Source: Lentzea guizhouensis (lineage in GTDB: Bacteria > Actinomycetota > Actinomycetes > Mycobacteriales > Pseudonocardiaceae). Taken from it: a DNA stretch of 64,000 bases. The notes beneath the pieces were generated by a model. It saw only the letters and a program-made list of their open reading frames with translations, searched no databases and was not told the origin of the DNA. A program made the translations under genes and the position numbers. The stretch spans positions 9,796,001 to 9,860,000 of the forward strand of contig NZ_CP016793.1 in the NCBI RefSeq assembly GCF_001701025.1. The letters are read 5' to 3'. This document shows positions 1 to 64,000 of this stretch, piece after piece. Within the stretch, counting starts at the first letter, position 1. The number at the start of each line of letters is the position of its first letter.

Positions 1-1274
1 CACTCGTAGCCCAGGGTGCCGGGCTTGAAGGAGTAGCTGCCGGTCGTCATGGACGCGAGCGGGGTGTGACGCCACAGCCGCATCTTGCCGTACGCGGCGG
101 GCACGGCCAGCGAGTCGTCGCGGCGGCCGTTGACGGTGAAGATCTGGCCCAGCAGGGCGTTCTCCGGGTTCGCGCCGTTGGGCGAGCTGGTGAACCGCGG
201 GTCGCGCCAGGTGCCGGTCCACTCGGGACTCGGGTCGATCTTGGCGTTGGCCTTGGTCTCCTTGTAGGTCACCACGGTGCGGTGGTCCACCGGCGAGGAG
301 CCGAGGCTCGGTGCCCAGCGGTGCTTCCAGAAGACCTCGTTGCCGGTCATGAACGCCAGGTGCACGCCGGCGGCGCGGGCGTTCTCCACGGCGGTGCGCT
401 GTTCCCTGGACCAGTACTCGTCGTGGCCGACGGCCATGAACACCTTGTGGTTGAGGATCAGGTTGCCGCGCCGGGCGGTGTCGGCGTTGGTGGTGTAGCT
501 GACGTCGTAGCCGTTCTTCTCGAGCCACGTCAGCATCGGCACTTCGGCGTTGAAGATGAAGTTCTCGTCACCGGTGTTCGCGACCGGGCGGTTGTAGCTC
601 ACCGCGTAGGCCGAGCCGGCGTCGCCGGGGCCGGTGCCGTAGTAGAGGCTGTTGCCGCCGTAGCGGTTGTAGGCGTGCCAGGTGGCGTCCGAGGTCTGGA
701 AGAAGATCTTCGACTGGCTCGAGTCGTCGCGGATGACGAACGCGATCTCGTTCTCGCCACCGGTGTCGTTGCGGTGCAGCACGGCGTAGTACAGGCCGGA
801 CACGGTGTCAGCGGGCACGTCCCAGGTGAGCGAGACGGCCCAGTTGCCGCAGTCGACGAGCGCGGTCGCCGAGTCGGTGAGGCAGTTGACCGGCTGGTTC
901 TGCGGCGTGGTGCGGTTGAGCTGCTTGACCAGCCTGGCACCGGCGCCGCCGTAGTAGCCGAGCCGGAAGATGTCGAGCCGGTAGGACGACGCGTCGGTCT
1001 TGACCTTGAAGTGGACCTGGCCGCCGGGCGTCGAGCTGATGTCGGTCGTGTAGCCGACGATCGAGTCGTCGAGCGAGTTCAACGACCAGTTGGCGTTGCC
1101 GGCTTTGGTGTTCTCGCACGCGACCTTGTTCACCACCGGTGCGTCACACGGCGCCGCATGCGCGGCCGGAGCGAGTACCGCCGCCGGCACGACGACCGCG
1201 GCAGCGAGCACAGCCACGGCTGTCACTTTCGCACCCATTGATCTCAGGCGTCTCCTGGGATCGAACAAGGACAT
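1..1274 (-). CDS. Secreted protein of the N,N-dimethylformamidase beta-subunit C-terminal-like (DMFA2_C) group, partial
   Basis: The gene runs off the left edge; 424 N-terminal residues are visible. The first 40 residues form a signal peptide: a basic start (RRRLRS), a long Ala/Val core and AHA-A at the cleavage site. The mature part has a beta-rich region with the motif FRLGYYGGAGARLV (about residues 103-116), then GHDEYWS (283-289) and GNEVFWK (311-317). These are typical of the DMFA2_C-like domain found in many secreted actinobacterial proteins; the substrate is unknown. I chose the outer ATG because AGGAAGAGG lies about ten bases upstream and it keeps the basic n-region. An inner ATG at 1238 is possible. 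The gene is probably transcribed alone, because a terminator closes the gene upstream of it. Family call from memory, fairly sure; function unknown. Confidence 0.7.
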   Translation of the reverse strand, partial: MSLFDPRRRLRSMGAKVTAVAVLAAAVVVPAAVLAPAAHAAPCDAPVVNKVACENTKAGNANWSLNSLDDSIVGYTTDISSTPGGQVHFKVKTDASSYRLDIFRLGYYGGAGARLVKQLNRTTPQNQPVNCLTDSATALVDCGNWAVSLTWDVPADTVSGLYYAVLHRNDTGGENEIAFVIRDDSSQSKIFFQTSDATWHAYNRYGGNSLYYGTGPGDAGSAYAVSYNRPVANTGDENFIFNAEVPMLTWLEKNGYDVSYTTNADTARRGNLILNHKVFMAVGHDEYWSREQRTAVENARAAGVHLAFMTGNEVFWKHRWAPSLGSSPVDHRTVVTYKETKANAKIDPSPEWTGTWRDPRFTSSPNGANPENALLGQIFTVNGRRDDSLAVPAAYGKMRLWRHTPLASMTTGSYSFKPGTLGYE

Positions 1275-1419
1275 GGGCGTCTACCTCTTCCTGAACTACT
1301 GCCCCAGACGATGGTTTGGCACGAGCACCGCCGTCGCACCCCAGCCGGCTCTCCCACCAGCCTGAAGCGACTCTCCACAGTGAACTTCGGGCCGATCCTC
1401 GCCTTCGTTACAACGAAAA

Positions 1420-1460
1420 CCGCTGAGCGGCCTAATACTTCCGATTAGGCCGATCAGCGG
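1420..1460 (-). terminator. Rho-independent-type hairpin after the DUF11 gene
   Basis: Two 17-base arms, 1420-1436 and 1444-1460, pair with one mismatch around a 7-base loop. On the minus strand the hairpin follows the stop of the secreted DUF11 gene by 39 bases and is followed by GTTTTCG, a short T-run. The rest of the gap to the next gene holds only that gene's ribosome-binding site. Confidence 0.7.
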
Positions 1461-1499
1461 AATCACTTGTGTCACAACGCCTTGACGGAAAGCGATCAA

Positions 1500-2357
1500 T
1501 CACCGGCAGCTGACGAGAACCAGGCTGACGACTGTGCACTGTGTACTCGCGGCGTCATTGCCCGTGTTCGGGTCGACCGGGTCCGAACCAGTGCGTGCGG
1601 CCCGGAACCGGTGGTCCAGTCCGATGTTCAGCAACCGCACCGGAACCGTGAAGGCGAGCTTCGCGCTCGCTCCCGGCGCGAGGTGCGGCACCGGACAGGT
1701 CACCGTGTTGCCACTCGCGGTGCACGTGCCGTTTGCCGCCGAGACGCCCTGCGGCAGGGTCGTGGTCACCACGCCGCCGAGCAACGCGTTGGGGCCGTGG
1801 TTGGTCACGTCGACGGTGAAGTCGATGCGGGACACCAGGAGCCCGAGCCGCGGCGTACCGGTGATCTTGGCGACCTGGAGGTCGGCCTCGGTGTGGACGG
1901 TCAGCTGTGGACCGTCCACCGGGAACGTCGCGTAGTTGGTGCCGAACAGCTGCGCCTGCAGCGTGCCGGTTCCGCCGACCGCGTCCTGCTTGACCGCGAG
2001 GGTGAACGTGACGGTGGCGGACTGGAAGCCGCCGAGCGCCTCGGCCAGCGCGGCCCGGTAGCCGGTCGGGCCGCTGGGGCCGGTCAGCGTCGTGCAGCCG
2101 GCCGCACCGGTGCAGCCGACCAGGGTCGTGTACTCCGCGATGGCCCGCGGGGCGCTGAACAACCTGGCGGTGGGCTGCAGGATCGTGAACCCGTTGATGT
2201 TGGTGAGCTTCACCGTGACCGTGAACTGCTCGCCCGGCCGCACCACGGCCGCGCTCGAGGTCAGTTCCACCTCGGGCGGGGCGGCGACGGCCGGCGCCGC
2301 CACAGCGGCGCCGAGCAGTCCGGCGATCGTCGCGATCGCCAGTGTTCGCCGAAACAT
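1500..2357 (-). CDS. Secreted DUF11-repeat protein
   Basis: A 285-residue exported protein. Residues 1-25 are a signal peptide (FRR start, Ala-rich core, AVAA-P cleavage). The mature part looks all-beta: an N-terminal sandwich (about 28-150) and a second domain (about 158-265) with VDVTNHGPN and TLPQGVS, which fits the DUF11 immunoglobulin-like fold of bacterial surface proteins. Four cysteines in the mature N-terminal and C-terminal parts could form disulphides. The start is set by GGAGGAG seven bases upstream of this ATG; an in-frame GTG/ATG 39 bases further out lacks such a site. No anchor is seen, so it is probably released. The next gene upstream on this strand is the sugar transferase, about 85 bases away, but co-transcription is not shown. 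Role unknown. Confidence 0.75.
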   Translation of the reverse strand: MFRRTLAIATIAGLLGAAVAAPAVAAPPEVELTSSAAVVRPGEQFTVTVKLTNINGFTILQPTARLFSAPRAIAEYTTLVGCTGAAGCTTLTGPSGPTGYRAALAEALGGFQSATVTFTLAVKQDAVGGTGTLQAQLFGTNYATFPVDGPQLTVHTEADLQVAKITGTPRLGLLVSRIDFTVDVTNHGPNALLGGVVTTTLPQGVSAANGTCTASGNTVTCPVPHLAPGASAKLAFTVPVRLLNIGLDHRFRAARTGSDPVDPNTGNDAASTQCTVVSLVLVSCR

Positions 2358-2442
2358 TGTTCTCCTCCGGCTCGTCGTTGATCCAGACTGATCCACTCCC
2401 CTCCCCCTGGAGGCCTTGGCAAATCAGGTGAAACCGGTCGAG

Positions 2443-3945
<1,503 letters not shown>

Positions 3946-4199
3946 CGTTGTGATCTCCCCGCTCAGCGGTGATTCCGGACGTGTGCGGACGCAGGTCACC
4001 CCGAGGACCTTTGACACTCCGGACACACCGGGCCGCCCCTCCCACAAGGCAGACCGTCGAACCCGGAGCTTGCAACCGTCATTCGCCAGCCCCGGCGTTC
4101 GCGTTACAGGCTGCGGAAAAATTTCTCCTCAAAGCCCGAATGGCGGACGTGACGTGCGTCTCACCGGCTGGAAACCGAGTAGCCACAAGACGATTGCTC

Positions 4200-4223
4200 A
4201 TGTCCACAAGGGACATAAATGTC
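4200..4223. promoter_or_regulatory. Overlapping ATGTCC inverted repeats in a 373-base gap
   Basis: The non-coding stretch 3946-4318 separates the sugar transferase from the S4 gene. Within it, ATGTCC (4200-4205), GGACAT (4211-4216) and ATGTC (4219-4223) form two overlapping inverted repeats, with spacers of 5 and 2 bases. This could be a repressor or activator site for the sugar transferase, whose start lies about 255 bases downstream on the minus strand. I see no gene in the gap. Regulator unknown. Confidence 0.3.
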
Positions 4224-4249
4224 GTGTATGGCTCGGCTTGATGGTCGAG

Positions 4250-4283
4250 AACAGGTCTTCAGGCCCTAGCGCTTCGACCTGTT
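4250..4283 (-). terminator. Possible terminator after the S4-domain gene
   Basis: The arms AACAGGTC (4250-4257) and GACCTGTT (4276-4283) pair perfectly around an 18-base loop. The hairpin lies 36 bases past the S4 gene stop on the minus strand. There is no T-run, so it is a weak call. Confidence 0.35.
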
Positions 4284-4318
4284 TTGAGCGTTGCTTTACC
4301 GCCGAACGGAGCAATCAG

Positions 4319-4534
4319 CTACGACCGAACGGAAATGCGCACCTCATCGGTTCCGACCACCACGACGTCGCCCGCTCGCAACTGCGCCCCCCTGCGCAGC
4401 TCCACAGCACCGTTGACGTGCACCTCCCCGTCCTCGATGAGCTCCTTGGCGTGCCCGCCGTCGTCCGCGAGCTGAGCCAGCTTGAGGAACTGCCCTAGCC
4501 TGATCGGCTCTTCCGAGATCTCCACCGTGCGCAT
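4319..4534 (-). CDS. Small S4-domain RNA-binding protein
   Basis: A 71-residue protein that is almost entirely one S4 fold. The pattern IRLGQFLKLAQL, then GGHAKELIEDGEVHVNGA, then a C-terminal strand with GDVVVV is that of single-domain S4 proteins such as YbcJ/RlbA, which bind structured RNA, often at ribosomes. The reading frame extends upstream, but family members start near this Met. ATGs at 4543 and 4546 are also possible and no strong ribosome-binding site decides. It is divergent from the DUF2306 gene with about 90 bases between them. Family confident, target RNA unknown. Confidence 0.75.
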   Translation of the reverse strand: MRTVEISEEPIRLGQFLKLAQLADDGGHAKELIEDGEVHVNGAVELRRGAQLRAGDVVVVGTDEVRISVRS

Positions 4535-4625
4535 GAGCCGCATCATCCCAGCAGGGCGGTCCCCACTGCTCGCTCGGGGGCGCGCACCAGTGCAAACGAG
4601 TGATGTCGTTGACACGCTCCGATGC

Positions 4626-5309
4626 ATGAAAAATTCGTTTGGGCACACCGCCTGGTTGGCGGTGTCGGGATTCGTGGTCATGGGCATCACGGCGTTCGCC
4701 GCGAGCGCCTACGTCACCCTGGACATGAGCCAGGCCCGTCCGGAGGTTCACGGACCGGCCCATTACGGGCTCCTGGTCGCGCACATATTCACCGGAACGG
4801 TGGCAGTGGTCGCCGGCGTGTCGCAGTTCTGGCCGGGGCTGCGGTCGAGACACCCGCGGGTGCACCGGGTGATGGGCCGCGTCTACTTCGCCGCGGTGCT
4901 CCCGTCGGCACTGCTCGGCATCGTCTGCGCGCAGCTGTCGTTCTACGGGCTGGCGACGTCGGGGCCGTTGACGGTGCTGTCCGTGCTGTGGTTCGCCAGC
5001 GCGGCCCAGGGCCTGCGAACGGCACGGCGGCGCCGGTTCGGCGCTCACCGCATCTGGATGATCCGCGGGTTCGCGCTGACCAGCGCCGCCGTGACGGGCA
5101 GGCTGTGGGGGCTGCTGCTCGGCGGCCTGCTGCCGGACGCAGACGGGCTGCTGGTCTTCACCACCGCGAACTGGCTGTCGTTCGTGGTGAACCTGCTGGT
5201 CGCCGAGTGGTGGATCCAGTCGAGGGGCTACACCCGCGCCTTGCCCTCCGAGGCGCTCAAACCGAGCATCTCGAGCAGGTCGGCGCAGTCCAGCGCGTCG
5301 GTCGCGTGA
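4626..5309 (+). CDS. DUF2306 integral membrane protein
   Basis: A 227-residue protein with about six to seven hydrophobic helices and few polar loops. It matches the DUF2306 family by its layout and by the RHPRVHRVMGRVYF and GAHRIWMIRGFALT motifs; the conserved histidines could bind a cofactor, but function is unknown. The start is the ATG before KNSFGH, which begins the first helix; no good ribosome-binding site is present. The last 82 bases overlap the oppositely oriented 66-residue gene, so the two transcripts are antisense at their ends. The residues after the last helix (ALPSEALKPS...) are low in conserved features and probably form a disordered tail. Confidence 0.8.
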   Translation: MKNSFGHTAWLAVSGFVVMGITAFAASAYVTLDMSQARPEVHGPAHYGLLVAHIFTGTVAVVAGVSQFWPGLRSRHPRVHRVMGRVYFAAVLPSALLGIVCAQLSFYGLATSGPLTVLSVLWFASAAQGLRTARRRRFGAHRIWMIRGFALTSAAVTGRLWGLLLGGLLPDADGLLVFTTANWLSFVVNLLVAEWWIQSRGYTRALPSEALKPSISSRSAQSSASVA

Positions 5310-5428
5310 CACGCCACGGTGCGCGCGGCCTTGCTGTTCTGGATCGTGCTGTGCTCCTTCTCGAGAGCCTTGGCCTCGGCAAAGGTGCCGGTGTCAGGCT
5401 CAGCCAAAGGGGTACGCGCCCAAGTCAT
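5228..5428 (-). CDS. Conserved small actinobacterial protein, function unknown
   Basis: A 66-residue soluble protein. The C-terminal half reads ARTVACHATDALDCADLLEMLGL. From memory, a cluster of this kind (repeated A/D residues with DCADLL-MLGL) recurs in small hypothetical proteins of Streptomyces and relatives, so I regard it as a real gene. The N-terminal half is charged and helical (FAEAKALEKEHSTIQN). It has two cysteines but no obvious metal motif. Its 3' end overlaps the DUF2306 gene tail-to-tail by 82 bases. GCAGG about ten bases upstream is a weak ribosome-binding site. I cannot assign a role. Confidence 0.6.
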   Translation of the reverse strand: MTWARTPLAEPDTGTFAEAKALEKEHSTIQNSKAARTVACHATDALDCADLLEMLGLSASEGKARV

Positions 5429-5519
5429 GTCGTGCCTGCTTCCGCATCGGGGGATGTGGTCATCATGACAACGGGATCACCGAAACACCAGAACTAGTGC
5501 TTTCCGTAATCAACCACCC

Positions 5520-5563
5520 ACGGAGCGTGCAAAGCGAGAAACCGCTTTCTCCGTTCGCTTTTT
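5520..5563. terminator. Bidirectional terminator hairpin
   Basis: ACGGAG (5520-5525) pairs with CTCCGT (5549-5554), and AAAGCG (5531-5536) with CGCTTT (5543-5548), leaving a 5-base bulge. On the plus strand TCGCTTTTT follows at once, a good T-run. It sits between the DUF2306/small-gene pair and the 3' end of the SLATT-like gene on the minus strand, so it can end both transcripts. Confidence 0.65.
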
Positions 5564-5578
5564 GATCATTTTCTCCAA

Positions 5579-5995
5579 TCAGCGGCCGTACCTCAGCACG
5601 GACTCCACTTCGGTCACGAATGCAACCAGGCGTTCGTCGTCGACGTCCTCCGGCGTGGGGCCGTCCACCGCGAGTCGTTGCAGCGCAACGGAAGTGGTGG
5701 CGTTCTCCCGGGCCAGCCTGCGGAAGCCGAACGTCGCCTCGAACGCGGAGACCGCAGTCGCCAGTGCCGCAAGGGTTGTGGCCGCGAAGCCCCACATCGC
5801 GCGGCGCGGTCCGTCCGCCATTCCCACGGCTGCCGCTGCCGCCGCCGCGATGAAGAGCGCGGCCGCGACCGCCACCGTCCACGTGCGAGCGGCCGCGTAC
5901 CGCTTGCGGCCGCGTTCGAAGTGGTCGAGCCGGTCGGAGAAGCGGTGCCGCAGGTACGCCTCGACGAACTGGGCCTGCCGCTGCTTGTCGGTCAT
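5579..5995 (-). CDS. SLATT/DUF4231-like two-helix membrane protein
   Basis: A 138-residue protein: an amphipathic N-terminal helix (about 5-35, rich in Arg), two adjacent membrane helices (39-60 and 66-84) joined by a short loop, and a long C-terminal helix ending in VAFVTEVESVL. This layout is that of SLATT proteins, predicted pore-forming membrane effectors of nucleotide-signalling conflict systems. Its ATG overlaps the stop of the upstream SLOG-SLATT gene by four bases (ATGA), so translation is almost certainly coupled and the products probably act together. The family call is by architecture, moderately sure. Whether it kills, signals or just transports is not known. Confidence 0.6.
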   Translation of the reverse strand: MTDKQRQAQFVEAYLRHRFSDRLDHFERGRKRYAAARTWTVAVAAALFIAAAAAAAVGMADGPRRAMWGFAATTLAALATAVSAFEATFGFRRLARENATTSVALQRLAVDGPTPEDVDDERLVAFVTEVESVLRYGR

Positions 5996-7206
5996 GTCCG
6001 CACCACCTCGAGCTTGCGGTCGCTGACCGCGGCTTCCAGGTCGGCCACCCGGTCCTGGCGCGCCTCCTCCGACTCGGGAGCCGGCGCCGCGAGGTGGGCG
6101 AAGTACAAGGCCCGCAACCGTTCCGCGCGAGCGCGGGCGGTCAGGTACTTGTCGAGCGACTCCCGCTTGCGCGCCACGATCGTGATCGCCGCGGCGAACG
6201 CGCCGCCGGCCACCACCAGCACGCCGGGCCACGGCGTCTCGTTCAGCCACGTCTGCAGCGCGCCGAACACCGTCGTGGTGAGCCCGCCCGCGATGGCGAG
6301 GACGGCGAGCAGCCGGTAGCGGTTCTGCTCGACCTCCGCCTCGGCGTCGAGCTCGTGGAACACCGGTGCCACGACCTGGTTCGCGTCGTGGATCGCGTCG
6401 GCGAGCAAAGGGTAGGCGACGACGAAACCGGGGTCGACGAGCGGACGCGGTTCCGGTGCCCGGTAGCGGACCTTCGGCCAGATCTTCGGCGGCTTGACGG
6501 GCTTCTCCTTGCCCAGCAACCGTTCCAGTGCGGTGACGACCTTGCCCGGTCCTTCGTCGGCGTGGACGACGAACACCCGGCCGCTGCGCACCAGCACGGC
6601 CAGGTCGCCGGTCAGGTCACCGGTCGCGATCCGGTCGGCGAGCCCGCCGGTGCCCGCGATGACGAGCAGCGGGTGGTTCCCGCTCAGGTGGTCGACGACC
6701 TCCTTCTCGCTCTCGCCTCCGATGACGAGCGCAATGGTGGCCTTCTTGCCGCGGATGGCGTCGACCGCGCGGAACAGCACCGGTGTCGCGTCCGTCCACT
6801 CCGAACCGGGGACGACGACGGCCACGCTGTGGTTGGGTTCCAGCGCGATCTGACCGCCGGTGGAGGTTTCGGTGAGGTCGTGCACCTTGCTGGAGGGCGC
6901 CACGCCGACCACGACGGGCCAGCGCCCCTCGCAGGCCTGCAACGCCATCCCCAACAGGTGGACGACGCCCCGGTCGGTGCCTTCGGTGACGAACACGGCG
7001 CCGTTGCGCGCCGCGGTCACCACGACGGATCTGAGCACCGGCAACAACTTCGCGGCGAGATCGGTCTCGATGTCTTCTGTGGAGCCGAACACGGAGATCA
7101 CCGCGCGGCCTCGGGGCAGACCGAGGGAGCGGGGCCGGATGTCGGCGTCCGGCTGGGACAGCCGTTTGACTGTCGGGCCGCCTGCATTGGGCATGCCGCG
7201 CACCAT
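5992..7206 (-). CDS. SLOG-domain protein fused to a SLATT-like membrane module
   Basis: A 404-residue protein in two parts. Residues 33-220 form an alpha/beta Rossmannoid region: strand-Gly turn VISVFGSTED (36-45), VFVTEGTDRGV (71-81), then VVVGVAP, VAVVVPG, ALVIGGES and LVIAGTGGLAD. This resembles the LSDAT/TRPM-like branch of SLOG domains, which are thought to sense nucleotide ligands. A proline-rich linker (236-255) leads to a helix, two membrane segments (299-318, 328-345) and a basic coiled tail (347-400), like SLATT/DUF4231. The natural reading is a ligand sensor wired to a membrane effector, with a second SLATT protein encoded directly behind it. ATG 7194 is an equally good start; neither has a clear ribosome-binding site. 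No nucleotide cyclase lies nearby, so the signal is unknown. Confidence 0.6.
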   Translation of the reverse strand: MVRGMPNAGGPTVKRLSQPDADIRPRSLGLPRGRAVISVFGSTEDIETDLAAKLLPVLRSVVVTAARNGAVFVTEGTDRGVVHLLGMALQACEGRWPVVVGVAPSSKVHDLTETSTGGQIALEPNHSVAVVVPGSEWTDATPVLFRAVDAIRGKKATIALVIGGESEKEVVDHLSGNHPLLVIAGTGGLADRIATGDLTGDLAVLVRSGRVFVVHADEGPGKVVTALERLLGKEKPVKPPKIWPKVRYRAPEPRPLVDPGFVVAYPLLADAIHDANQVVAPVFHELDAEAEVEQNRYRLLAVLAIAGGLTTTVFGALQTWLNETPWPGVLVVAGGAFAAAITIVARKRESLDKYLTARARAERLRALYFAHLAAPAPESEEARQDRVADLEAAVSDRKLEVVRT

Positions 7207-7308
7207 AACGCCGTGATCGACCGCAGACCAGGGCCGTTCAGACGTCGCCGCACACCCGTGACCGCGCGCGGACGTGGCCGGTCGGACGCGCCGGTCGGAC
7301 GTGGCCGG

Positions 7309-7431
7309 TCAGACGTCCTCGTCCAGCGGGACCTCGCGGTCCTCGTCGAGCGCCGGGATCTCGGCGGGCTCCAGCGGTGCCACTTCCTGTTGCTGCTCGA
7401 CGGCGTCGGCCTCAGGCAGTTCGGGGTTCAT
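7309..7431 (-). CDS. 40-residue acidic protein translationally coupled to the HAD gene
   Basis: A short open frame of 40 codons plus stop: MNPELPEADAVEQQQEVAPL, then a second acidic Pro/Glu/Asp half ending PLDEDV. It has no cysteine, no membrane segment and a strong negative charge, so it is probably disordered. The PEADAxEQ pattern recurs, to my memory, in tiny hypothetical proteins of other actinobacteria, which supports coding. Its ATG overlaps the HAD hydrolase stop by four bases (ATGA), so it is made by translational coupling. Length alone would make most gene finders miss it. Function unknown. Confidence 0.6.
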   Translation of the reverse strand: MNPELPEADAVEQQQEVAPLEPAEIPALDEDREVPLDEDV

Positions 7432-8147
7432 GCGGTGCGGGTTCCCCGCCGCCCGCCGGACCACACGTGCTCCCGCACCGCGGCGAGATCGCGCAGGTCG
7501 TCGAGCACGACGGTGGCACCGGCGTCGGAGAGCTGCTGCGCGGTGCTGCGCCCGGTGGCCACCGCGACCAGCCGCACGCCCGCCACGAGGGCCGCGCGCA
7601 CGTCGTGCGGGGTGTCGCCGATCAGCACGACCTCGTCGTCGGCGAACCGGCGGACGTGCCGGGCCCGCTCACGGGCGACCGCGACCAGCTCGGCGCGGTC
7701 GGCGTGGTCGTCGCCGTAGGCGCTCACGTCCCAGTCGACCAGGTGCGCGAGCCCGAACTCCTCCAGCTTGACCCGCGCGACGCTGCCGAGGTTGGCCGTC
7801 AGCACGCCCTGGTGCACCCGCGGGTCCGCGGCGAAGGCCTCCAAGCCCTCCCTGGCGCCCGGCAGCACCTCGCCGTGCCCGGCGAGCTCCCCGCGCCTCC
7901 GCTCGAAGCTCGCGGCCAGCGCGGTCGCGAGCACCGCGGAGGTCTCCGGCGTGTGCTCCACGCCCTGCTGGGACAGCACCTCGGCGATGATGTCCAGCTC
8001 GGTGCGTCCGCCCAGGTCGACGGCACCGGCGAGGTCGCGCCCGAACGCCTGCAGGAACGCGTCGCGGTACATCAGCGCGCCGAACCCGCGCGCCGAGATC
8101 AGCGTGCCGTCGATGTCCCACAGCACCAGCACGTCGGGACCCGTCAC
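7428..8147 (-). CDS. HAD-superfamily phosphatase (phosphoglycolate phosphatase-like)
   Basis: A 239-residue soluble hydrolase. Motif I DIDGTL (11-16) holds the nucleophile and acid/base aspartates. Motif II is VLTANL, a Lys follows in ARVKLEEFGL, and motif IV is LIGDTPHDVRAAL. The helical cap inserted after motif I fits subclass I enzymes such as phosphoglycolate or beta-phosphoglucomutase-like phosphatases; the exact substrate cannot be read. It starts at GTG with GGAGG four bases upstream. The 40-residue acidic protein follows with a four-base overlap. Divergent from the zinc-ribbon SDR gene, with only 36 bases for both promoters. Confidence 0.88.
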   Translation of the reverse strand: MTGPDVLVLWDIDGTLISARGFGALMYRDAFLQAFGRDLAGAVDLGGRTELDIIAEVLSQQGVEHTPETSAVLATALAASFERRRGELAGHGEVLPGAREGLEAFAADPRVHQGVLTANLGSVARVKLEEFGLAHLVDWDVSAYGDDHADRAELVAVARERARHVRRFADDEVVLIGDTPHDVRAALVAGVRLVAVATGRSTAQQLSDAGATVVLDDLRDLAAVREHVWSGGRRGTRTA

Positions 8148-8169
8148 CGGACCTCCACCCCTCGACCCG

Positions 8170-8175
8170 TAAAAT
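8170..8175 (+). promoter_or_regulatory. TAAAAT -10 box, leaderless start of the SDR gene
   Basis: TAAAAT stands eight bases before the ATG and there is no ribosome-binding site. In actinobacteria a TANNNT box at this distance marks genes transcribed from, or next to, the start codon. The box stands out against the GC-rich surroundings. Confidence 0.5.
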
Positions 8176-8183
8176 GCCTGATC

Positions 8184-9569
8184 ATGACCTCGATCGACCC
8201 CGCGGAGCTGGAAGTCTGCCTGCGCGTGCTGGCACAGGTCGAGGACCTGCCCGCGGAACACGAGGACGCGGTGCGCGTCCGCCTGGCCACCGCCAAGATC
8301 TTCAAGGCCGCCAAGAAGCACCGCAAGTCCGAGCGCAGGGCCGCCATCACCGCCAACGACCGGGCCGTGACGTCGCTCACCGCCACCGGGTCGCCGGAGC
8401 GCATCGACGACGAGACGCAGGGCCTGCCGCTGGTCTCGAACGCACCCGGCGCCACCGCCGGCACGCTGCTGCGGGCCCGGTCCTGCTACACCTGCCGCAA
8501 GCGGTTCGTCGAGGTCGACGCCTTCTACCACCAGCTCTGCCCGGACTGCGCGCGCTTCAACCACGGCAAGCGCGATGCCCGCACGGATCTGACCGGCCGC
8601 CGCGCGTTGCTGACCGGCGGCCGCGCGAAGATCGGCATGTACATCGCGCTGCGACTGCTGCGTGACGGCGCCCACACCACGATCACCACCCGGTTCCCGA
8701 AGGACGCGGCGCGGCGGTTCGCGCAGATGCCCGACGCGGACGAGTGGATCGACCGGCTGCGCGTCGTCGGCATCGACCTGCGCGACCCGGCCCAGGTGCT
8801 CGGCCTCGCGGACTCGGTGGCCGACCAGGGCCCGCTGGACATCCTCATCAACAACGCCGCGCAGACCGTGCGCCGCTCCCCCGGCGCCTACGCCCCGCTG
8901 GCCGCGGCCGAGCACGAGGCGCTGACCGGTGACGCCCGCCGCCCCGAGCTCATCACGTTCGGCGGCCACGGCCAGCTCGCCCTGCCGGGCACCGCGGTCC
9001 CGGAGGCGCACTCGGTGACCACGCTCGCGTTGATGGCGGGCGGCAAGGACATCGACGCGGGCGGCCTGGTACCGGACACCGCGGCGACGAACTCGTGGAT
9101 CCAGAACGTCGACGAGGTCGACCCGGTGGAGCTGCTGGAGGTGCAGCTGTGCAACTCCACGGCGCCGTTCCTGCTGATCTCGCGGCTGCGCGCGTCGATG
9201 GCGAAGTCGATGCACCGGCGCAAGTACGTGGTGAACGTGTCCGCGATGGAGGGCCAGTTCTCCCGCGTGTACAAGGGATCCGGCCACCCGCACACGAACA
9301 TGGCCAAGGCCGCGCTGAACATGTTGACGCGGACGAGCGCCGAGGAGATGCTGCAGACCGACGGCATCCTGATGACCGCCGTCGACACCGGGTGGATCAC
9401 CGACGAACGCCCGCACCCGATGAAGATGCGGCTGGCCGACGAGGGTTTCCACGCCCCGCTCGACCTGGTGGACGGCGCCGCCCGCGTGTACGACCCGATC
9501 GTGCGCGGCGAGGCCGGTGAGGACGTGTACGGGTGCTTCCTGAAGGACTACGCGCCCTCCGCGTGGTGA
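8184..9569 (+). CDS. SDR-fold protein with N-terminal zinc ribbon
   Basis: A 461-residue protein. Residues 1-95 are helical. A zinc ribbon follows, with CYTC (101-104) and CPDC (119-122). Residues 138-450 form a short-chain dehydrogenase fold, with the dinucleotide turn TGGRAKIG (144-151) and NNAAQ (223-227), a long insert (235-305) and a substrate-side Ser (353). The usual catalytic YxxxK is altered: Lys375 is kept in TNMAK, but the Tyr position is Thr371. It may therefore bind NAD(P) without classical dehydrogenase chemistry. From memory, similar ribbon-SDR proteins occur in other actinobacteria. The upstream frame is open but is antisense to the HAD gene; this ATG begins the recognisable protein and sits behind a TAAAAT box. 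Fold sure, activity unknown. Confidence 0.8.
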   Translation: MTSIDPAELEVCLRVLAQVEDLPAEHEDAVRVRLATAKIFKAAKKHRKSERRAAITANDRAVTSLTATGSPERIDDETQGLPLVSNAPGATAGTLLRARSCYTCRKRFVEVDAFYHQLCPDCARFNHGKRDARTDLTGRRALLTGGRAKIGMYIALRLLRDGAHTTITTRFPKDAARRFAQMPDADEWIDRLRVVGIDLRDPAQVLGLADSVADQGPLDILINNAAQTVRRSPGAYAPLAAAEHEALTGDARRPELITFGGHGQLALPGTAVPEAHSVTTLALMAGGKDIDAGGLVPDTAATNSWIQNVDEVDPVELLEVQLCNSTAPFLLISRLRASMAKSMHRRKYVVNVSAMEGQFSRVYKGSGHPHTNMAKAALNMLTRTSAEEMLQTDGILMTAVDTGWITDERPHPMKMRLADEGFHAPLDLVDGAARVYDPIVRGEAGEDVYGCFLKDYAPSAW

Positions 9570-9634
9570 CGCACGTGTCCGAGGTACCCGTCGGACGCAC
9601 CCGAACGAGCCCTTTCGTCAGGTCATAGGGGTAT

Positions 9635-9650
9635 TTGAACACCTGTTCGA
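9635..9650. promoter_or_regulatory. Candidate LexA (SOS) box upstream of ku
   Basis: TTGAACACCTGTTCGA differs by one base from the actinobacterial SOS box TCGAAC-N4-GTTCGA and keeps the GAAC/GTTC core. It ends 13 bases before the Ku start codon, where a bound repressor would block transcription. A match with one mismatch can arise by chance, but the position in front of a DNA-repair gene adds weight. Confidence 0.55.
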
Positions 9651-9663
9651 GTACTCATTTGTC

Positions 9664-10326
9664 ATGAGGACTGTGTGGCGGGGAGCACTCCGGTTCGGCA
9701 TGACGACGATGACGGTGCGGCTGGTGTCCGCGGCGTCCGAGCACCGCGGCAGGGTGCACCTCGTGCACCGCGAGGACAGCGGCCGCGTGCGGCACCAGCA
9801 GGTGTGCGGCGAGTGCTCGCTGCGGCTGACACCCGACGACATCGGCCGCGGCTACGAGCTCGACGACGGCCGCATCGTGCAGGTGGACCCGCGCGAGCTG
9901 CCGGCGCCCGAGGAGGGCGTCATCGACGTCCAGCAGTTCGCGCCCGTCACGGACGTCGACCCGATCTCGTTGCACCGCAGTTACTACGTCGAACCGGACG
10001 ACCTCTCGGTGCGCTCGTACGTGCTGCTGCGCGAGACCCTGGAACGCACCAAGACCGCGGCCGTCGTGAAGTTCGGGCTGCGCGGCAAGGACACGCTCGC
10101 GGCGATCCGGCAGCAGGCGGGCGTGCTGGTGCTGCACACGCTGCTGTGGCCGGACGAGGTGCGCGAGCCGCACTTCGCGTTCCTGCACCGCGACACCGAG
10201 GTGCGCACCGGGGAACTGGCGGCCGCGGCGGCCCTGGTGCGGGCGCAGACCCGGCCGTTCCGGCCGCACGACTACCCGAACTCCAGCCACGAGGCGTTGC
10301 TCAGGCTGGTGGAGGCGAACGCCTAG
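9664..10326 (+). CDS. ku: Short Ku protein (DNA double-strand-break end binding)
   Basis: A 220-residue member of the bacterial Ku family, which forms a ring dimer on broken DNA ends and recruits LigD for end joining. The N-terminal signature WRGALRFGMTTMTVRLVSA is clear, as are the core motifs VGE-like VCGEC, GYELDDGRIV, VEPDDL and FGLRGKDTLAAIRQ, LLWPDEVREP. Typical bacterial Ku proteins have about 270 residues or more; this one stops soon after the core, so the basic C-terminal extension that aids LigD recruitment is missing. It may be a second Ku. No ligD is in the window. A LexA-like site precedes it, and a diverged copy of its last 12 codons lies about 70 bases downstream. Confidence 0.85.
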   Translation: MRTVWRGALRFGMTTMTVRLVSAASEHRGRVHLVHREDSGRVRHQQVCGECSLRLTPDDIGRGYELDDGRIVQVDPRELPAPEEGVIDVQQFAPVTDVDPISLHRSYYVEPDDLSVRSYVLLRETLERTKTAAVVKFGLRGKDTLAAIRQQAGVLVLHTLLWPDEVREPHFAFLHRDTEVRTGELAAAAALVRAQTRPFRPHDYPNSSHEALLRLVEANA

Positions 10327-10334
10327 CCCGCGGG

Positions 10335-10373
10335 CGGGCGACCCGCGTATCGGGGATGAACGCGGGTCGCCCG
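10335..10373 (+). terminator. Perfect 13-bp hairpin after ku
   Basis: The arms 10335-10347 and 10361-10373 pair perfectly around a 13-base loop, 8 bases past the Ku stop. There is no T-run, as is common for actinobacterial terminators. Confidence 0.6.
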
Positions 10374-10397
10374 TCCGCATCCCTCCGGGGTCGCCGC

Positions 10398-10433
10398 GAG
10401 GCGTTGCTCAAGGGCGTGCCGGCGAACGTCTAG
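10398..10433 (+). repeat. Remnant duplicate of the ku 3' end
   Basis: These 36 bases match the last 36 bases of ku (10291-10326) at 29 positions. Read in the same way they encode EALLKGVPANV-stop against EALLRLVEANA-stop in Ku. The copy starts 107 bases after the original, beyond the terminator hairpin. Its stop codon is also the start of the TAGCAT box of the helicase gene. Confidence 0.6.
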
Positions 10434-10436
10434 CAT
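10431..10436 (+). promoter_or_regulatory. TAGCAT -10 box, leaderless start of the helicase gene
   Basis: TAGCAT lies eight bases before the helicase ATG and no ribosome-binding site is present, the pattern of a leaderless transcript. It would let the helicase be made independently of ku. Confidence 0.45.
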
Positions 10437-10444
10437 CGGCGGTC

Positions 10445-13315
10445 ATGCTCGCCAGTCCGTCCGACCTCGTCGACCTGCTCGAGTGCGAGCACCGCAGCTT
10501 CCTGGGGCGGACGGAGCGGCGCGGGGACCCGGACGAGCTGGCCGGCGCCGCCGAACGCACGGCCGCCGAGATCCGGGCCGGGGCCGAGATCATCGAGAAC
10601 GCCGTCTTCTTCGACGGCGTCTTCCACTGCACGGTGTCGACGCTGGTGCGCACGGACTCCGGTTACGAACCGTGCGAGGACGCTGCCGAGGCCACTCCTC
10701 TGGCCGTGCTGAACCTCACCGCGGCGGCCCAGTCGCTGGGTGCCGAGCGCGCGCACCTGCTCGTGGACGGCCGCAGGACGACGTTCCGGGTCGCCGACTT
10801 CGCGCCGTTGCTGGGGCGGCTGCGCACTCGGCTCGCGAAGCCGGGACCGGCGCCGACGCGCTCGTGGGGTGACGTGCGGCCCGCCTGCACCGGGTGCCGG
10901 TTCGCCCGGCACTGCGCGTCCGGGCGGGAGGAGGCCCGCGACCTGTCGCTCGTGGCCGGTCTGCGCGCTGACCAGCGGCGGAAGCTAGTTTCGGTTGGCA
11001 TTGAAACAATCGATGCGCTAGCGGCGACCGAGGAACGCCCGGCCACCCTCTCCCCCGCGAGCTTCACCGCGCTGGCCGCCCAAGCCCGGTTGCAGGTGCA
11101 GCAGGAGCGCACCGGCGTGACGACCTACGAGGTCGTGGCGCCCGAGGCGTTGCAGAACCTGCCGGAGCCGGCCGAGGACGACGTGTTCCTGGAGGTCGAC
11201 GGCGACACGTTCCGCACTCCGGGCTGGGAGGGCACGTTCGAGGAGTTCGTCGACCGCACGCCGACCGGCCGGGTCTACCACTTCACGCCGCACGACCTGG
11301 CCGCGCGGGCGGCGCGCGCGGCGACCCGTGAGTCCGAAGTGGACGAGCTGGTGCGGCGGTGCGTCGACCTCAGCGCGTTGACGCGCAGGGTGTTGCGGGT
11401 GTCCACGCGGGAGTACACGCTGCCCGCGTTGCGGCCGTTGCTGGCGGACGAGAACGCGACCCGCGGGGTGCGGGACCTGCTGGAGAAGGTGAAGCGCGAG
11501 CACGGGGTCGAGACCGCGGTCCGCGACGAGGAGCTGGACGAGGCGGCGCGGGAGAAGGCGGCCGAGCGGGCGCGGCGGATGGCGGCGCTGACCGAGCCGT
11601 TGATGGCGGAGGGGCACACGTTGTTCGCCGCGACCGTCGGCTACCACCGGCGTGAGTCGAGCCCGGCGTGGGGCGACTTCTTCCGGCAGGCCGCGGCGCC
11701 GATCTCGGACCTGGAGACGGACTCGAACTGCGCCGTGCCGATCACGCTGCGGGCCGGGGACTGGGTGCCGCCGAGCGGGCGGGTGCGCACGTCGAAGCGG
11801 CATGTGCACGCGCGGATCGACCCGGAGCGGCCGCACCCGTTCGGCGCGGGTGAGCAGGTCCGGCTGCTCTACCCCGGCAACGTCACGCGCACCGCCGTGG
11901 TGGCCGACGACAACCCGAACGAGCTGGTGCTGACCGAGAGCACGTCCGCCGAGCACGCCGAGGTGCCGCTCGCGGTGCTGCCCGGCAGCCCGGTGCCCGC
12001 GAAGCCGAAGGACGAGGCCGTCGCGGACCTCGCGCAGCAGGCCGTGGAGCTGCTCCCGCTGCTGCCGCGCAGCCCCGGCATCGACCTGCTGCTGCGCACT
12101 CCGCCCGCGCAGCCGTTGCCGCGGCACGAGGACACGGTGCAGGCGGTGATCAAGGCGGTCGACCAGCTCGACGGCGGCACGCTGGCCGTGCAGGGGCCGC
12201 CCGGCGCGGGCAAGACGTACCTCGCGACCAAGCTCGTGGCGCACCTGATCGACCAGGGCAAGACGGTGGCGGTGACGTCCACGTCGCACAAGGCCGTGGA
12301 GAACGTGCTGCGGTCGTGCTCGGGTGACGTACCGATGGCCAAGCGCCCCAAGGGCAAGCCGGAGGAGGGCGTGCCGTGGGACCAGCCGAAGGACAACGGC
12401 GCGCTGGCCCGCTGGCGCGAGGAGCACCCGGCCGGTCACCTGGTCGGCGGGACCGCGTGGACGTTCTCCAACGCGGTGATCAAGGCGCAGCCGTTCGACG
12501 TGATGATCATCGACGAGGCCGGTCAGTTCGCGCTGGCGGACGCCGTGGCGGTCGGAACGGCCGCGAAGAACCTGGTACTGCTCGGTGACCCGCAACAGCT
12601 GCCGCAGGTGGTCCAGGGAGTGCACCCGCCGGGGTCCGACGCGTCCGCGTTGGGCCATTTGCTCGGCGATTCCGATGTCATCCCCGGCCATCTGGGCTAT
12701 TTCCTCGCGGAGACCCGGCGAATGCATCCGGCGGTGTGCCGTCCGGTGTCCGAGCTGTCGTACTCCGGGCTGCTCCATTCACACCCGGTCGCGTCGGAAC
12801 GGTCGATCGAGGGCATCGATCCCGGCATCTACCTGCGCGAGGTCGACCACCGGCACAACATCACGTCGTCCACCGAGGAGGCCGACGCCGTGGTGGACAC
12901 CGTGCGGTCGCTGGTCGGTCGCACGTGGACGGACAACGGCGAGACGCGCGAACTGACCGATGCGGACGTTCTCGTCGTGGCGCCGTACAACCTGCAGGTG
13001 CGGGTGATCCGGCGGCGGCTCGCCGATGCGGGGTTCGACGAAACGCGAGTGGGCACCGTGGACCGGTTCCAGGGCCAGGAGGCGCCGGCCGTGGTGATGT
13101 CGATGACGTCGTCGTCCACCGTGGACCTGCCGCGCGGCCTGGACTTCCTCTTGTCACGCAACAGGTTGAACGTGGCGCTGTCCCGGGCGCAGGCCGTCGC
13201 CGTGGTGATCTGCTCACCGCGCCTTTTGGACGCTGATGTGCGCGGAGTGGAGCAGATGCGACTGGTGGCGGGCTTCATCGCACTAGCGGAAAACATGAGG
13301 GTTTGTTCGTGGTGA
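10445..13315 (+). CDS. UPF1-like SF1 helicase with degenerate Cas4/RecB-like N-terminus
   Basis: A 956-residue protein. The C-terminal half is a superfamily 1B helicase: Walker A GPPGAGKT (584-591), Walker B IIDEAGQ (688-694), GDPQQLPQ, ETRRMHP, APYNLQV, VDRFQGQEA and LNVALSRA. The N-terminal part matches TM0106-type RecB/Cas4-like proteins and keeps the four cysteines that would hold an Fe-S cluster (C14, C148, C151, C157). The usual DTK catalytic motif is absent, replaced by a Glu-Asp-Ala stretch near residue 80. The following RNase H-like module is shortened to about 85 residues (DVFLEVDGDTF onward) and lacks the standard DxEGDP acids. I infer a helicase that binds DNA or RNA but no longer cuts. 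It follows ku with its own start signal. About 956 residues is short for this family. Confidence 0.82.
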   Translation: MLASPSDLVDLLECEHRSFLGRTERRGDPDELAGAAERTAAEIRAGAEIIENAVFFDGVFHCTVSTLVRTDSGYEPCEDAAEATPLAVLNLTAAAQSLGAERAHLLVDGRRTTFRVADFAPLLGRLRTRLAKPGPAPTRSWGDVRPACTGCRFARHCASGREEARDLSLVAGLRADQRRKLVSVGIETIDALAATEERPATLSPASFTALAAQARLQVQQERTGVTTYEVVAPEALQNLPEPAEDDVFLEVDGDTFRTPGWEGTFEEFVDRTPTGRVYHFTPHDLAARAARAATRESEVDELVRRCVDLSALTRRVLRVSTREYTLPALRPLLADENATRGVRDLLEKVKREHGVETAVRDEELDEAAREKAAERARRMAALTEPLMAEGHTLFAATVGYHRRESSPAWGDFFRQAAAPISDLETDSNCAVPITLRAGDWVPPSGRVRTSKRHVHARIDPERPHPFGAGEQVRLLYPGNVTRTAVVADDNPNELVLTESTSAEHAEVPLAVLPGSPVPAKPKDEAVADLAQQAVELLPLLPRSPGIDLLLRTPPAQPLPRHEDTVQAVIKAVDQLDGGTLAVQGPPGAGKTYLATKLVAHLIDQGKTVAVTSTSHKAVENVLRSCSGDVPMAKRPKGKPEEGVPWDQPKDNGALARWREEHPAGHLVGGTAWTFSNAVIKAQPFDVMIIDEAGQFALADAVAVGTAAKNLVLLGDPQQLPQVVQGVHPPGSDASALGHLLGDSDVIPGHLGYFLAETRRMHPAVCRPVSELSYSGLLHSHPVASERSIEGIDPGIYLREVDHRHNITSSTEEADAVVDTVRSLVGRTWTDNGETRELTDADVLVVAPYNLQVRVIRRRLADAGFDETRVGTVDRFQGQEAPAVVMSMTSSSTVDLPRGLDFLLSRNRLNVALSRAQAVAVVICSPRLLDADVRGVEQMRLVAGFIALAENMRVCSW

Positions 13316-13445
13316 CACCTTAGCGTTGCCAGACGGTGACCTTTCACGCGCTCTGTGTTGCTAGCGTGGCGCGGTTCACCCGGTCGGGTGATTTGCTATT
13401 CAGATGCCCGCCGCCCCACGCATCAACCCTGAGCAGGAGCTTCCG

Positions 13446-14054
13446 TTGGCAAGACGAGTTCTCGGCGCGTTCGCGGTGACCGCCACCGCAGCTCTGGCGT
13501 CACTGGCGCTCGCCACCCCCGCCTCCGCGCACACCGACAACGTGACGGCCAAGTGCGACGTGAAGACCGGGAAGTCCTACCTGACCGTCGGCCTCACGCA
13601 GTACGGCAGCAAGAAGGACAACTTCCTCACGATCACGGTCGACGGCACGGCGAAGGCGCCGGTCGCGTTCCGCGAGTCCTTCAAGACGGAGACGTGGGAG
13701 TTCGACGCCACCGTCGAGCACAAGTTCAAGATCGACATCAAGGCGTACGACGACCCCGACAGCACGAAGGGCTGGTCGAAGTCGTACGACCGCTCCACCA
13801 CGGCGTGCGTCAAGCAGACCCCGCCGTCGTCCTCGGTGACGCAGCCGCCGGCGTCGTCGGCTCCGGAGGTGCCCTCGTCCTCCGCGGCAGTGCCGCCGTC
13901 CACCACCCCGGTCGCCCCGGCGCCCGGTGGCAGCACGCCGGAGCCGCCGCTCGCCGCGACCGGCGCCTCCCCGGTGTGGCTGCTGCTGTCCGGCCTCGGC
14001 CTGGTCGGTGCCGGTGCCGCCGCGCTGCTCGTCGTCCGCCGCCGCCGCGCCTGA
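13446..14054 (+). CDS. Cell-wall-anchored protein with LAXTG sortase motif
   Basis: A 202-residue exported protein. The signal peptide (ARR start, Ala/Leu core, ASA-HT) is followed by one beta-rich domain of about 100 residues, a Pro/Ser/Thr linker (about 125-165) and LAATG, a hydrophobic helix and RRRRA. This is a complete sorting signal; LAxTG is the form used by class E sortases of high-GC actinobacteria. No sortase gene lies in the window. I start it at TTG, because CAGGAG stands seven bases before it and the signal peptide then has normal length. An ATG 42 bases upstream is in frame but has no site. The domain with KKDNFLTITVDGT is not one I recognise. Confidence 0.78.
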   Translation: MARRVLGAFAVTATAALASLALATPASAHTDNVTAKCDVKTGKSYLTVGLTQYGSKKDNFLTITVDGTAKAPVAFRESFKTETWEFDATVEHKFKIDIKAYDDPDSTKGWSKSYDRSTTACVKQTPPSSSVTQPPASSAPEVPSSSAAVPPSTTPVAPAPGGSTPEPPLAATGASPVWLLLSGLGLVGAGAAALLVVRRRRA

Positions 14055-14068
14055 CGCTGTTCTGACCT

Positions 14069-14117
14069 CACGCGGGGACCTTTCGCACGCTCTGATCGTA
14101 CGAAAGGTCCCCGCGTG
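14069..14117. terminator. Bidirectional 17-bp terminator hairpin
   Basis: The arms 14069-14085 and 14101-14117 pair perfectly (CACGCGGGGACCTTTCG and its complement) around 15 bases. It sits between two convergent genes, 14 bases past one stop and 5 before the other, and ends both. Confidence 0.85.
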
Positions 14118-14122
14118 GCGTT

Positions 14123-14872
14123 TCAAAGGTCGAGGGCGGTCTCGTGCGGGTGGCCCTCGCGGATGAAGTACTCCATGCCGAACGCGTGCGCGAACGTCTC
14201 GTCGTCCAGCGACAGGAAGAACGACTGCTCGGGGATCTGCGAGGCGTGGGCCCGCATCGCCGCGCGCTTCGCGTCCAGGTACTTCGCCACGTCGACCGCG
14301 GTCGTGATCTCCGACTCCGGCACGGCGCCCTCCCCCAGCTCCGGCGGCTCCTCCACGCCTGAGCGCCGCATCGCCGCACGGAACCGCGACTCGCTCACCA
14401 TGGCCTGGTAGACGGCGGGCGTGCCGGCGATCTCCGCGGCGCGCTTGCCGACCCGGTGCACCTGGATGTGGTCGGGGTGCCCGTACCCGCCGAAGCTGTC
14501 GTAGGTGGTGAGCGCCCTGGCGTCCTCCTCCCGCAGGATCGCCGCGAGCTTCTGCGCCGCCTCCTCGACGTCCGCGGTCCAGAACGAACCGGGGCGGTCG
14601 TTGAGCTCGTCCCCCATCATCCCGGAGTCCAGGTACCCCAGGAACTCCACCCGTGCGACCCCCAGCAGGTCCGCCGCCAGGTGCGTCTCCAGCACCCGCC
14701 GCTCCCAGAGCTCCTCGCCCTCGTCGAGGAAGTCGGGCACCTCCCCGCTCTCGCCGCGGGTCGCGACGACGAGCACCACCCGGTGTCCCTCCTCGAACGC
14801 CTTCCGCATCACACCGCCCGTGACGATGCACTCGTCGTCGGGATGCGCGTGGAACGTCACCAGTGTCGCCAT
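14123..14872 (-). CDS. LmbE/PIG-L-family N-deacetylase (mycothiol-type)
   Basis: A 249-residue zinc hydrolase. AHPDDE (9-14) and GHPDHIQVH (about 153-161) supply the metal-binding His/Asp residues of the PIG-L/LmbE family. In actinobacteria these enzymes remove acetyl groups from sugar amines, as in MshB and Mca of mycothiol metabolism. RGESGEVPDFL and GYLDSGM are also typical of Mca/MshB relatives. The true substrate cannot be read; other paralogues act in antibiotic pathways. The ATG begins the conserved first strand. It is divergent from the glycosyltransferase with about 100 bases between starts. Confidence 0.85.
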   Translation of the reverse strand: MATLVTFHAHPDDECIVTGGVMRKAFEEGHRVVLVVATRGESGEVPDFLDEGEELWERRVLETHLAADLLGVARVEFLGYLDSGMMGDELNDRPGSFWTADVEEAAQKLAAILREEDARALTTYDSFGGYGHPDHIQVHRVGKRAAEIAGTPAVYQAMVSESRFRAAMRRSGVEEPPELGEGAVPESEITTAVDVAKYLDAKRAAMRAHASQIPEQSFFLSLDDETFAHAFGMEYFIREGHPHETALDL

Positions 14873-14972
14873 GACCACGACGTTACCCGCGGGTGGAACA
14901 CCGCAATCCCGCTCCGGACCTGCGCTGTTTACGCTGAGAGCGATCTTCGTGGCCGGCCTGGGGAGGCTGTTC

Positions 14973-16211
14973 GTGCGCGTCCTGTGCACAGTCGCGTTCT
15001 CCGCCCCGCACGCCCGCGCCCACCTGCCGTTGATGTCGATGCTCTCCACCCTGGGCCACGAGGTCCTGGTGGCGGGCCCCGCGAGCGTGCTGGCGGGTCT
15101 CGCCGGCGAACCCGTGCGGGTGAACGCCTGCCTGCCCGAGCTCAGCGACCAGCTCGCCGACCTCCTCGCCGGCGAACCGCTCACCCTCCCACCGGACTAC
15201 GACCCGTTCGCCGACGAGATGCTCGTGGAGCTCGCCGCGGGCCCTCACATCACCGCGGCCGTGCGCGCCCTGCTCCCGGTCGCCACCGGCTTCCGCCCCG
15301 ACCTGGTGCTGCGCGCGGGGGTCGAGTTCGCCGGCCTGCTGGTCGCGGAACGGTTGCGGATCCCCCACGTCTCCGCGCCGTCGGGCGTCGCGCACTACAT
15401 GGACCGCCTGACCCTGCTCAACGCCCTGAACGAACGCCGCGCCGAACTCGGCCTGCCCCAACCGGAATCCCTCGACTCGACCCACCGCTTCGGCCGCCTG
15501 GACGCCGTACCACCGGGGTATTCCTTCGCCCGGCAACCGATGCCCGCGGCCTTTGGTTTCCAGCAGCCGTCGCACCACTCCCCTGGGGAACGCTTGCCTC
15601 AGTGGGTGGCGGACCTCGACCCGGCGCGTCCGCTGGTGGTGGTGTCCACCTCGACCTCTGGCGGCGTGTTCGCGTCTTCGTCGGCTCTGGAGCTGTTCGA
15701 CTTCAACGCGATGCCTGCGCGGGTGTCGGAGCGGTCTCCGCTGGCGCACCTGGAGGTCGTGGCCGCGGCGTTGGCGTCGCTGGAGTGCGAGGCCGTGGTG
15801 CTGACGGGTGGGTTGCCGGTGCCGGAACAGCCTGCCGCGCACGTGCACTTCGTCGATGCGTTGCCGCAGGCGTTGTTGTTGCACAGTGCGGATCTGCTGG
15901 TGTCGCACGGGGGTTACAACTCGGTGCGCGAGGCGATGCGGGCGGGGGTGCCTTCGGTGGTGTTGCCGCTGTTGCACGACCAGATGCACAACGCGCATCG
16001 GGTGCAGCAGCTCGGGGTGGGGGTGCACGTGCGGGATTTCTCGGAGGAAGCGGTGGTTCAGGGGTGTGAGCGGGCGCTGGGGGATGCGGGGATCCGGCGC
16101 CAGGTGCGGCGGGCGCAGCGCGGGATGCTGGGAATGCCGTCGGTGTGGGAGGTGGCGGGGTTCCTGGAGCGGGTGGTGGGGAGGGGGCGGCGGGTGAAGG
16201 CGGCGTGGTGA
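14973..16211 (+). CDS. GT1-family (UGT/MGT-type) glycosyltransferase
   Basis: A 412-residue GT-B enzyme. The N-terminal half starts with the AHLPLM strand-loop used for acceptor binding. The C-terminal half holds the nucleotide-sugar site HGGYNSVREAMRAGVPSVVLPLLHDQMHNAHRV, the plant/bacterial UGT-like signature. Such enzymes glycosylate small hydrophobic molecules, often antibiotics or macrolides. It starts at GTG with GGGGAGG six bases before. No aglycone pathway lies beside it, so it may serve in self-resistance or tailoring. Codon use is normal. A strong terminator follows. Confidence 0.85.
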   Translation: MRVLCTVAFSAPHARAHLPLMSMLSTLGHEVLVAGPASVLAGLAGEPVRVNACLPELSDQLADLLAGEPLTLPPDYDPFADEMLVELAAGPHITAAVRALLPVATGFRPDLVLRAGVEFAGLLVAERLRIPHVSAPSGVAHYMDRLTLLNALNERRAELGLPQPESLDSTHRFGRLDAVPPGYSFARQPMPAAFGFQQPSHHSPGERLPQWVADLDPARPLVVVSTSTSGGVFASSSALELFDFNAMPARVSERSPLAHLEVVAAALASLECEAVVLTGGLPVPEQPAAHVHFVDALPQALLLHSADLLVSHGGYNSVREAMRAGVPSVVLPLLHDQMHNAHRVQQLGVGVHVRDFSEEAVVQGCERALGDAGIRRQVRRAQRGMLGMPSVWEVAGFLERVVGRGRRVKAAW

Positions 16212-16264
16212 CCGCAACCGTGCCGCGCTCAGACGCACACCGAGCAGGCCCCGCACACGTGAAA

Positions 16265-16301
16265 GGGCGGCGCCTGCCCGGCATCCGGGTGAGCGCCGCC
16301 C
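16265..16301. terminator. Hairpin terminator between convergent genes
   Basis: GGGCGGCGC (16265-16273) pairs with GCGCCGCCC (16293-16301) around 19 bases. It stands between the glycosyltransferase stop and the subtilase stop, serving both directions. Confidence 0.7.
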
Positions 16302-16319
16302 CTCGGCGAACACGTGGAG

Positions 16320-18110
<1,791 letters not shown>

Positions 18111-18204
18111 GTGAGGTCCTTCCACGCAGGGCCTTCGCGTGCCGTTGAGGGCGTCAGGGTTCTGAACCGGCTGCGGAGGTGGGGAGGACCGTAAGTCGCG
18201 TCAC

Positions 18205-18220
18205 ACCTGCGAAAACAGGT
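18205..18220. promoter_or_regulatory. Inverted repeat ACCTG-N6-CAGGT between subtilase and regulator
   Basis: A 5-base inverted repeat with an AT-rich 6-base centre, midway in the 165-base divergent region. It is a possible operator for the adjacent regulator. Short, so the call is weak. Confidence 0.3.
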
Positions 18221-18275
18221 CTAGCGGAGTCCGAATGGCGACACTGGCGTGTTCACGACAGGTCCACTGCGCTGA

Positions 18276-19220
18276 ATGGCGCACAATGTCGCCGTGTTCG
18301 GACACTTGGGCGTCGCACCGGAGCTCTCCGCCGTCTACGAGCTGCTGGTGACGGGCGGGAGCCGCACCACGGACGAGATCGGCGTCGCCAGTGCGCTGCT
18401 GGAGCAGATGCGCGAGCTCGGCCTGGTCAGGCACCTGCCGGGGGACGTGTGGCAGGCCGTCGCGCCCGACCTCGCCGTGGAGGCGCTGATCGCCGCGCGC
18501 GAGGAGGCCAACCGCAGGGCGCGCGCCGACGTCGGCCCGTTGATGGAGCTCTACCTGCGCAACCGGGACGAGGAGCTCGGGGACAACGCGTTCGTCGAGG
18601 TGGTCGCCGGGGTGCGCGCGGTCCGCGAGCTGTGGCACACACTGCTGCGCGGCGCCCGCGAGGAGGTCTGCGTGCTCGACCAGCCGCCGTACGTGACGCC
18701 GCTGGGCCAGCACGTGGCGCTGGAGGACGAAACCCGGGAACGGGACGTGCAGTGGCGGGTCGTCTACGACCGCTCCGCCGTGGACCTGCCCGGCCGGGTC
18801 ACCGAGATCATCGAGCTGGTCGCGGCCGGCGAACGCGCCCGCGTCACGCCCACGCTGCCGTTCAAGCTCGCGGTGATCGACAAGCACGCGGCGGTGCTCC
18901 CGGTCGTCAACGGCGACGTGGTCGACAAGGTGCTGCTGATCCGGCCGTCGGCGTTGCTGGACGTGCTGCGCTCGACGTTCGAGCTGTACTGGGACAAGGG
19001 GATCCCGTTCAGCCCCGGCGGGATCTACGCCGCGGCGGCGGACGTCGACCCGAACCTGCTGGGACTGCTGGCGGCGGGGCTGACCGACGAGTCGATCGCG
19101 CGGCAGCTGGGGCTGGCGCCGCGGACGGTGCAGCGGCGGGTGCGGCAGCTGATGGACCGGTGCGGGGCGCAGACCCGGTTCCAGGCGGGGGTGCAGGCGA
19201 TGCGGCGAGGATGGCTGTAG
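18276..19220 (+). CDS. TrmB/LuxR-type transcriptional regulator
   Basis: A 314-residue DNA-binding protein. The N-terminal 70 residues resemble a TrmB-like winged helix (VYELLVTGGSRTTDEIGVASALLEQMRELGLV). A central sensor region (about 75-250) follows. The C-terminal 55 residues are a LuxR helix-turn-helix: LLAAGLTDESIARQLGLAPRTVQRRVRQLM. This two-ended layout is common in Streptomyces and relatives, where the ligand is usually unknown. The ATG lacks a ribosome-binding site; GTG 18294 is an alternative. It faces away from the subtilase gene, and the ACCTG palindrome lies in the shared promoter region, so control of that protease is plausible. Confidence 0.8.
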   Translation: MAHNVAVFGHLGVAPELSAVYELLVTGGSRTTDEIGVASALLEQMRELGLVRHLPGDVWQAVAPDLAVEALIAAREEANRRARADVGPLMELYLRNRDEELGDNAFVEVVAGVRAVRELWHTLLRGAREEVCVLDQPPYVTPLGQHVALEDETRERDVQWRVVYDRSAVDLPGRVTEIIELVAAGERARVTPTLPFKLAVIDKHAAVLPVVNGDVVDKVLLIRPSALLDVLRSTFELYWDKGIPFSPGGIYAAAADVDPNLLGLLAAGLTDESIARQLGLAPRTVQRRVRQLMDRCGAQTRFQAGVQAMRRGWL

Positions 19221-19281
19221 AGGCAACCCCGCGGCCGCCCGGTTCCGTCCTCCCGCTGACGGAGAAGGGAAGAACGCCATC

Positions 19282-19782
19282 ATGCGCACCGCGGCACTGC
19301 CCGTGGCGGCGGCACTCGCGCTGACCGCGTGCGGGCACCCCACCGAGCTCGAGGACCAGCCGATGACCACGCCGATGAACGACCCCGCGCTGATGACCGC
19401 CGCCGACGCGATCGTCCCCGTGCTGGAACGGCGCTTCGCCGACTTCTACGCCGGGCTGCGCGTGCGCAACGAGGTGCCGGAGCTGGTGGTCTACCGCAAG
19501 CCGGACCCGGAGCTCGACGCCGAGATCACCGAGCTGGGCCAGGGCGCGCGGATCGTGTTCCAGGACGCCAAGTACACCCTCGTCGAACTGAAGGCGAGCG
19601 TCTCGTGCGCCATGGGCGTCCCCACGGTCGTCATCGCCGGTCCCGCGGTCGAGGGTTCCGGCGTCCGCGTCACCACCACCGGTGACCCGGCCACCGTCGT
19701 CGCCGACCTCGAGACCCGTTGCCCCGGCATGGACTTCCACGTCGAGCAGGGCGAGGCGCCGGTCCCCGCCGGCCGCCGGTGA
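19282..19782 (+). CDS. Lipoprotein, function unknown
   Basis: A 166-residue exported protein with a short signal peptide and the lipobox LTAC, so it should be lipid-anchored on the outer face of the membrane. The rest is a small alpha/beta domain with two internal cysteines (VSCAMG and ETRCPG). I do not recognise a family. GAGAAGGGA stands about ten bases before the ATG. It follows the regulator by 61 bases in the same direction and is closed by a hairpin, so the two may be co-transcribed. Confidence 0.7.
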   Translation: MRTAALPVAAALALTACGHPTELEDQPMTTPMNDPALMTAADAIVPVLERRFADFYAGLRVRNEVPELVVYRKPDPELDAEITELGQGARIVFQDAKYTLVELKASVSCAMGVPTVVIAGPAVEGSGVRVTTTGDPATVVADLETRCPGMDFHVEQGEAPVPAGRR

Positions 19783-19789
19783 CCGGGAC

Positions 19790-19824
19790 GGGCGCTCGCG
19801 GTCATGGCGTCACCGCGAGCGCCC
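19790..19824. terminator. Perfect 13-bp hairpin between convergent genes
   Basis: The arms 19790-19802 and 19812-19824 (GGGCGCTCGCGGT and its complement) enclose nine bases. The hairpin lies 7 bases past the lipoprotein stop and 6 bases past the S41 peptidase stop on the other strand. Confidence 0.75.
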
Positions 19825-19830
19825 GCTCGA

Positions 19831-21705
19831 TCAACTGGTGACCTTGCGCGCGGCCACCAGCCGTCCGTCCGCGAAGCCCTCGACGCGCACCTCGGCACCG
19901 GACGTGGTGAGCGTGACGGTGTGTGCGCCGTCGGCCACGTCGAGCGAGGTCGCCGGGCGGCCGTCGACGTAGACGTCCACCCGGTCGAGGTTCACGGTGT
20001 CCAGCGAGACGGTCGTGCCCGCGACCGCGACCCCGAGGCGGCGCACCGGCTGCTCGGCCAGCAGCTCGGCCGCCCGGTTGAGCAGGTCGACGTTGCCCTC
20101 CAGCAGGTCCGCGCGCGTCAGCTGGTGCCGGTGCGTCGGCCGCACGCCCAGGTCCTCCACCGGCGTGCCGGCGAGCTTGCCGACGCGCAGGGTGCGGCGG
20201 ATGGAGACGCGCATGTTCGCCTTGTTGGGCAACGGCTTGTACGGCGTCTCGGTGTCGCCGGGCGCGGGGATGCGCAGCAGCGTCGAGAGCAGGCCGTGCG
20301 TCCACACGTTCGCGCCGCCCGCACCGGTGTTGTCGTCCACGCCGAGGATCGGGCCCAGCGAGTGGTCCGCCCAGCCGGCGGCGAAGATGTCGGTCGCCGA
20401 GTAGCAACGGGCGTCGGTGACGAGCACGACCGGACCGTGGTAGGTCTGGCCCACGGAGTTCGCGCCCTCGGCCGGGGTGATCGTGTGGGCGCAGGAGAAC
20501 GCCTGGCCCGTCTCGGTCGACGAGTCGAGCGACGGGAACCACGGGCCGAGGTTGATCTGCCCGGTCGGGTCGTCGGCGTGGCGGCGGCAGATGCGCAGGT
20601 TCAGCGGGGTGCTGAGGAACTGCACGGGTTCCGGCTCGACGCGGCGCGGCGTCATGGTCTGCAGCAGGAACTCCGAGGCGAAGATGTGGCCGCCGCCGTT
20701 GTCGCGCACGTCGACGATGAGGCCGTTCTGCGGCAGCAGAGCCGCGAGCCGGATGAACTCCTGCAGGAACTTCTCCGGGTCGTCCACGCTGAACGTGAAG
20801 ATCCGCAGGTGCCCGAACGTGCCGGACGGCGTGACGACCGGTCGCGCCCGGAACACGCCGGGCATCGTCGTCGGCACGTCGGTCACGCTCATCGCCACCG
20901 CGCCGCCCGCGGCCTCCGCGGCCACGACCTTGGGTGCGTGCAACAACTTCTTGGCGCGTGCCTTCTCGTCGGAGTCGAGGTCGACGCCCTGCGCGGCGGC
21001 CGCGGGTGAGAGCTCGTCGACGTCGGTCATCGGCGGGAGGTTCTCGGTCACCTGCCACGAGACCCGGAGGTCCTGGCTCGTGCCTTCCGCGTCGCGGTAG
21101 GTCACGACGACCCACTCCTCGTCCGGCGGGAGCTGGATCACCAGGGGGCGCAACGTGAGCGACTCGAGGCCGCGAGCGAGGTTCGCGGCGATGTTGCTGC
21201 CGGCGAAGACCGCGCCGTTCAACGCGACCGCGCGGGCGACGGGGGTGCCGTTCCAGTGCGTCACCTCGGCACCGACCGAGAGCTCGGTGAAGCCGGCGAC
21301 CGTGCGCGCGACGAGGTACTGCTCCGCGCCGTCGTGGAAGCAGCGCTCCAGCTGGAACGGCAGGAAGGCGATCTTGCCGGCGAACGGGGCCGGCAGCAGG
21401 TAGTTGGTGTGCAGGTCGCGCACCGAGTGGAAGGTGCTCGACAGCTCGCGGTGGAACTGCCACTCCGGCTCGGCGGTGGCGTCGGTCTGCCGCTCGAGTC
21501 TCGCTCTGAGCACCCTGAGCCGCTGCACCGGGTTCACCGCGTGCATCGCGACCTTCAACGGCAGGTGCGCGTAGTTCTGTTCGAGCAGGATCAGCGCCTG
21601 GTCCACGATGAGCTTGCGCTGCGCGAGCGTGAGAGTGCCCGCGGTGGCCAGGAACTCGGCCAGGCCGACGGAGTTTGCGACGTTCGGGTGAGCGGTTGCG
21701 GTCAT
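19831..21705 (-). CDS. S41-family (tail-specific-like) serine peptidase
   Basis: A 624-residue protein. Helices fill residues 1-90. The region FSVDDPEKFLQEFIRL, then LIVDVRDNGGGH, then TDARCYSATDIFAAG (nucleophile Ser near 434) is the S41 catalytic core. It also resembles S41 members that work inside the cell or on peptides, since I see no signal peptide. The C-terminal 90 residues look like a beta sandwich (TVSLDTVNLDRVDVYVDGRP). The usual PDZ domain is not obvious. The ATG has AAGGAGG seven bases upstream, a very strong site. It is divergent from the large membrane hydrolase. Peptidase class fairly sure; substrate unknown. Confidence 0.85.
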   Translation of the reverse strand: MTATAHPNVANSVGLAEFLATAGTLTLAQRKLIVDQALILLEQNYAHLPLKVAMHAVNPVQRLRVLRARLERQTDATAEPEWQFHRELSSTFHSVRDLHTNYLLPAPFAGKIAFLPFQLERCFHDGAEQYLVARTVAGFTELSVGAEVTHWNGTPVARAVALNGAVFAGSNIAANLARGLESLTLRPLVIQLPPDEEWVVVTYRDAEGTSQDLRVSWQVTENLPPMTDVDELSPAAAAQGVDLDSDEKARAKKLLHAPKVVAAEAAGGAVAMSVTDVPTTMPGVFRARPVVTPSGTFGHLRIFTFSVDDPEKFLQEFIRLAALLPQNGLIVDVRDNGGGHIFASEFLLQTMTPRRVEPEPVQFLSTPLNLRICRRHADDPTGQINLGPWFPSLDSSTETGQAFSCAHTITPAEGANSVGQTYHGPVVLVTDARCYSATDIFAAGWADHSLGPILGVDDNTGAGGANVWTHGLLSTLLRIPAPGDTETPYKPLPNKANMRVSIRRTLRVGKLAGTPVEDLGVRPTHRHQLTRADLLEGNVDLLNRAAELLAEQPVRRLGVAVAGTTVSLDTVNLDRVDVYVDGRPATSLDVADGAHTVTLTTSGAEVRVEGFADGRLVAARKVTS

Positions 21706-21824
21706 GGTGAGGCCTCCTTGCCAAGTAGAGGCTTCCCGAGGCGTCCGGATACACCTGTTTCACCCGGATGGCCGCTAACCGGAGCAGTTCCGAGGACGAC
21801 AACCGGAGTAAGAGGGAGGGCGCC

Positions 21825-24401
21825 ATGAGTCCACGTGCCTTGGAACTCCGCATCCACGGGGTCAACAACACTCCCGCGCCCGCCATGCTGGCGCTCCCCG
21901 ACCACGCCGTCGAGCAGTTCCGCGGCGACCGCTTCGGCAGCTTCTGGCGCCCCAGGCAGGACAGGCTCGCCGACCTGCCGGTGAACGACCCCGGCCGCCC
22001 GCGCGCCGACGTCGAGCGCGAGGCGTACTCGTGGGGCGGTATGGCGCGCAGCACGCCGGGTGCGCCGGGCAGCGGCGTGGCCTCGGTGGTGGCCAACGTG
22101 GCCGGGCGCATCGGGTGGGCGTTGCTGCTGCCGTTCGGGCTCGCGAACGTGGCGTACTGGAGCCGGGAGATCCCCAGGACGTGGACCGAGGACGACGAGC
22201 TGACGCACGCCGAGAAGCTGAAGAAGGCCGAGCTCCTGGCAGCCGACGCGCACGAGCGGGGCACCAGGGAGGACGGCACCGAGCCGCGGGACACGCCGGT
22301 GGCCGGCGCGGACCCGGGGAAGTCCCGGTGGTGGAACGCCGGTCGCGGCGCCGCCAGCACCCGCCTGTTCGGGCTCGGCCTGACGATCCTGCTCGTGCTG
22401 TCGGTGAGCGTGGCCGTCGTCGACCTGTACGCGATCCAGTGCTCCTTCCCCGACACGACCTGCCGTCAGCTGCCCTCCTGGCTCGACGTGCTCGGCGACC
22501 CCGCGCAGCACGTCCGGGTGCTGGCCGCCTCGGCGGTACCGGTGCTGCTGCTGGTCGGCCTGTTGTTGCTGACTTCGTTGTCCCGCAGCAGGTACGAGTC
22601 GACGACGACGGAGGACCGGCAGCCGTTCCGCTCCGGGGTGCTGCTCAGCAGGAGGTCGATGTGGCGGGGCAGCCCGCGGCTGCGCAGGCTGACGAGGCTG
22701 CACCTGGCCGCCGGGTTCTGCGTGGTGACCCTGGTGACCGGCCCCGAGCTCTTCCGGCACGCGGCCGTCTTCCCGTTCACCGTCGTCCTCGCCGGGTTCC
22801 TGCTGGTGCTCGTCGCGTTCCGCGTCATGCGCACGGCGGCGGACTGCCCGGACGCGCCGAAGACCGAGAAGAGCGGCGTGTGGTCGTGGGCGCTCGTGGT
22901 GGCCACCGGTGTGGTGCTGGCGGTGCACGGGTTCGCGATCTACTACACGGAGCCGGTGTTCACCGGTTCGTTGTGGCTCGTGCGGTGGGGGCCGCCCGCG
23001 GTGACGGCCTGCCTGCTCGGCATCGCGTTGTCGGGGTGGTCGTGGCGCAAGCGGGAGAAGCGGGTTCCGTGGCTGGCCAGCCTCGTGTTCGCGGCAGGGC
23101 TCATCGCCACGGCCGAATGGCCGTGGGCCGGTCTCGTCGTGGTGGCGGCGGGTGCACTGCTGATCGGGTACGCGGTGCGCGGCAACCGGGAGTGGGAGGC
23201 GTGGGGCGGCACCGGACCCGGTGTGCTGCTGGGGCTCTCGCTCGTTTCGTCGTTGTTGCTGATGACGGTGCTCGTGCTGACGTTGCGCAGCTGGCTCGGC
23301 GGTGCGGAGCCGCTGCAGAAGCTGCCGCAGGCGCCCTGGTTCTACTGGTGGACCAGCGGGTCGTTCACGGCGGCGCTCGCGGTGCTGGCGGGGCTGGTCG
23401 TGGTGCTGGTGGTGGTGCTCGGGCTGCGGGTGCGCCGGCCCGCCGACTTCGAGAAGGACACCAGCCTGGCGATTCCAGCCGGGCAGGAAGCCCTCGTCAT
23501 GCGGTGGCGGCACGTGATCGCGAGCGCCCACCGGGCCGAGGTCGTCGTCGGCGTGCTGTCGGCGCTGAGCACCGCGGCGGTCGCGCTGGCGGTGCACGTG
23601 ACGTTCGCCCGGCCGTCCTGGGTGGACTGGCGGGTACCGGCCTGGGTGTTCGAGCAGGGCGTCACGTACACCGGTCTGGCCGGGGTGGCGCTGGTCGGGT
23701 CGTTCGTCGGCGCCGGGGTGCTGGCCAACCGCAGGCCGCTGGGACTGCTGTGGGACCTCATGTGCTTCCTGCCGAGGACCGCGCACCCGTTCGCCCCGCC
23801 CTGCTACGCCGAGCGGGCCGTGCCGGAGATCGCCGAACGCGTGCGCGACTGGCTCGACCGGCACCCCGAGGACCCCGAGAAGCCGGAGAACAGCCCGGTG
23901 GTGGTGCTGTCCGCGCACAGCCTCGGCGCGGTGCTCGCCGTCGCGGCGATCTACCAGCTGCCGCGCAAACACCTGGCGCGCGTGAAGCTGCTCACCTGTG
24001 GCGTGCAGCTGCGGCCGTACTTCGGGCGGATCTTCCCCGAGCTGCTCGGACCGGGCGTGCTCGGCACCGTGCGCAGCCGCAGGGGCACGATCTGGGCGCT
24101 GGACCCCTGGCACCGGCAGGACGACCCGGGGCCGCAGCCAGAACCGGTGGTCGCACCGGCCGACACGCTGAAGGGGGTGCTGGAGGGCAGGTGGGTGAAC
24201 CTGTGGCGGCGCACCGACTACCTCGGTTTCCCCGTCATCGGTTACGGGAAGCCGGACGGCACCTCCATCGACCAGTGGGCGAACGAGACGAACGGCAGTC
24301 CGGACAAGGTGGAAACCCACTCCGACTACCACCGTTGTGCCGCCTACACAGCGGCGTTCACCCGGCTCGTCCCGGAGCCGCCACCGGCCCAGCCGAGTTG
24401 A
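21825..24401 (+). CDS. Large polytopic membrane protein with alpha/beta-hydrolase-like ends
   Basis: An 858-residue protein. The first 100 residues contain ELRIHGVNNTP and other soluble-fold pieces. The middle (about 95-660) holds ten or so hydrophobic helices. The C-terminal soluble part carries VVVLSAHSLGAVLAVAAI with a Ser at 699, the nucleophile-elbow pattern of lipases with Ala in place of the first Gly. The HGVNN near the N-terminus could be the oxyanion strand of the same hydrolase fold, so the fold may be split by the membrane region. I recall such proteins as uncharacterised in actinobacteria. GAGGGAGGG precedes the ATG. The SodC-like gene follows 66 bases later. Confidence 0.7.
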   Translation: MSPRALELRIHGVNNTPAPAMLALPDHAVEQFRGDRFGSFWRPRQDRLADLPVNDPGRPRADVEREAYSWGGMARSTPGAPGSGVASVVANVAGRIGWALLLPFGLANVAYWSREIPRTWTEDDELTHAEKLKKAELLAADAHERGTREDGTEPRDTPVAGADPGKSRWWNAGRGAASTRLFGLGLTILLVLSVSVAVVDLYAIQCSFPDTTCRQLPSWLDVLGDPAQHVRVLAASAVPVLLLVGLLLLTSLSRSRYESTTTEDRQPFRSGVLLSRRSMWRGSPRLRRLTRLHLAAGFCVVTLVTGPELFRHAAVFPFTVVLAGFLLVLVAFRVMRTAADCPDAPKTEKSGVWSWALVVATGVVLAVHGFAIYYTEPVFTGSLWLVRWGPPAVTACLLGIALSGWSWRKREKRVPWLASLVFAAGLIATAEWPWAGLVVVAAGALLIGYAVRGNREWEAWGGTGPGVLLGLSLVSSLLLMTVLVLTLRSWLGGAEPLQKLPQAPWFYWWTSGSFTAALAVLAGLVVVLVVVLGLRVRRPADFEKDTSLAIPAGQEALVMRWRHVIASAHRAEVVVGVLSALSTAAVALAVHVTFARPSWVDWRVPAWVFEQGVTYTGLAGVALVGSFVGAGVLANRRPLGLLWDLMCFLPRTAHPFAPPCYAERAVPEIAERVRDWLDRHPEDPEKPENSPVVVLSAHSLGAVLAVAAIYQLPRKHLARVKLLTCGVQLRPYFGRIFPELLGPGVLGTVRSRRGTIWALDPWHRQDDPGPQPEPVVAPADTLKGVLEGRWVNLWRRTDYLGFPVIGYGKPDGTSIDQWANETNGSPDKVETHSDYHRCAAYTAAFTRLVPEPPPAQPS

Positions 24402-24467
24402 ACCAGTCGCCCGATCGTGGCCGTGGAGGGGATGGGAACCTGGAACGCAGCTGACACGAGGAGAAAC

Positions 24468-25079
24468 ATGCGCACGACTGTGGCGGCCCTCATGGGTGCC
24501 GCTCTGCTCACCGGACTCGTCGCCTGTTCTGGCGGCACCGACACCGGTTCGACCTCGTCCTCCACCCCGACCACCACCACGCAGGCGCCTTCGGTCACGC
24601 CCGTGGCCGAGTCGGCGCTCGCGGCCCCCGCGGACTCGGGCGACCAGCCGAAGGGGATCACCTACGACGTCGCGAAAGTTCCTGCTGGCGCCAAGCTCTC
24701 CACCGGCTCATCGGTCTCGGGTGGACAGACGGTGGTCGAGCTCAAGGTGACCGGGCTGCTGCCGAACACGAAGTACGGCTCGCACGTGCACACCAAGCCG
24801 TGCGGTGCCAAGCCCGCCGACTCCGGGCCGCACTACCAGCACGAGAAGGACCCGGTGACGCCGAGCGTCGACCCGAAGTTCGCCAACGCGCAGAACGAGA
24901 TCTGGCTCGACCTCACCACCGACGCGCAGGGCTCGGCGACGTCGACCGCCACGGTCAAGTGGGAGTTCCGCGCGAGTGAGGCGAACTCGGTTGTGATCCA
25001 CGCCGCGCACACCAGCACCGAGCACGGCAAGGCGGGCACGGCCGGCGACCGCCTGGCCTGCCTCACCGCCGCGTTCTGA
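24468..25079 (+). CDS. SodC-like (Cu-Zn superoxide dismutase fold) lipoprotein
   Basis: A 203-residue lipoprotein: lipobox LVAC with Cys20, a Thr/Ser/Pro linker (22-50), then a SodC beta barrel. Copper-type ligands are visible in HVHTKPCG, GPHYQH and VVIHAAH, and the active-site Arg in GDRLACL. The zinc loop looks rebuilt, so it may be copper-only or structurally changed. The expected role is removal of superoxide at the cell surface. The ATG has GAGGAG five bases before. A longer frame starts at 24417 but lacks a signal peptide at its end. Family good, activity not proven. Confidence 0.82.
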   Translation: MRTTVAALMGAALLTGLVACSGGTDTGSTSSSTPTTTTQAPSVTPVAESALAAPADSGDQPKGITYDVAKVPAGAKLSTGSSVSGGQTVVELKVTGLLPNTKYGSHVHTKPCGAKPADSGPHYQHEKDPVTPSVDPKFANAQNEIWLDLTTDAQGSATSTATVKWEFRASEANSVVIHAAHTSTEHGKAGTAGDRLACLTAAF

Positions 25080-25084
25080 TGGGT

Positions 25085-25129
25085 CGTCTGCAAGTACCAC
25101 CAACCTGGAGTCGGTGGTACTTGCAGACG
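25085..25129. terminator. 17-bp perfect terminator hairpin
   Basis: The arms 25085-25101 and 25113-25129 pair fully around an 11-base loop. It lies between the SodC-like stop and the convergent regulator's stop and ends both. Confidence 0.85.
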
Positions 25130-25133
25130 CCGT

Positions 25134-26188
25134 TCAGCACGGCCAGGTCAGGGCCACCCCTCCCGCGAGCTGCGGCCCGGACACCGGTTCCAGCACCGCC
25201 GCGCGCACGAGGTTGAGCACCTCGTACCGCGGTCCGGCGCGGCGGACCAGGCCGCGCACGCTCAGCGCGTGCACGGCATCCTCGCTCTCCCAGCCGATCC
25301 GGTCGACCATCCGCGCCAGCACCGCGCGTTCCTCCGCGTCCAATGTGGACAACGAGCGGCGCAGCGAGTCGCGCAGGTGGGCCGAGGTCGGGTCGAGCGG
25401 GTTGGAGCGCAGCCGTTCCAGCAGGTGCTGCGGCGAGTACACCATGAACCACCCGGCGGCGAACTCCACCGCCGAGGGCAGGCCGTCCAGCTCGTGCACC
25501 AGCCCGATCAGCGCGGCGTGGTTGGCGGGCTCCGGGCGGAAACCCGGCCGCACCCGGCGCACGTGCGTCACGAGCAGCTGCACGGCGGCGTCGTCGGCCA
25601 GCGGTGCCAACGGGAACACGTGCTCGCCCGGCAGCCCGGTGGGGCGAGCGCGGTGACGACGATCCGCAGCCGCGGGTGCAGCTCCAGCAGCCGCGGGTCC
25701 GGCACGTGGTCGGTCACCAGCAGGGTGTCCGCGGCCGGGTCGATCGACGGCAGGCGCGCGGCGGGCAGCCACAGCACCGACCAGCCGAGCCGGAAGTGCA
25801 GCTCGCCCGCGACCTCCAGGGCGAGCCTGGTCTTGCCCACGCCGCTCACCCCGGTGACGGTCACCAGGCGGGTGCCGTCGACGAGCAGGTCCGTGAGCGC
25901 GGCCGCCTCCACCTCGCGGCCGACGATCGCCGACGACGGCGCCGGCGGTGCCACCGACACCTTGCGCGCGGGCCGCCCACCCGCCTGCTGGAGATCTGCC
26001 CGGCTGGTGTCGTCCAGCCGCAGGCCGTCCGCGAGCAGGCGCACCGTCTCGGCGCGCGGCGACCGGGTGCGGCCGCATTCCAGGTCGCGGATGGCCCGCA
26101 CGCTCAGCATCGCGAAGTCGGCCAGCTGCTGCTGGGTGAGGCCGGCGTGGATGCGGTGCGTGCGCAGTAGTTCCCCGAACTCCTTCAT
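25134..26188 (-). pseudogene. HTH/NB-ARC transcriptional regulator with an internal frameshift
   Basis: The first 180 or so codons encode an XRE-type helix-turn-helix (LTQQQLADFAMLSVRAIRDLECG, residues 18-40) and the start of an NB-ARC/STAND ATPase (Walker A GVSGVGKTR). The remaining 170 codons, in another frame, encode its continuation: LPGEHVFPLAPLADDAAVQLL, ELDGLPSAVEFAAGW and a winged-helix end. The frames join near 25645-25652 at a GC-rich run (GCGAGCGCGG). One base too few, or two too many, explains it; with correction the product is about 350 residues. GGGAGGA precedes the ATG. It is divergent from lanM, so it is the likely local regulator. It may be a sequencing error or true decay. 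Confidence 0.75.
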
Positions 26189-26295
26189 GGTCCGTTCCTC
26201 CCTCTCCGGAGTGAGTTTCTCCACCTGGGCGTCTCGGAACATGGGTGCCGGTCCCCCATTTTCTGGTCGTGGGTGAATCTGGGTACTCGGCCCCC

Positions 26296-28995
26296 ATGCG
26301 CTCTCCACCCGCGCGTGCGAGGTTCGGCGTCGTGATCCCTGCAGCGGCGGAGTTCCTGGAGCGCGCCACGGCCGCGCCCCGCTCCGGAGCGCCTGCCGAC
26401 GACAGCTGGACCGCCGCGTTCGCGCACGCGCTGCGACCGCTCGTGGACGCCGCGCGCACCGAGGTGGCGCCGCCGTTCGACGCCGCGTTCGCCGAGCAGC
26501 TGGGCCTGCGGCTGGTGCGGATCGCGACCCGCACGCTCGTGCTGGAGCTCAACCAGGCCCGCGGCACGCTGGCCGGTGACACCCCGCGGGAGCGGTTCCT
26601 GTCCTTCACCCGCACGCTGGACCTCACCGCGCTGTTCGGGCGCTACCCGGTGCTGGCCAGGATGCTCGCGCAGGCGTGCGAGCAGGCGGTGGCGGCGCAC
26701 CACGAGCTGTCGTCGCGGTTCACCCGCGACCGCGCGGACATCGTGCGGAAGGTGTTCCGCGGTGCCGACCCCGGTGCGCTGACGCTGATCGAGACCGGTC
26801 AGGGTGACGCGCACCAGCAGGGGCGGACGGTGGCGGTGCTGACGTTCTCCTCGGGCGCCCGGCTGGTCTACCGGCCGCGCCCGGTCGAGCTGCACGCGCA
26901 CTTCGCCGCCCAAGTGGCGTGGTTCTCGCGGCGCACCGGCATCACCTTCCGCTCACCGCGGCTGCTGGCGCGCGACGGGTACGGGTGGCTGGAGCACGTG
27001 GCGCACGAGCCGTGCGCGGACGTGGCCGGGGTCGCGGAGTTCTACCGGCGGCTCGGGGCGCTGCTCGCGCTGCTCTACGCGGTCGACGGCACGGACATGC
27101 ACTACGAGAACGTGATCGCGTGCGGTGACCAGCCGGTGCTCGTGGACGTGGAGACGTTGTTCCACCCGACGCTCACGACCGGTGCCGACCCGGCGGCGCT
27201 CGCGATGGCGCGGTCGGTGCAGCGGACCGCGCTGCTGCCGCACATGCTGCTCGGCGACAACGGGATCGTCGACGTGTCCGGTGTCGGCGGCGACCGGGGC
27301 GTGCCGTCGCCGCTGGACGTCGTGGACTGGGCCGACGCGGGCACCGACCGGATGCGGCTGGTGCGGCGGCCGCGTGAGTCGGTGGGCGCGCTGAACCGGC
27401 CCGTGCTCGCCGGGCTGGCCGCCGAGCCGGCCGACTACCAGGACTCGCTGCTGGCGGGCTTCCGCGCGGGCTACGACGCGATCGTGGCGCATCGCGACGA
27501 GCTGCTGCGGCTGGTGCGGGAGTGCACCGACGACGAGGTGCGGTTCGTGGCACGCCCGACGCGCCTGTACGGGACGCTGCTGGACGAGTCGACGCATCCG
27601 ACCGTGCTGCGCGACGCGCTGGACCGCGACCTGGCGTTCGGCGTGCTCGTGGTGGACGACCCGCTGTTGGACGCGTTGGTGCCGCACGAGGTCATGGAAC
27701 TCTGGCGCGGCGACGTGCCGTTGTTCGTGTGCAAGCCCGGCTCGCGCGATCTGTGGACCGGGTCCGGGTTCCGGCTGCCGGGGATGCTGCCGGAACCCGG
27801 GCTGCACGCGGTGGAACGCAAGATCGCCGCGTTGAGCGAGGTCGACCGGCACGACCAGCAGTGGATCATCGCGGCCTCGCTCGCCTGCCGCCCGCGCCCG
27901 GTGTCGCACCACAGCGGTGCGGCGGTGTCGGGCCACGTGGCCCCGGTCGACCCGGACCCGGCGCGGCTGCTGCTGGCGGCGTGCGGAATCGCCGACCAGA
28001 TCCTGGCGCAGGCGGCGACCGGCCAGGACCGGGTGAACTGGCTGGGCCTGGAGCTGGTCGACGACCGGCACTGGACGGTGCTGCCGATGGGCGCCGGCCT
28101 CACCAACGGCTACACGGGCGTGGCGCTGTTCCTGGCCGAGCTGGGCGCGCTGACCGGTGCCGCCCGGTACGTCGACTTCGCCTCCGCGGCCCTGCGGCCG
28201 CTGCCGGGCCTGCTGGAGTCGTTCGCCGCGTCACCGGAGCTGGTGTCGGCGGCCGGCGGAGGCCTGCACGGCCTGGGCGGCATCTGCTACGCGTTGTCCA
28301 GGCTGGTGCCGTTGCTCGGCCTGGACCCCGCGCTGCTGTCGTCGGCCGTGTCGCTGATGCCCCTGACCGACACGTCGTTCACCGTCGTGGACGGCGTGGC
28401 CGGCTCGCTCGCGGCCATGCTCGCGGTGAACACGCCTGAGTCGCTCGTCCTGGCTGACCACTACGCGACCGTCCTACGAGGCGCGATTCACCCCGCCAAT
28501 GGTTTCGCCCGCGGCCATGCGGGAATCGGATGGGCCCTGCGGCGTTACGCGGAGGCCGTCCACGACGAGTTATCGGATGTGGCAGGTCTGGCCTTCCTGG
28601 AGAGCGACGCGATCGACACCACCGACACCGGCTGGTGCTCGGGCCTCGCCGGCGTGGCCATGTCCCGGCGCGACGACCGCCTCGCCCAAGCCCTGGCGGA
28701 ACGGGACCCGTTGCGGGACATGAGCCTGTGCCACGGCGAGCTCGGCGTGGTGGAGGCGCTGTCCACCCACCACCCGAACCTCGCCACCCGGCGCACCGCC
28801 CTGCTGCTCGGCAGGCTCGACGAACACGGCCCGCGCTGCGCCACCCCCGGCGGCGTCCCGTCACCGGGACTGCTGACCGGACTCGCGGGCATCGGCCACG
28901 GGCTGCTGCGCCAGGGCTTCCGGTTGCCGTCCGTCCTGCTGCTCGAACCACATGACCACTACAGATCGAACGACAACGAGGAGTGCACCAGATGA
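26296..28995 (+). CDS. lanM: Class II lanthipeptide synthetase LanM
   Basis: An 899-residue bifunctional enzyme that dehydrates Ser/Thr in a precursor peptide and then adds Cys thiols to make lanthionine rings. The dehydratase half keeps VDGTDMHYENV (263-273), VDVETLFH (283-290) and RPTRLYGTLL (420-429). The usual VYKPR motif reads VYRPR. The LanC-type cyclase half keeps GHAG (His741), WCSG (Cys781) and CHG (Cys812-His813), so the zinc site is complete. Start uncertain: GTG 26245 and GTG 26332 (with GAGG before it) are also in frame. The next gene, a 62-residue peptide, overlaps by four bases. No transporter or protease gene is near. Confidence 0.92.
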   Translation: MRSPPARARFGVVIPAAAEFLERATAAPRSGAPADDSWTAAFAHALRPLVDAARTEVAPPFDAAFAEQLGLRLVRIATRTLVLELNQARGTLAGDTPRERFLSFTRTLDLTALFGRYPVLARMLAQACEQAVAAHHELSSRFTRDRADIVRKVFRGADPGALTLIETGQGDAHQQGRTVAVLTFSSGARLVYRPRPVELHAHFAAQVAWFSRRTGITFRSPRLLARDGYGWLEHVAHEPCADVAGVAEFYRRLGALLALLYAVDGTDMHYENVIACGDQPVLVDVETLFHPTLTTGADPAALAMARSVQRTALLPHMLLGDNGIVDVSGVGGDRGVPSPLDVVDWADAGTDRMRLVRRPRESVGALNRPVLAGLAAEPADYQDSLLAGFRAGYDAIVAHRDELLRLVRECTDDEVRFVARPTRLYGTLLDESTHPTVLRDALDRDLAFGVLVVDDPLLDALVPHEVMELWRGDVPLFVCKPGSRDLWTGSGFRLPGMLPEPGLHAVERKIAALSEVDRHDQQWIIAASLACRPRPVSHHSGAAVSGHVAPVDPDPARLLLAACGIADQILAQAATGQDRVNWLGLELVDDRHWTVLPMGAGLTNGYTGVALFLAELGALTGAARYVDFASAALRPLPGLLESFAASPELVSAAGGGLHGLGGICYALSRLVPLLGLDPALLSSAVSLMPLTDTSFTVVDGVAGSLAAMLAVNTPESLVLADHYATVLRGAIHPANGFARGHAGIGWALRRYAEAVHDELSDVAGLAFLESDAIDTTDTGWCSGLAGVAMSRRDDRLAQALAERDPLRDMSLCHGELGVVEALSTHHPNLATRRTALLLGRLDEHGPRCATPGGVPSPGLLTGLAGIGHGLLRQGFRLPSVLLLEPHDHYRSNDNEECTR

Positions 28996-29180
28996 ACGAG
29001 TCCCTGCACCGCCCGGCCGACCAGCCCGCGCCGGTCGAGCACGTGATCGGGGAGATGGATCTCTCACCCAGGTCCTACGCGGGCGCCAGAGCACGCGCGC
29101 TGGCCGGGGTCACGCTGGCGGTGGGTGTCTTCGCGGCGTTCACGCCGACGCTGTCGGACACGACGGTCAGCGTGGTCTGA
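28992..29180 (+). CDS. Candidate RiPP precursor peptide without cysteine, coupled to LanM
   Basis: A 62-residue peptide whose ATG overlaps the LanM stop (ATGA). The first 36 residues are polar and leader-like (PAPVEHVIGEMDLSPRSYA). After ARARALAG comes a hydrophobic stretch and a Ser/Thr-rich end, FTPTLSDTTVSVV, with six hydroxyl residues in the last 12. There is no cysteine at all. If it is the LanM substrate, only dehydration, or ring closure by some other nucleophile, is possible. It might instead be a small membrane peptide or immunity factor. Position and size favour a precursor; modification is inference. Confidence 0.6.
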   Translation: MNESLHRPADQPAPVEHVIGEMDLSPRSYAGARARALAGVTLAVGVFAAFTPTLSDTTVSVV

Positions 29181-29195
29181 GCAGGACGCGGGTAG

Positions 29196-29227
29196 GCGGG
29201 GGCCGGGCCGGGTGGTCCGGCCCCCGC
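29196..29227 (+). terminator. 11-bp terminator hairpin after the peptide gene
   Basis: GCGGGGGCCGG (29196-29206) pairs with CCGGCCCCCGC (29217-29227) around ten bases, 15 bases past the peptide stop. It separates the lanM pair from the LAL regulator. Confidence 0.75.
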
Positions 29228-29391
29228 GGCGTTTCCCGTGCCCTGACAGGTGTTCTCCTGCCCCGATCCGCCGGCGCCGGGCCCACCCACCGGTGATCGC
29301 GGAAAGATCCGTTCCTGATCACCCGGATTTGCTCCCCTCCCCCACCAGGAATACCCCTGAGCAGCCGATCCGGACAGCGCCACGCGGACGT

Positions 29392-29397
29392 TAGGGT
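29392..29397 (+). promoter_or_regulatory. TAGGGT -10 box before the LAL regulator
   Basis: TAGGGT lies six bases before the ATG without a ribosome-binding site, the leaderless pattern. It gives this gene its own promoter beyond the terminator. Confidence 0.4.
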
Positions 29398-29403
29398 GCG
29401 GCA

Positions 29404-32283
29404 ATGCAGACCCGAGCGCCCCAGGTGGTCGGCCGAGACCGGGAGGTCGAGGCCCTCGCCACGGCACTCGAACGCACCCGGCGGGGGCAGGGTGGCGCGG
29501 TGTTCCTCACCGGGGAGGCGGGGATCGGGAAGTCGCGGCTCGCCAGGCTGGCGGCGGGGCAGGCGTTCGACGAGAGCATGCGGGTGCTCAAGGGACGCGG
29601 GACGACGATCGGGCCGATGGTGCCGTTCCGGCCCATCGCCGAGGCGCTGCTGGGGCTCTTCCGCCACGAGCCGCCGGACGACACCACGCTCGGGCCCTAC
29701 AAGCCGGTGCTGGGGACGTTGATCCCCGAGTGGCACGACCAGCAGTCCACCACGGAGTCCGTCGTGGTGCTGGCGGAGGCGGTGCTGCGGTTGCTGACGT
29801 CGGTGGCGCGCAAGACGCCGTGCCTGCTGGTGCTGGAGGACCTGCACGACGCGGACGCGGAGACGCTCGCGGTCATCGAGTACCTGGCGGACAACCTGGA
29901 GGAGCAGCCGGTCCTGCTGCTCGCGACCATCCGCAACGACCCCGGCAACGCGCTCGAGCTCGTCCACCGGATCGTGCGGCGCGACGCGGCCGCGCAGCTG
30001 GAGCTCACGCGGCTCACCAAGGCGCAGGTCCAGCGGATGACGGCGGCTTGCCTGGAGAGCGAGCAGGTGCCGGACGAGCTCTGCGATCGCTTGTGGACGG
30101 ACAGCGCGGGGAACCCGTTCGTCGTCGAGGAGCTGTTGCACGGCATGGTGAGCGGCGGGCTGCTCGTCCCGAACGCGCGCGGCTGGCAGGTGCTCGGCGA
30201 GCTGAAGCTGCCGGTGCCCGCGGCGTTCGTGCGCAGCGTCGCGCACCGCACGGACCGGCTGGGGCCGCAGGGGCGCGAGGTGTTGTCGGTGGCGGCGGTG
30301 CTCGGGCACCGGTTCCCGCTCTCGGTGGTGCAGAAGGTGACCGGGCACGACGACCGGGCGTTGCTGAGCCACCTGCACGCCGGGGTCGCGGCGCAGCTGG
30401 TCACGCCGGACGAGCCCGCGCCGGACTGGTACGCGTTCCGGCACCCGTTGACGGCGGACGCGTTGCTGGCGCAGCTGACGCCCGCCGAGCGCGCCGGACT
30501 GTCCGAACGCACCGCGGACGCCGTCGAGGAGCTGCACCCCGGGCTGCCCGGCGACTGGTGCCCGCTGGTGGCCAAGCTGCGGTTCGACGCGGGCGAGCCG
30601 GGGGACGCGGGGCTGCTGTTCGCCGAGGCCGGGAAACGCGCGTTGCGCAACGGCGCCACGAACTCCGCGGTCAAGCTGCTGGACCGGGCCCACCGGTTGC
30701 TGACCGAGCCGGCGGCACGGGCGGACGTGCTGGACGTGCTGCTGCCCGCGCTCGCCGAGGCCGGCGAGTTCGAGAAGGCGTTCCAGCTCGGTCAGGCGCT
30801 CGGGGAGCTGCGCGGGCTCGACGGGCCGCGCAGGGCGAAGCTGCACACCCGGCTCGCGCGCGTGGCGTACCTGGCGGGACGGTTCACCGACGGCGCGGAA
30901 CAGGTGCGGGCCGCGCGCACGTTGCTGGGGCCGGACGCACCGGACGAGCTGAGCGCGCCGCTCGACGTGAACTCGGCGTTCCTGACGTTGAACATCCCGA
31001 GCCCCGACCGGATCGCCTCGGCCGCGCGTCTCGCGCACCGGGCGGCGGACGCGGCGGCACGGGCGCGGTTGCCGATGGTCGGGTGCGAGGCGTGGCAGCT
31101 GCTCGGGATCATCGCGCGCGAGCAGAACCTGGACGAGGCCAACGCGTGCTTCGACCGGGCGCGAGCGCTTGCGGACACGCACAAGCTGCCGATCCAGCAC
31201 ATCTACGTGTTGGTGCGCATGGCGGGCAACGACTGGCTGGCCTCCGGCAGCACGGCGTCGCTGGAGGGCACGCACGACGAGGCGTGCCGGGCGGGCGCGA
31301 TCACCGTGGCGTACAACGTGGACGCCATCATGGCGTTGCAGTCGGTGCTGACCGGCCGCTACACCGAGGCGAGCGAGCAGGTCGACCGCTGCCTGCAGGC
31401 CACGGTGCGGTTGCAGCTCAGCGCCCTCACCCGGTACCTGCTGATGGTGAGGGCGACGCTGCACGCGCACCAGGGCGACCGGCAGGCCACCGACCTGGCG
31501 GTGCAGGCGTTCGAGCAGAGCGCCAGGGGCGGTGCGCAGGAGGTGCCGCTGTGCTCGGGGCTCGCGAAGGCGTTCTGCGCGTTGCTGGAGGAGAACCACG
31601 TGCTGGCGGCGCAGGAGTTCGACCGCGCGGCGGCACAGGAGTCGCAGAACCCCACCACGTTCCACCTCTCCGGCACGCACGGCATGCGCGTGCTGCTCGG
31701 CGTGCTGGACGGCCGGTTCGGGTGGCCCGAGTACACCGCGCTGTCGGCCGCGTCACCCGCGCGGATGCGGTGGAACAAGCAGTTCGCCGACCTCGCGCAC
31801 GCCGTGCTGCTGGGCCGTGAGGGCAGGGACGCCGAGGCGGCCGAGGCCTTCCGCTCGGCGCAGGAGGCCGCGGCGCCCTACCCGATGGCGCGGCACCTGG
31901 GGCTGCGGCTGGTCGCGGCGCAGGCGCAGCGGTGGGGTGACCCGGTCACGTGGCTGCGCGCCGCCGAGGAGTACTTCCACCAGGCCGGCAACGCCGCCGT
32001 CGCGTCGGCGTGCCGCGGGTTGCTGCGCCAGGCGGGAGCGCCCGTGCAGCAACGCCGCAGCGGCACCGACCAGGTGCCCAAGCAGCTGCGCGGGTTCGGC
32101 GTGACGGTGCGGGAGTTCGAGGTGTTCGTGCTGCTCGCCGACCGGCTGGGCAACAAGGCCATCGCGACGCGGCTGCACATCTCGCCGCGCACGGTCGAGA
32201 AGCACGTGGCGTCGCTGATCGCGAAGACCGGTCAGCCCGACCGGGAGTCCTTGTCGGCGTACGCGGCGGAGCTGAACCGCTGA
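29404..32283 (+). CDS. LAL-family (large ATP-binding LuxR) regulator
   Basis: A 959-residue regulator. Walker A GEAGIGKS (37-44) and Walker B LLVLEDLHD form the STAND ATPase. A long helical, TPR-like region (about 400-870) follows. The C-terminal 65 residues are a LuxR helix-turn-helix: VTVREFEVFVLLADRLGNKAIATRLHISPRTVEKHVASLI. LAL proteins often switch on secondary-metabolite clusters in response to an unknown inducer. The closest candidate target is the lanM locus just upstream in the same direction, though the terminator separates them. Its last 52 bases overlap the convergent gene's 3' end. Family confident; target inferred. Confidence 0.92.
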   Translation: MQTRAPQVVGRDREVEALATALERTRRGQGGAVFLTGEAGIGKSRLARLAAGQAFDESMRVLKGRGTTIGPMVPFRPIAEALLGLFRHEPPDDTTLGPYKPVLGTLIPEWHDQQSTTESVVVLAEAVLRLLTSVARKTPCLLVLEDLHDADAETLAVIEYLADNLEEQPVLLLATIRNDPGNALELVHRIVRRDAAAQLELTRLTKAQVQRMTAACLESEQVPDELCDRLWTDSAGNPFVVEELLHGMVSGGLLVPNARGWQVLGELKLPVPAAFVRSVAHRTDRLGPQGREVLSVAAVLGHRFPLSVVQKVTGHDDRALLSHLHAGVAAQLVTPDEPAPDWYAFRHPLTADALLAQLTPAERAGLSERTADAVEELHPGLPGDWCPLVAKLRFDAGEPGDAGLLFAEAGKRALRNGATNSAVKLLDRAHRLLTEPAARADVLDVLLPALAEAGEFEKAFQLGQALGELRGLDGPRRAKLHTRLARVAYLAGRFTDGAEQVRAARTLLGPDAPDELSAPLDVNSAFLTLNIPSPDRIASAARLAHRAADAAARARLPMVGCEAWQLLGIIAREQNLDEANACFDRARALADTHKLPIQHIYVLVRMAGNDWLASGSTASLEGTHDEACRAGAITVAYNVDAIMALQSVLTGRYTEASEQVDRCLQATVRLQLSALTRYLLMVRATLHAHQGDRQATDLAVQAFEQSARGGAQEVPLCSGLAKAFCALLEENHVLAAQEFDRAAAQESQNPTTFHLSGTHGMRVLLGVLDGRFGWPEYTALSAASPARMRWNKQFADLAHAVLLGREGRDAEAAEAFRSAQEAAAPYPMARHLGLRLVAAQAQRWGDPVTWLRAAEEYFHQAGNAAVASACRGLLRQAGAPVQQRRSGTDQVPKQLRGFGVTVREFEVFVLLADRLGNKAIATRLHISPRTVEKHVASLIAKTGQPDRESLSAYAAELNR

Positions 32284-32630
32284 CGGTCGCGCTTGAGCCG
32301 CGCCTCCAGCTCGTGCCGCTTCCCGCCGGCCAGATCGGTGCGCGCGGCCCGTTCCACATCGCGGAACACGTCGTAGTACATGTCGTCGTACTCCTCGACG
32401 ATCTGGAACGTCCACCGGCCCGGCAGCACGTTGCGGCCGACCAGCTCGCGCTGCACCCGGTCGGCGTGCTCGTCGTGGCCCGCCTTGCGCAGCAGCTCGA
32501 TCGCCTCGTCGAGCATGAAGTCGGCGGTACCGGTGAGCTGGTGGAACGAGTAGAGGTGCCCGCGAGCGCGTTCGGTGGTCTCCAACGCGGCGCTGAGCTT
32601 GCCGAGCGCCTCGATCGTCTGGTCGTCCAT
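32232..32630 (-). CDS. Conserved hypothetical helical protein
   Basis: A 132-residue soluble, mostly helical protein. ERARGHLYSFHQLTG, FMLDEAIELLRKAGH and PGRWTFQIVEEYDDMYYDVF look conserved, and I recall similar actinobacterial hypothetical proteins. The tail is basic. The ATG begins DDQTIEALGK; an upstream in-frame Met would add an unlikely Arg-rich stretch. The 3' end overlaps the LAL regulator's end by 52 bases, tail to tail. Function unknown. Confidence 0.65.
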   Translation of the reverse strand: MDDQTIEALGKLSAALETTERARGHLYSFHQLTGTADFMLDEAIELLRKAGHDEHADRVQRELVGRNVLPGRWTFQIVEEYDDMYYDVFRDVERAARTDLAGGKRHELEARLKRDRQRFSSAAYADKDSRSG

Positions 32631-32717
32631 GTCAGACCGAATACCCCGCTCGCGTTTGTCTCTACCGCCGACGGGTAGTCGGTCACCGAATGTGTCCACT
32701 CAAAGCGAGGTGACCCC

Positions 32718-33149
32718 ATGGTCGACGTACGGACACGAACTGCCGTCCAGCAGGCAGCCTTAGCCGTTGCGGCGGTGTTCGCGCTGATCGGAGTGCTCGG
32801 GTTCATCCCGGGCATCACCACCAACTACGACACGATGACGTTCGCCGGGCATCACTCAGAGGCGTTGCTGCTCGGCATCTTCAACGTCTCGATCCTGCAC
32901 AACCTCGTGCACCTGCTGTTCGGCGTGGCGGGCTTCCTGGCCGCGCGCACGGCGAGCGGCGCGAAGGCGTACCTCATCGGCGGCGGTGCCGTGTACCTGG
33001 TGCTGTGGCTGTACGGGCTCGTCATCGACAAGGCCAGCCAGGCGAACTTCGTGCCGCTCAACACCGCGGACGACTGGCTGCACTTCTTCCTCGGCATCGG
33101 CATGATCGGACTGGGAGTGGCGCTTGGCCGGCGTGCCGCAGTGCGCTGA
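32718..33149 (+). CDS. DUF4383 membrane protein
   Basis: A 143-residue protein with four hydrophobic helices. The motif FNVSILHNLVHLLFGVAGF and TADDWLHFFLGIGMI with conserved His residues is the DUF4383 pattern. Function is unknown in the family. GAGGTGA stands four bases before the ATG. The next gene starts inside its 3' end (26-base overlap), so they are co-translated. Confidence 0.85.
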   Translation: MVDVRTRTAVQQAALAVAAVFALIGVLGFIPGITTNYDTMTFAGHHSEALLLGIFNVSILHNLVHLLFGVAGFLAARTASGAKAYLIGGGAVYLVLWLYGLVIDKASQANFVPLNTADDWLHFFLGIGMIGLGVALGRRAAVR

Positions 33150-34110
33150 CACCGTCGGCGTAGAAGAAGAGTTCCTGCTCGTCGACTCGGCGTCCGGGCG
33201 CACCTCGGTGCGTGCGGACGCCGTGTTGGCTCGCCTGCGGGACACCGGGCTGACGAAGTTCCACGCGGAGCTCGCCGGTACGCAGGTGGAGGCGGCGACC
33301 GGGCCGTGCACCGACATGGCCGCGCTCGGTACGGCCCTGCAGCAGGCGCGGGACGCCATCGCCGCGGCCGCCGCGGAGGTCGGGGTGGCGGTGCTGTCGC
33401 GCGGCACCCCGGTCAAGGCGTCGCCGCACCCGGTCGTGACCGACGGGCAGCGGTTCCGGCGGGTGCTCGACATGTACGCGGGCGTCGTGGACACCTACGA
33501 GGCGTCCGGGTGCCACGTGCACGTGGGCGTGCCGGACCGGGAGACCGCGGTCGTGGTGCTGAACCGGTTGCGGCCGTGGCTGCCGACGTTGCTCGCGGTG
33601 TCGGCGAACTCGCCGGACCACGGGTACGCGAGCTGGCGGATGGTGCTGCAGTCGCGGTTCCCCGGCTCCGGGGTGCCGCCGGTGGTCTCCGGCGCCGCCG
33701 ACTACGACGCGCACGTGGCCAGGATGGTCACCTGCGGGACGCTGGTCGACCACGCGCAGTCGTTCTGGCTCGCCCGGTTGTCGCCGAAGCTGCCGACGAT
33801 CGAGTTCCGGGTGGCCGACGCCGCCGCGACCGTGCCGGACGCGCTCCTGCAAGCCGCTCTGTCGCGCGCTCTCGTGCAGACCGCCGCCGTCATGGAGACA
33901 CCGCCGGTGCGCGACGACGTGTGCGCCGCGGCGGTGTGGACGGCCTCCCGGTACGGGCTCGGCGGTCCCGCCGTCGACCCGTGGCGGGAATGCCGGGTGC
34001 CGGCGACGGCGTTGCTCGACGACCTCGTCAAGCACGTGACACCGGCGCTGGAAGAGCGCGGCGAGTTCGCGCTCGTGCAAGATCTGATCGCTCAACGGAA
34101 TGAGACGTGA
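33124..34110 (+). CDS. Glutamate-cysteine-ligase-like carboxylate-amine ligase (YbdK type)
   Basis: A 328-residue enzyme of the GCS2 ATP-grasp-like family. GVEEEFLLVD near the N-terminus, the GCHVHVGVPDRE motif and LPTIEFRVADAA at the far end of the fold are characteristic. Members join glutamate to an amine; YbdK makes gamma-glutamylcysteine weakly, and relatives act in ergothioneine and other pathways. The exact product is unknown. It starts at TTG, overlapping DUF4383 by 26 bases, with GGGAG upstream; a GTG nine bases later is possible. Its stop is fused to the next start (TGATG). Confidence 0.82.
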   Translation: MAGVPQCADTVGVEEEFLLVDSASGRTSVRADAVLARLRDTGLTKFHAELAGTQVEAATGPCTDMAALGTALQQARDAIAAAAAEVGVAVLSRGTPVKASPHPVVTDGQRFRRVLDMYAGVVDTYEASGCHVHVGVPDRETAVVVLNRLRPWLPTLLAVSANSPDHGYASWRMVLQSRFPGSGVPPVVSGAADYDAHVARMVTCGTLVDHAQSFWLARLSPKLPTIEFRVADAAATVPDALLQAALSRALVQTAAVMETPPVRDDVCAAAVWTASRYGLGGPAVDPWRECRVPATALLDDLVKHVTPALEERGEFALVQDLIAQRNET

Positions 34111-35093
34111 TGCTGCTCCCCTCTCCTCGCGGACCGCTGTCCGAGGCCGTCGTCACCGCACTGCGCGGGACGCCGGGCGACGCGGTCGGGTTCACCGATG
34201 CCGACCCGTACGGCGAGGACCTCGCGATCGCGCTGTACACGTTGTACGAGCTGCACTACGGCGGTTTCGACGGCGTGGACCCGGACTGGGAATGGGACCC
34301 GGAGCTGCTCCGGCTGCGGGCCCGGGTCGAACGCGTGTTCCTGGACGCATTGCGGTCCGATGTGGACATGACCGACCTGGACAGCGCGCTGGAGGCGTTG
34401 CTGGTCGAGCAGGTCCCCGGCACCGGCGTGTCGCACTTCCTGCGGGACGACGGGACCTGGGAGCAGATGTGCGAGTACTTCGCGCACCGCTCGGTGTACC
34501 ACCACAAGGAGGCCGACCCGCACGCGTGGGTGATCCCCCGGTTGCGCGGCAAGGCGAAGGCGGCGCTGGTCGCGGTGGAGTTCGACGAGTTCGGCGGCGG
34601 CCGGGCCGACCGGATGCACTCGCAGCTCTACGCGGACCTGCTCGAAGGCGCCGGGATGTCGCCGGAGTACCTGCACTACCTCGACGACGTGCCCGCGCCG
34701 GCCATCGCGATCGTCAACATGATGTCGTTGTTCGGGCTGCACCGGTCGTTGCGCGGCTCGCTGGTCGGGCACTTCGCCGCCGCCGAGATCACCACGGCCC
34801 CGAGCGCCCAGCGCATGGCGCAGGCGTTGCAGCGGATGGAGGCCGACCCGCGGTGCATCGAGTTCTTCACCGAGCACATCGAAGCCGATGCCGTGCACGA
34901 GCAGATCATGCGTCGTGACGTCATCGGCTCACTGGTGGAACAGGAGCCCGAGCTGGCCTCCGACGTGGTGTTCGGCATCCAGGCGACCGAACTGCTGGAG
35001 GCCAGGCTCGGGGATCACCTGCTGTCGGCCTGGACGGCCGGGGACACCTCGCTGCGCACGCGCTTGCGGTGGCTGGTGTCGCAGAACGGATAG
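34110..35093 (+). CDS. Iron-containing redox enzyme of the heme-oxygenase-like fold
   Basis: A 327-residue all-helical protein. LVEQVPGTGVSHFL, CEYFAHRSVYHHKEADPHAW, VEFDEFGGGRADRMHSQLY and EHIEADAVHE supply the Glu and His ligands expected for a di-iron centre in the heme-oxygenase-like oxidase family. Such enzymes oxidise small molecules, but this branch is uncharacterised. GTG 34107 is an alternative start. It ends tail-to-tail over the CDGSH gene (79-base overlap). A nearby CDGSH iron-sulphur protein and methyltransferase recur with this type in actinobacteria as I recall, hinting at one pathway. Confidence 0.8.
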   Translation: MLLPSPRGPLSEAVVTALRGTPGDAVGFTDADPYGEDLAIALYTLYELHYGGFDGVDPDWEWDPELLRLRARVERVFLDALRSDVDMTDLDSALEALLVEQVPGTGVSHFLRDDGTWEQMCEYFAHRSVYHHKEADPHAWVIPRLRGKAKAALVAVEFDEFGGGRADRMHSQLYADLLEGAGMSPEYLHYLDDVPAPAIAIVNMMSLFGLHRSLRGSLVGHFAAAEITTAPSAQRMAQALQRMEADPRCIEFFTEHIEADAVHEQIMRRDVIGSLVEQEPELASDVVFGIQATELLEARLGDHLLSAWTAGDTSLRTRLRWLVSQNG

Positions 35094-35239
35094 CGCTTGC
35101 TGCGGCGGCAGGCGCACACCGCGACCACGAACCGGTCGCTGGTGTGCGTCACGCCGTCGACCTCGATCTCGACCGGTCCCTCAACGAGAACCGGCCCGTT
35201 CGGCACCACCGTCACCCTGCGCGCGTTCGGGTCGGTCAC
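35015..35239 (-). CDS. CDGSH-type iron-sulphur protein
   Basis: A 74-residue protein that is one CDGSH domain. Cys42, Cys44, Cys53 and His57 in CACRRSKRYPFCDTSH give the 3Cys-1His 2Fe-2S site. The N-terminal strands (VTVVPNGPVLVEGPVEI) complete the fold. It is likely an electron carrier or sensor. The GTG start lies within the 3' end of the upstream methyltransferase gene (59-base overlap), so the two are one transcript; the stop end lies antisense inside the redox-enzyme gene. Confidence 0.9.
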   Translation of the reverse strand: MTDPNARRVTVVPNGPVLVEGPVEIEVDGVTHTSDRFVVAVCACRRSKRYPFCDTSHRKRVRSEVSPAVQADSR

Positions 35240-35912
35240 CGCGGATCACCACCAGTTCCTCGTGTCGCTGACCGGGATCGATCAGTCCGTGCCGTTCCAG
35301 GAAGTCGATCCGCCCGCGCATGACCGGTCCGAACGGGATCAGGCGGCGTTGCACCACCGAGGCCTTCATCCCGTTGTCCCGCAGCTGCCGCAGCGTGGTG
35401 TCCACTCCGCACAGGACTGAGTGGACCATCAGCAGCACTCCGCCGGGATTGAGCAGGTCGAACATGCGGGCGCACAACGGGTCCAGCAGCTGCCGGCCGT
35501 CCAGCCCCGCGTCCCACGCCCGAGCCGGTCCGCTCGCCGCGCAGGGGTTCGCCGCCGGCACGTACGGCGGGTTGGCCAGCACCAGGTCGAACTGCTCGTC
35601 GGCGACGACCTCGAGCGCGTTGCCCAGCCGGACCTGGAGGGGAAGTCTTTGCAGGGCCGCGTTCACGCGTGCCGTCCACACGGCACGGCGGGACACGTCC
35701 ACACCGGTCACCTCGGAGGCACCGCCGCGCAGCGCGGCCAGTGCCAGTGCCCCCGTACCGGTCCCGATGTCCAGGACGCGGGCGCCCGTCGGGATCGCCG
35801 CCGCGTTCATCGCGTCGACCAACAGCTCGGTGTCCTCTTGCGGCGTGTACACGCCAGGTGCTCTGAGCAGCCTCACGCCAGCAGAGTTGCCTGGGACAAC
35901 GCCTTGAAACAC
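35181..35912 (-). CDS. HemK2/MTQ2-type methyltransferase
   Basis: A 243-residue SAM-dependent enzyme. LDIGTGTGALAL is the SAM-binding loop and LANPPYVP the NPPY catalytic motif for amide or N6 methylation, as in PrmC/HemK and MTQ2 release-factor glutamine methyltransferases. Unlike PrmC it has no N-terminal helical domain, as in MTQ2. The substrate here may not be a release factor. The GTG start has GGAGA upstream. The palindrome GAAACACcGTGTTTC overlaps this start. Confidence 0.85.
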   Translation of the reverse strand: MFQGVVPGNSAGVRLLRAPGVYTPQEDTELLVDAMNAAAIPTGARVLDIGTGTGALALAALRGGASEVTGVDVSRRAVWTARVNAALQRLPLQVRLGNALEVVADEQFDLVLANPPYVPAANPCAASGPARAWDAGLDGRQLLDPLCARMFDLLNPGGVLLMVHSVLCGVDTTLRQLRDNGMKASVVQRRLIPFGPVMRGRIDFLERHGLIDPGQRHEELVVIRGDRPERAQGDGGAERAGSR

Positions 35913-35920
35913 CGTGTTTC
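35906..35920. promoter_or_regulatory. 15-base palindrome over the methyltransferase start
   Basis: GAAACACCGTGTTTC is a perfect inverted repeat (7-base arms, one centre base) covering the GTG start and facing the divergent gene 30 bases away. It may be an operator for a dimeric repressor controlling both. No regulator gene is adjacent. Confidence 0.4.
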
Positions 35921-35950
35921 TCCGGTGTGGACGCGGGTAGACCCAGTTGT

Positions 35951-36541
35951 GTGCTGACCACTGTCTTCAGGCTGCTCGCCCGCGTCAGGCGCGCTCGCGC
36001 CTTCCACCCGAGAGGTGTGCGGATGAGCGGTGAGCTCGTCGGATCAGAACCGTTCCCCTCCCACGCCACCGTGACCGCACGGGTGTCCAAAGGCGCCGGT
36101 ACCGGCCGTGGTGTGCCCGACGTGCTCGGCCTCGCCTTGCGCATCCCCACCGGATCGGGTGACTGGGACCTGCTGCTGTCCAGCACCGGCACCGGCCGGT
36201 TCTCCCGGCTGCTGCCGCGGTTCGCGGCCGGCTGGCGCGGCACCGCGCTGGGCACGATCCTGCCGTACCGCTACCGCGGCGAGCTCATGTGGTTCATGGC
36301 GGTCCCCGCGGATCCGCGGCCCGGCGAGGCGCCGACGAGGTTCCGCCTGCACGCCGCCGGGTCCACCGCGGACTGGCGCCGGGTGGGCGAGGTGACCTTG
36401 CACGACCTGGGTCACGACGAGCCGCTGGCGTTCGACCCGATGGTCAACCGCCCACCGGAGCTGGAGCTCGCGCCGCGCTGGCTCACCGCGCTGCGCGAAC
36501 AGGCGTACGCGGGGAGCCGGCGCGGCCGCCGGAGGTCATGA
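35951..36541 (+). CDS. Small protein resembling the catalase-like/phosphodiesterase-annotated family
   Basis: A 196-residue protein. AFHPRGVRMSGEL, VSKGAGTGRGVPDVLGLALRIP and DLLLSSTGTG recall a small actinobacterial family that is often labelled phosphodiesterase but looks like a cut-down catalase fold with its HPRGV heme-side motif. No clear heme Tyr is visible. Start unclear; GTG 35927 is also in frame and neither has a ribosome-binding site. It ends head-on with the DUF1360 gene, with 6 bases shared. Family call weak. Confidence 0.55.
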   Translation: MLTTVFRLLARVRRARAFHPRGVRMSGELVGSEPFPSHATVTARVSKGAGTGRGVPDVLGLALRIPTGSGDWDLLLSSTGTGRFSRLLPRFAAGWRGTALGTILPYRYRGELMWFMAVPADPRPGEAPTRFRLHAAGSTADWRRVGEVTLHDLGHDEPLAFDPMVNRPPELELAPRWLTALREQAYAGSRRGRRRS

Positions 36542-37012
36542 CTTCAGCTTGTCGTACACGAGGTTCAGCACGTCGGACGCCGCGACCGCGGTGAGCGCGG
36601 TCGACACCAGCCTGGTCAGCCGGGGAGCGAACACCAGACCGGCGGTCATCCCGCTGGCCGCCCACACGGCGATGCAGAACGGGCACGTGAGCAGCTCGCC
36701 GATCGCGTGCTGGGCCGCGTTGTGCGCCCGCACGGACTCCTTGAGCTCCGCGTGGCCCGCCGGCTCCTCGTAGCGCGTGAACGGGGCCCTCAGCGGGCTC
36801 GTCACGGCCTCCTTGGTGAGCAGCCTGCTCAGCTTGTGCGTCGCCACCGACACCAGCGCGGTGTCGGCCAGGGAGAACCGCTCCGGCAGCCTGGTACCAC
36901 TGCGGCGCCCGACCGCCGCGACGGCGCCGACGACGGCGGCGTAGGTGCCCATGGCGAGGAGGTAGCCGGGAAGCGGCCTGCTCTCGCCGTACTCCTGCCT
37001 GATCCGGCTCAC
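36536..37012 (-). CDS. DUF1360 membrane-associated protein
   Basis: A 158-residue protein. RLPERFSLADTALVSVATHKLSRLLTKEAVTSPLRAPFTRYE and ELLTCPFCIAVWAASG, with the CPFC pair, define DUF1360; two or three hydrophobic segments flank them. Function is unknown, though homologues sit near sporulation or stress genes elsewhere. I start it at GTG with GAAGG upstream; a Met 51 bases further out would add residues encoded by a 9-base repeat (RPERPERPK). Convergent with the preceding gene. Confidence 0.8.
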   Translation of the reverse strand: MSRIRQEYGESRPLPGYLLAMGTYAAVVGAVAAVGRRSGTRLPERFSLADTALVSVATHKLSRLLTKEAVTSPLRAPFTRYEEPAGHAELKESVRAHNAAQHAIGELLTCPFCIAVWAASGMTAGLVFAPRLTRLVSTALTAVAASDVLNLVYDKLKS

Positions 37013-37079
37013 GTTCGAAGTACCTTCGTCCTTGGGTCGTTCGGGTCGTTCGGGTCGGTTCATGGGGCGCGAGTACCCG

Positions 37080-37874
37080 TCAGGACTCGGCTGAACCCGG
37101 CTCGGTCATGGTTCGCATCAGCTTCGCCTTGACGGGGTCCGGCGCGACCCGCCCGGCGATCGCCTGGACCTTGTTGCGCACCGACCCGGCCACCACGTGG
37201 TCGTCACCCTTCATCAGCGCGTCGAAGCCCTGCTGGGCGACCTGTGCCGGGTCGTCCTTGTCCCCCGTCGCGACCTTCGTGTCCTGCATGCCCGCGCGGT
37301 CGAAGAACTCGGTGTCGGTCGGCCCCGGCATCAGCGTCGTGACCGAGACACCGCTGTCGCGCAGCTCCTCGCGCAGGCCCTGCGCGAACGAGGCCAGGAA
37401 GGCCTTCGAGGCGGCGTAGACGGAGTGGAACGGGCTGGGCGCGGTCGCCGCGATCGAGGACGTGTAGAGGATCTTGCCCTGCTTGCGGTCCACCATGTCG
37501 CCGACGAGCCGGTGCGAGAGGTGCACGGCGGAGCGCACGTTGAGGTCGATGATCTCCAGGTTGTCGTCGAGCGAGGTGTCCCTGGCGAAGTCGCCGCCGA
37601 CGCCGACGCCCGCGTTCACCGCGAGCACCTCGACCGGGCGGCCCAACGCGCGCACGCGGGACACGAGCACCTCCACGCCCTCGTAGGTCCTGAGGTCCGC
37701 CTGGACCGGTTCGACGTGCACGCCACCGCTGCGCAGGCCCAGCTGCGCGGCCGTGTCGGCGATCCGTTCGTCCTCCGCCGCGACGACGACGTCGAAGCCG
37801 TTGTCCGCGAGCACCTTCGCCAGTTCGTACCCGATTCCACTCGACGCACCGGTCACCACGGCAAGCGCATTCAC
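37080..37874 (-). CDS. Short-chain dehydrogenase/reductase
   Basis: A 264-residue classical SDR. TGASSGIG (cofactor turn), VNAGVG, the catalytic Ser in YTSSIA and YAASK are all intact, so it should be active with NAD(P)H. Substrate unknown. The C-terminal DPVKAKLMRTM is found in reductases of the same group. The GTG start has GGAGGA four bases before. It is divergent from the MacB-like operon; the CGATGC half-sites lie between. Confidence 0.9.
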   Translation of the reverse strand: MNALAVVTGASSGIGYELAKVLADNGFDVVVAAEDERIADTAAQLGLRSGGVHVEPVQADLRTYEGVEVLVSRVRALGRPVEVLAVNAGVGVGGDFARDTSLDDNLEIIDLNVRSAVHLSHRLVGDMVDRKQGKILYTSSIAATAPSPFHSVYAASKAFLASFAQGLREELRDSGVSVTTLMPGPTDTEFFDRAGMQDTKVATGDKDDPAQVAQQGFDALMKGDDHVVAGSVRNKVQAIAGRVAPDPVKAKLMRTMTEPGSAES

Positions 37875-37944
37875 AGTTCCTCCAGGTCGTCGCAACGCGT
37901 GTCAAATGCGTCGTCAACACCCCGTGTACCCGTGGCCGCGCGGT

Positions 37945-37973
37945 CGATGCGGCATCGGCCGAAAGTCCGATGC
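37945..37973. promoter_or_regulatory. Three CGATGC half-sites between divergent genes
   Basis: CGATGC-G-GCATCG (37945-37957) is a palindrome, and a further CCGATGC (37967-37973) forms a second inverted pair with the inner GCATCGG. They lie between the SDR and the adaptor operon and might bind a regulator. Confidence 0.3.
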
Positions 37974-38036
37974 AACCTCCGGCGGGTATGCGGTGTCCTT
38001 ATCGGTAGGTTGGTCGAAACGACATGGGGGACATTC

Positions 38037-39026
38037 GTGCGCAAAATTGTTCTCGCGCCGCTGTGCGCGCTGGTCACGGTCGCCGTGACGGCGTGCAGTC
38101 CGTCAGGTCCGGATCAGGCCAATCCGGAGCTGGCGCCGCGCGGCACGACGATGACCAAGGTCAAGCCGGCCAAGCAGGACCTGACGACCACGATCAGCAT
38201 CACCGGCAAGGTCGAGATGAACCCGACGTTCGGGCTGGTCGCACCGGTCCCCGGCCAGGTGCGGTTCTTCGACCTGCTGCCGCCGAACGGCACGCCGACG
38301 AAGGCCACCAGGGTCGCGACGGTGTGGAAGGACGGCGCGCCGAACTACGTGGAGATCCCGGCGGGCGCGGTGTTCGCGGGCCGGCTGGTCGACGACAAGG
38401 CCGCGGTGACCGCCGGCATGCCGCTCGCCTCGGCCAAGCACATCGGGTACGCGCTGGTCGGCGACATCGACGGGCAGCAGGCGTACAAGATCAGCGGGGC
38501 GCTCGGCGAGGTCAAGGCGCAGATCAAGAACGGCCCCGGCCCGTTCCCGTGCGCGGTGCTCGGCACGATCGCCGCACTGCCGCAGGGCACCATCCCGGAG
38601 AAGCCGGTGCAGACGCCGGACCCGAAGTCGACGCCGGACCCCAAGGCCCAGCCGAAGACCCCCGAGCAGCCGCAACAGCCCCAGCAGCCCAGCGCGTCCA
38701 CCGGCCTGCGGATCGTCTGCACCGCGCCGGCCGACACCAAGATGATCAACGGCGCCAGCGCGTCGATCGAGGTCATCACCGGCAAGTCGCCGCAGGCCAT
38801 GGTGGTCCCGGTCGAGGCGGTCGCGGGCCAGCAGGGCAAGGGCAAGGTCGACGTGCTGCAGTCCGACGGCTCCCGCAAGACCGTCGAGGTCGAGCTCGGG
38901 CTCACCGACGGCAAGGTCATCGAGGTCAAGTCCGGTCTCACCGGCGAGGAGGAGCTCGCGGTCCCCGGCCCGAACCTGCCGGAACCGCAGCAGGGCGGCG
39001 ACCAGAGCAAGCCGACGGGTCCGTGA
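38037..39026 (+). CDS. Membrane-fusion/adaptor lipoprotein of a MacB-like transporter
   Basis: A 329-residue exported lipoprotein (lipobox VTAC near residue 21). TTISITGKVEMNPTFGLVAPVPG is the first barrel of an RND/MacA-type adaptor; a Pro/Gln linker (about 200-220) precedes a second barrel with MVVPVEAV and VELGLTDGKVIEVKSGL. In Gram-positives such adaptors join MacB-type ATPases to extracytoplasmic ligands. GTG start with GGGGG before it. Its stop overlaps the ATPase start by one base (TGATG). Confidence 0.82.
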   Translation: MRKIVLAPLCALVTVAVTACSPSGPDQANPELAPRGTTMTKVKPAKQDLTTTISITGKVEMNPTFGLVAPVPGQVRFFDLLPPNGTPTKATRVATVWKDGAPNYVEIPAGAVFAGRLVDDKAAVTAGMPLASAKHIGYALVGDIDGQQAYKISGALGEVKAQIKNGPGPFPCAVLGTIAALPQGTIPEKPVQTPDPKSTPDPKAQPKTPEQPQQPQQPSASTGLRIVCTAPADTKMINGASASIEVITGKSPQAMVVPVEAVAGQQGKGKVDVLQSDGSRKTVEVELGLTDGKVIEVKSGLTGEEELAVPGPNLPEPQQGGDQSKPTGP

Positions 39027-39736
39027 TGACCGCGCCAGAGACGACCATGACGATGGCGGCCGTCCCGCCGCTGCTGCAGCTCAACGGCATCACGAAAGTC
39101 CTGAAGGGCCAAGATGAACCGCGCACCATCCTGTCCGGCGTGGACCTGACCGTCCACCCTGGACAGAGCGTGGCGATCCTCGGCCGGTCCGGTTCCGGCA
39201 AGTCGACGCTGCTGAGCCTGATCGGGCTCTTCGACCGCGCCGACGAGGGTCAGTACTTCTTGAACGGCAACGACATCACGAAGCTGCCGGAGCGCAGGGC
39301 GGCGGCGTTGCGCAGCGCGGAGTTCGGGTTCGTCTTCCAGCGCTTCTTCCTGCTCAAGCACCTCACCGCGGCGCAGAACGTCGCGATGGCGCTGGTGAAC
39401 GGCCAGGGCTGGGCCGCGCGCCGCAAGCGCAAGCAGCAGGTGGAGGAAGCGTTGGAGCAGGTCGGCATCGCCCACCTGGCCAAGCACAAGCCCACCCGGC
39501 TCTCCGGCGGTGAGCAGCAGCGCGTCGCGATCGCCCGCGCCCTGGTCCGCAAGCCGCGGGTGATCCTCGCCGACGAGCCGACCGGCGCGCTCGACACCGA
39601 GACCGGCAACCTCGTCGTCGAGGTGCTGCTCAACACGACCAGGCAGGGCTGCGGCCTCGTCCTGGTCACGCACGACCACGACCACGCGCGCAAGATGGGC
39701 CGCGTGCTGGAGCTGCGCGACGGGCGGTTCAACTGA
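39026..39736 (+). CDS. MacB/LolD-type ABC ATPase
   Basis: A 236-residue nucleotide-binding subunit: Walker A GRSGSGKST, Q-loop FVFQRF, signature LSGGEQQR, Walker B VILADEPTG and the switch His in LVTHDHDH. It powers the adjacent permease for export or extracytoplasmic force, like MacB/LolD. One-base overlaps join it to the adaptor and permease genes, making a single operon. Confidence 0.95.
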   Translation: MTAPETTMTMAAVPPLLQLNGITKVLKGQDEPRTILSGVDLTVHPGQSVAILGRSGSGKSTLLSLIGLFDRADEGQYFLNGNDITKLPERRAAALRSAEFGFVFQRFFLLKHLTAAQNVAMALVNGQGWAARRKRKQQVEEALEQVGIAHLAKHKPTRLSGGEQQRVAIARALVRKPRVILADEPTGALDTETGNLVVEVLLNTTRQGCGLVLVTHDHDHARKMGRVLELRDGRFN

Positions 39737-41058
39737 TGTTCTCCGGCAAGCTGCGGTCCGCCCTGATCATCGGCGGACAGGGCATCCGCGCCCGCAAGCT
39801 GCGCACGTTCCTGTCGATGGTGTCGCTGTTCCTCGGCGTCCTCGCGATCGTGGCCGTCCAGGCGGGCTCCGCGCTCGCCGAACGCGCGATGCTCACCGAC
39901 GTCGAGCTCCAGCAGGGCAAGGACGGCACGTTCCAGCTCTACGTCTCCGGCGAGGGCAAGGCCACCTCGGTCGTCGAGAACACCCTGAAGGGCGCCGAGG
40001 ACGCCGTCGGCGTCGTCGGCATGAACGCCGTCATCGGCGAGCCGGGCGTGCGCCCGATCAACGAAGGGGCGATGCCGTTCGAGTACGCGGGCCGCGGGGG
40101 CGACTACGGCGGCCCGTCGATGTTCTGCGACCAGAACGGCATCTGCACTGAGCAGAAGAAGCCGGAGAAGAAGCCGGACGGCCAGGCCATCGAGGTCATG
40201 GTCCAGGCGCTGACCGGTGACGTCCGCCAGTTCAAGCCGTTCCGCCCGGTCTCCGGCTCCTGGCTCGACTTCGGCTCCGCCCCCTCGCTCGCACCGAAGA
40301 TCGTGCTGAACGAGGAAGCCGCCAAGGGCCTCAACCAGTACAAGGTCCCCGGCGAGATGATGATCACCGGCGCGACCCACCACGTCTCGCCGCAGATCAT
40401 CGGCGTGGTCTCCGACGGCAGCTCGCAGCCGTCCGTCTACATGCGACTCGACGAGGTGCGCAACTGGCTGCCCTCCTCGGACAACGTCCAGGTGGACCGC
40501 TTCCGCGGCGGACCGGGCCTGCAGGTCATGCTGGCACCGGGAACCCAGGACATGCAGCAGCTGCTGACCGCCCGCCTCGTCGGGGCCGGCATGCGGGCCG
40601 AGGAGATCCGCTTCAACGAGATCCAGTCGAAGAAGCGCATGGAGAAGGAGCTCCTGATCATGCGCCTGATCTTCCTCGGCATGGCCGCCCTCGTGCTGCT
40701 GATCGGCGTCGCCGGCATCCTCAACGTCGGCCTCGCCACCGTCGGCGAACGAGTCGAGGAGTTCGCCCTGCGCCGCGCGGTCGGCATGTCCAGGATGCTG
40801 CTGGCCGGCATCGTGCTCGCCGAGACCCTGCTCACCGGCCTGCTGACAGCGGCACTGGCGATCGGCACCGGCGTGGTGGGCCTGAAGGTCGGTCTGATGA
40901 TGTTCGGTTCGAGGTTCCCGTCGCTCGCCGACGTCGTCTTCCCGTGGGAGGCGGGCGTCGCCGGGGTGATCGCGGGTCTGGCCGCGGGTGTGCTGGGCGG
41001 GTTGATCCCGGCCATCAGGGCGGCGCGGATCCCGATCGCCACGGTGATGCGGGCGTGA
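39736..41058 (+). CDS. MacB/FtsX-family permease
   Basis: A 440-residue membrane protein. One helix near the start (about 20-42) is followed by a large outside domain (45-300) and three helices (about 308-330, 350-375 and 395-425), the MacB_PCD/FtsX layout. VGERVEEFALRRAVGMSRMLL is the coupling helix. It has two cysteines in the outside domain (FCDQNGIC). Product exported: unknown, perhaps an antibiotic or a lipoprotein. A terminator follows 89 bases later. Confidence 0.92.
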   Translation: MFSGKLRSALIIGGQGIRARKLRTFLSMVSLFLGVLAIVAVQAGSALAERAMLTDVELQQGKDGTFQLYVSGEGKATSVVENTLKGAEDAVGVVGMNAVIGEPGVRPINEGAMPFEYAGRGGDYGGPSMFCDQNGICTEQKKPEKKPDGQAIEVMVQALTGDVRQFKPFRPVSGSWLDFGSAPSLAPKIVLNEEAAKGLNQYKVPGEMMITGATHHVSPQIIGVVSDGSSQPSVYMRLDEVRNWLPSSDNVQVDRFRGGPGLQVMLAPGTQDMQQLLTARLVGAGMRAEEIRFNEIQSKKRMEKELLIMRLIFLGMAALVLLIGVAGILNVGLATVGERVEEFALRRAVGMSRMLLAGIVLAETLLTGLLTAALAIGTGVVGLKVGLMMFGSRFPSLADVVFPWEAGVAGVIAGLAAGVLGGLIPAIRAARIPIATVMRA

Positions 41059-41119
41059 CGGTCCCGCGGGTGTGAGGTTCCTGTGGGCGTGACGTTCCCG
41101 CGGGTGTGAGACGTGCGGG
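41054..41119 (+). repeat. 17-base tandem repeat after the permease
   Basis: Three and a partial fourth units with exact 17-base period: 41054-41070, 41071-41087, 41088-41104, then 41105-41119. The first and third differ by one base (CGTGACGGTCCCGCGGG and CGTGACGTTCCCGCGGG). The first unit contains the permease stop. No coding role is seen. Confidence 0.65.
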
Positions 41120-41146
41120 CCCGAGAGAGGCAGGGTCCGTTGCCGG

Positions 41147-41184
41147 CGAAGCCCCGGACCGCGATCGAGCGGGCCGGGGCTTCG
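41147..41184 (+). terminator. Terminator of the MacB-like operon
   Basis: CGAAGCCCCGG (41147-41157) pairs perfectly with CCGGGGCTTCG (41174-41184) around 16 bases. Confidence 0.7.
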
Positions 41185-41245
41185 TATCTCCCGCACCGGT
41201 GAAAGCGGTCGCGCGGACGGCACGGCGTCCGGCAGGCTTCGAGGC

Positions 41246-42318
41246 GTGCCACCGGAGTTCATCCCCGGCCTGGAGCTGTCGGGCCGCCTGTACCGCGACG
41301 CGGTCCGCCCGTTGCTGGACCGCCACTTCCCCGGCCTCGCCCACACCGCGGCGTTGACCGGCCCGGGCTCCGAGGTCCTCGGGTTCGACACCGCGAGGTC
41401 CACCGACCACGACTGGGGCCCGCGCCTGCAGCTGTTCCTGGGGCAGGACGACCTCGTGCACGCCGAGGCGGTGTCGGAGGTGCTGGCCGGACACCTCCCC
41501 GCGACCGTCGCCGGGTACTCGACCCACCTGGTGCCGGCCGAGCACGGCACGCTGCACATGAGGCCGGCGGAAGGGCGCGTGCGGCACGGGGTCGTGGTGA
41601 CGGGGCTCGGCGCGTGGCTCACCGACCGGCTCGGGTTCGACCCGCGCACCGAGATCACCACGTCCGACTGGCTGGCGACGCCGACGCAGGTGCTCGCCGA
41701 GGTCACGGCCGGTGCGGTCCACCACGACGACCTGGGACTGGCGGACGTCCGGACGCGGCTGGCCTGGTACCCCGACGACGTGTGGCGGTACGTGCTGGCG
41801 TGCCAGTGGCAGCGCATCAGCCAGGAGGAGCCGTTCGTCGGCCGCTGCCGTGAGGTCGGTGACGAGCTGGGCTCCGCGGTCGTCGCCGCCCGCCTGGTCC
41901 GCGACCTGATGCGGTTGTGCCTGCTGCTCGACCGCACCTACCCGCCGTACGGCAAGTGGCTCGGCAGCGCCTTCGCCCGGCTGCGGTGCGCGGCCGGGCT
42001 GACACCCGTGCTCACCGCGGCCGTGACGACCGGCGATCGGGAACGGCACCTCGCAACCGCTTGTGAAACCGTTGCGGCGCTGCACAACGCGGCGGGGCTG
42101 CCCGAACCGGTCGACCCCGCCACCCGGCCGTTCCACGACCGGCCCTACGGGTGCTGCACGCCGAGCGCTTCGCCGCGGCACTGCTCGCGACCGTGCGCGA
42201 CCCGGCGGTGCGCACCCTGCCGCTCATCGGTGCCGTCGACCAGTTCGTCGACAGCACCGACGCGCTCACGGACCGGGCCTTCACCCGGTCCGCGGCGGCA
42301 GCGCTCAGGAACCGTTGA
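41246..42318 (+). pseudogene. DUF4037 nucleotidyltransferase-like gene with a frameshift
   Basis: The first 300 codons encode a nucleotidyltransferase-fold protein (TGPGSEVLGFDTARSTDHDWGPRLQLF, with the DHDWG acids, and ITTSDWLATPTQ). After RPFHDRPY the frame is lost; the natural ending VLHAERFAAALLATVRDP and LPLIGAVDQFVDSTDALTD continues in the next frame to a stop at 42316. A single missing base near 42146-42151 (TACGGGTG) restores an intact 357-residue protein, so it is a very recent change or a sequencing error. GTG start. The last 14 bases overlap the AKR gene's 3' end. Confidence 0.8.
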
Positions 42319-43129
42319 ACTCGTCCGGGTTCGGGCCGATCCGGCCGCCCCGGTCCAGAGTGGACAGCGCCGCGATCTCCTCGTCGGCCAGCTCGAACCC
42401 GAACACGTCGATGTTCTCCCGGATCCGCGCGGGCGTCACCGACTTCGGGATGACGATGTTGCCGATCTGCAGGTGCCAGCGCAGCACGACCTGCGCGGCG
42501 GACCTGTCGTGGCGCGCCGCGATCTCGGTGACGACCGGGTCCTCCAGCAGCTCGCCGCCCTGGCCGAGCGGTGACCAGGCCTCGGTGTGGATGCCGTGCT
42601 TCTCGTGGAAGGCGCGCAGTTCGGCCTGCTGCAGGTACGGGTGCAGCTCGACCTGGTTGACCGCGGGCACGACGCCGGTCTCGTCGATCAGGCGCTGCAG
42701 GTGCGCGGGCTGGAAGTTGGAGACGCCGATCGCACGGACGCGCCCCTCCTCCCGCAGCTCGACGAAGGCCTTCCAGGTGTCGACGTAGAGGTCGCGGGCC
42801 GGCGTCGGCCAGTGGATCAGGTACAGGTCGACGACGTCGAGGCCCAGCTTCGACTGCGAGGCGTCGAACGCGCGCAGAGCGGAGTCGTGGCCGTGGTCGG
42901 CGTTCCAGAGCTTGGTGGTGACGAACACGTCGGAGCGGTCCACATCGGACTGTGCGATCGCCGCGCCCACGCCGCCCTCGTTGCCGTAGGCAGCCGCCGT
43001 GTCGATGCTGCGGTAGCCGGCCTGGAGCGCCTCGGTGACGGCGGGCGTGGCCTCCGCGTCGGGCACCTGCCAGACGCCGAAGCCGAGCTGGGGCATGGTC
43101 ACGCCGTTGTTGAGCTTCACGGTGTTCAA
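42305..43129 (-). CDS. Aldo/keto reductase
   Basis: A 274-residue NADPH-dependent reductase. The catalytic Asp and Tyr are in SIDTAAAYGNE, Lys in VTTKLWN and His in LIHWP. PKSVTPARIRENIDVF is the cofactor segment. It resembles mycobacterial/Streptomyces 2,5-diketogluconate-reductase-like enzymes (AKR5). It starts at TTG with AAGGAT six bases before; GTG 43120 is an alternative. It follows the SDR gene by 25 bases, so they form an operon, probably under the divergent MarR. Confidence 0.92.
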   Translation of the reverse strand: MNTVKLNNGVTMPQLGFGVWQVPDAEATPAVTEALQAGYRSIDTAAAYGNEGGVGAAIAQSDVDRSDVFVTTKLWNADHGHDSALRAFDASQSKLGLDVVDLYLIHWPTPARDLYVDTWKAFVELREEGRVRAIGVSNFQPAHLQRLIDETGVVPAVNQVELHPYLQQAELRAFHEKHGIHTEAWSPLGQGGELLEDPVVTEIAARHDRSAAQVVLRWHLQIGNIVIPKSVTPARIRENIDVFGFELADEEIAALSTLDRGGRIGPNPDEFNGS

Positions 43130-43154
43130 AGCGAAATCCTTACCAGGTGTGGTC

Positions 43155-43919
<765 letters not shown>

Positions 43920-43935
43920 GTCTCTCCCCGGTAGA

Positions 43936-43963
43936 CTTGTTGATGACGATTACAAGCGTACGC
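43936..43963. promoter_or_regulatory. Candidate MarR operator between SDR and MarR genes
   Basis: CTTGT (43936-43940) and ACAAG (43952-43956) form an inverted repeat with 11 bases between; GCGTACGC (43956-43963) is a perfect palindrome next to it. The 84-base divergent gap is the expected place for MarR binding. Confidence 0.45.
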
Positions 43964-44003
43964 AATAGTTGCAGACGCTGTCTATTCGAAGGGGATGTAC
44001 TTC

Positions 44004-44441
44004 ATGTCACTGGACGACGACGCCGTCCAGGCGCGCGCACAGGGCTGGCGCACGCTCGCGGCGTTGCACGCGCGCATCGAGGACCGCCTCGAAAGAGCGC
44101 TGCAGAAGGCGCACGAGCTCTCGGTCAGCGAGTACACCGTTCTGGACGTCCTCAACCGCCAGGACGGCTTCCACCTTCGGATGAACCAGCTCTCCAACGC
44201 CGTCGTGCTGAGCCAGTCCGCCACGACCCGCCTGGTCACCCGGCTGGAGGACCGCGGCCTGCTGCAGCGCTACCTCTGCCCCACCGACCGGCGCGGCATC
44301 TACACCGAGGTCACCGAGAAGGGCCACGAGCTGCTCGCGCTGGCCCGCCCCACCCACGACCGCGCGCTGAGCGAGTCGCTGGACGAGGCCGGGAACACGC
44401 CGGAGCTGAAGCCACTCGTTGAGGCGCTCGCCAAGCTGTAG
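44004..44441 (+). CDS. MarR-family transcriptional regulator
   Basis: A 145-residue regulator: LSVSEYTVLDVLNRQ, LRMNQLSNAVVLSQSATTRLVTRLEDRGLLQR and the wing PTDRRGIYTEVTEKG form the typical winged helix with dimerisation helices at both ends. It faces the SDR/AKR operon and probably represses it, and itself, until a ligand binds. AAGGGG nine bases before this ATG selects it over the Met at 43995. Confidence 0.93.
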   Translation: MSLDDDAVQARAQGWRTLAALHARIEDRLERALQKAHELSVSEYTVLDVLNRQDGFHLRMNQLSNAVVLSQSATTRLVTRLEDRGLLQRYLCPTDRRGIYTEVTEKGHELLALARPTHDRALSESLDEAGNTPELKPLVEALAKL

Positions 44442-44462
44442 CCGCTCCAGCAAGATCAGCGC

Positions 44463-45572
44463 ATGCCAGCCCACGATGCGACGGACCTGCACGCGTTGAT
44501 CCGCGCCGAAGCCCCCGCCGCCGAACAGCAGCGCGCACTCACCGAGCCCGTCCTGACCGCGCTCGTCGACGCGGGCGTGCACCGCATGATCGCCCCGAAG
44601 CGCTACGCCGGCGCCGAACTGGGCCTGCCGGAGTGGAGCCGGGAGATCGGCGAGCTGTCGCGTTCGGACGCCTCCACCGGCTGGACCGCCATGACGACCA
44701 CCATCTCGTCCTCGCTGGCCTGGTACCTGCCCACCGACGCCGCCGACGAGGTCTTCACCGACCCGCGCGCCCTCATCGCCGGCACCGCCGCCCCGCACGG
44801 CCGCGCCGAGGCGGTCAGCGGCGGCTACCGTGTCTCCGGTCGCTGGGGCTGGGGCAGCGCCGTGCCGTGGTGCTCGTGGGTCATCGGCGGCACCCTCACC
44901 CCCAAGGGCCCGCGTCTGGCCGTGTACCCCCGCACCGACGTGACAGTCCACGACACGTGGCACTCCACGGGCCTGCGCGCTACCGGCTCCCACGAGTTCT
45001 CCCTCTTCAACGCCTTCCTCCCGTCCCGCCGCGCCATCTGGCCCGTCGGCACCACCCCCGGCATCGAGGGCCCGGTCACCGCCTTCCCGTTCTTCAGCTT
45101 CCTGGCGGTCGGCGTCGCCTCTGTGTGCCTGGGCATCGCCCGCCGCGCGATCGACGAGACCGAGGCCCTGGCCGTGGCGAAGACCCCGCAACACGCCACC
45201 ACCCGCCTCGCCGAGCAGGCGGGCCTGCAGATCGAGCTCGCCCTGATGGAGGCCCGCCTGTCCTCCGCCGCCGCGTTCCTGCACGAGACGTTGAGCGCCG
45301 TCTGGGACATGGCCGTGCAACGCGCGCACGTGCCCGACGAAGCCAAGGCGCGCATGCGGCTCGCGTGCACGTTCGCGGCTTCGGAAGCCACCGAGGTGAC
45401 GCAGAAGGCGTTCGCGGCGGGTGGCGGCAGCTCGGTGTTCGAGTCGTCGGCGCTGCAGCGTTGTTTCCGTGACGCGCACACGGCGGCGCAGCACACCGTG
45501 GTGTCGAAGCGGCTGCTGGAGACGTACTCGATGCACCGGCTCGGCCTGGAGCCGGACATGGCGAGGTTCTAG
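44463..45572 (+). CDS. Acyl-CoA-dehydrogenase-family flavin enzyme (hydroxylase-like)
   Basis: A 369-residue enzyme of the acyl-CoA dehydrogenase fold. [23 protein letters not shown] and [22 protein letters not shown] match the flavin monooxygenase branch (HsaA/HpaB-like class D) rather than the dehydrogenases; the usual catalytic Glu is not clear. It probably oxidises an aromatic or small metabolite with a separate reductase, none of which is nearby. It follows marR by 21 bases, so may be in its regulon. Confidence 0.82.
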
Positions 45573-45573
45573 G

Positions 45574-45579
45574 TAGGCT
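45574..45579 (+). promoter_or_regulatory. TAGGCT -10 box, leaderless start of thyA
   Basis: TAGGCT lies seven bases before the thyA ATG with no ribosome-binding site; it begins right after the stop of the upstream gene. Confidence 0.45.
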
Positions 45580-45586
45580 CACCCGT

Positions 45587-46384
45587 ATGGCCGACACGCA
45601 GTACGAGGACCTCCTCCGCCACGTCCTGAAGGAGGGCGTGCGCAAGGAAGACCGCACCGGCACCGGCACGCGGTCGATCTTCGGCCACCAGCTGCGCTAC
45701 CCGCTCGCCGCCGGCTTCCCGCTGATCACGACGAAGAAGGTGCACTTCAAGTCGATCGCGTACGAGCTGCTGTGGTTCCTGCGCGGCGACAGCAACGTGC
45801 AGTGGCTCCAGGACCACGGCGTGAGCATCTGGGACGAGTGGGCGGACAAGAACGGTGAGCTCGGCCCCGTCTACGGCGTGCAGTGGCGCTCCTGGCCCAC
45901 GCCCGACGGCGGGCACGTCGACCAGATCGCCGAAGTCCTCAAGACGCTGAAGACCAACCCGGACTCGCGCCGGATCATCGTCTCGGCGTGGAACGTCGGC
46001 GAGATCGCGCAGATGGCGTTGCCGCCGTGCCACGCGTTCTTCCAGTTCTACGTCGCCGACGGCAAGCTGTCGTGCCAGCTCTACCAGCGCAGCGCCGACC
46101 TGTTCCTGGGCGTGCCGTTCAACATCGCCTCCTACGCGCTGCTGACCCACATGATCGCCGCGCAGACCGGGCTCGGGGTCGGGGACTTCATCTGGACCGG
46201 CGGCGACTGCCACATCTACGACAACCACGTCGAGCAGGTCGAGCTGCAGCTCAGCCGGGAGGCGCGGGAGTTCCCGACGCTCAGGCTGGCGCCCGCGGAC
46301 AGCCTGTTCGACCACCGGTACGAGGACTTCACGATCGAGGGCTACGACCCGCACCCCGGCATCAAGGCGCCGGTGGCGGTGTGA
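45587..46384 (+). CDS. thyA: Thymidylate synthase ThyA
   Basis: A 265-residue enzyme that makes dTMP from dUMP with methylene-tetrahydrofolate. Catalytic Cys148 stands in [30 protein letters not shown] and GDCHIYDNH are family hallmarks. Length is that of E. coli ThyA. The next gene, folA, recycles the dihydrofolate it produces; the stop-start region overlaps or abuts (GTGTGA), a classic pairing. Confidence 0.98.
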
Positions 46385-46389
46385 ACCGG

Positions 46390-46845
46390 ATGGTCGGGCT
46401 GATCTGGGCCCAGGCGGCCAACCGGGTCATCGGCCGCGACAACGCCATCCCGTGGCACGTCCCCGAGGACATGAAACGCTTCCGCGAGCTCACCACGGGC
46501 GCGGCGGTGCTGATGGGCCGCCGCACGTGGGAGTCGTTGCCGCCCCGGTTCCGCCCGCTGCCCGGCCGCCGCAACATCGTGCTCTCCCGCACGCCCCAGG
46601 AAGGCGTGGAGACGTCCGACAGCCTGGACGAAGCACTCAAATCGGTCGACGGCGACCTCTGGGTGATCGGCGGGTCGGCGGTGTACGCGGCGGCGCTGCC
46701 GTTCGCCGACCGCATCGAGGTCACCGAGATCCGCGAGACCTTCGAGGGCGACACGTACGCGCCGGAGGTCGACCGGGCGCCGAAGAACGTCGGTGAGTGG
46801 CTGGAGTCCAGCTCCGGCCTGCACTACCGGTTCGTGAGCTACTAG
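46390..46845 (+). CDS. folA: Dihydrofolate reductase
   Basis: A 151-residue enzyme: VGLIWAQAANRVIGRDNAIPW, MGRRTWESLP and GRRNIVLSR, WVIGGSAVY are standard. It regenerates tetrahydrofolate after ThyA. An in-frame GTG at 46381, overlapping the thyA stop, is an equally likely start; homologues begin at this Met. The following gene is convergent with only 7 bases between stops. Confidence 0.96.
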   Translation: MVGLIWAQAANRVIGRDNAIPWHVPEDMKRFRELTTGAAVLMGRRTWESLPPRFRPLPGRRNIVLSRTPQEGVETSDSLDEALKSVDGDLWVIGGSAVYAAALPFADRIEVTEIRETFEGDTYAPEVDRAPKNVGEWLESSSGLHYRFVSY

Positions 46846-46852
46846 GGAGCTG

Positions 46853-47206
46853 CTAGCGCGCCCGTGCGTGCCACGCCTCGACGATGAGCTCTTCCAGCTC
46901 CGCCACCGGGATGTGCTCCAGCCGCACCAGGATCGCCGGGTAGCCCTGGAAGTGCGGCGTGGTGAAGTACACCGACTCGTCCGCGGCCAGCAGCGCCTCC
47001 TTGGCGCCCAGGTCCGGCACGCGGGCGGCGAGGATGGGCCCGTCGGGTGCCGACGGGCCCATCGCCGCGAGGTCGGTCTTGCGCAGCGGCCGTTCCCACA
47101 CGAACAGCTTGTCCTTGACCCTCCAGTCGACGACGCCCTCCCGCACCCGCTCCGTCACATCAGGCATGGAGGTGGCGATCCTGCGCACGTCGTTCCAGGT
47201 GGCCAT
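46853..47206 (-). CDS. MmcQ/YjbR-family protein
   Basis: A 117-residue protein of the MmcQ/YjbR fold: MATWNDVRRIATSMPDVTE, WRVKDKLFVWERP and DESVYFTTPHFQGYPAILVRLEHI. The family has a DNA-binding-like fold with unknown role. AGGAG precedes the ATG. It is the second gene of an operon, 8 bases after the PAC2 gene. Confidence 0.85.
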   Translation of the reverse strand: MATWNDVRRIATSMPDVTERVREGVVDWRVKDKLFVWERPLRKTDLAAMGPSAPDGPILAARVPDLGAKEALLAADESVYFTTPHFQGYPAILVRLEHIPVAELEELIVEAWHARAR

Positions 47207-47214
47207 GGGAGCTC

Positions 47215-48105
47215 CTAGAGGTGGTCCGGCGGACGCTGCTGCTCGGCCAGGAACCTCTCGAACTCGGCGCCCAGTTCGTCCGCGGAGGGCAGATCGGTGT
47301 TCCCGACAGTCTGGATGAAGGCGTCGTACTGCCGCTCGAGCGCTTCCACCACCTGGGCGACCTCCTCCGACTCCGCGACCTGCCGGTGGATCTCGGCGTC
47401 GGCGGCCTGGGCGGCGTCGATCAGGCCACCGAGGGGCAGGGCGAGACCGGTGGCGCGGGCGACGGCGTCGAGCAGGGTGACGGCGGCGGTCGGGTAGGTC
47501 GACTGGGCCAGGTAGTGCGGCACCTGGGCGGCGAAGCCCATCGCGTCGTGGCCGGCCTGGCCGAGGCGGAACTCCAGCAGGCCCGAGACGTTGCCGGGAA
47601 CCTGCACGCGGTTGAAGAACGGCTGGTACTCCGAGACCAGCTCGGGGCGGGTCGCGTGGCCGATGACGTTCAACGGCCTGGTGTGCGGCACGCCCATCGG
47701 GATGCCGTGGAAGCCGAGCGTGAGGCGCACGCCCCAGCGGTCGACCAGGTCGCGCACGGCCCGCACGAACGCCTCCCAGCTGCGGTCCGGCTCAGGGCCG
47801 TTGAGCAGCAGGAACGGGTGGCCGGCGCTGTCGTGCAGCAGGTGCACGACCAGCTCGGGCGTGGCGTAGTCCTCCCAGTGGTCGGTCGCGTAGGTCATCA
47901 GCGGCCGGCGGGAGCGGTAGTCGATCAGGCTGTCGACGTCGAAGCGGGCGACGACGCGGCTCTCCGAGGTCTCCAGCAGGTGCTCGGCGAGCAACCGGCC
48001 GGCGGCGCCCGCGTCCATGAAGCCCTCGAAGTGGTGCAGCAGCACCGCACCGGTCAGGTCCGGCACCTCCGAGTCCACCTCGTACAGGTTGTCCGGGTCC
48101 AGCAC
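47215..48105 (-). CDS. PAC2-family protein
   Basis: A 296-residue protein resembling proteasome-assembly chaperone 2: HHFEGFMDAGAAG at the N-terminus, GIPMGVPHTRP and PHYLAQSTYPTAAVTLLDAV. Actinobacteria have proteasomes, but a chaperone role for these proteins is not shown. GTG start with GGAGG six bases before. The C-terminus is a helical, acidic tail. Confidence 0.88.
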   Translation of the reverse strand: MLDPDNLYEVDSEVPDLTGAVLLHHFEGFMDAGAAGRLLAEHLLETSESRVVARFDVDSLIDYRSRRPLMTYATDHWEDYATPELVVHLLHDSAGHPFLLLNGPEPDRSWEAFVRAVRDLVDRWGVRLTLGFHGIPMGVPHTRPLNVIGHATRPELVSEYQPFFNRVQVPGNVSGLLEFRLGQAGHDAMGFAAQVPHYLAQSTYPTAAVTLLDAVARATGLALPLGGLIDAAQAADAEIHRQVAESEEVAQVVEALERQYDAFIQTVGNTDLPSADELGAEFERFLAEQQRPPDHL

Positions 48106-48198
48106 CGCACGCCTCCAAACATCGTTCCCGTGTCCATCAAGCCAACCATGTGGACACCGGACTGATTCCGCACGGGTCGATTACCCCATACGGCCCGA

Positions 48199-48855
48199 GT
48201 GAGCGCATCACCCCACGGGTACTCCAACGCGGTGGACAGGCGCTGGGTGACGCGTGGAGCACTGGTCGCAGTCGTTGTTCTCGCGATCGGTGCGACGATC
48301 GGGCTTCTTGGCCAGTTCCGGCCGTTCGGGAACGTGTTCGGCGAGCAGACGGTCGACCGCAGCCAGCCGGCCGTCCTCAAGGCGGTGCGCGACCTCAGCC
48401 AGTACCACGCCGCGTCGGGCGAGTTCCAGGTCGTGCTCGACATCGAGCAGGACGTGAAGTGGGTGCCCGCGGTGCTGGCCGGTGAACGCACGCTGTTCGT
48501 CGCGGCCGGGTCCGTCAACGCCTACGTCGACCTCGGCGCGCTCGCGGAGGACGGCCTGGTCGTGTCGCCGGACGGCAAGTCGGTCGAGCTGAAGCTGCCC
48601 TCCGCGCGGCTGGACAAGCCGAACCTGCACCACGACCGTTCGTACGTCTTCAGCCAGGAACGCGGCCTGGTCAACCGCTTGAACGCGATCGTGGAAGTGC
48701 CCGACCAGCAACAGTTCTACGTCGCCGCCGAAGCGAAGCTCGCCGACGCGGCACGGGAGTCGGAGCTGCTCAAGCGCGCCGAGGACAACACCCGCACGAT
48801 GCTCACCGGAATGCTGCAGGGCCTGGGTTTCCAGGTGAAGGTGCTACCGGACTGA
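48199..48855 (+). CDS. DUF4230 membrane-anchored protein
   Basis: A 218-residue protein with one N-terminal helix (about 18-38) and a beta-rich outside domain: VLDIEQDVKWVPAVLAGERTLFVAAGSVNAYVDLG matches DUF4230. Ends with a helix (MLTGMLQGLGF). Role unknown. GTG start without a strong site. About 100 bases later the kinase gene begins. Confidence 0.8.
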   Translation: MSASPHGYSNAVDRRWVTRGALVAVVVLAIGATIGLLGQFRPFGNVFGEQTVDRSQPAVLKAVRDLSQYHAASGEFQVVLDIEQDVKWVPAVLAGERTLFVAAGSVNAYVDLGALAEDGLVVSPDGKSVELKLPSARLDKPNLHHDRSYVFSQERGLVNRLNAIVEVPDQQQFYVAAEAKLADAARESELLKRAEDNTRTMLTGMLQGLGFQVKVLPD

Positions 48856-48948
48856 GAACCGGATCGCGCTGTTCCGCGAACGCAGTACGTGCAGGTCAAC
48901 GGTTTCGCCGACCTCGCCGGACGCCCGGCAGCACCGGGTTAGGATCCG

Positions 48949-50691
48949 GTGGTGGAAGACGATCTGATGGCCTGGGCACCGGCTGACGGTGCCGCGCAGG
49001 CGCCCGGGATCGCGTTACCGGGCTACAGCGGTTTCCGCGTCATCGCCCAGGGCGGCGAGGGCACCATCTACCGCGCCCGCCAGGACGGTCTCGGCCGCGA
49101 CGTCGCCGTGAAGGTCCTGCAGGTCACCGACCCGGCCACGGTCACCCGCTTCCGCCGCGAGCTCGCCATCACCGTGGAGCTCGGCCGCCAGCACCCGTAC
49201 ATCGTCACCGTCCTCGACACGGGAACCCTGCCGGACGGCCGCCCGTGCATCGTCATGGAGTACTACGAACGCGGCTCGCTGCACGACCGTTTGCGCGCCA
49301 TGGGCCCGCTCCCCGTCGCGGACGTCGTGGCAGCGGGCATCGCCGTGGCCGACGCGCTGGCGTTCGCGCACGGCCAGGGCATCCTGCACCGCGACGTGAA
49401 GCCGCAGAACGTCCTCGTGCTCCCCACCTCCTACGTGCTGGCGGACTTCGGCATCGCCCGCGGCGCCGACGCGGGCCACTCCGCCTCGCTGCAGATGGTG
49501 AGCTACCGGCACGCGGCCCCGCAGATGCTGGAGGGCGCCACCCCGTCGTTCGCCGACGACCTCTGGTCCCTCGGCTCCACCCTCTTCACGTTGCTGGAAG
49601 GCAAGCCCCCGTTCGCCTCCGACAACCCCGACGAGGACACGCTGCTGTCCTACGTCGGCCGCGTCAGCTCCGCCGACCCGCGCCCGCTGACCCGTTTCGA
49701 CGTGCCGTCCGGCCTCGTCGCGATCATCTCCCGCTGCCTGCGCAAGGACCGCGCCGACCGCTTCGCCTCCGCCCTGGAGCTCCGCGACGCCCTGCGCGCC
49801 GCGAGCTCCGGCGCCCCCATCCCCTCGGTGTCCGTTGTGGACCCCGACTCGACCCGGATGATGGGCGAGCGACCCGTCTTCTACCCCGAGGGCCCCACCG
49901 AGGCACCCGGCTTCGGCCCGCGCGGCGTCAAGGAGGAGGAACCGGCACCCGCCGAACCGGAGGAAGAACCGGACGACTCCTGGCAGGGCAGGCTCGCCGA
50001 CCTCACCTACCGGCAGACCGACCTGCCCGTCCCTCCCCCGCCACCGGCCGCCGTGCTGCCGCCGGTCGTGCTGCTGCCCGACGTCGACCCGCCCAGGGCC
50101 GATCCGCCGCAGTTTGCTCCGCCGAGGACCGACCTGCCCAGGGGCGACCTCCCCAGGGTCGATCTGCCGAGGGTCGACCTGCCCGCCTTCGACCAGCCGC
50201 CGTTCGACCCGCCGGTGGAGCCGATGACGGCCCCGGTCCCCCGCCGCAAGCGCGGAGGCGTGCTCGCGGTCCTGGCCGTGGTCGCCGTGGCGGGCGGCAT
50301 CCTCGCAGGCCTGCTGCTGAACCGCGACACGTCCGTCACCACCCAGCCCACCACGACCACGACCACGACGTTGCCCGTCCCCACCTCCGAGTCCGTCGAC
50401 GCCGGCCCACCCCCGAACGCCGACCCGAAGTTCATCCCGGTGCTCAAGCGCGCCGAGTACGACGGCAAGGCGATCGAGCTGGAGTGGAGCGACCCGAGCG
50501 ACGGCCAGGCGGAGTTCGTGGTGATCGACGTGACCGGGGCGAAGCCGCAGGCCGTGACGCGGGTGACCGGCGGCGGCACCACGTACGTGATCGAGGACGG
50601 CGGCGGGGTGCGGCGGTGCTTCCAGATCGCGGCGTTCGGCTACCAGGGTGAGCGCGGCAGCTCGGCGAAGGTGTGCGCGACGAAGAACTAA
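48949..50691 (+). CDS. Transmembrane Ser/Thr protein kinase
   Basis: A 580-residue PknB-type kinase. Residues 26-290 are the kinase: ATP Lys55 in DVAVK, HRDVKPQN (147-154), DFG (166-168). The activation region is unusual for lacking the Thr-rich loop of PknB. A Pro/Asp/Arg repeat of PRVDLP-like units (about 380-425) leads to one membrane helix (434-455). The outside part, Thr-rich then about 100 residues, resembles an Fn3-type domain (AIELEWSDPSDGQAEFVVIDV). GTG 48952 is also a candidate start, six bases after TAGGAT. The VQAG-motif gene follows 62 bases later. Confidence 0.93.
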   Translation: MVEDDLMAWAPADGAAQAPGIALPGYSGFRVIAQGGEGTIYRARQDGLGRDVAVKVLQVTDPATVTRFRRELAITVELGRQHPYIVTVLDTGTLPDGRPCIVMEYYERGSLHDRLRAMGPLPVADVVAAGIAVADALAFAHGQGILHRDVKPQNVLVLPTSYVLADFGIARGADAGHSASLQMVSYRHAAPQMLEGATPSFADDLWSLGSTLFTLLEGKPPFASDNPDEDTLLSYVGRVSSADPRPLTRFDVPSGLVAIISRCLRKDRADRFASALELRDALRAASSGAPIPSVSVVDPDSTRMMGERPVFYPEGPTEAPGFGPRGVKEEEPAPAEPEEEPDDSWQGRLADLTYRQTDLPVPPPPPAAVLPPVVLLPDVDPPRADPPQFAPPRTDLPRGDLPRVDLPRVDLPAFDQPPFDPPVEPMTAPVPRRKRGGVLAVLAVVAVAGGILAGLLLNRDTSVTTQPTTTTTTTLPVPTSESVDAGPPPNADPKFIPVLKRAEYDGKAIELEWSDPSDGQAEFVVIDVTGAKPQAVTRVTGGGTTYVIEDGGGVRRCFQIAAFGYQGERGSSAKVCATKN

Positions 50692-50753
50692 CGACAGCGC
50701 CGTCCGGTACGACACGCTGGGTGTCCGTGTGAAGCCGGCGAGCGGAGGCGTCC

Positions 50754-52109
50754 TTGTCGACCAGGAACGAAGTGTGGGACGCCGGTGGTCACGTCGTCCA
50801 GGCCGGGACGATCCACGGCGGCGTGCACCTCGGCGACACCCAGCCCGCCCCGCACAACAACGAGATCGGCGTCTACCTCAGAGCCGACCGCGCCGAGGTC
50901 TGCTTCCGCACGGGCGCCGCCGAGCCGTTCGAGCTGACGATCACCAACCGGACTCCACGCGACCGGAAGCTGTTCCTGCGGTTCGAAAGCGCGAGCACCA
51001 CCGGGCTGCTCTGGGAACACGCGGACACCGGCGTGCCGGAGGTGTTCGCAGTGCCGGCGGACCGGTCGCTGCAGCTGCGGTTGAGGGTCATCTGCACCGC
51101 CGAGGCCCTCGCGGGACCGGACGTGCTGAAGGTGCTCGCCGGTGAGCTCGACCCGCGGACGGGCGAGCCGACCTGGTGGTCGAGCGACTCGCTGCCCATC
51201 GAGGTCAACCGCGCGCCGGGGTTGACCGCCGAGCTGCGGCAGCCGGAGGACGTCTACGACGCCGGCCCGTACGAGACGGTGCTGACGCTCACCAACACCG
51301 GCAACACGGTGCTGAAGGGCCGGCTGCGCCTCAGGACCGAGTTCGACGGTCCGGAACACCCGGAGTGGCTCCACTCCGGCAAGGTCACGTTCCCCGACGG
51401 ACCGCACTTCGACCTCCGTCCCGGCACGACGACGGACGTCCGCGTCACGGTCGAGGTGCCGTTCTCCGACTGGCAGGACACGACCTGGCTGGTGCCGCTG
51501 GCCGTGCAGGTGGAGGGTGACGACGCGCCACGGGTGGACCAGGACTTCACGATCAGGCAGCGCGGTGATCTGGTCGCGCTCTGGCAATGGGGACGAACAC
51601 CGGACGCCTGGAAGAGGCGCACGATCGTCGCGGGCGCGATCGTGTTGTTCGCCCTCGGGATCTCCCTCGGGGCGGCCGGCGACAGGTCCGGCGGCGCCGC
51701 GGACCCGTCCGGGCAGACGAACGCGGCCGTGTCCGCGCCCTCGTCCTCGGGCGTGCGGCTCTCCTCCGCCAAGATGCCGTGCGAGCAGGGGAAGTCCGTG
51801 CTGGTGCTGCACTCGCTGGAGGACTCGACCACACCCGCGGACGTCAAGCTGTACCTCGACTACGAGGCGATGTGGGCGAGGAAGCACCTTCCGGGTGGCA
51901 AGCCTCCCGATGGCGCCGAGGTGCGACTCAGCACCAGGGACGACACCTGCCCCAAGGTGCTGCAGGGCCCCACACCGGACAAGGACACCGAAGCGAAGTA
52001 CACCTGGTTCGTGTGGCTTGGCACCGTGCCGTCGAACGGCGCGCCCGCCCTGTGCCAGGACTTCTACCGGAAGGCCGGGAAGAACTGCCTCCCCGCTGGC
52101 GTGGCCTGA
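50754..52109 (+). CDS. VQAG-motif membrane protein, possible kinase partner
   Basis: A 451-residue protein. Near its N-terminus GGHVVQAGTIHGGVHLG is a short motif seen at the front of many actinobacterial signalling or conflict proteins. Two beta-sandwich domains follow (about 40-270), with CFRTGAAEPFELTITNRT and YETVLTLTNTGN, then a membrane helix (289-307) and an outside domain with five cysteines. TTG start with GGAGG. Tail-to-tail with TgpA-like gene, with 2 bases between. It may be a substrate or sensor for the kinase. Function unknown. Confidence 0.7.
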   Translation: MSTRNEVWDAGGHVVQAGTIHGGVHLGDTQPAPHNNEIGVYLRADRAEVCFRTGAAEPFELTITNRTPRDRKLFLRFESASTTGLLWEHADTGVPEVFAVPADRSLQLRLRVICTAEALAGPDVLKVLAGELDPRTGEPTWWSSDSLPIEVNRAPGLTAELRQPEDVYDAGPYETVLTLTNTGNTVLKGRLRLRTEFDGPEHPEWLHSGKVTFPDGPHFDLRPGTTTDVRVTVEVPFSDWQDTTWLVPLAVQVEGDDAPRVDQDFTIRQRGDLVALWQWGRTPDAWKRRTIVAGAIVLFALGISLGAAGDRSGGAADPSGQTNAAVSAPSSSGVRLSSAKMPCEQGKSVLVLHSLEDSTTPADVKLYLDYEAMWARKHLPGGKPPDGAEVRLSTRDDTCPKVLQGPTPDKDTEAKYTWFVWLGTVPSNGAPALCQDFYRKAGKNCLPAGVA

Positions 52110-52111
52110 GG

Positions 52112-54109
52112 TCAGCGGCGGCGGAACAGCGGGCGCGGGTCGACCGCCCACAGCAGCTTGCGCCACCAGGAAGCCTTGCGCCGCACCGACTTCTTCACCT
52201 GCCGGGCGAGCTGCCAGCTGTGCTCGGCGCGGGTGGGAGCGGGTGCGAACGCCGCCTCGTCGACCATCGTGGCGAGCTCGGTGCCGGGTGCGCCCCAGTC
52301 GCGGCCCACGTCGGGGGCGGTGCGGCTCGGGTGTGGGCGTGAACCGGCCAGCAGCAACGAGTCCAGCACCTCGTTCCAGGCGCCGACCGGGCCGGCGGCG
52401 CGCAGGCGGACGCGGCGGGTGGTGCGGGCGAGGTAGAGGGCGAGCAGCAGGAGGACCGGGGTGAGGGTCCAGAGCGGGAAGCCCTGGCGGAGCTCGGGTG
52501 CGGCGACGTTCTCCTGGTTCACCGCGGCGGGCTGGACCAGGGGTGGGACCGAGGCCGGGGTGGTCGGGGTGGGTTTGGCGGTGGAGGAGGCGAGGCGGTT
52601 GAGGACCTCGCGCTTGGAGGCGGCGCTGGGGCCGCTGCCGTTGCCGGACACGGGGTCGAAGGCGACCCAGCCCCAGTTCGTGAAGTAGACCTCCGGCCAG
52701 GCCGTGGCGTCGGCGGCGCGGACGATGCGTTCACCGCCCTGGTCGGGAACCGGCTGGAAGCCGACGACCACGCGGGTCGGGAGGCCGACGGCGCGGGCCA
52801 GGACGGCGTAGGCGGAGGCGAACTGCTCGGCGGTGCCCGCGCCGGCGCCGGACTCGCCGGGGTTGCCGAAGAGGAAGGTCTCCAGGCGGGCGTAGGAGGA
52901 GCCGACCGGGGCCTCGGCGTCGGGGCGGCGGTTGAGGCGCACGACCTGTTCGAGGGCGACGGCCTTCTCGTACGGGGTGCGGGCGTTCTGGGTGGCCTGG
53001 CGGGCGTACTCGGCCAGCGTGAACGGCAGCCGCGGCAGGGCGGTGTAGCGGGTGTCGGTCGGAACGGCCGCCTCGGCGAGGTCGGTGTCGGCCGGGGTTT
53101 CGAGGACGCCGCGCACGGTGTAGCTCAGGCCGGTGCGCAGGCCGTCGGCCATCACCAGGGAGCCGGTGTCGGGGTCGACCATGGCGTTGCTCAGCGAGAC
53201 GGACTGCGGTGTGCCGACGCCGGGCAGCCACTCGCCGTCCAGGCCGGTGATGGTGAGGTCGACGCTCGCGTCCTGGAACTTGCCGCCGGTCGGGAGGTCG
53301 GGCGGGTCGACGACGCCGAGCGGGCCGTAGGTGGACGCGGCCTCCCAGGAGGCGCCGGAGAACCGGCTCAGCGTGACCAGCCGGACCGGGACCTCGGGGC
53401 CGCGCATCCGGAACAGCTCCGCCTCACCCTGCGCCGCCCACGCCGCGAGGCGCGGGAGCGGGTTGGAGATCGCGACGTTGGTGACCGGCGGGGTGACGAG
53501 CTTGCGCGGTTCGAACCCGTTGGCGGGCAACACGATCGTCAGCAACGTCAGCGCGGCCAGCACGGTCGCGAGCACCGCGGGCGGCACGACGGGGCCGCGG
53601 CGGTCGATGATCAGCCAGCCCAGCGCCAGCAACACCACCAGGACCAGGGCGGTGATGCCGTAGCGGTCGGCCCTGCCGGCGGTGAGCAGGGCGGCGGACA
53701 CGTACAGCACGGCGGCACCGAGCGCGGGCACGAACAGGGCCGTGCGCTGCTTGGCCACCGAGAGCACCGTGGCGACCGCGACGCCGAACACCAGCAGCAG
53801 ACCGGGAACCAGCAGCTCGGGTGTCGCCGGCGCGGGCCGGGCCGCGGTCAGCAGGCGCGGCACGGTGTCCAGCAGCACGTGCGTCGGCTCGCGGCCGGGA
53901 ACGGCCCCGCGCGCGGCGAAGTAGCCACCGGCCATCGCCACCGCCATCAGCCCGATGCCCGCCAGCCCGGCGGGAACCAGGCGCCGCAACGGAAGCGCGA
54001 GGAACCCGAGCGCAGCGGCGAGTCCGAAGTAGACGACCGCACCGTCCCACGCCTGCGCGAGCTGCACCGAGGCGACCAGCAGGACGGCGGCGACCCACGC
54101 GTACCTCAT
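52112..54109 (-). CDS. TgpA/DUF3488-like transglutaminase-fold membrane protein, catalytic residues lost
   Basis: A 665-residue protein: six or seven N-terminal helices (1-200), an outside transglutaminase-fold domain (about 370-490), a membrane helix (about 555-575) and an inside tail. The fold signature AEQFASAYAVLARAVGLPTRVVVGF is clear, but the catalytic Cys is Ala427 and the His of HAWPEV is Thr469 (TAWPEV); only Asp485 in FDPV remains. It is thus probably not an enzyme. ATG overlaps the DUF58 stop by four bases. It belongs to the MoxR/DUF58/TgpA set, of unknown role in envelope or protein processing. Confidence 0.88.
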   Translation of the reverse strand: MRYAWVAAVLLVASVQLAQAWDGAVVYFGLAAALGFLALPLRRLVPAGLAGIGLMAVAMAGGYFAARGAVPGREPTHVLLDTVPRLLTAARPAPATPELLVPGLLLVFGVAVATVLSVAKQRTALFVPALGAAVLYVSAALLTAGRADRYGITALVLVVLLALGWLIIDRRGPVVPPAVLATVLAALTLLTIVLPANGFEPRKLVTPPVTNVAISNPLPRLAAWAAQGEAELFRMRGPEVPVRLVTLSRFSGASWEAASTYGPLGVVDPPDLPTGGKFQDASVDLTITGLDGEWLPGVGTPQSVSLSNAMVDPDTGSLVMADGLRTGLSYTVRGVLETPADTDLAEAAVPTDTRYTALPRLPFTLAEYARQATQNARTPYEKAVALEQVVRLNRRPDAEAPVGSSYARLETFLFGNPGESGAGAGTAEQFASAYAVLARAVGLPTRVVVGFQPVPDQGGERIVRAADATAWPEVYFTNWGWVAFDPVSGNGSGPSAASKREVLNRLASSTAKPTPTTPASVPPLVQPAAVNQENVAAPELRQGFPLWTLTPVLLLLALYLARTTRRVRLRAAGPVGAWNEVLDSLLLAGSRPHPSRTAPDVGRDWGAPGTELATMVDEAAFAPAPTRAEHSWQLARQVKKSVRRKASWWRKLLWAVDPRPLFRRR

Positions 54110-55221
54110 CGCGCCACCACCGCGTTCCACGAGTCCACCAGGTCCTCCGCCCCGGGCCCGCTCACCACGAGCACCGACCCCACCGCACCGGCCGGCTTCT
54201 TCTCGCCGACCACGAGCACCGTCCCGAACGCCGCCCGACCGGCCTCCAGCAGCAGCGCCGGACTGGTGTGACCGCTGACCACGGCCACCACGTCGAGGTC
54301 TCGCACCGGCACGGTCAACGCCCCGTCGAACCCGGTCAGCTCCAGGTCGGCCAACGCCGCCAGGATCGGCGTGGAGTCCTGCGTCTCCTCGATGTCCGCA
54401 CTGCCGGAAGTCGTCATCAGCCGCACCGGGTGGCCCTGTTCCAAAGCCGAGGTGACGAGCGAGGCCGCGACTTCCACCGCCTCCTCGAACCGCGCGGGAT
54501 CGGCGTACGCGGCCGCGTTGTCGTCGAGCAGCACCGCGAGGTGCGGACGGGCGGGGTCGGCGTCCTCGCGGATCATCAACGTCCCGGTCCTCGCCGACGT
54601 CGCCCAGTGCAGCCGCCGCAGGTCGTCACCGGGCACGTACTCCCGCAACCCGACGAGGTCCGTACCACCGCGCTCGACCCGTTCGTCCGCGCCGACCTGC
54701 CCGCGCCGCGCACCCGACGGCAACCCGCGCACCGGCAACACCCGCGGCACGACACGCACCTGCACGACCTCACCGACTACGGTCCGCGCCTGGGCGAGCC
54801 CGGCCACCCCCTTGCGCCGCAACGTCAACGGCCCCACGTCGAACACACCACGCCGCTCGGTCGGAATCGCGTAGCCGACCGCCTCGGTCACACCGGGCTT
54901 GAGCAACGGCACGTCGACGGCCATCGGCTCGCCCGCCACCATGTCGACCGCGTCCAGCGCCACCGGCCAGCGCCCGGTGGTGGAGAGCTCCAGGCGACCG
55001 CTGCACCGCGCGAGGCGGGGAACGGTGCGCGGGCGGACGGTGCGGGCGGTGGTGAGCGGGCTGGCGACCAGGACGGAGACGGTGGAGGCGACCACGAGGG
55101 CGGTCAGGGCGAGGCCGAAACCGGTCATGCCGGGGTAGCGCCACCAGAGGCCGACGCCGGTGAGGGCGAGGCCGAGGAGGAGGGCGCCGGTGCCGCGGAG
55201 GGTGAGGCGGAGGGCCTTCAT
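54106..55221 (-). CDS. DUF58 protein
   Basis: A 371-residue membrane-bound protein: two helices at the N-terminus (about 7-50), then a beta region and the DUF58 hallmark GLREYVPGDDLRRLHWATSARTGTLMIRE, followed by a vWA-like fold. It goes with MoxR ATPases. In most genomes it abuts moxR, but here about 700 bases of repeats intervene. The start region has no strong ribosome-binding site. Confidence 0.9.
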   Translation of the reverse strand: MKALRLTLRGTGALLLGLALTGVGLWWRYPGMTGFGLALTALVVASTVSVLVASPLTTARTVRPRTVPRLARCSGRLELSTTGRWPVALDAVDMVAGEPMAVDVPLLKPGVTEAVGYAIPTERRGVFDVGPLTLRRKGVAGLAQARTVVGEVVQVRVVPRVLPVRGLPSGARRGQVGADERVERGGTDLVGLREYVPGDDLRRLHWATSARTGTLMIREDADPARPHLAVLLDDNAAAYADPARFEEAVEVAASLVTSALEQGHPVRLMTTSGSADIEETQDSTPILAALADLELTGFDGALTVPVRDLDVVAVVSGHTSPALLLEAGRAAFGTVLVVGEKKPAGAVGSVLVVSGPGAEDLVDSWNAVVAR

Positions 55222-55423
55222 GCGGGGCACCACCGAGCACCGCGGAACTCAGGCCGTGCTGGGCGGGCCGAGCGGGAGGTGACGGGCCCGCGCGACGGCA
55301 ACGCACCGGGAGGAAGGCCGCGACGCCCGCGGCGCCGACTCCGGGCCGGGCGAGAGGTGACAAACCCGCGACGACAACACAGCCAAACGAACGACCCACG
55401 GCGCTCCGCAGGTGGCGGCGCGA

Positions 55424-55850
55424 GGCACGGCGGCGCAAGCCACCCGCACGGCATCCGCCGGACCGCGTGGCGCCCGGCACCACCGACCGGTGCGACACGG
55501 CGCAGGACACCACGAACCGGCACGGCGTCGTGCGGCGCGAGCGGCACGGCGTCGTGCGGTGCCAGCGGCACGGCGTCGCGCGGTGCCAGCGGCACGGCGT
55601 CGCGGTGCCAGCGGCACGGCGTCGCGCGTGCCAGCGGCACGGCGTTGCGGCCCGAGCGACACCACGTTGTGCCACGCGAGCGGCACGGCGGCGCAAACCA
55701 CCCGCACGGCATCCGCCAGACCGCGCGGCGCCCGGCACCACCGACCGTCGACACGGCGCAGGACACCACGAACCGGCGCGGCGTTGCGCGGCGCCAGCGG
55801 CACGGCGTTGCGCGGCGCGGCGCACGGCCGGGTCACGGGCGGCGTCGCCG
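55424..55850. repeat. Repeat-rich insertion between moxR and DUF58
   Basis: The gap 55222-55920 holds no gene I can support. Copy A (about 55424-55550) and copy B (about 55682-55806) are direct repeats of some 125 bases with about seven mismatches and one 2-base indel, offset by 258 to 256 bases. Between and inside them are tandem 22-24-base units. After copy B the tandem unit resumes twice more. The MoxR, DUF58 and TgpA-like genes lie in the same order on both sides, so the repeats appear inserted in, or grown within, an operon. No transposase is present. Confidence 0.7.
55519..55681. repeat. Tandem 24-base hairpin repeat array, seven units
   Basis: Units begin GGCACGGCGTCG and most end GTGCCAGC: 55519-55542, 55543-55566, 55567-55590, 55591-55612 (22), 55613-55635 (23), 55636-55657 (22), 55658-55681 (24, most diverged). 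The junction GTGCC-AGC-GGCAC between units makes a small stem-loop each time. The 22- and 23-base units break any continuous reading frame. There are no spacers, so it is not CRISPR. Confidence 0.75.
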
Positions 55851-55920
55851 ACGGCGGCGATGGCTGAGGGCCGCGCGCCGGGGGCTGGGCCTGGGCGGTG
55901 CGCGGTGGCGGGTGCGGTGC

Positions 55921-56886
55921 TCATTGGGTTGCTGGCTTGGGGACCGGTACGCGGGAGAGCACGTCGGACAGCACCTCGGAGGTGGTGACGCCGGACAGGA
56001 CGCTCTCCCTGGTCAGGACCAGGCGGTGGGCCAGGACCGGGTCGGCGATGTCCTGGACGTCCTGCGGCACGACGAAGTGGCGGCCCTTCGAGGCGGCGTG
56101 CACCTGGGCGCAGCGGACCAGGGTGCGCAGGCCGCGGGTGGAGGTGCCGAGGCGCAGGCGGTCGTCGGAGCGGGTGCCGGTGCCCAGGGCCGAGATGTAC
56201 TGCAGGATCGGGTCGGCGACGTGCAGGAGCTGCAGGCGGGCGCTGAAGGAGCTGACCTCGCGCGGGGACGTCACGGTGCGCACGTCGGCGATGCGGCCGG
56301 CGCCGCTGCCGGGGCGCAGGACGTCCAGCTCGTCCTCCACCGACGGGTAGCCGATCGAGGTGCGGAGCATGAAGCGGTCGAGCTGCGCCTCCGGCAGGCG
56401 GTAGGTGCCGTCGAGGTCGATCGGGTTCTGGGTGGCGACGACCAGGAACGGGTCCGGCACCGCGTGGCCCACGCCGTCGATGGTGACGGTGCGTTCCTCC
56501 ATCACCTCGAGCAGCGCGGACTGGGTCTTGGCGGCCGCGCGGTTGATCTCGTCGGCCAGCACGATGTTCGCGAACACCGGGCCGGGGCGGAAGCGGATCT
56601 GGCCGGTCTGCGGGTCGTAGACCGACGTGCCCGTCACGTCGGACGGCAGCAGGTCCGGCGTGAACTGCACGCGCCGGGACACGCCGCCGAGCGCTCCCGC
56701 CACGGCGCGGGCCAGCGTCGTCTTGCCGGTGCCCGGCACGTCCTCCAGCAGCACGTGGCCGCCCGCGAACATGGCCACCAGCACCAGGTCCACCACGTCG
56801 CGCTTGCCGCGCACGGCGGACTCGACCGCGTCACCGAGCCGGGTGTGCAGGTCGCGGAACGCCGAGACCTCTCCGGGGTCGATCAC
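55921..56886 (-). CDS. MoxR-family AAA+ ATPase
   Basis: A 321-residue ATPase: Walker A EDVPGTGKTT, Walker B VLADEINRA, sensor 1 ATQNP. MoxR proteins act with DUF58 or vWA proteins as chaperones in assembly of membrane or metal complexes. GTG start overlaps the stop of the upstream propeller/Fn3 gene by four bases (GTGA); AAGGGAA precedes. The repeat block follows directly. Confidence 0.94.
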   Translation of the reverse strand: MIDPGEVSAFRDLHTRLGDAVESAVRGKRDVVDLVLVAMFAGGHVLLEDVPGTGKTTLARAVAGALGGVSRRVQFTPDLLPSDVTGTSVYDPQTGQIRFRPGPVFANIVLADEINRAAAKTQSALLEVMEERTVTIDGVGHAVPDPFLVVATQNPIDLDGTYRLPEAQLDRFMLRTSIGYPSVEDELDVLRPGSGAGRIADVRTVTSPREVSSFSARLQLLHVADPILQYISALGTGTRSDDRLRLGTSTRGLRTLVRCAQVHAASKGRHFVVPQDVQDIADPVLAHRLVLTRESVLSGVTTSEVLSDVLSRVPVPKPATQ

Positions 56887-59039
56887 TGTTCGTCTTCCCT
56901 TCGAGGCTTGATGCGCAGCAGGAACGCGGCGGCCAGCAGGCCGAGCCCGCCCGCGCCCATCGGAGCCGTCTCGACGCCGGCGGGAGCCATCCGCGGGATG
57001 CACGACGGCTTGCCGGCGCACTCGTCGTAGGTGAAGAGCGTCGTCTTCGCCGCCGAGTCGACCTGGCCACCACCGGAGGCCGCGTAGGCGCGCACCAGGA
57101 TCCGGTTGCTGCCCTCGTCCACGTCGATCGTCGCGGTCGTCGCGTTGCACGGGATGCCGACCGCGAACCCGTACGTCACGTTCACGACCTCACAGCGCCC
57201 GTTGTGGCTCGCCCAGTCCGCGGGCGGCGCCATGTTCACCCGGCGCGTCGGGACCAGCCGGCCACCGGTGAGCGACGTGATCACCGTGGCACCCGCGCTC
57301 GGCAACGAGGGCGGTGGTGGCGGCGGAGGCGGAGGAGGCGGTGTCGTCGTCGTGGTGACCGGCGGCGGGGGCGGAGGAGGCGGCGGCGGAGTCGTGGTCG
57401 TCGTGGTGGGCGGCGGCGGAGGCGGCGGGTTGTTCGGCGGCGTCACCGTGAACGAGGCCATCCCCGCGGCACCCGCCGTGGTCGCCGTGGATGCGCGCAC
57501 CGTCACGTCCAGCCTGCCGTTCGTGCAGAACGTGGAACCCGTGCACGGCAACGACAACTCGGCCGACGTCCCCGTCACCTGGGCCGACTTCGAGCCACCG
57601 GTGAACGAGCCGGAGCCGGCCACCGTGTAGCCGACGACCGGCTCGGCGGACACGGCCGCCGTCCAGCTCACCGTCACGACCAACGCGGACGAGCTGCGCG
57701 ACTTCTCCCGCACGCTCACCCCGGCCGGCGCCGCAGGGGCCGCTCCGCCGGACGGCGGCGGCACGCTCGTCGTGGGCGGCGGCGGCACCTCGGTCGTCGG
57801 CCCGTTGCCGTCCGGGTTGTTACCGGGGTTGCGCGGCGGCTTCGTCGGCTCGTTCGGGTTCGGCGGCGGGGGTGGCGGCACCGACGGCGGCGGCGAGCGG
57901 TCCGGGTCCTTCACCGGCAGCTCGGGCGAGCGGATCGTCAGCGAGCGCGTCGCACCGTCCGGGTCGACCAGCACACCGGTCGAGGAGCCCGGCACGTTCA
58001 CGAACAGCCGGCCGTCGTCGAACACCAGCTCCGGGTCCGACCCGCCGGACGTGCGCACGTCGTCACCGCCGCGCTTGCCACCGCGGTCGAGCACGATGAC
58101 CTTGCCGGAACCCTTGCAGGGCACGTAGACCTTGTCTCGGAACACCGCGGGACGACCGGGGCGGGGACATCCGAGCGACCCGACGTCGACGCGCCGCACG
58201 TCCCGCCCGACGACCAGCACCACGGCCGACGACGACGGCACCGACGCGGGCACCAGGTCCAGCGGCGCGAGCTGCGCGGCGATCACCTCGGCGTCCAGCG
58301 AGTCGGTCGAGGCGGACACGTCCTCACCCGTGCCGTCACGCACCACGACACCGCCGTCCAGGCCGAGCAGCGTCACGCCCTGGTCGTGCGGCACCAGCAC
58401 GGTGCGCGGCCCGGCTCCGCTGACCTGCCGGTGCGACCGCTCGGAGAACTTCTCCTCGTCCTCTGACCATTCCAGCGCGCGCAGGTTGCCGCCGTGGTCC
58501 ACCAGCCACAGCACACCGCGCTCGTCCACCACGGCATCCGCGAGCGGCTGACCGGCCTGCCAGGTCTGGCCGACGTCGTCCAGCGTCAGCGGGTCGGCGG
58601 TGTGCACGGTGCCGGCCGCGCGGTCGACGACGAACACCAGCCCGTTCGCCACCAGCACCTTGCTCGCCGCACCGGGCGGCGCCTGCCGGCGACCGGAGGC
58701 GAGCAGCGTCGCCAGGTCGATGACGGTGATCTCGCCCGTGCGCCGGTTCAGCACGATCAGTCGGCCGTCCTCCTGCGCGATCTCCAGCTGCGAGTCGGGA
58801 CCGCTGATCTGCAGGCGCGTCTGCGGCTTGCCCGACACCGGGTTCACCTGCACGACCTCACCGCGCTGGTCGTCACCCAGCCAGGTCAGGCCGTCCGACA
58901 CCGCGACCGACGTGCGGGAGATGCCCTGCCCGAGCGCGGCGCCCGCGAGCACCAGCACACCGAGCAGCGCGGCGACGAAACTCGCCGACTCCCGCCCTCC
59001 ACCGGAGATGATCCGTCTGATCCGGTGCCACCAAGACAT
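56883..59039 (-). CDS. Secreted, membrane-tethered propeller/Fn3 protein
   Basis: A 718-residue protein. A helix at about 21-40 anchors or exports it. Residues 50-350 show repeating beta patterns with YVTN/PQQ-like turns (GEVVQVNPVSGKP, RLIVLNRRTGEITVID) that suggest a beta propeller. A proline-rich linker (about 400-450) precedes an Fn3 domain (APAGVSVREKSRSSSALVVTVSWTAAV), two more PPPP/TTTT spacers and a C-terminal beta domain with cysteines, then a final helix and basic tail. GGGAGGG precedes the ATG. Coupled to MoxR, so part of the same system; role unknown. Confidence 0.8.
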   Translation of the reverse strand: MSWWHRIRRIISGGGRESASFVAALLGVLVLAGAALGQGISRTSVAVSDGLTWLGDDQRGEVVQVNPVSGKPQTRLQISGPDSQLEIAQEDGRLIVLNRRTGEITVIDLATLLASGRRQAPPGAASKVLVANGLVFVVDRAAGTVHTADPLTLDDVGQTWQAGQPLADAVVDERGVLWLVDHGGNLRALEWSEDEEKFSERSHRQVSGAGPRTVLVPHDQGVTLLGLDGGVVVRDGTGEDVSASTDSLDAEVIAAQLAPLDLVPASVPSSSAVVLVVGRDVRRVDVGSLGCPRPGRPAVFRDKVYVPCKGSGKVIVLDRGGKRGGDDVRTSGGSDPELVFDDGRLFVNVPGSSTGVLVDPDGATRSLTIRSPELPVKDPDRSPPPSVPPPPPPNPNEPTKPPRNPGNNPDGNGPTTEVPPPPTTSVPPPSGGAAPAAPAGVSVREKSRSSSALVVTVSWTAAVSAEPVVGYTVAGSGSFTGGSKSAQVTGTSAELSLPCTGSTFCTNGRLDVTVRASTATTAGAAGMASFTVTPPNNPPPPPPPTTTTTTPPPPPPPPPPVTTTTTPPPPPPPPPPPSLPSAGATVITSLTGGRLVPTRRVNMAPPADWASHNGRCEVVNVTYGFAVGIPCNATTATIDVDEGSNRILVRAYAASGGGQVDSAAKTTLFTYDECAGKPSCIPRMAPAGVETAPMGAGGLGLLAAAFLLRIKPRREDEQ

Positions 59040-59079
59040 CCGCGCCCTCCCTCGCCCGCCGGGGATGCTAACCCCCTGC

Positions 59080-59212
59080 TCTGACAACTTCGGACGGTGC
59101 ACGGTTCCCGGATCGCCCGGTCAGCCAGGTGGCCGACATAGGAAACGGTAATGAGGAGGTCTGACAATTTCGGATCCCCGATGGCTCTGGGCTGATCCGG
59201 GCAGCCGGATCA
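59080..59212. promoter_or_regulatory. Direct repeats and palindrome in a 245-base divergent region
   Basis: TCTGACAACTTCGGA (59080-59094) and TCTGACAATTTCGGA (59160-59174) are direct repeats exactly 80 bases apart. TGATCCGG-GCAG-CCGGATCA (59193-59212) is a perfect 8-base hairpin or operator. They lie between the propeller/MoxR operon and the coiled-coil gene, where a shared regulator could bind. I see no gene in the region. Confidence 0.45.
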
Positions 59213-59284
59213 CCCGAACAGACCAACGCGGACACCCCGGTGAACTTCCCTGCCACAAGTCTGCGGGCTGAATACAGTGGACAC

Positions 59285-59941
59285 ATGGAGATCCCCGGCA
59301 TGGGACTGGCCAAGCAGGTGCTGGGCACCGCCATCGACACCGCCGTCACCACGACCACCACGGTGGCCGCGGTCCCCGGCCGCGTGCTCGACCTGATCGG
59401 CGAGGTCGAACAGCTGGTCCGCAAGGTCAACGGTGCGGTCGACGCGGTCGACGCCATCGTCAGGAAGGCCGACGACCTCGTCGAACGCACCGGCAACGTG
59501 GTCGCCGACGCCGAGAAGGCCGTCGGCGAGGTCCGCGCGATCACCGCGAGCGCCGCCGACGTGGCCGAACGCGCCGCGGGTGTCGTCACGACGGCCGGGA
59601 ACACCGCGCGCACGGCCGACGAGCTGATCCACATCTACGAGCCGATCGCGAAGCAGGCCCAGCCGCTGGCGAAGCGGTTCGTGGACGAGCTGTCGCCGCA
59701 GGAGATCGAGGCCGCGATCAAGCTGGTGGACGAGCTGCCATCCCTCACCGAGCACCTGACCAGCGACATCCTGCCGATCCTGGCCACCCTCGACCGGGTC
59801 GGACCGGAGGTGCACCAGCTGCTGGAGGTCACCAGCGACGTGCGCCAGGCGATCCTCGGCATCCCCGGTTTCGGGTACATGCGCCGCCGCGGTGAGAAGA
59901 AAGAAGAGGAAGAAGGTGTGAGGGACGACGATAACGGGTAG
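59285..59941 (+). CDS. Coiled-coil/amphipathic helical protein (rubisco-misnamed actinobacterial family)
   Basis: A 218-residue protein with long heptad-like helices (VEQLVRKVNGAVDAVDAIVRKADDLVERTGNVV and beyond) and a hydrophobic Val/Ala start. The ending ILGIPGFGYMRRRGE and acidic tail recall, from memory, actinobacterial proteins misnamed ribulose bisphosphate carboxylase large subunit. It may associate with the membrane. TACAGT lies six bases before the ATG (leaderless). The small membrane gene follows 8 bases later. Confidence 0.7.
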   Translation: MEIPGMGLAKQVLGTAIDTAVTTTTTVAAVPGRVLDLIGEVEQLVRKVNGAVDAVDAIVRKADDLVERTGNVVADAEKAVGEVRAITASAADVAERAAGVVTTAGNTARTADELIHIYEPIAKQAQPLAKRFVDELSPQEIEAAIKLVDELPSLTEHLTSDILPILATLDRVGPEVHQLLEVTSDVRQAILGIPGFGYMRRRGEKKEEEEGVRDDDNG

Positions 59942-59949
59942 TCGCGCGC

Positions 59950-60216
59950 ATGACCTCTCTTCCGCACGAAGACCAACTCACCTGGTGGCTGCTCAGCGGC
60001 GTGTTCGGCCTGCTGGCCGCCGTCAACGTCGGCCTCGCCGTCACCGAACACACGACCTGGCCCTACGCGCTCGCGGCGCTACTTCTCGCCGCGAGCGCGT
60101 GGAGCGGCAGACAGGCGCTCAGACCTTCCCCGTCCTCTGCTGGGTCAGGTTCGACGAAGCCCCGAACCGGAACGCCCGCACCCGACAGCTCGCGATTTTC
60201 TCGTCTGGGAGTGTGA
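59950..60216 (+). CDS. Small two-helix membrane protein
   Basis: An 88-residue protein with two hydrophobic helices (about 11-31 and 37-52), then a Ser/Pro-rich tail. The 3' third lies antisense to the Fn3 lipoprotein gene (98 bases), and its residues there look like unselected sequence, so the real end is uncertain. Position right after the coiled-coil gene suggests co-transcription. Function unknown. Confidence 0.45.
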   Translation: MTSLPHEDQLTWWLLSGVFGLLAAVNVGLAVTEHTTWPYALAALLLAASAWSGRQALRPSPSSAGSGSTKPRTGTPAPDSSRFSRLGV

Positions 60217-60793
60217 TCAGCCCGAACGAGGTGACGTCCGGTTCGAGCTGCGCCGCGACGCGGTAGTCCGCCGCGCCCGCCGGCTTGAGCTCGATCAGGT
60301 AGCCCTCCTCGTCGGACGCGTGGTCCTCCCACGTGAACAAGATCCCGTTGGCGTGCTTGACCTCGGCCTTCAGCGCGCCCGGCACCGCCTCCGGTGACGC
60401 CACCGGGTGCGTGCCCCCGCCGCCCTTGCGCGGTTCCGCCCACTCGTGCCCGTCGGTCTCCGGCACCTCCTCACCCGGCGGCAGCGTGATGTCCACAGTG
60501 GCCGTCGCAGGCCCGTTGACCGGCCGGACGCGGTAGTAGAACTGCGTTTCCGGGATCAGGTCCGGATGCTTGTACGTGGTCTTCCCCGGCGGCGCGAACT
60601 CCAGGACCGTGTACTCGCCGTCGGCCGCGTTCGCGTACTCGACGACCTGCCCGGCCGCCCCCGGCTCCGGACGCCAGTGCAGCGTCACGTCGACCGGCGT
60701 GGTCAGCTCGGACGTCAGCACGGGGTCCTGCTGTTCCTGGCCGCAGGCAGCCAGGAACAGCAGTCCCACCAACAACGTCGGACGTCGGGTCAC
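60119..60793 (-). CDS. Fn3-domain lipoprotein
   Basis: A 224-residue lipoprotein with lipobox LAAC at about residue 17. Two Fn3-like segments: VDVTLHWRPEPGAAGQVVEY with TQFYYRVRPVNGPA, and KHANGILFTWEDHASDEEGYLIEL ending in FRFGASSN. GTG start overlaps the upstream stop by four bases (GTGA). It probably binds the surface beside the secreted partner encoded upstream. Confidence 0.75.
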   Translation of the reverse strand: MTRRPTLLVGLLFLAACGQEQQDPVLTSELTTPVDVTLHWRPEPGAAGQVVEYANAADGEYTVLEFAPPGKTTYKHPDLIPETQFYYRVRPVNGPATATVDITLPPGEEVPETDGHEWAEPRKGGGGTHPVASPEAVPGALKAEVKHANGILFTWEDHASDEEGYLIELKPAGAADYRVAAQLEPDVTSFGLITLPDEKIASCRVRAFRFGASSNLTQQRTGKV

Positions 60794-61392
60794 TTGCGCC
60801 AGAACCGGATGTTGCTCCAGACGACCGTGGCAGGTCCTTGGCCGCTGGACGTCCGATAGGCGCCGAACTTGTCGTAGAAACTCGTACCCGAGCTCGCGTA
60901 CGTGTGCTTGCGCGAGCCGTTGATGTACGTGCGGTGTTCCGTGGCCGTGTTGTGCACGGTGTTCACGCGCACGGTCGTGCCCACGGTCGCGCCGGTGGCG
61001 ATGGTGTCCCCACCGTGCACGGCGTAGAGCCGGCCGCCGCGTTCCACGGCGAGCATCCAGAACGGTCCCGCGGTGGGGCCTTCCCGGAACGTCTGCTTGA
61101 GACTGACGCGGGTGCCGCCGAGACTCGTGATCCGGAAGCTCCCCTCGAACTGTCGCGTGCCGCCGGAGTAAGTGGCGTACCGGCGCTCGGCACGCTGGTC
61201 TCCGCTCGCGGTGGAGCAGGTCAGCTGGAAGGTGAGGTTGTCGACCGTGCCACAGCCGCGTTCCTGGACGGTGAACGACGGCGAGTAGCTGGTCCACGGA
61301 CCGGTTTCCACCTGGGCCTGCGCGGGAGAACCCGCCACGAGCAGACCGGTTGCCGCAGCGATCCCCGCGACGATGCGGAGTCGTTTGGACAT
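60790..61392 (-). CDS. Secreted jelly-roll protein, possibly polysaccharide-lyase-like
   Basis: A 200-residue exported protein: signal peptide with AQA-QV cleavage, then an all-beta domain. RQFEGSFRITSLGGTRVSLKQTF and YDKFGAYRTSSGQGPATVVWSNIRFW recall concanavalin-like alginate-lyase-2 folds, but I cannot see clear catalytic residues. Two cysteines early in the domain. GAGGAGG precedes the ATG. It is the first gene of a pair with the Fn3 lipoprotein. Confidence 0.65.
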   Translation of the reverse strand: MSKRLRIVAGIAAATGLLVAGSPAQAQVETGPWTSYSPSFTVQERGCGTVDNLTFQLTCSTASGDQRAERRYATYSGGTRQFEGSFRITSLGGTRVSLKQTFREGPTAGPFWMLAVERGGRLYAVHGGDTIATGATVGTTVRVNTVHNTATEHRTYINGSRKHTYASSGTSFYDKFGAYRTSSGQGPATVVWSNIRFWRK

Positions 61393-61460
61393 ACCGAAAC
61401 CTCCTCAAGACGTGCTGAGGACAGCACGTTTTCTCAGGGGGCGGTAACGGCAGCGTAGCC

Positions 61461-61466
61461 GATAAT
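61461..61466 (+). promoter_or_regulatory. GATAAT -10 box before the LysR gene
   Basis: GATAAT lies six bases before the ATG with no ribosome-binding site, the leaderless pattern. Confidence 0.45.
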
Positions 61467-61472
61467 GATCGG

Positions 61473-62360
61473 ATGTTCGACCTCCACCGGCTGCGACTGC
61501 TCCGCGAACTCTCCAGAAGGGGAACGCTCGCGGCAGTCGCGCAGGCGCTGAACTACAGCCCGTCCTCGGTCTCGCAGCAGTTGTCGCTGCTGGAGAACGA
61601 GGTCGGCGTGCCGTTGCTGGAACCGGTGGGGCGCCGGGTGCGCCTCACCCCGCAGGCCGAAATTCTGGTGCGGCACACCGAGGAGGTGCTCGCCCGGCTG
61701 GAGCAGGCCGAGTCCGAGGTCGCCGCGTCGCTGCACGAGGTCACCGGCACGCTGCGGGTCGCGACGTTCCAGACCGCGGCGCTCGCGCTGATCCCGGCGA
61801 CGCTGGCGCGCATGCGCGACGAGCACCCGTCGCTGCGGATCGAGTTCCAGGTCCTCGACCCCGCGGAGGCGCTGTCCGCGTTGAACGCCCGCGACTTCGA
61901 CCTGGTGTTCGTCGAGGAGTGGCCGGACCAGCCGGAGGCCCGGTTCAGCGGGCTGGAGTACCGGGAACTGACCCGGGACCCCATCCGGCTCGCCGTCCCG
62001 CGTGGACTCCCCGCCGACGAGATCACCGCGTTCCCGTGGATCATGGAACCGCTCGGCATGCCGCAGCGGGTCTTCGGCACGAACTGGTGCCGGCACAACG
62101 GTTTCGAGCCGGACGTCCGGTTCGGCTCGACCGACGTGCTGGTGAAGCTGCGGTTCGTGGAACGGGGACTCGCGGTCGCCCTGCTGCCGGACCTGATCTG
62201 GTACGACCGCGACGTCACCGTCGACCTGCACGAGCTGCCGGTGCCGCAGTCGCGGCTGCTGTTCACTGCGGCACGGGCAGGACGAGGTCAGCATCCTGCC
62301 GTGCACGCTTTCCGCGAGGCGCTGGCGCTGTCCGTAGAGCCGCTCCGACACCTGCCGTGA
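61473..62360 (+). CDS. LysR-family transcriptional regulator
   Basis: A 295-residue regulator: N-terminal helix-turn-helix LRELSRRGTLAAVAQALNYSPSSVSQQLSLLENEVG and a substrate-binding domain from about residue 90. The facing EamA exporter is convergent and shares 98 bases with its end, so it is not an obvious divergent target. Effector unknown. Confidence 0.92.
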   Translation: MFDLHRLRLLRELSRRGTLAAVAQALNYSPSSVSQQLSLLENEVGVPLLEPVGRRVRLTPQAEILVRHTEEVLARLEQAESEVAASLHEVTGTLRVATFQTAALALIPATLARMRDEHPSLRIEFQVLDPAEALSALNARDFDLVFVEEWPDQPEARFSGLEYRELTRDPIRLAVPRGLPADEITAFPWIMEPLGMPQRVFGTNWCRHNGFEPDVRFGSTDVLVKLRFVERGLAVALLPDLIWYDRDVTVDLHELPVPQSRLLFTAARAGRGQHPAVHAFREALALSVEPLRHLP

Positions 62361-63126
62361 CCACGACCGCGATGGCGCACAACGAGACCACGCCCAGATG
62401 CTGGCCCAGCAGCACCGCACCGGCCAGCGCGGCCGCGGCGGGTTCGAGCGCGAGCACCACGCCGAACGTGTTGGCGGGCAACGTCTTGAGGGCGCGGATC
62501 TCCAGCGTGTAGGGGATCGCGGAGGCCAGCAACGCCACCAGCGTGCCCAGCAGCAGGACCTTCGGCTCGAACAACGTCACGCCGGCGGTCGACAACCCGT
62601 ACGGCAGGGTCAGCGCCGCCGCGACCAGACTCGCGCCCGCGAGTCCGCCGGTGCCCAGCCCCTCGGTCGCGAGCTTGCGCCCGGCAAGGACGTAACACGC
62701 CCAGAACGCCGCCGCGAGCAACGCCAGCAGCACGCCGATCAGGTCGAGGTGGGCGCCGGTGTACTCGCGGACGCCGAGCACGACCACGCCGAGCAGCGCG
62801 AGCCCGACCCACACGAAGTCCCTGCCTCTGCGACTCAGGACCGCCGCCAGCCCGAGCGGCCCGAGGAACTCGATGGTGACCGCGACCCCGAGCGGGATCC
62901 GCTCGAGCGCGAGGTAGAACGTGCCGTTCATGCCGGCCATGGTCATCCCGAGCACGAGCGTCTCCTGGCGGAACTTCGGCCGCACCACCACCGCGAGCAT
63001 CAACGCCGCTATGCCGAGCCGCAGCGCCGTGGCACCCGGCGCGCCGATCTGCCCGAAGAGCTGACTTGCGAACGCCGCGCCGAACTGCAGTGAGACGACC
63101 GAACCGAGAACCAGGAGAACCGCCAT
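62263..63126 (-). CDS. EamA/RhtA-family exporter
   Basis: A 287-residue membrane protein with ten hydrophobic helices in two EamA halves (about 1-130 and 140-270). LGVAVTIEFLGPLGLA and LPANTFGVVLALEPAAAALAG are typical of RhtA-like amino-acid or metabolite exporters. The hydrophilic tail lies in the overlap with the LysR gene. Confidence 0.9.
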   Translation of the reverse strand: MAVLLVLGSVVSLQFGAAFASQLFGQIGAPGATALRLGIAALMLAVVVRPKFRQETLVLGMTMAGMNGTFYLALERIPLGVAVTIEFLGPLGLAAVLSRRGRDFVWVGLALLGVVVLGVREYTGAHLDLIGVLLALLAAAFWACYVLAGRKLATEGLGTGGLAGASLVAAALTLPYGLSTAGVTLFEPKVLLLGTLVALLASAIPYTLEIRALKTLPANTFGVVLALEPAAAALAGAVLLGQHLGVVSLCAIAVVVTAGVGAALRTAPAPRGKRARQDADLVLPVPQ

Positions 63127-63220
63127 GGCGGCAAGCCTCGCTGACCCGGTCTCTTCGGTAAAGCTCAGGTTTCCGAGCGATGTCGTTCAGTTTTTTCGAA
63201 CGTTTAGACTGGTGGGTGCG

Positions 63221-64000
63221 ATGAGACGCAAACCCTCCTCCCCACTCCCCCAGCGCAACGGCCTGGACGCGGCGCGGCTGAAGCTGCCCTCCGACGGGTC
63301 GTGGCCGTCGCTGCGTGAGCACCTGGTCGCCCGGCTGCCCCGCGTGGCGCCTGAGCGGATCGAGGAGATGCTGCGGGAAGACCGGATCTGGGGCGTCGCC
63401 GGCCCGCTGGGCGTCGACGCGCCGTTCGTGCCGGACAGCTACATCTGGTTCCACCGCGACCTGCCGGTCGAGGTGCCGGTGCCGTTCGACGTCGGGGTGG
63501 TGCACCAGGACGACGACATCGTGGTCGCCGACAAGCCGCACTTCCTCGCGACGATCCCGCGCGGCCAGCACATCATGCAGACGGCGCTGGTGAAGCTGCG
63601 CGAGTCGCTCGGCCTGCCCGACCTCTCCCCCGCGCACCGCCTGGACCGCGTCACGGCGGGCCTCGTGCTGTTCGTGGTGCGCCGGGAGCTGCGCGGCAAG
63701 TACCAGACGATGTTCCGCGACCGGGCCGTGCGCAAGGAGTACGAGGCCATCGCACCGGTGCGTGCCGACCTGGAGCTGCCGCGGGTGGTGCGGTCGCGGA
63801 TCATCAAGGAGCGCGGGATCATCACCGCGTTCGAGGTGGACGGCGAACCGAACGCCGAGACGCACGTGTCCCTGGTGGAGGAACGTGGTGGGCTCGGTCG
63901 TTACCGGCTGAACCCGCTGACCGGGCGCACGCACCAGCTGCGGCTGCACATGTCCGGCCTCGGCGTGCCGATCGTGAACGACGACTTCTACCCGGTGCTG
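63221..64000 (+). CDS. RluA-family pseudouridine synthase, partial
   Basis: The first 260 residues of a pseudouridine synthase; the gene runs off the right edge. Catalytic Asp142 is in HRLDRVTAGLVL, and PLTGRTHQLRLHMSGLG is the substrate loop. About 80 leading residues precede the catalytic core; I do not see an S4 domain clearly. It modifies uridine in rRNA or tRNA. TAGACT (63205-63210) with GGTGGG four bases before the ATG gives a promoter and ribosome-binding site. Confidence 0.93.
   Translation, partial: MRRKPSSPLPQRNGLDAARLKLPSDGSWPSLREHLVARLPRVAPERIEEMLREDRIWGVAGPLGVDAPFVPDSYIWFHRDLPVEVPVPFDVGVVHQDDDIVVADKPHFLATIPRGQHIMQTALVKLRESLGLPDLSPAHRLDRVTAGLVLFVVRRELRGKYQTMFRDRAVRKEYEAIAPVRADLELPRVVRSRIIKERGIITAFEVDGEPNAETHVSLVEERGGLGRYRLNPLTGRTHQLRLHMSGLGVPIVNDDFYPVL

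Follow-up and report, generated by a model that had tools for sequence, protein, structure and literature searches.

A conserved LanM, cysteine-free peptide and AAA/LuxR regulator cassette in Lentzea guizhouensis and other actinobacteria

The cassette and its distribution

Genome analysis led to three genes for a LanM-type synthetase, a cysteine-free precursor-like peptide and an AAA/LuxR regulator, which form a conserved cassette on the forward strand of the window, i.e., the whole stretch of 64,000 nucleotides of Lentzea guizhouensis DNA analyzed here. The cassette is most likely a class-II-type RiPP system in which no thioether would form within its own peptide, because that peptide has no Cys. 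The first gene (26296..28995) encodes the synthetase of 899 aa and the second (28992..29180) a peptide of 62 aa plus stop. The ATG of the peptide starts at 28992 and the TGA of lanM occupies 28993-28995, confirming the four-base stop-start overlap (ATGA, 28992-28995) given in a preliminary description of this DNA. The putative ribosome-binding site of the peptide, GAGGAG, is located in the 3′ end of lanM at 28978..28983; the same hexamer is found 5′ of the peptide ATG in 21 of 22 Lentzea loci and AAGGAG in the remaining one. The third member, at 29404..32283, encodes a 959 aa protein with AAA_16 at the N-terminus (residues 7-172) and a GerE/LuxR helix-turn-helix at the C-terminus (901-947), both above cut-off. 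Its domain architecture at ~950 aa fits a STAND/LAL-type LuxR regulator, which we take it to be.

Absence of peptide homologues beside other LanM genes had been set beforehand as a refuting result. This outcome did not arise: homologues stand directly after LanM in 23 of the 24 Lentzea genomes; in the 24th (G019) LanM, peptide and regulator are all absent, with the flanking genes in place. Among 80 named LanM loci of actinobacteria, 77 have a relative of the peptide. The peptide profile had been built in rounds from the loci that it was then used to count. Besides Lentzea, many soil actinobacteria have the cassette, with loci in Saccharothrix, Umezawaea, Kutzneria, Amycolatopsis, Kribbella and Streptomyces. 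The regulator is downstream of LanM in 79 of the 80 named loci and in 89 of the 101 loci of our first set, which overlaps the named loci in genomes; in L183 it is only 3.6 kb away. Of 390 host-family genomes, 134 have a LanM at E ≤ 1e-145, a threshold placed in a gap seen afterwards, and all 134 also have the regulator at E ≤ 1e-190. Weaker LanM matches occur in 16 genomes, two of them with the regulator, and two of the 390 have the regulator without LanM. An XRE gene upstream was rejected as a cassette member because none of the 40 non-Lentzea loci gave a match to it.

The peptide of the window contains no Cys, and Ser or Thr make up six of its last 12 residues, so that the cysteine-free, Ser/Thr-rich character first attributed to it stands. 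It thereby lacks the core Cys of a lanthionine-forming lanthipeptide. Forty-eight database proteins match it, itself included; Cys is absent from 47 of these aligned sequences, and the single Cys (P0049) sits within the hydrophobic stretch. In 22 of 23 Lentzea loci (L056 was left out, no matching ATG being found) the dN/dS of the peptide is 0.33 overall and 0.11 for DTTVS (residues 56-60, 29157..29171), the most constrained part measured. Here S60 and V59 are conserved in 22/22 and T57 and T58 in 20/22 loci, position 62 varies (V, K, R, Q, H or D), and the Lentzea alignment has no conserved Lys in the tail. Homologues, conservation beside LanM and dN/dS rule out a chance ORF, and 28992-29180 is a real gene.

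Among 159 loci, each unique in the sense of having no exact 400-base match, 112 have Cys-free peptides, 35 have peptides with Cys and in 12 no peptide was found, with Cys scored over the last 22 residues; L087 and L221 count as Cys loci although their Cys lies further inside. One to three peptides accompany each LanM across loci. TTVS-like ends are frequent among the Cys-free peptides, and T-C-C ends occur in 19 of the 35 Cys-bearing loci.

Residues of the synthetase

The synthetase scores 636 bits against TIGR03897 (cut-off 304), and its dehydratase (DUF4135, residues 117-479) and cyclase (LANC_like, 598-872) domains are each above the Pfam cut-off, so that all three signatures of a class II lanthipeptide synthetase are present. 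It is the single LanM above cut-off in its genome. Alignment to LicM2 (6st5) and CylM (5dzt) places CylM D252, H254, D347, H349 and N352 at D171, H173, D267, H269 and N272, and CylM D364, E366, R506 and T512 at D284, E286, R416 and T422, E366 being a dehydratase residue as well. The other eight are named as CylM dehydratase residues in PMC4550811. Across the family, 157 of 159 loci show DHDHNDER[T/S] at these nine positions. The zinc ligands are likewise all present (C781 at 28636-28638, C812 and H813 at 28729-28734; 28636..28734 overall). The preliminary description had considered the LanM motifs complete, which applies to these nine positions and the zinc ligands but not to two further sites. 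At the position of CylM Lys274, the ATP gamma-phosphate Lys (PMC4550811), the window enzyme has R193 (26872..26874). At the position of the His in LicM2 ‘GFSHG’ it has R739 (28510..28512), aligned with NisC His212, CylM His835 and LanCL1 His219, the proton donor of the cyclase (PMC9934072). Both substitutions, together with the conserved AAA/LuxR gene and the Cys-bearing cousins, were missing from that description.

The Lys-to-Arg and His-to-Arg changes at two active-site positions and the tight linkage to the AAA/LuxR gene could point to a LanM that is no longer a synthetase and acts as a regulatory partner, with the peptide as the small partner of the regulator. A precedent is CA_C0082 of Clostridium acetobutylicum (PMC10301443), a type of LanM relative that is likewise linked to regulation and lacks the usual lanthipeptide cluster. 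However, as described in PMC10301443, CA_C0082 homologues are without the zinc motif and the dehydratase residues and have agr operons nearby, whereas here the nine positions are kept, the zinc motif is present, and an AAA/LuxR gene takes the place of agr. Cousin peptides moreover carry T-C-C cores, and we regard the regulatory-partner explanation as quite unlikely.

Across the family, the zinc ligands are retained in 105 of the 112 Cys-free loci. The proton-donor position is Arg in 72/112 Cys-free vs. 6/35 Cys loci, and Arg or Trp in 83/112 vs. 7/35; a strict tie between R739 and the absence of Cys was dropped given these seven, and the six Cys loci that share Arg count against the ring-free explanation. 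In one Streptomyces-type clade of eight the zinc ligands are lost and the dehydratase is kept; seven of its peptides are Cys-free and for one locus none was found. Zinc loss is a single event. Both trees come from rapid searches and have long branches, that of the 101-locus set leaving out 15 loci with short broken ORFs and that of the 159-locus set leaving out 18 loci. The cyclase/dehydratase divergence ratio is 1.5 in the zinc-less clade vs. 0.78-1.26 in eight other groups, an excess that is modest because the zinc-bearing Streptomyces pair L242 and L246 is already at 1.23. In Lentzea the ratio is 1.08, the cyclase being about as constrained as the dehydratase.

Retention of zinc in so many Cys-free loci, with a constrained cyclase in Lentzea and Saccharothrix, may suggest that an external thiol (e.g., mycothiol, free cysteine or the Cys of another protein) is joined to Dhb/Dha by the zinc domain. 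LanCL enzymes perform such intermolecular additions, and human LanCL1 is, like the cyclase of the window, a zinc LanC fold, acting on Dha/Dhb (PMC9934072). Unlike the window LanM, though, LanCL1 uses glutathione and retains the catalytic His (PMC9934072), which is Arg in the window and most Cys-free loci; one clade has abandoned zinc altogether, and the bacterial NisC and HalM2 tested in PMC9934072 failed to bind glutathione. We consider outside-thiol addition unlikely.

Proposed chemistry of the peptide

On balance, we think it moderately probable, judging from sequence comparison, that the LanM of this three-gene cassette dehydrates Thr57, Thr58 and Ser60 of its own peptide, giving a ring-free Dhb/Dha peptide. 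LanM would bind the acidic leader (..IGEMELxP..), and would phosphorylate and then eliminate the conserved C-terminal Thr/Ser residues; the product would be short, free of rings and would contain Dhb/Dha. The cyclase domain is kept in the window lineage with its zinc ligands and without the canonical acid. The tail is presumably the core, since in this LanM clade the peptide has relatives with a terminal T-C-C, which would suit a normal lanthipeptide core. The sequences directly reveal the genes with their conservation, co-occurrence, adjacency and residue states, and from these we infer that the peptide is the LanM substrate, with dehydrated residues and a ring-free end product. Co-occurrence, the T-C-C cousins, the constraint on DTTVS, the kept dehydratase residues and the zinc-less clade all favor this explanation. 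Against a ring-free product, the zinc ligands and constrained cyclase of the window lineage would be needless for a pure dehydratase, and the change of CylM Lys274 to Arg may matter, given that CylM K274A yields dehydrated product in small amount only (PMC4550811).

The unusual R193 and R739 could also mean that the enzyme halts at phosphorylation, or that a cross-link without sulfur arises when Ser, Lys or the backbone attacks a dehydro residue; a CylM R506A mutant does leave phosphopeptides (PMC4550811). Yet D171, H173, R416 and T422 are kept, which correspond to CylM residues mutated in the phosphorylation and elimination study (PMC4550811), and a cross-link to Lys would find no conserved Lys in the tail, making this explanation very unlikely.

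Class II enzymes can use distant peptides, as ProcM does, and four Lentzea genomes have a second, Cys-bearing peptide, though beside a second LanM. The true substrate could thus be a Cys-bearing peptide acting in trans, for which a scan of the genome had been proposed. With a narrow peptide profile each genome had a single match; this is a weak test because the profile missed the known Cys-bearing second peptides of the four Lentzea, and it was superseded by a broader profile with Cys cousins. The latter recovers both peptides in these four control genomes, two of which contributed no Cys cousin to it. In the L. guizhouensis genome, with 150 of the 260 candidates scored, it found only the window peptide, plus partial matches that are weak and begin at E 0.007; Cys-bearing peptides whose leader is unrelated would escape this search. 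As this genome has a single LanM above cut-off and the peptide beside it is conserved in its own right, a substrate in trans is highly improbable. Between the two alternatives raised at the outset, a dehydrated, ring-free or non-thioether product is therefore better supported, and a substrate in trans found no support.

Export, related systems and significance

Residues 29-50 of the peptide (29076..29141) form an Arg-rich and hydrophobic stretch that we read as signal-peptide-like and that may explain export. A strongly hydrophobic 15-mer (15-residue Kyte-Doolittle mean ≥1.6) is present in 74 of 102 peptides and missing in 28, of which 19 are from Amycolatopsis-type loci (L093-L103). Universal Sec export is excluded, since these 28 lack the stretch; peptides that have it might perhaps use the general secretory route. 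Sec-exported precursors of the cinnamycin kind have a signal-peptidase site before the core; here the hydrophobicity of the peptides was scored. No exporter or leader protease adjoins the cassette genes of the window, in agreement with the preliminary description, and no family-wide one is found among the top 14 ORF groups listed for the flanks of 52 loci. One transporter-like ORF recurs in four loci of the zinc-less clade. An S41-family peptidase gene (19834-21705), located away from LanM, was set aside as leader protease and not counted in the cassette because it also stands in the cassette-less Lentzea G019.

The system shares with the class II systems of LicM2 and CylM the two-domain enzyme, the adjoining precursor-like peptide and the dehydratase and zinc residues. 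It differs from them in the Cys-free core, the Arg in place of both the acid His and CylM Lys274, the linked AAA/LuxR regulator, and the absence of an exporter or protease alongside. Linaridins such as cypemycin resemble the proposed product in being ring-free or nearly so with several Dhb residues, but are made by unrelated enzymes and are not known to involve LanM. ProcM is one promiscuous enzyme serving many peptides. The substrates of this prochlorosin synthetase also include Cys-less peptides (PMC11251773), but here one to three peptides accompany each LanM and are Cys-free across most of several genera. In RODEO-based mining an ORF is dropped if its estimated core has no Cys (PMC7268733), and the survey in PMC11251773 demanded at least one Cys; Cys-free cassettes fall outside the rules of both because both require Cys. 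The product of the cassette is probably a modified peptide of a ring-free type that has been overlooked.

The neighboring AAA/LuxR regulator might control the cassette or be controlled by it. More tentatively, and as a rather doubtful extension, these genes could constitute a widespread actinobacterial signaling system in which electrophilic, ring-free dehydropeptides, made by repurposed LanMs out of Cys-free precursors, are read by the dedicated adjoining regulator, the zinc domain being vestigial or adding an external thiol. The natural series from T-C-C to TTVS with zinc and DTSVS without zinc probes the role of the LanC domain without an internal thiol, and the cassette lets one ask whether RiPP enzymes serve signaling rather than antibiosis.

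The LanM–peptide pair and its conservation in Lentzea

The LanM gene (26296-28995, + strand) encodes an 899 aa protein which scores 636 bits against TIGR03897 (curated cut-off 304) and carries the Pfam domains DUF4135 and LANC_like. Its stop overlaps, as ATGA, the ATG at 28992 of a 62 aa peptide gene (28992-29180, + strand), and a GAGGAG hexamer ends 8 bases before this start. The peptide lacks Cys, and Ser or Thr occupy six of its final 12 residues. The preliminary description of a LanM with an overlapping, Cys-free 62-residue peptide was thus borne out. Pfam matched no family to the peptide at E ≤ 0.1, and NCBIfam gave a single weak match (E = 0.091; 12.6 bits, where the cut-off is 300).

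A protein search with the peptide returned 48 proteins at E ≤ 0.1, the query itself counted. Organism-named matches were all from Lentzea, except one from ‘Nocardia sp. NRRL S-836’, whose LanM (L116) clusters with the window LanM in the LanM tree. Cys is absent from 47 of the 48, the exception (P0049) having one Cys inside the hydrophobic stretch. Ser60 is invariant in the alignment, Thr57 and Val59 are each conserved in at least 90%, and across 22 Lentzea loci the peptide gene has an overall dN/dS of 0.33, which falls to 0.11 in the DTTVS segment. A LanM orthologue occurs in 23 of 24 Lentzea genomes (in G011 as a partial copy at the end of a contig), and the search for peptide homologues beside LanM that had been proposed found them directly downstream in the same 23. 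The remaining genome (G019) has no peptide and just a 35% LanM match located elsewhere; there (L187) DUF4383, a glutamate-cysteine-ligase-like gene and further genes come immediately after the S41, lipase-like and SodC genes, with no match in this stretch to the XRE gene, LanM, peptide, regulator or small gene at 32235-32699. The peptide gene is genuine and conserved, and we have very high confidence that the same holds for the whole cassette.

The AAA/LuxR regulator and the flanking genes

The third gene of the cassette (29404-32283, + strand) encodes a 959 aa regulator, whose AAA_16 domain and C-terminal LuxR domain each exceed the cut-off; the STAND and LAL labels are our own assignment. 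In the first set of 101 loci, 89 have this gene downstream of LanM (13 of the 89 are from Lentzea, window included, and L183 has it only at a distance of 3.6 kb), and so do 79 of the 80 loci of the named set, the two sets having genomes partly in common. Besides the regulator, no window neighbour was matched at 40 non-Lentzea loci. Concerning the family, 134 of 390 genomes have LanM at E ≤ 1e-145, a threshold placed post hoc in an observed gap, and all 134 have the regulator at E ≤ 1e-190. Weaker LanM matches were found in 16 family genomes, two of them with the regulator (G119, G179), and the regulator occurs without LanM in G034 and G113. Across a class-wide sample, LanM was present at E ≤ 1e-90 in 8 of 394 genomes, including the one containing the window.

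The absence of an adjacent transporter or protease had been noted earlier. In the flanks of 52 loci (short ones of 4.5 kb, reaching ~1 kb past the regulator; ORFs of at least 110 aa, 14 largest groups), no exporter or protease is family-wide. Several ORFs, named from sequence reading, recur locally. Specifically, a BTAD/AfsR-like ORF is scattered over 10 loci, a response-regulator-like ORF lies upstream in 11 T-C-C (Thr-Cys-Cys near the peptide end) and Streptomyces-type loci, and a glutamate-mutase-like ORF precedes LanM in five loci, from Amycolatopsis and, in two cases, Streptomyces (L246, L254, L255, L260, L264). An MFS transporter-like ORF ~6.1-6.6 kb after the LanM start in L262, L263, L265 and L267, of the zinc-less clade described below, is a possible exporter there. 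Divergent from the cassette, an XRE/AAA regulator gene (25137-26187, - strand) is in two frames in this genome; all 12 inspected Lentzea relatives have its front in one open frame with the same C-terminus, and the split gene is either broken or an assembly error.

As for export of the peptides, a hydrophobic 15-mer (Kyte-Doolittle mean ≥ 1.6), mostly after Arg/Lys residues, is present in 74 of 102 and absent from 28, 19 of which are Amycolatopsis-type. Ala-x-Ala-like sites, by our reading, precede the core in several Cys-bearing cousins, and the AFA motif of cinnamycin is a predicted signal-peptidase site (PMC2843593). Judged from its sequence, Sec export of the window peptide is plausible.

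Cys-free and Cys-bearing peptides

With a profile constructed in rounds from the peptides themselves, a peptide was recognizable in 92 of 101 first-set and 77 of 80 named loci. Among 159 loci taken as unique, 112 have Cys-free peptides, 35 have Cys within the last 22 residues and 12 had no peptide found. Cys-free tails include TTVSVV in Lentzea, TTVSAPGLPL in Saccharothrix, TTVSAPGFPV in Umezawaea, TTVSAPGTV in Kutzneria, TVVTNGTFAL (with further tandem peptides) in Amycolatopsis and DTSVSAPNVTW in Streptomyces, and most Kribbella peptides are Cys-free with different endings. In the Amycolatopsis-type loci L098, L100, L101, L254, L255, L257 and L260, one LanM is followed by three tandem Cys-free peptides. 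The sole Cys of the L218 peptide (Saccharothrix yanglingensis) is terminal (QTVSAPGMPC), amid an otherwise Cys-free tree neighbourhood.

T-C-C is found in 19 of the 35 Cys loci, the other 16 being mixed, some with a single Cys. All 19 (L110, L111, L114, L115, L131, L132, L134, L136-L142, L144-L148) fall, with loci where no peptide was found, in one LanM clade of 20-21 rows (SH-aLRT 100), in which nearly all have the same AAA/LuxR gene downstream. In the peptide alignment, where short tails align loosely, V-S occupies the place of C-C. The Cys label requires 11 changes on the 141-row LanM tree, from which their direction is not readable.

Four Lentzea genomes (G022, G009, G014, G018) contain a second LanM, ~40% identical (L032-L035), with a Cys-bearing peptide ending in GSTCCRPEN or GSTCCTPEN and a second AAA/LuxR match adjoining; one cell there carries the cassette in both a Cys-free and a Cys-bearing form. 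A narrow peptide profile, with a single match in each genome, had overlooked these known Cys-bearing peptides, and therefore a broader one was built (ten rows, including Cys cousins from G014 and G022), which recovers both kinds in all four genomes. Applied to the genome containing the window, it finds the adjacent peptide alone (E = 1.7e-20) among the 150 of 260 candidates scored; the next matches begin at E = 0.007 and are partial ones within longer reading frames. As far as peptides with a related leader go, this speaks against the suggestion that a Cys-bearing precursor elsewhere is the substrate. Elsewhere in the same genome, two LanKC (class III) genes pass the NCBIfam cut-off (L268, L269; also L002, L003), and there are two further LanC-like matches.

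Enzyme residues and the likely product

The dehydratase and zinc-cyclase motifs had been described as complete, which holds in part. Alignment with CylM and LicM2 shows that nine dehydratase residues (D171, H173, D267, H269, N272, D284, E286, R416, T422) and the zinc ligands (C781, C812, H813) are kept, but R193 stands in the place of CylM Lys274 and R739 in that of the enolate-protonating His (LicM2 ‘GFSHG’ aligned to ‘GFARG’). This His is LanCL1 His219, NisC His212 and CylM His835 (PMC9934072), and the CylM variant K274A is reported to yield little dehydrated product (PMC4550811). Of the 112 Cys-free loci, 27 have Arg in the place of Lys274, as do 6 of the 35 loci with Cys. Position 739 is R in 72, H in 18, W in 11, D in 5, E in 3 and F in 3 of the Cys-free loci, and D in 14, H in 6, R in 6, N in 3 and six single others in the Cys loci, Asp being most frequent in the T-C-C clade. 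Bulky R/W is thus commoner with Cys-free peptides, though not exclusive to them, and much of this is explained by lineage. The dehydratase positions read DHDHNDER[T/S] in 157 of 159 loci (exceptions: L253, T to P; L144, D to E).

Zinc ligands are lost in one clade of eight LanMs (L181, L253, L259, L262, L263, L265, L266, L267; residues TGR, HHR, HGH, DGR, HGR, VGQ, HHH, HHR), with named members from Streptomyces, Streptacidiphilus and ‘Actinobacteria bacterium OV450’. Its peptides are Cys-free DTSVSAP in seven of eight (none found in L265), and its dehydratase residues are kept except the one site in L253. The cyclase/dehydratase divergence is 1.5 in this clade against 0.78-1.26 in eight other groups, and 1.23 in a zinc-bearing Streptomyces pair. 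Outright loss was not seen among the Cys loci, two of which have altered ligand sets (HCH, CCC). Loss of zinc with the dehydratase kept, a single event, favours the view that dehydration is the essential activity common to the family; against this for the window, the Lentzea enzymes, like those of most lineages, keep zinc, and constraint on their cyclase is about equal to that on the dehydratase (ratio 1.08).

A full-text literature search (best-ranked matches, few subscription papers) returned no report of a LanM that is paired with a Cys-free peptide of its own and accompanied by a LuxR-type gene. From their available text, two surveys rule out such peptides by design (PMC7268733, PMC11251773), PMC10663231 has nothing on the cassette, and the nearest published case is a LanM-like protein in regulation (PMC10301443). 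The Lentzea genus paper, in the part accessible, lists lanthipeptide clusters among the rare ones, in specific strains (PMC12300779), whereas the cassette is near-universal here. The best reading, to which we give moderate preference, is that it makes ring-free dehydropeptides.
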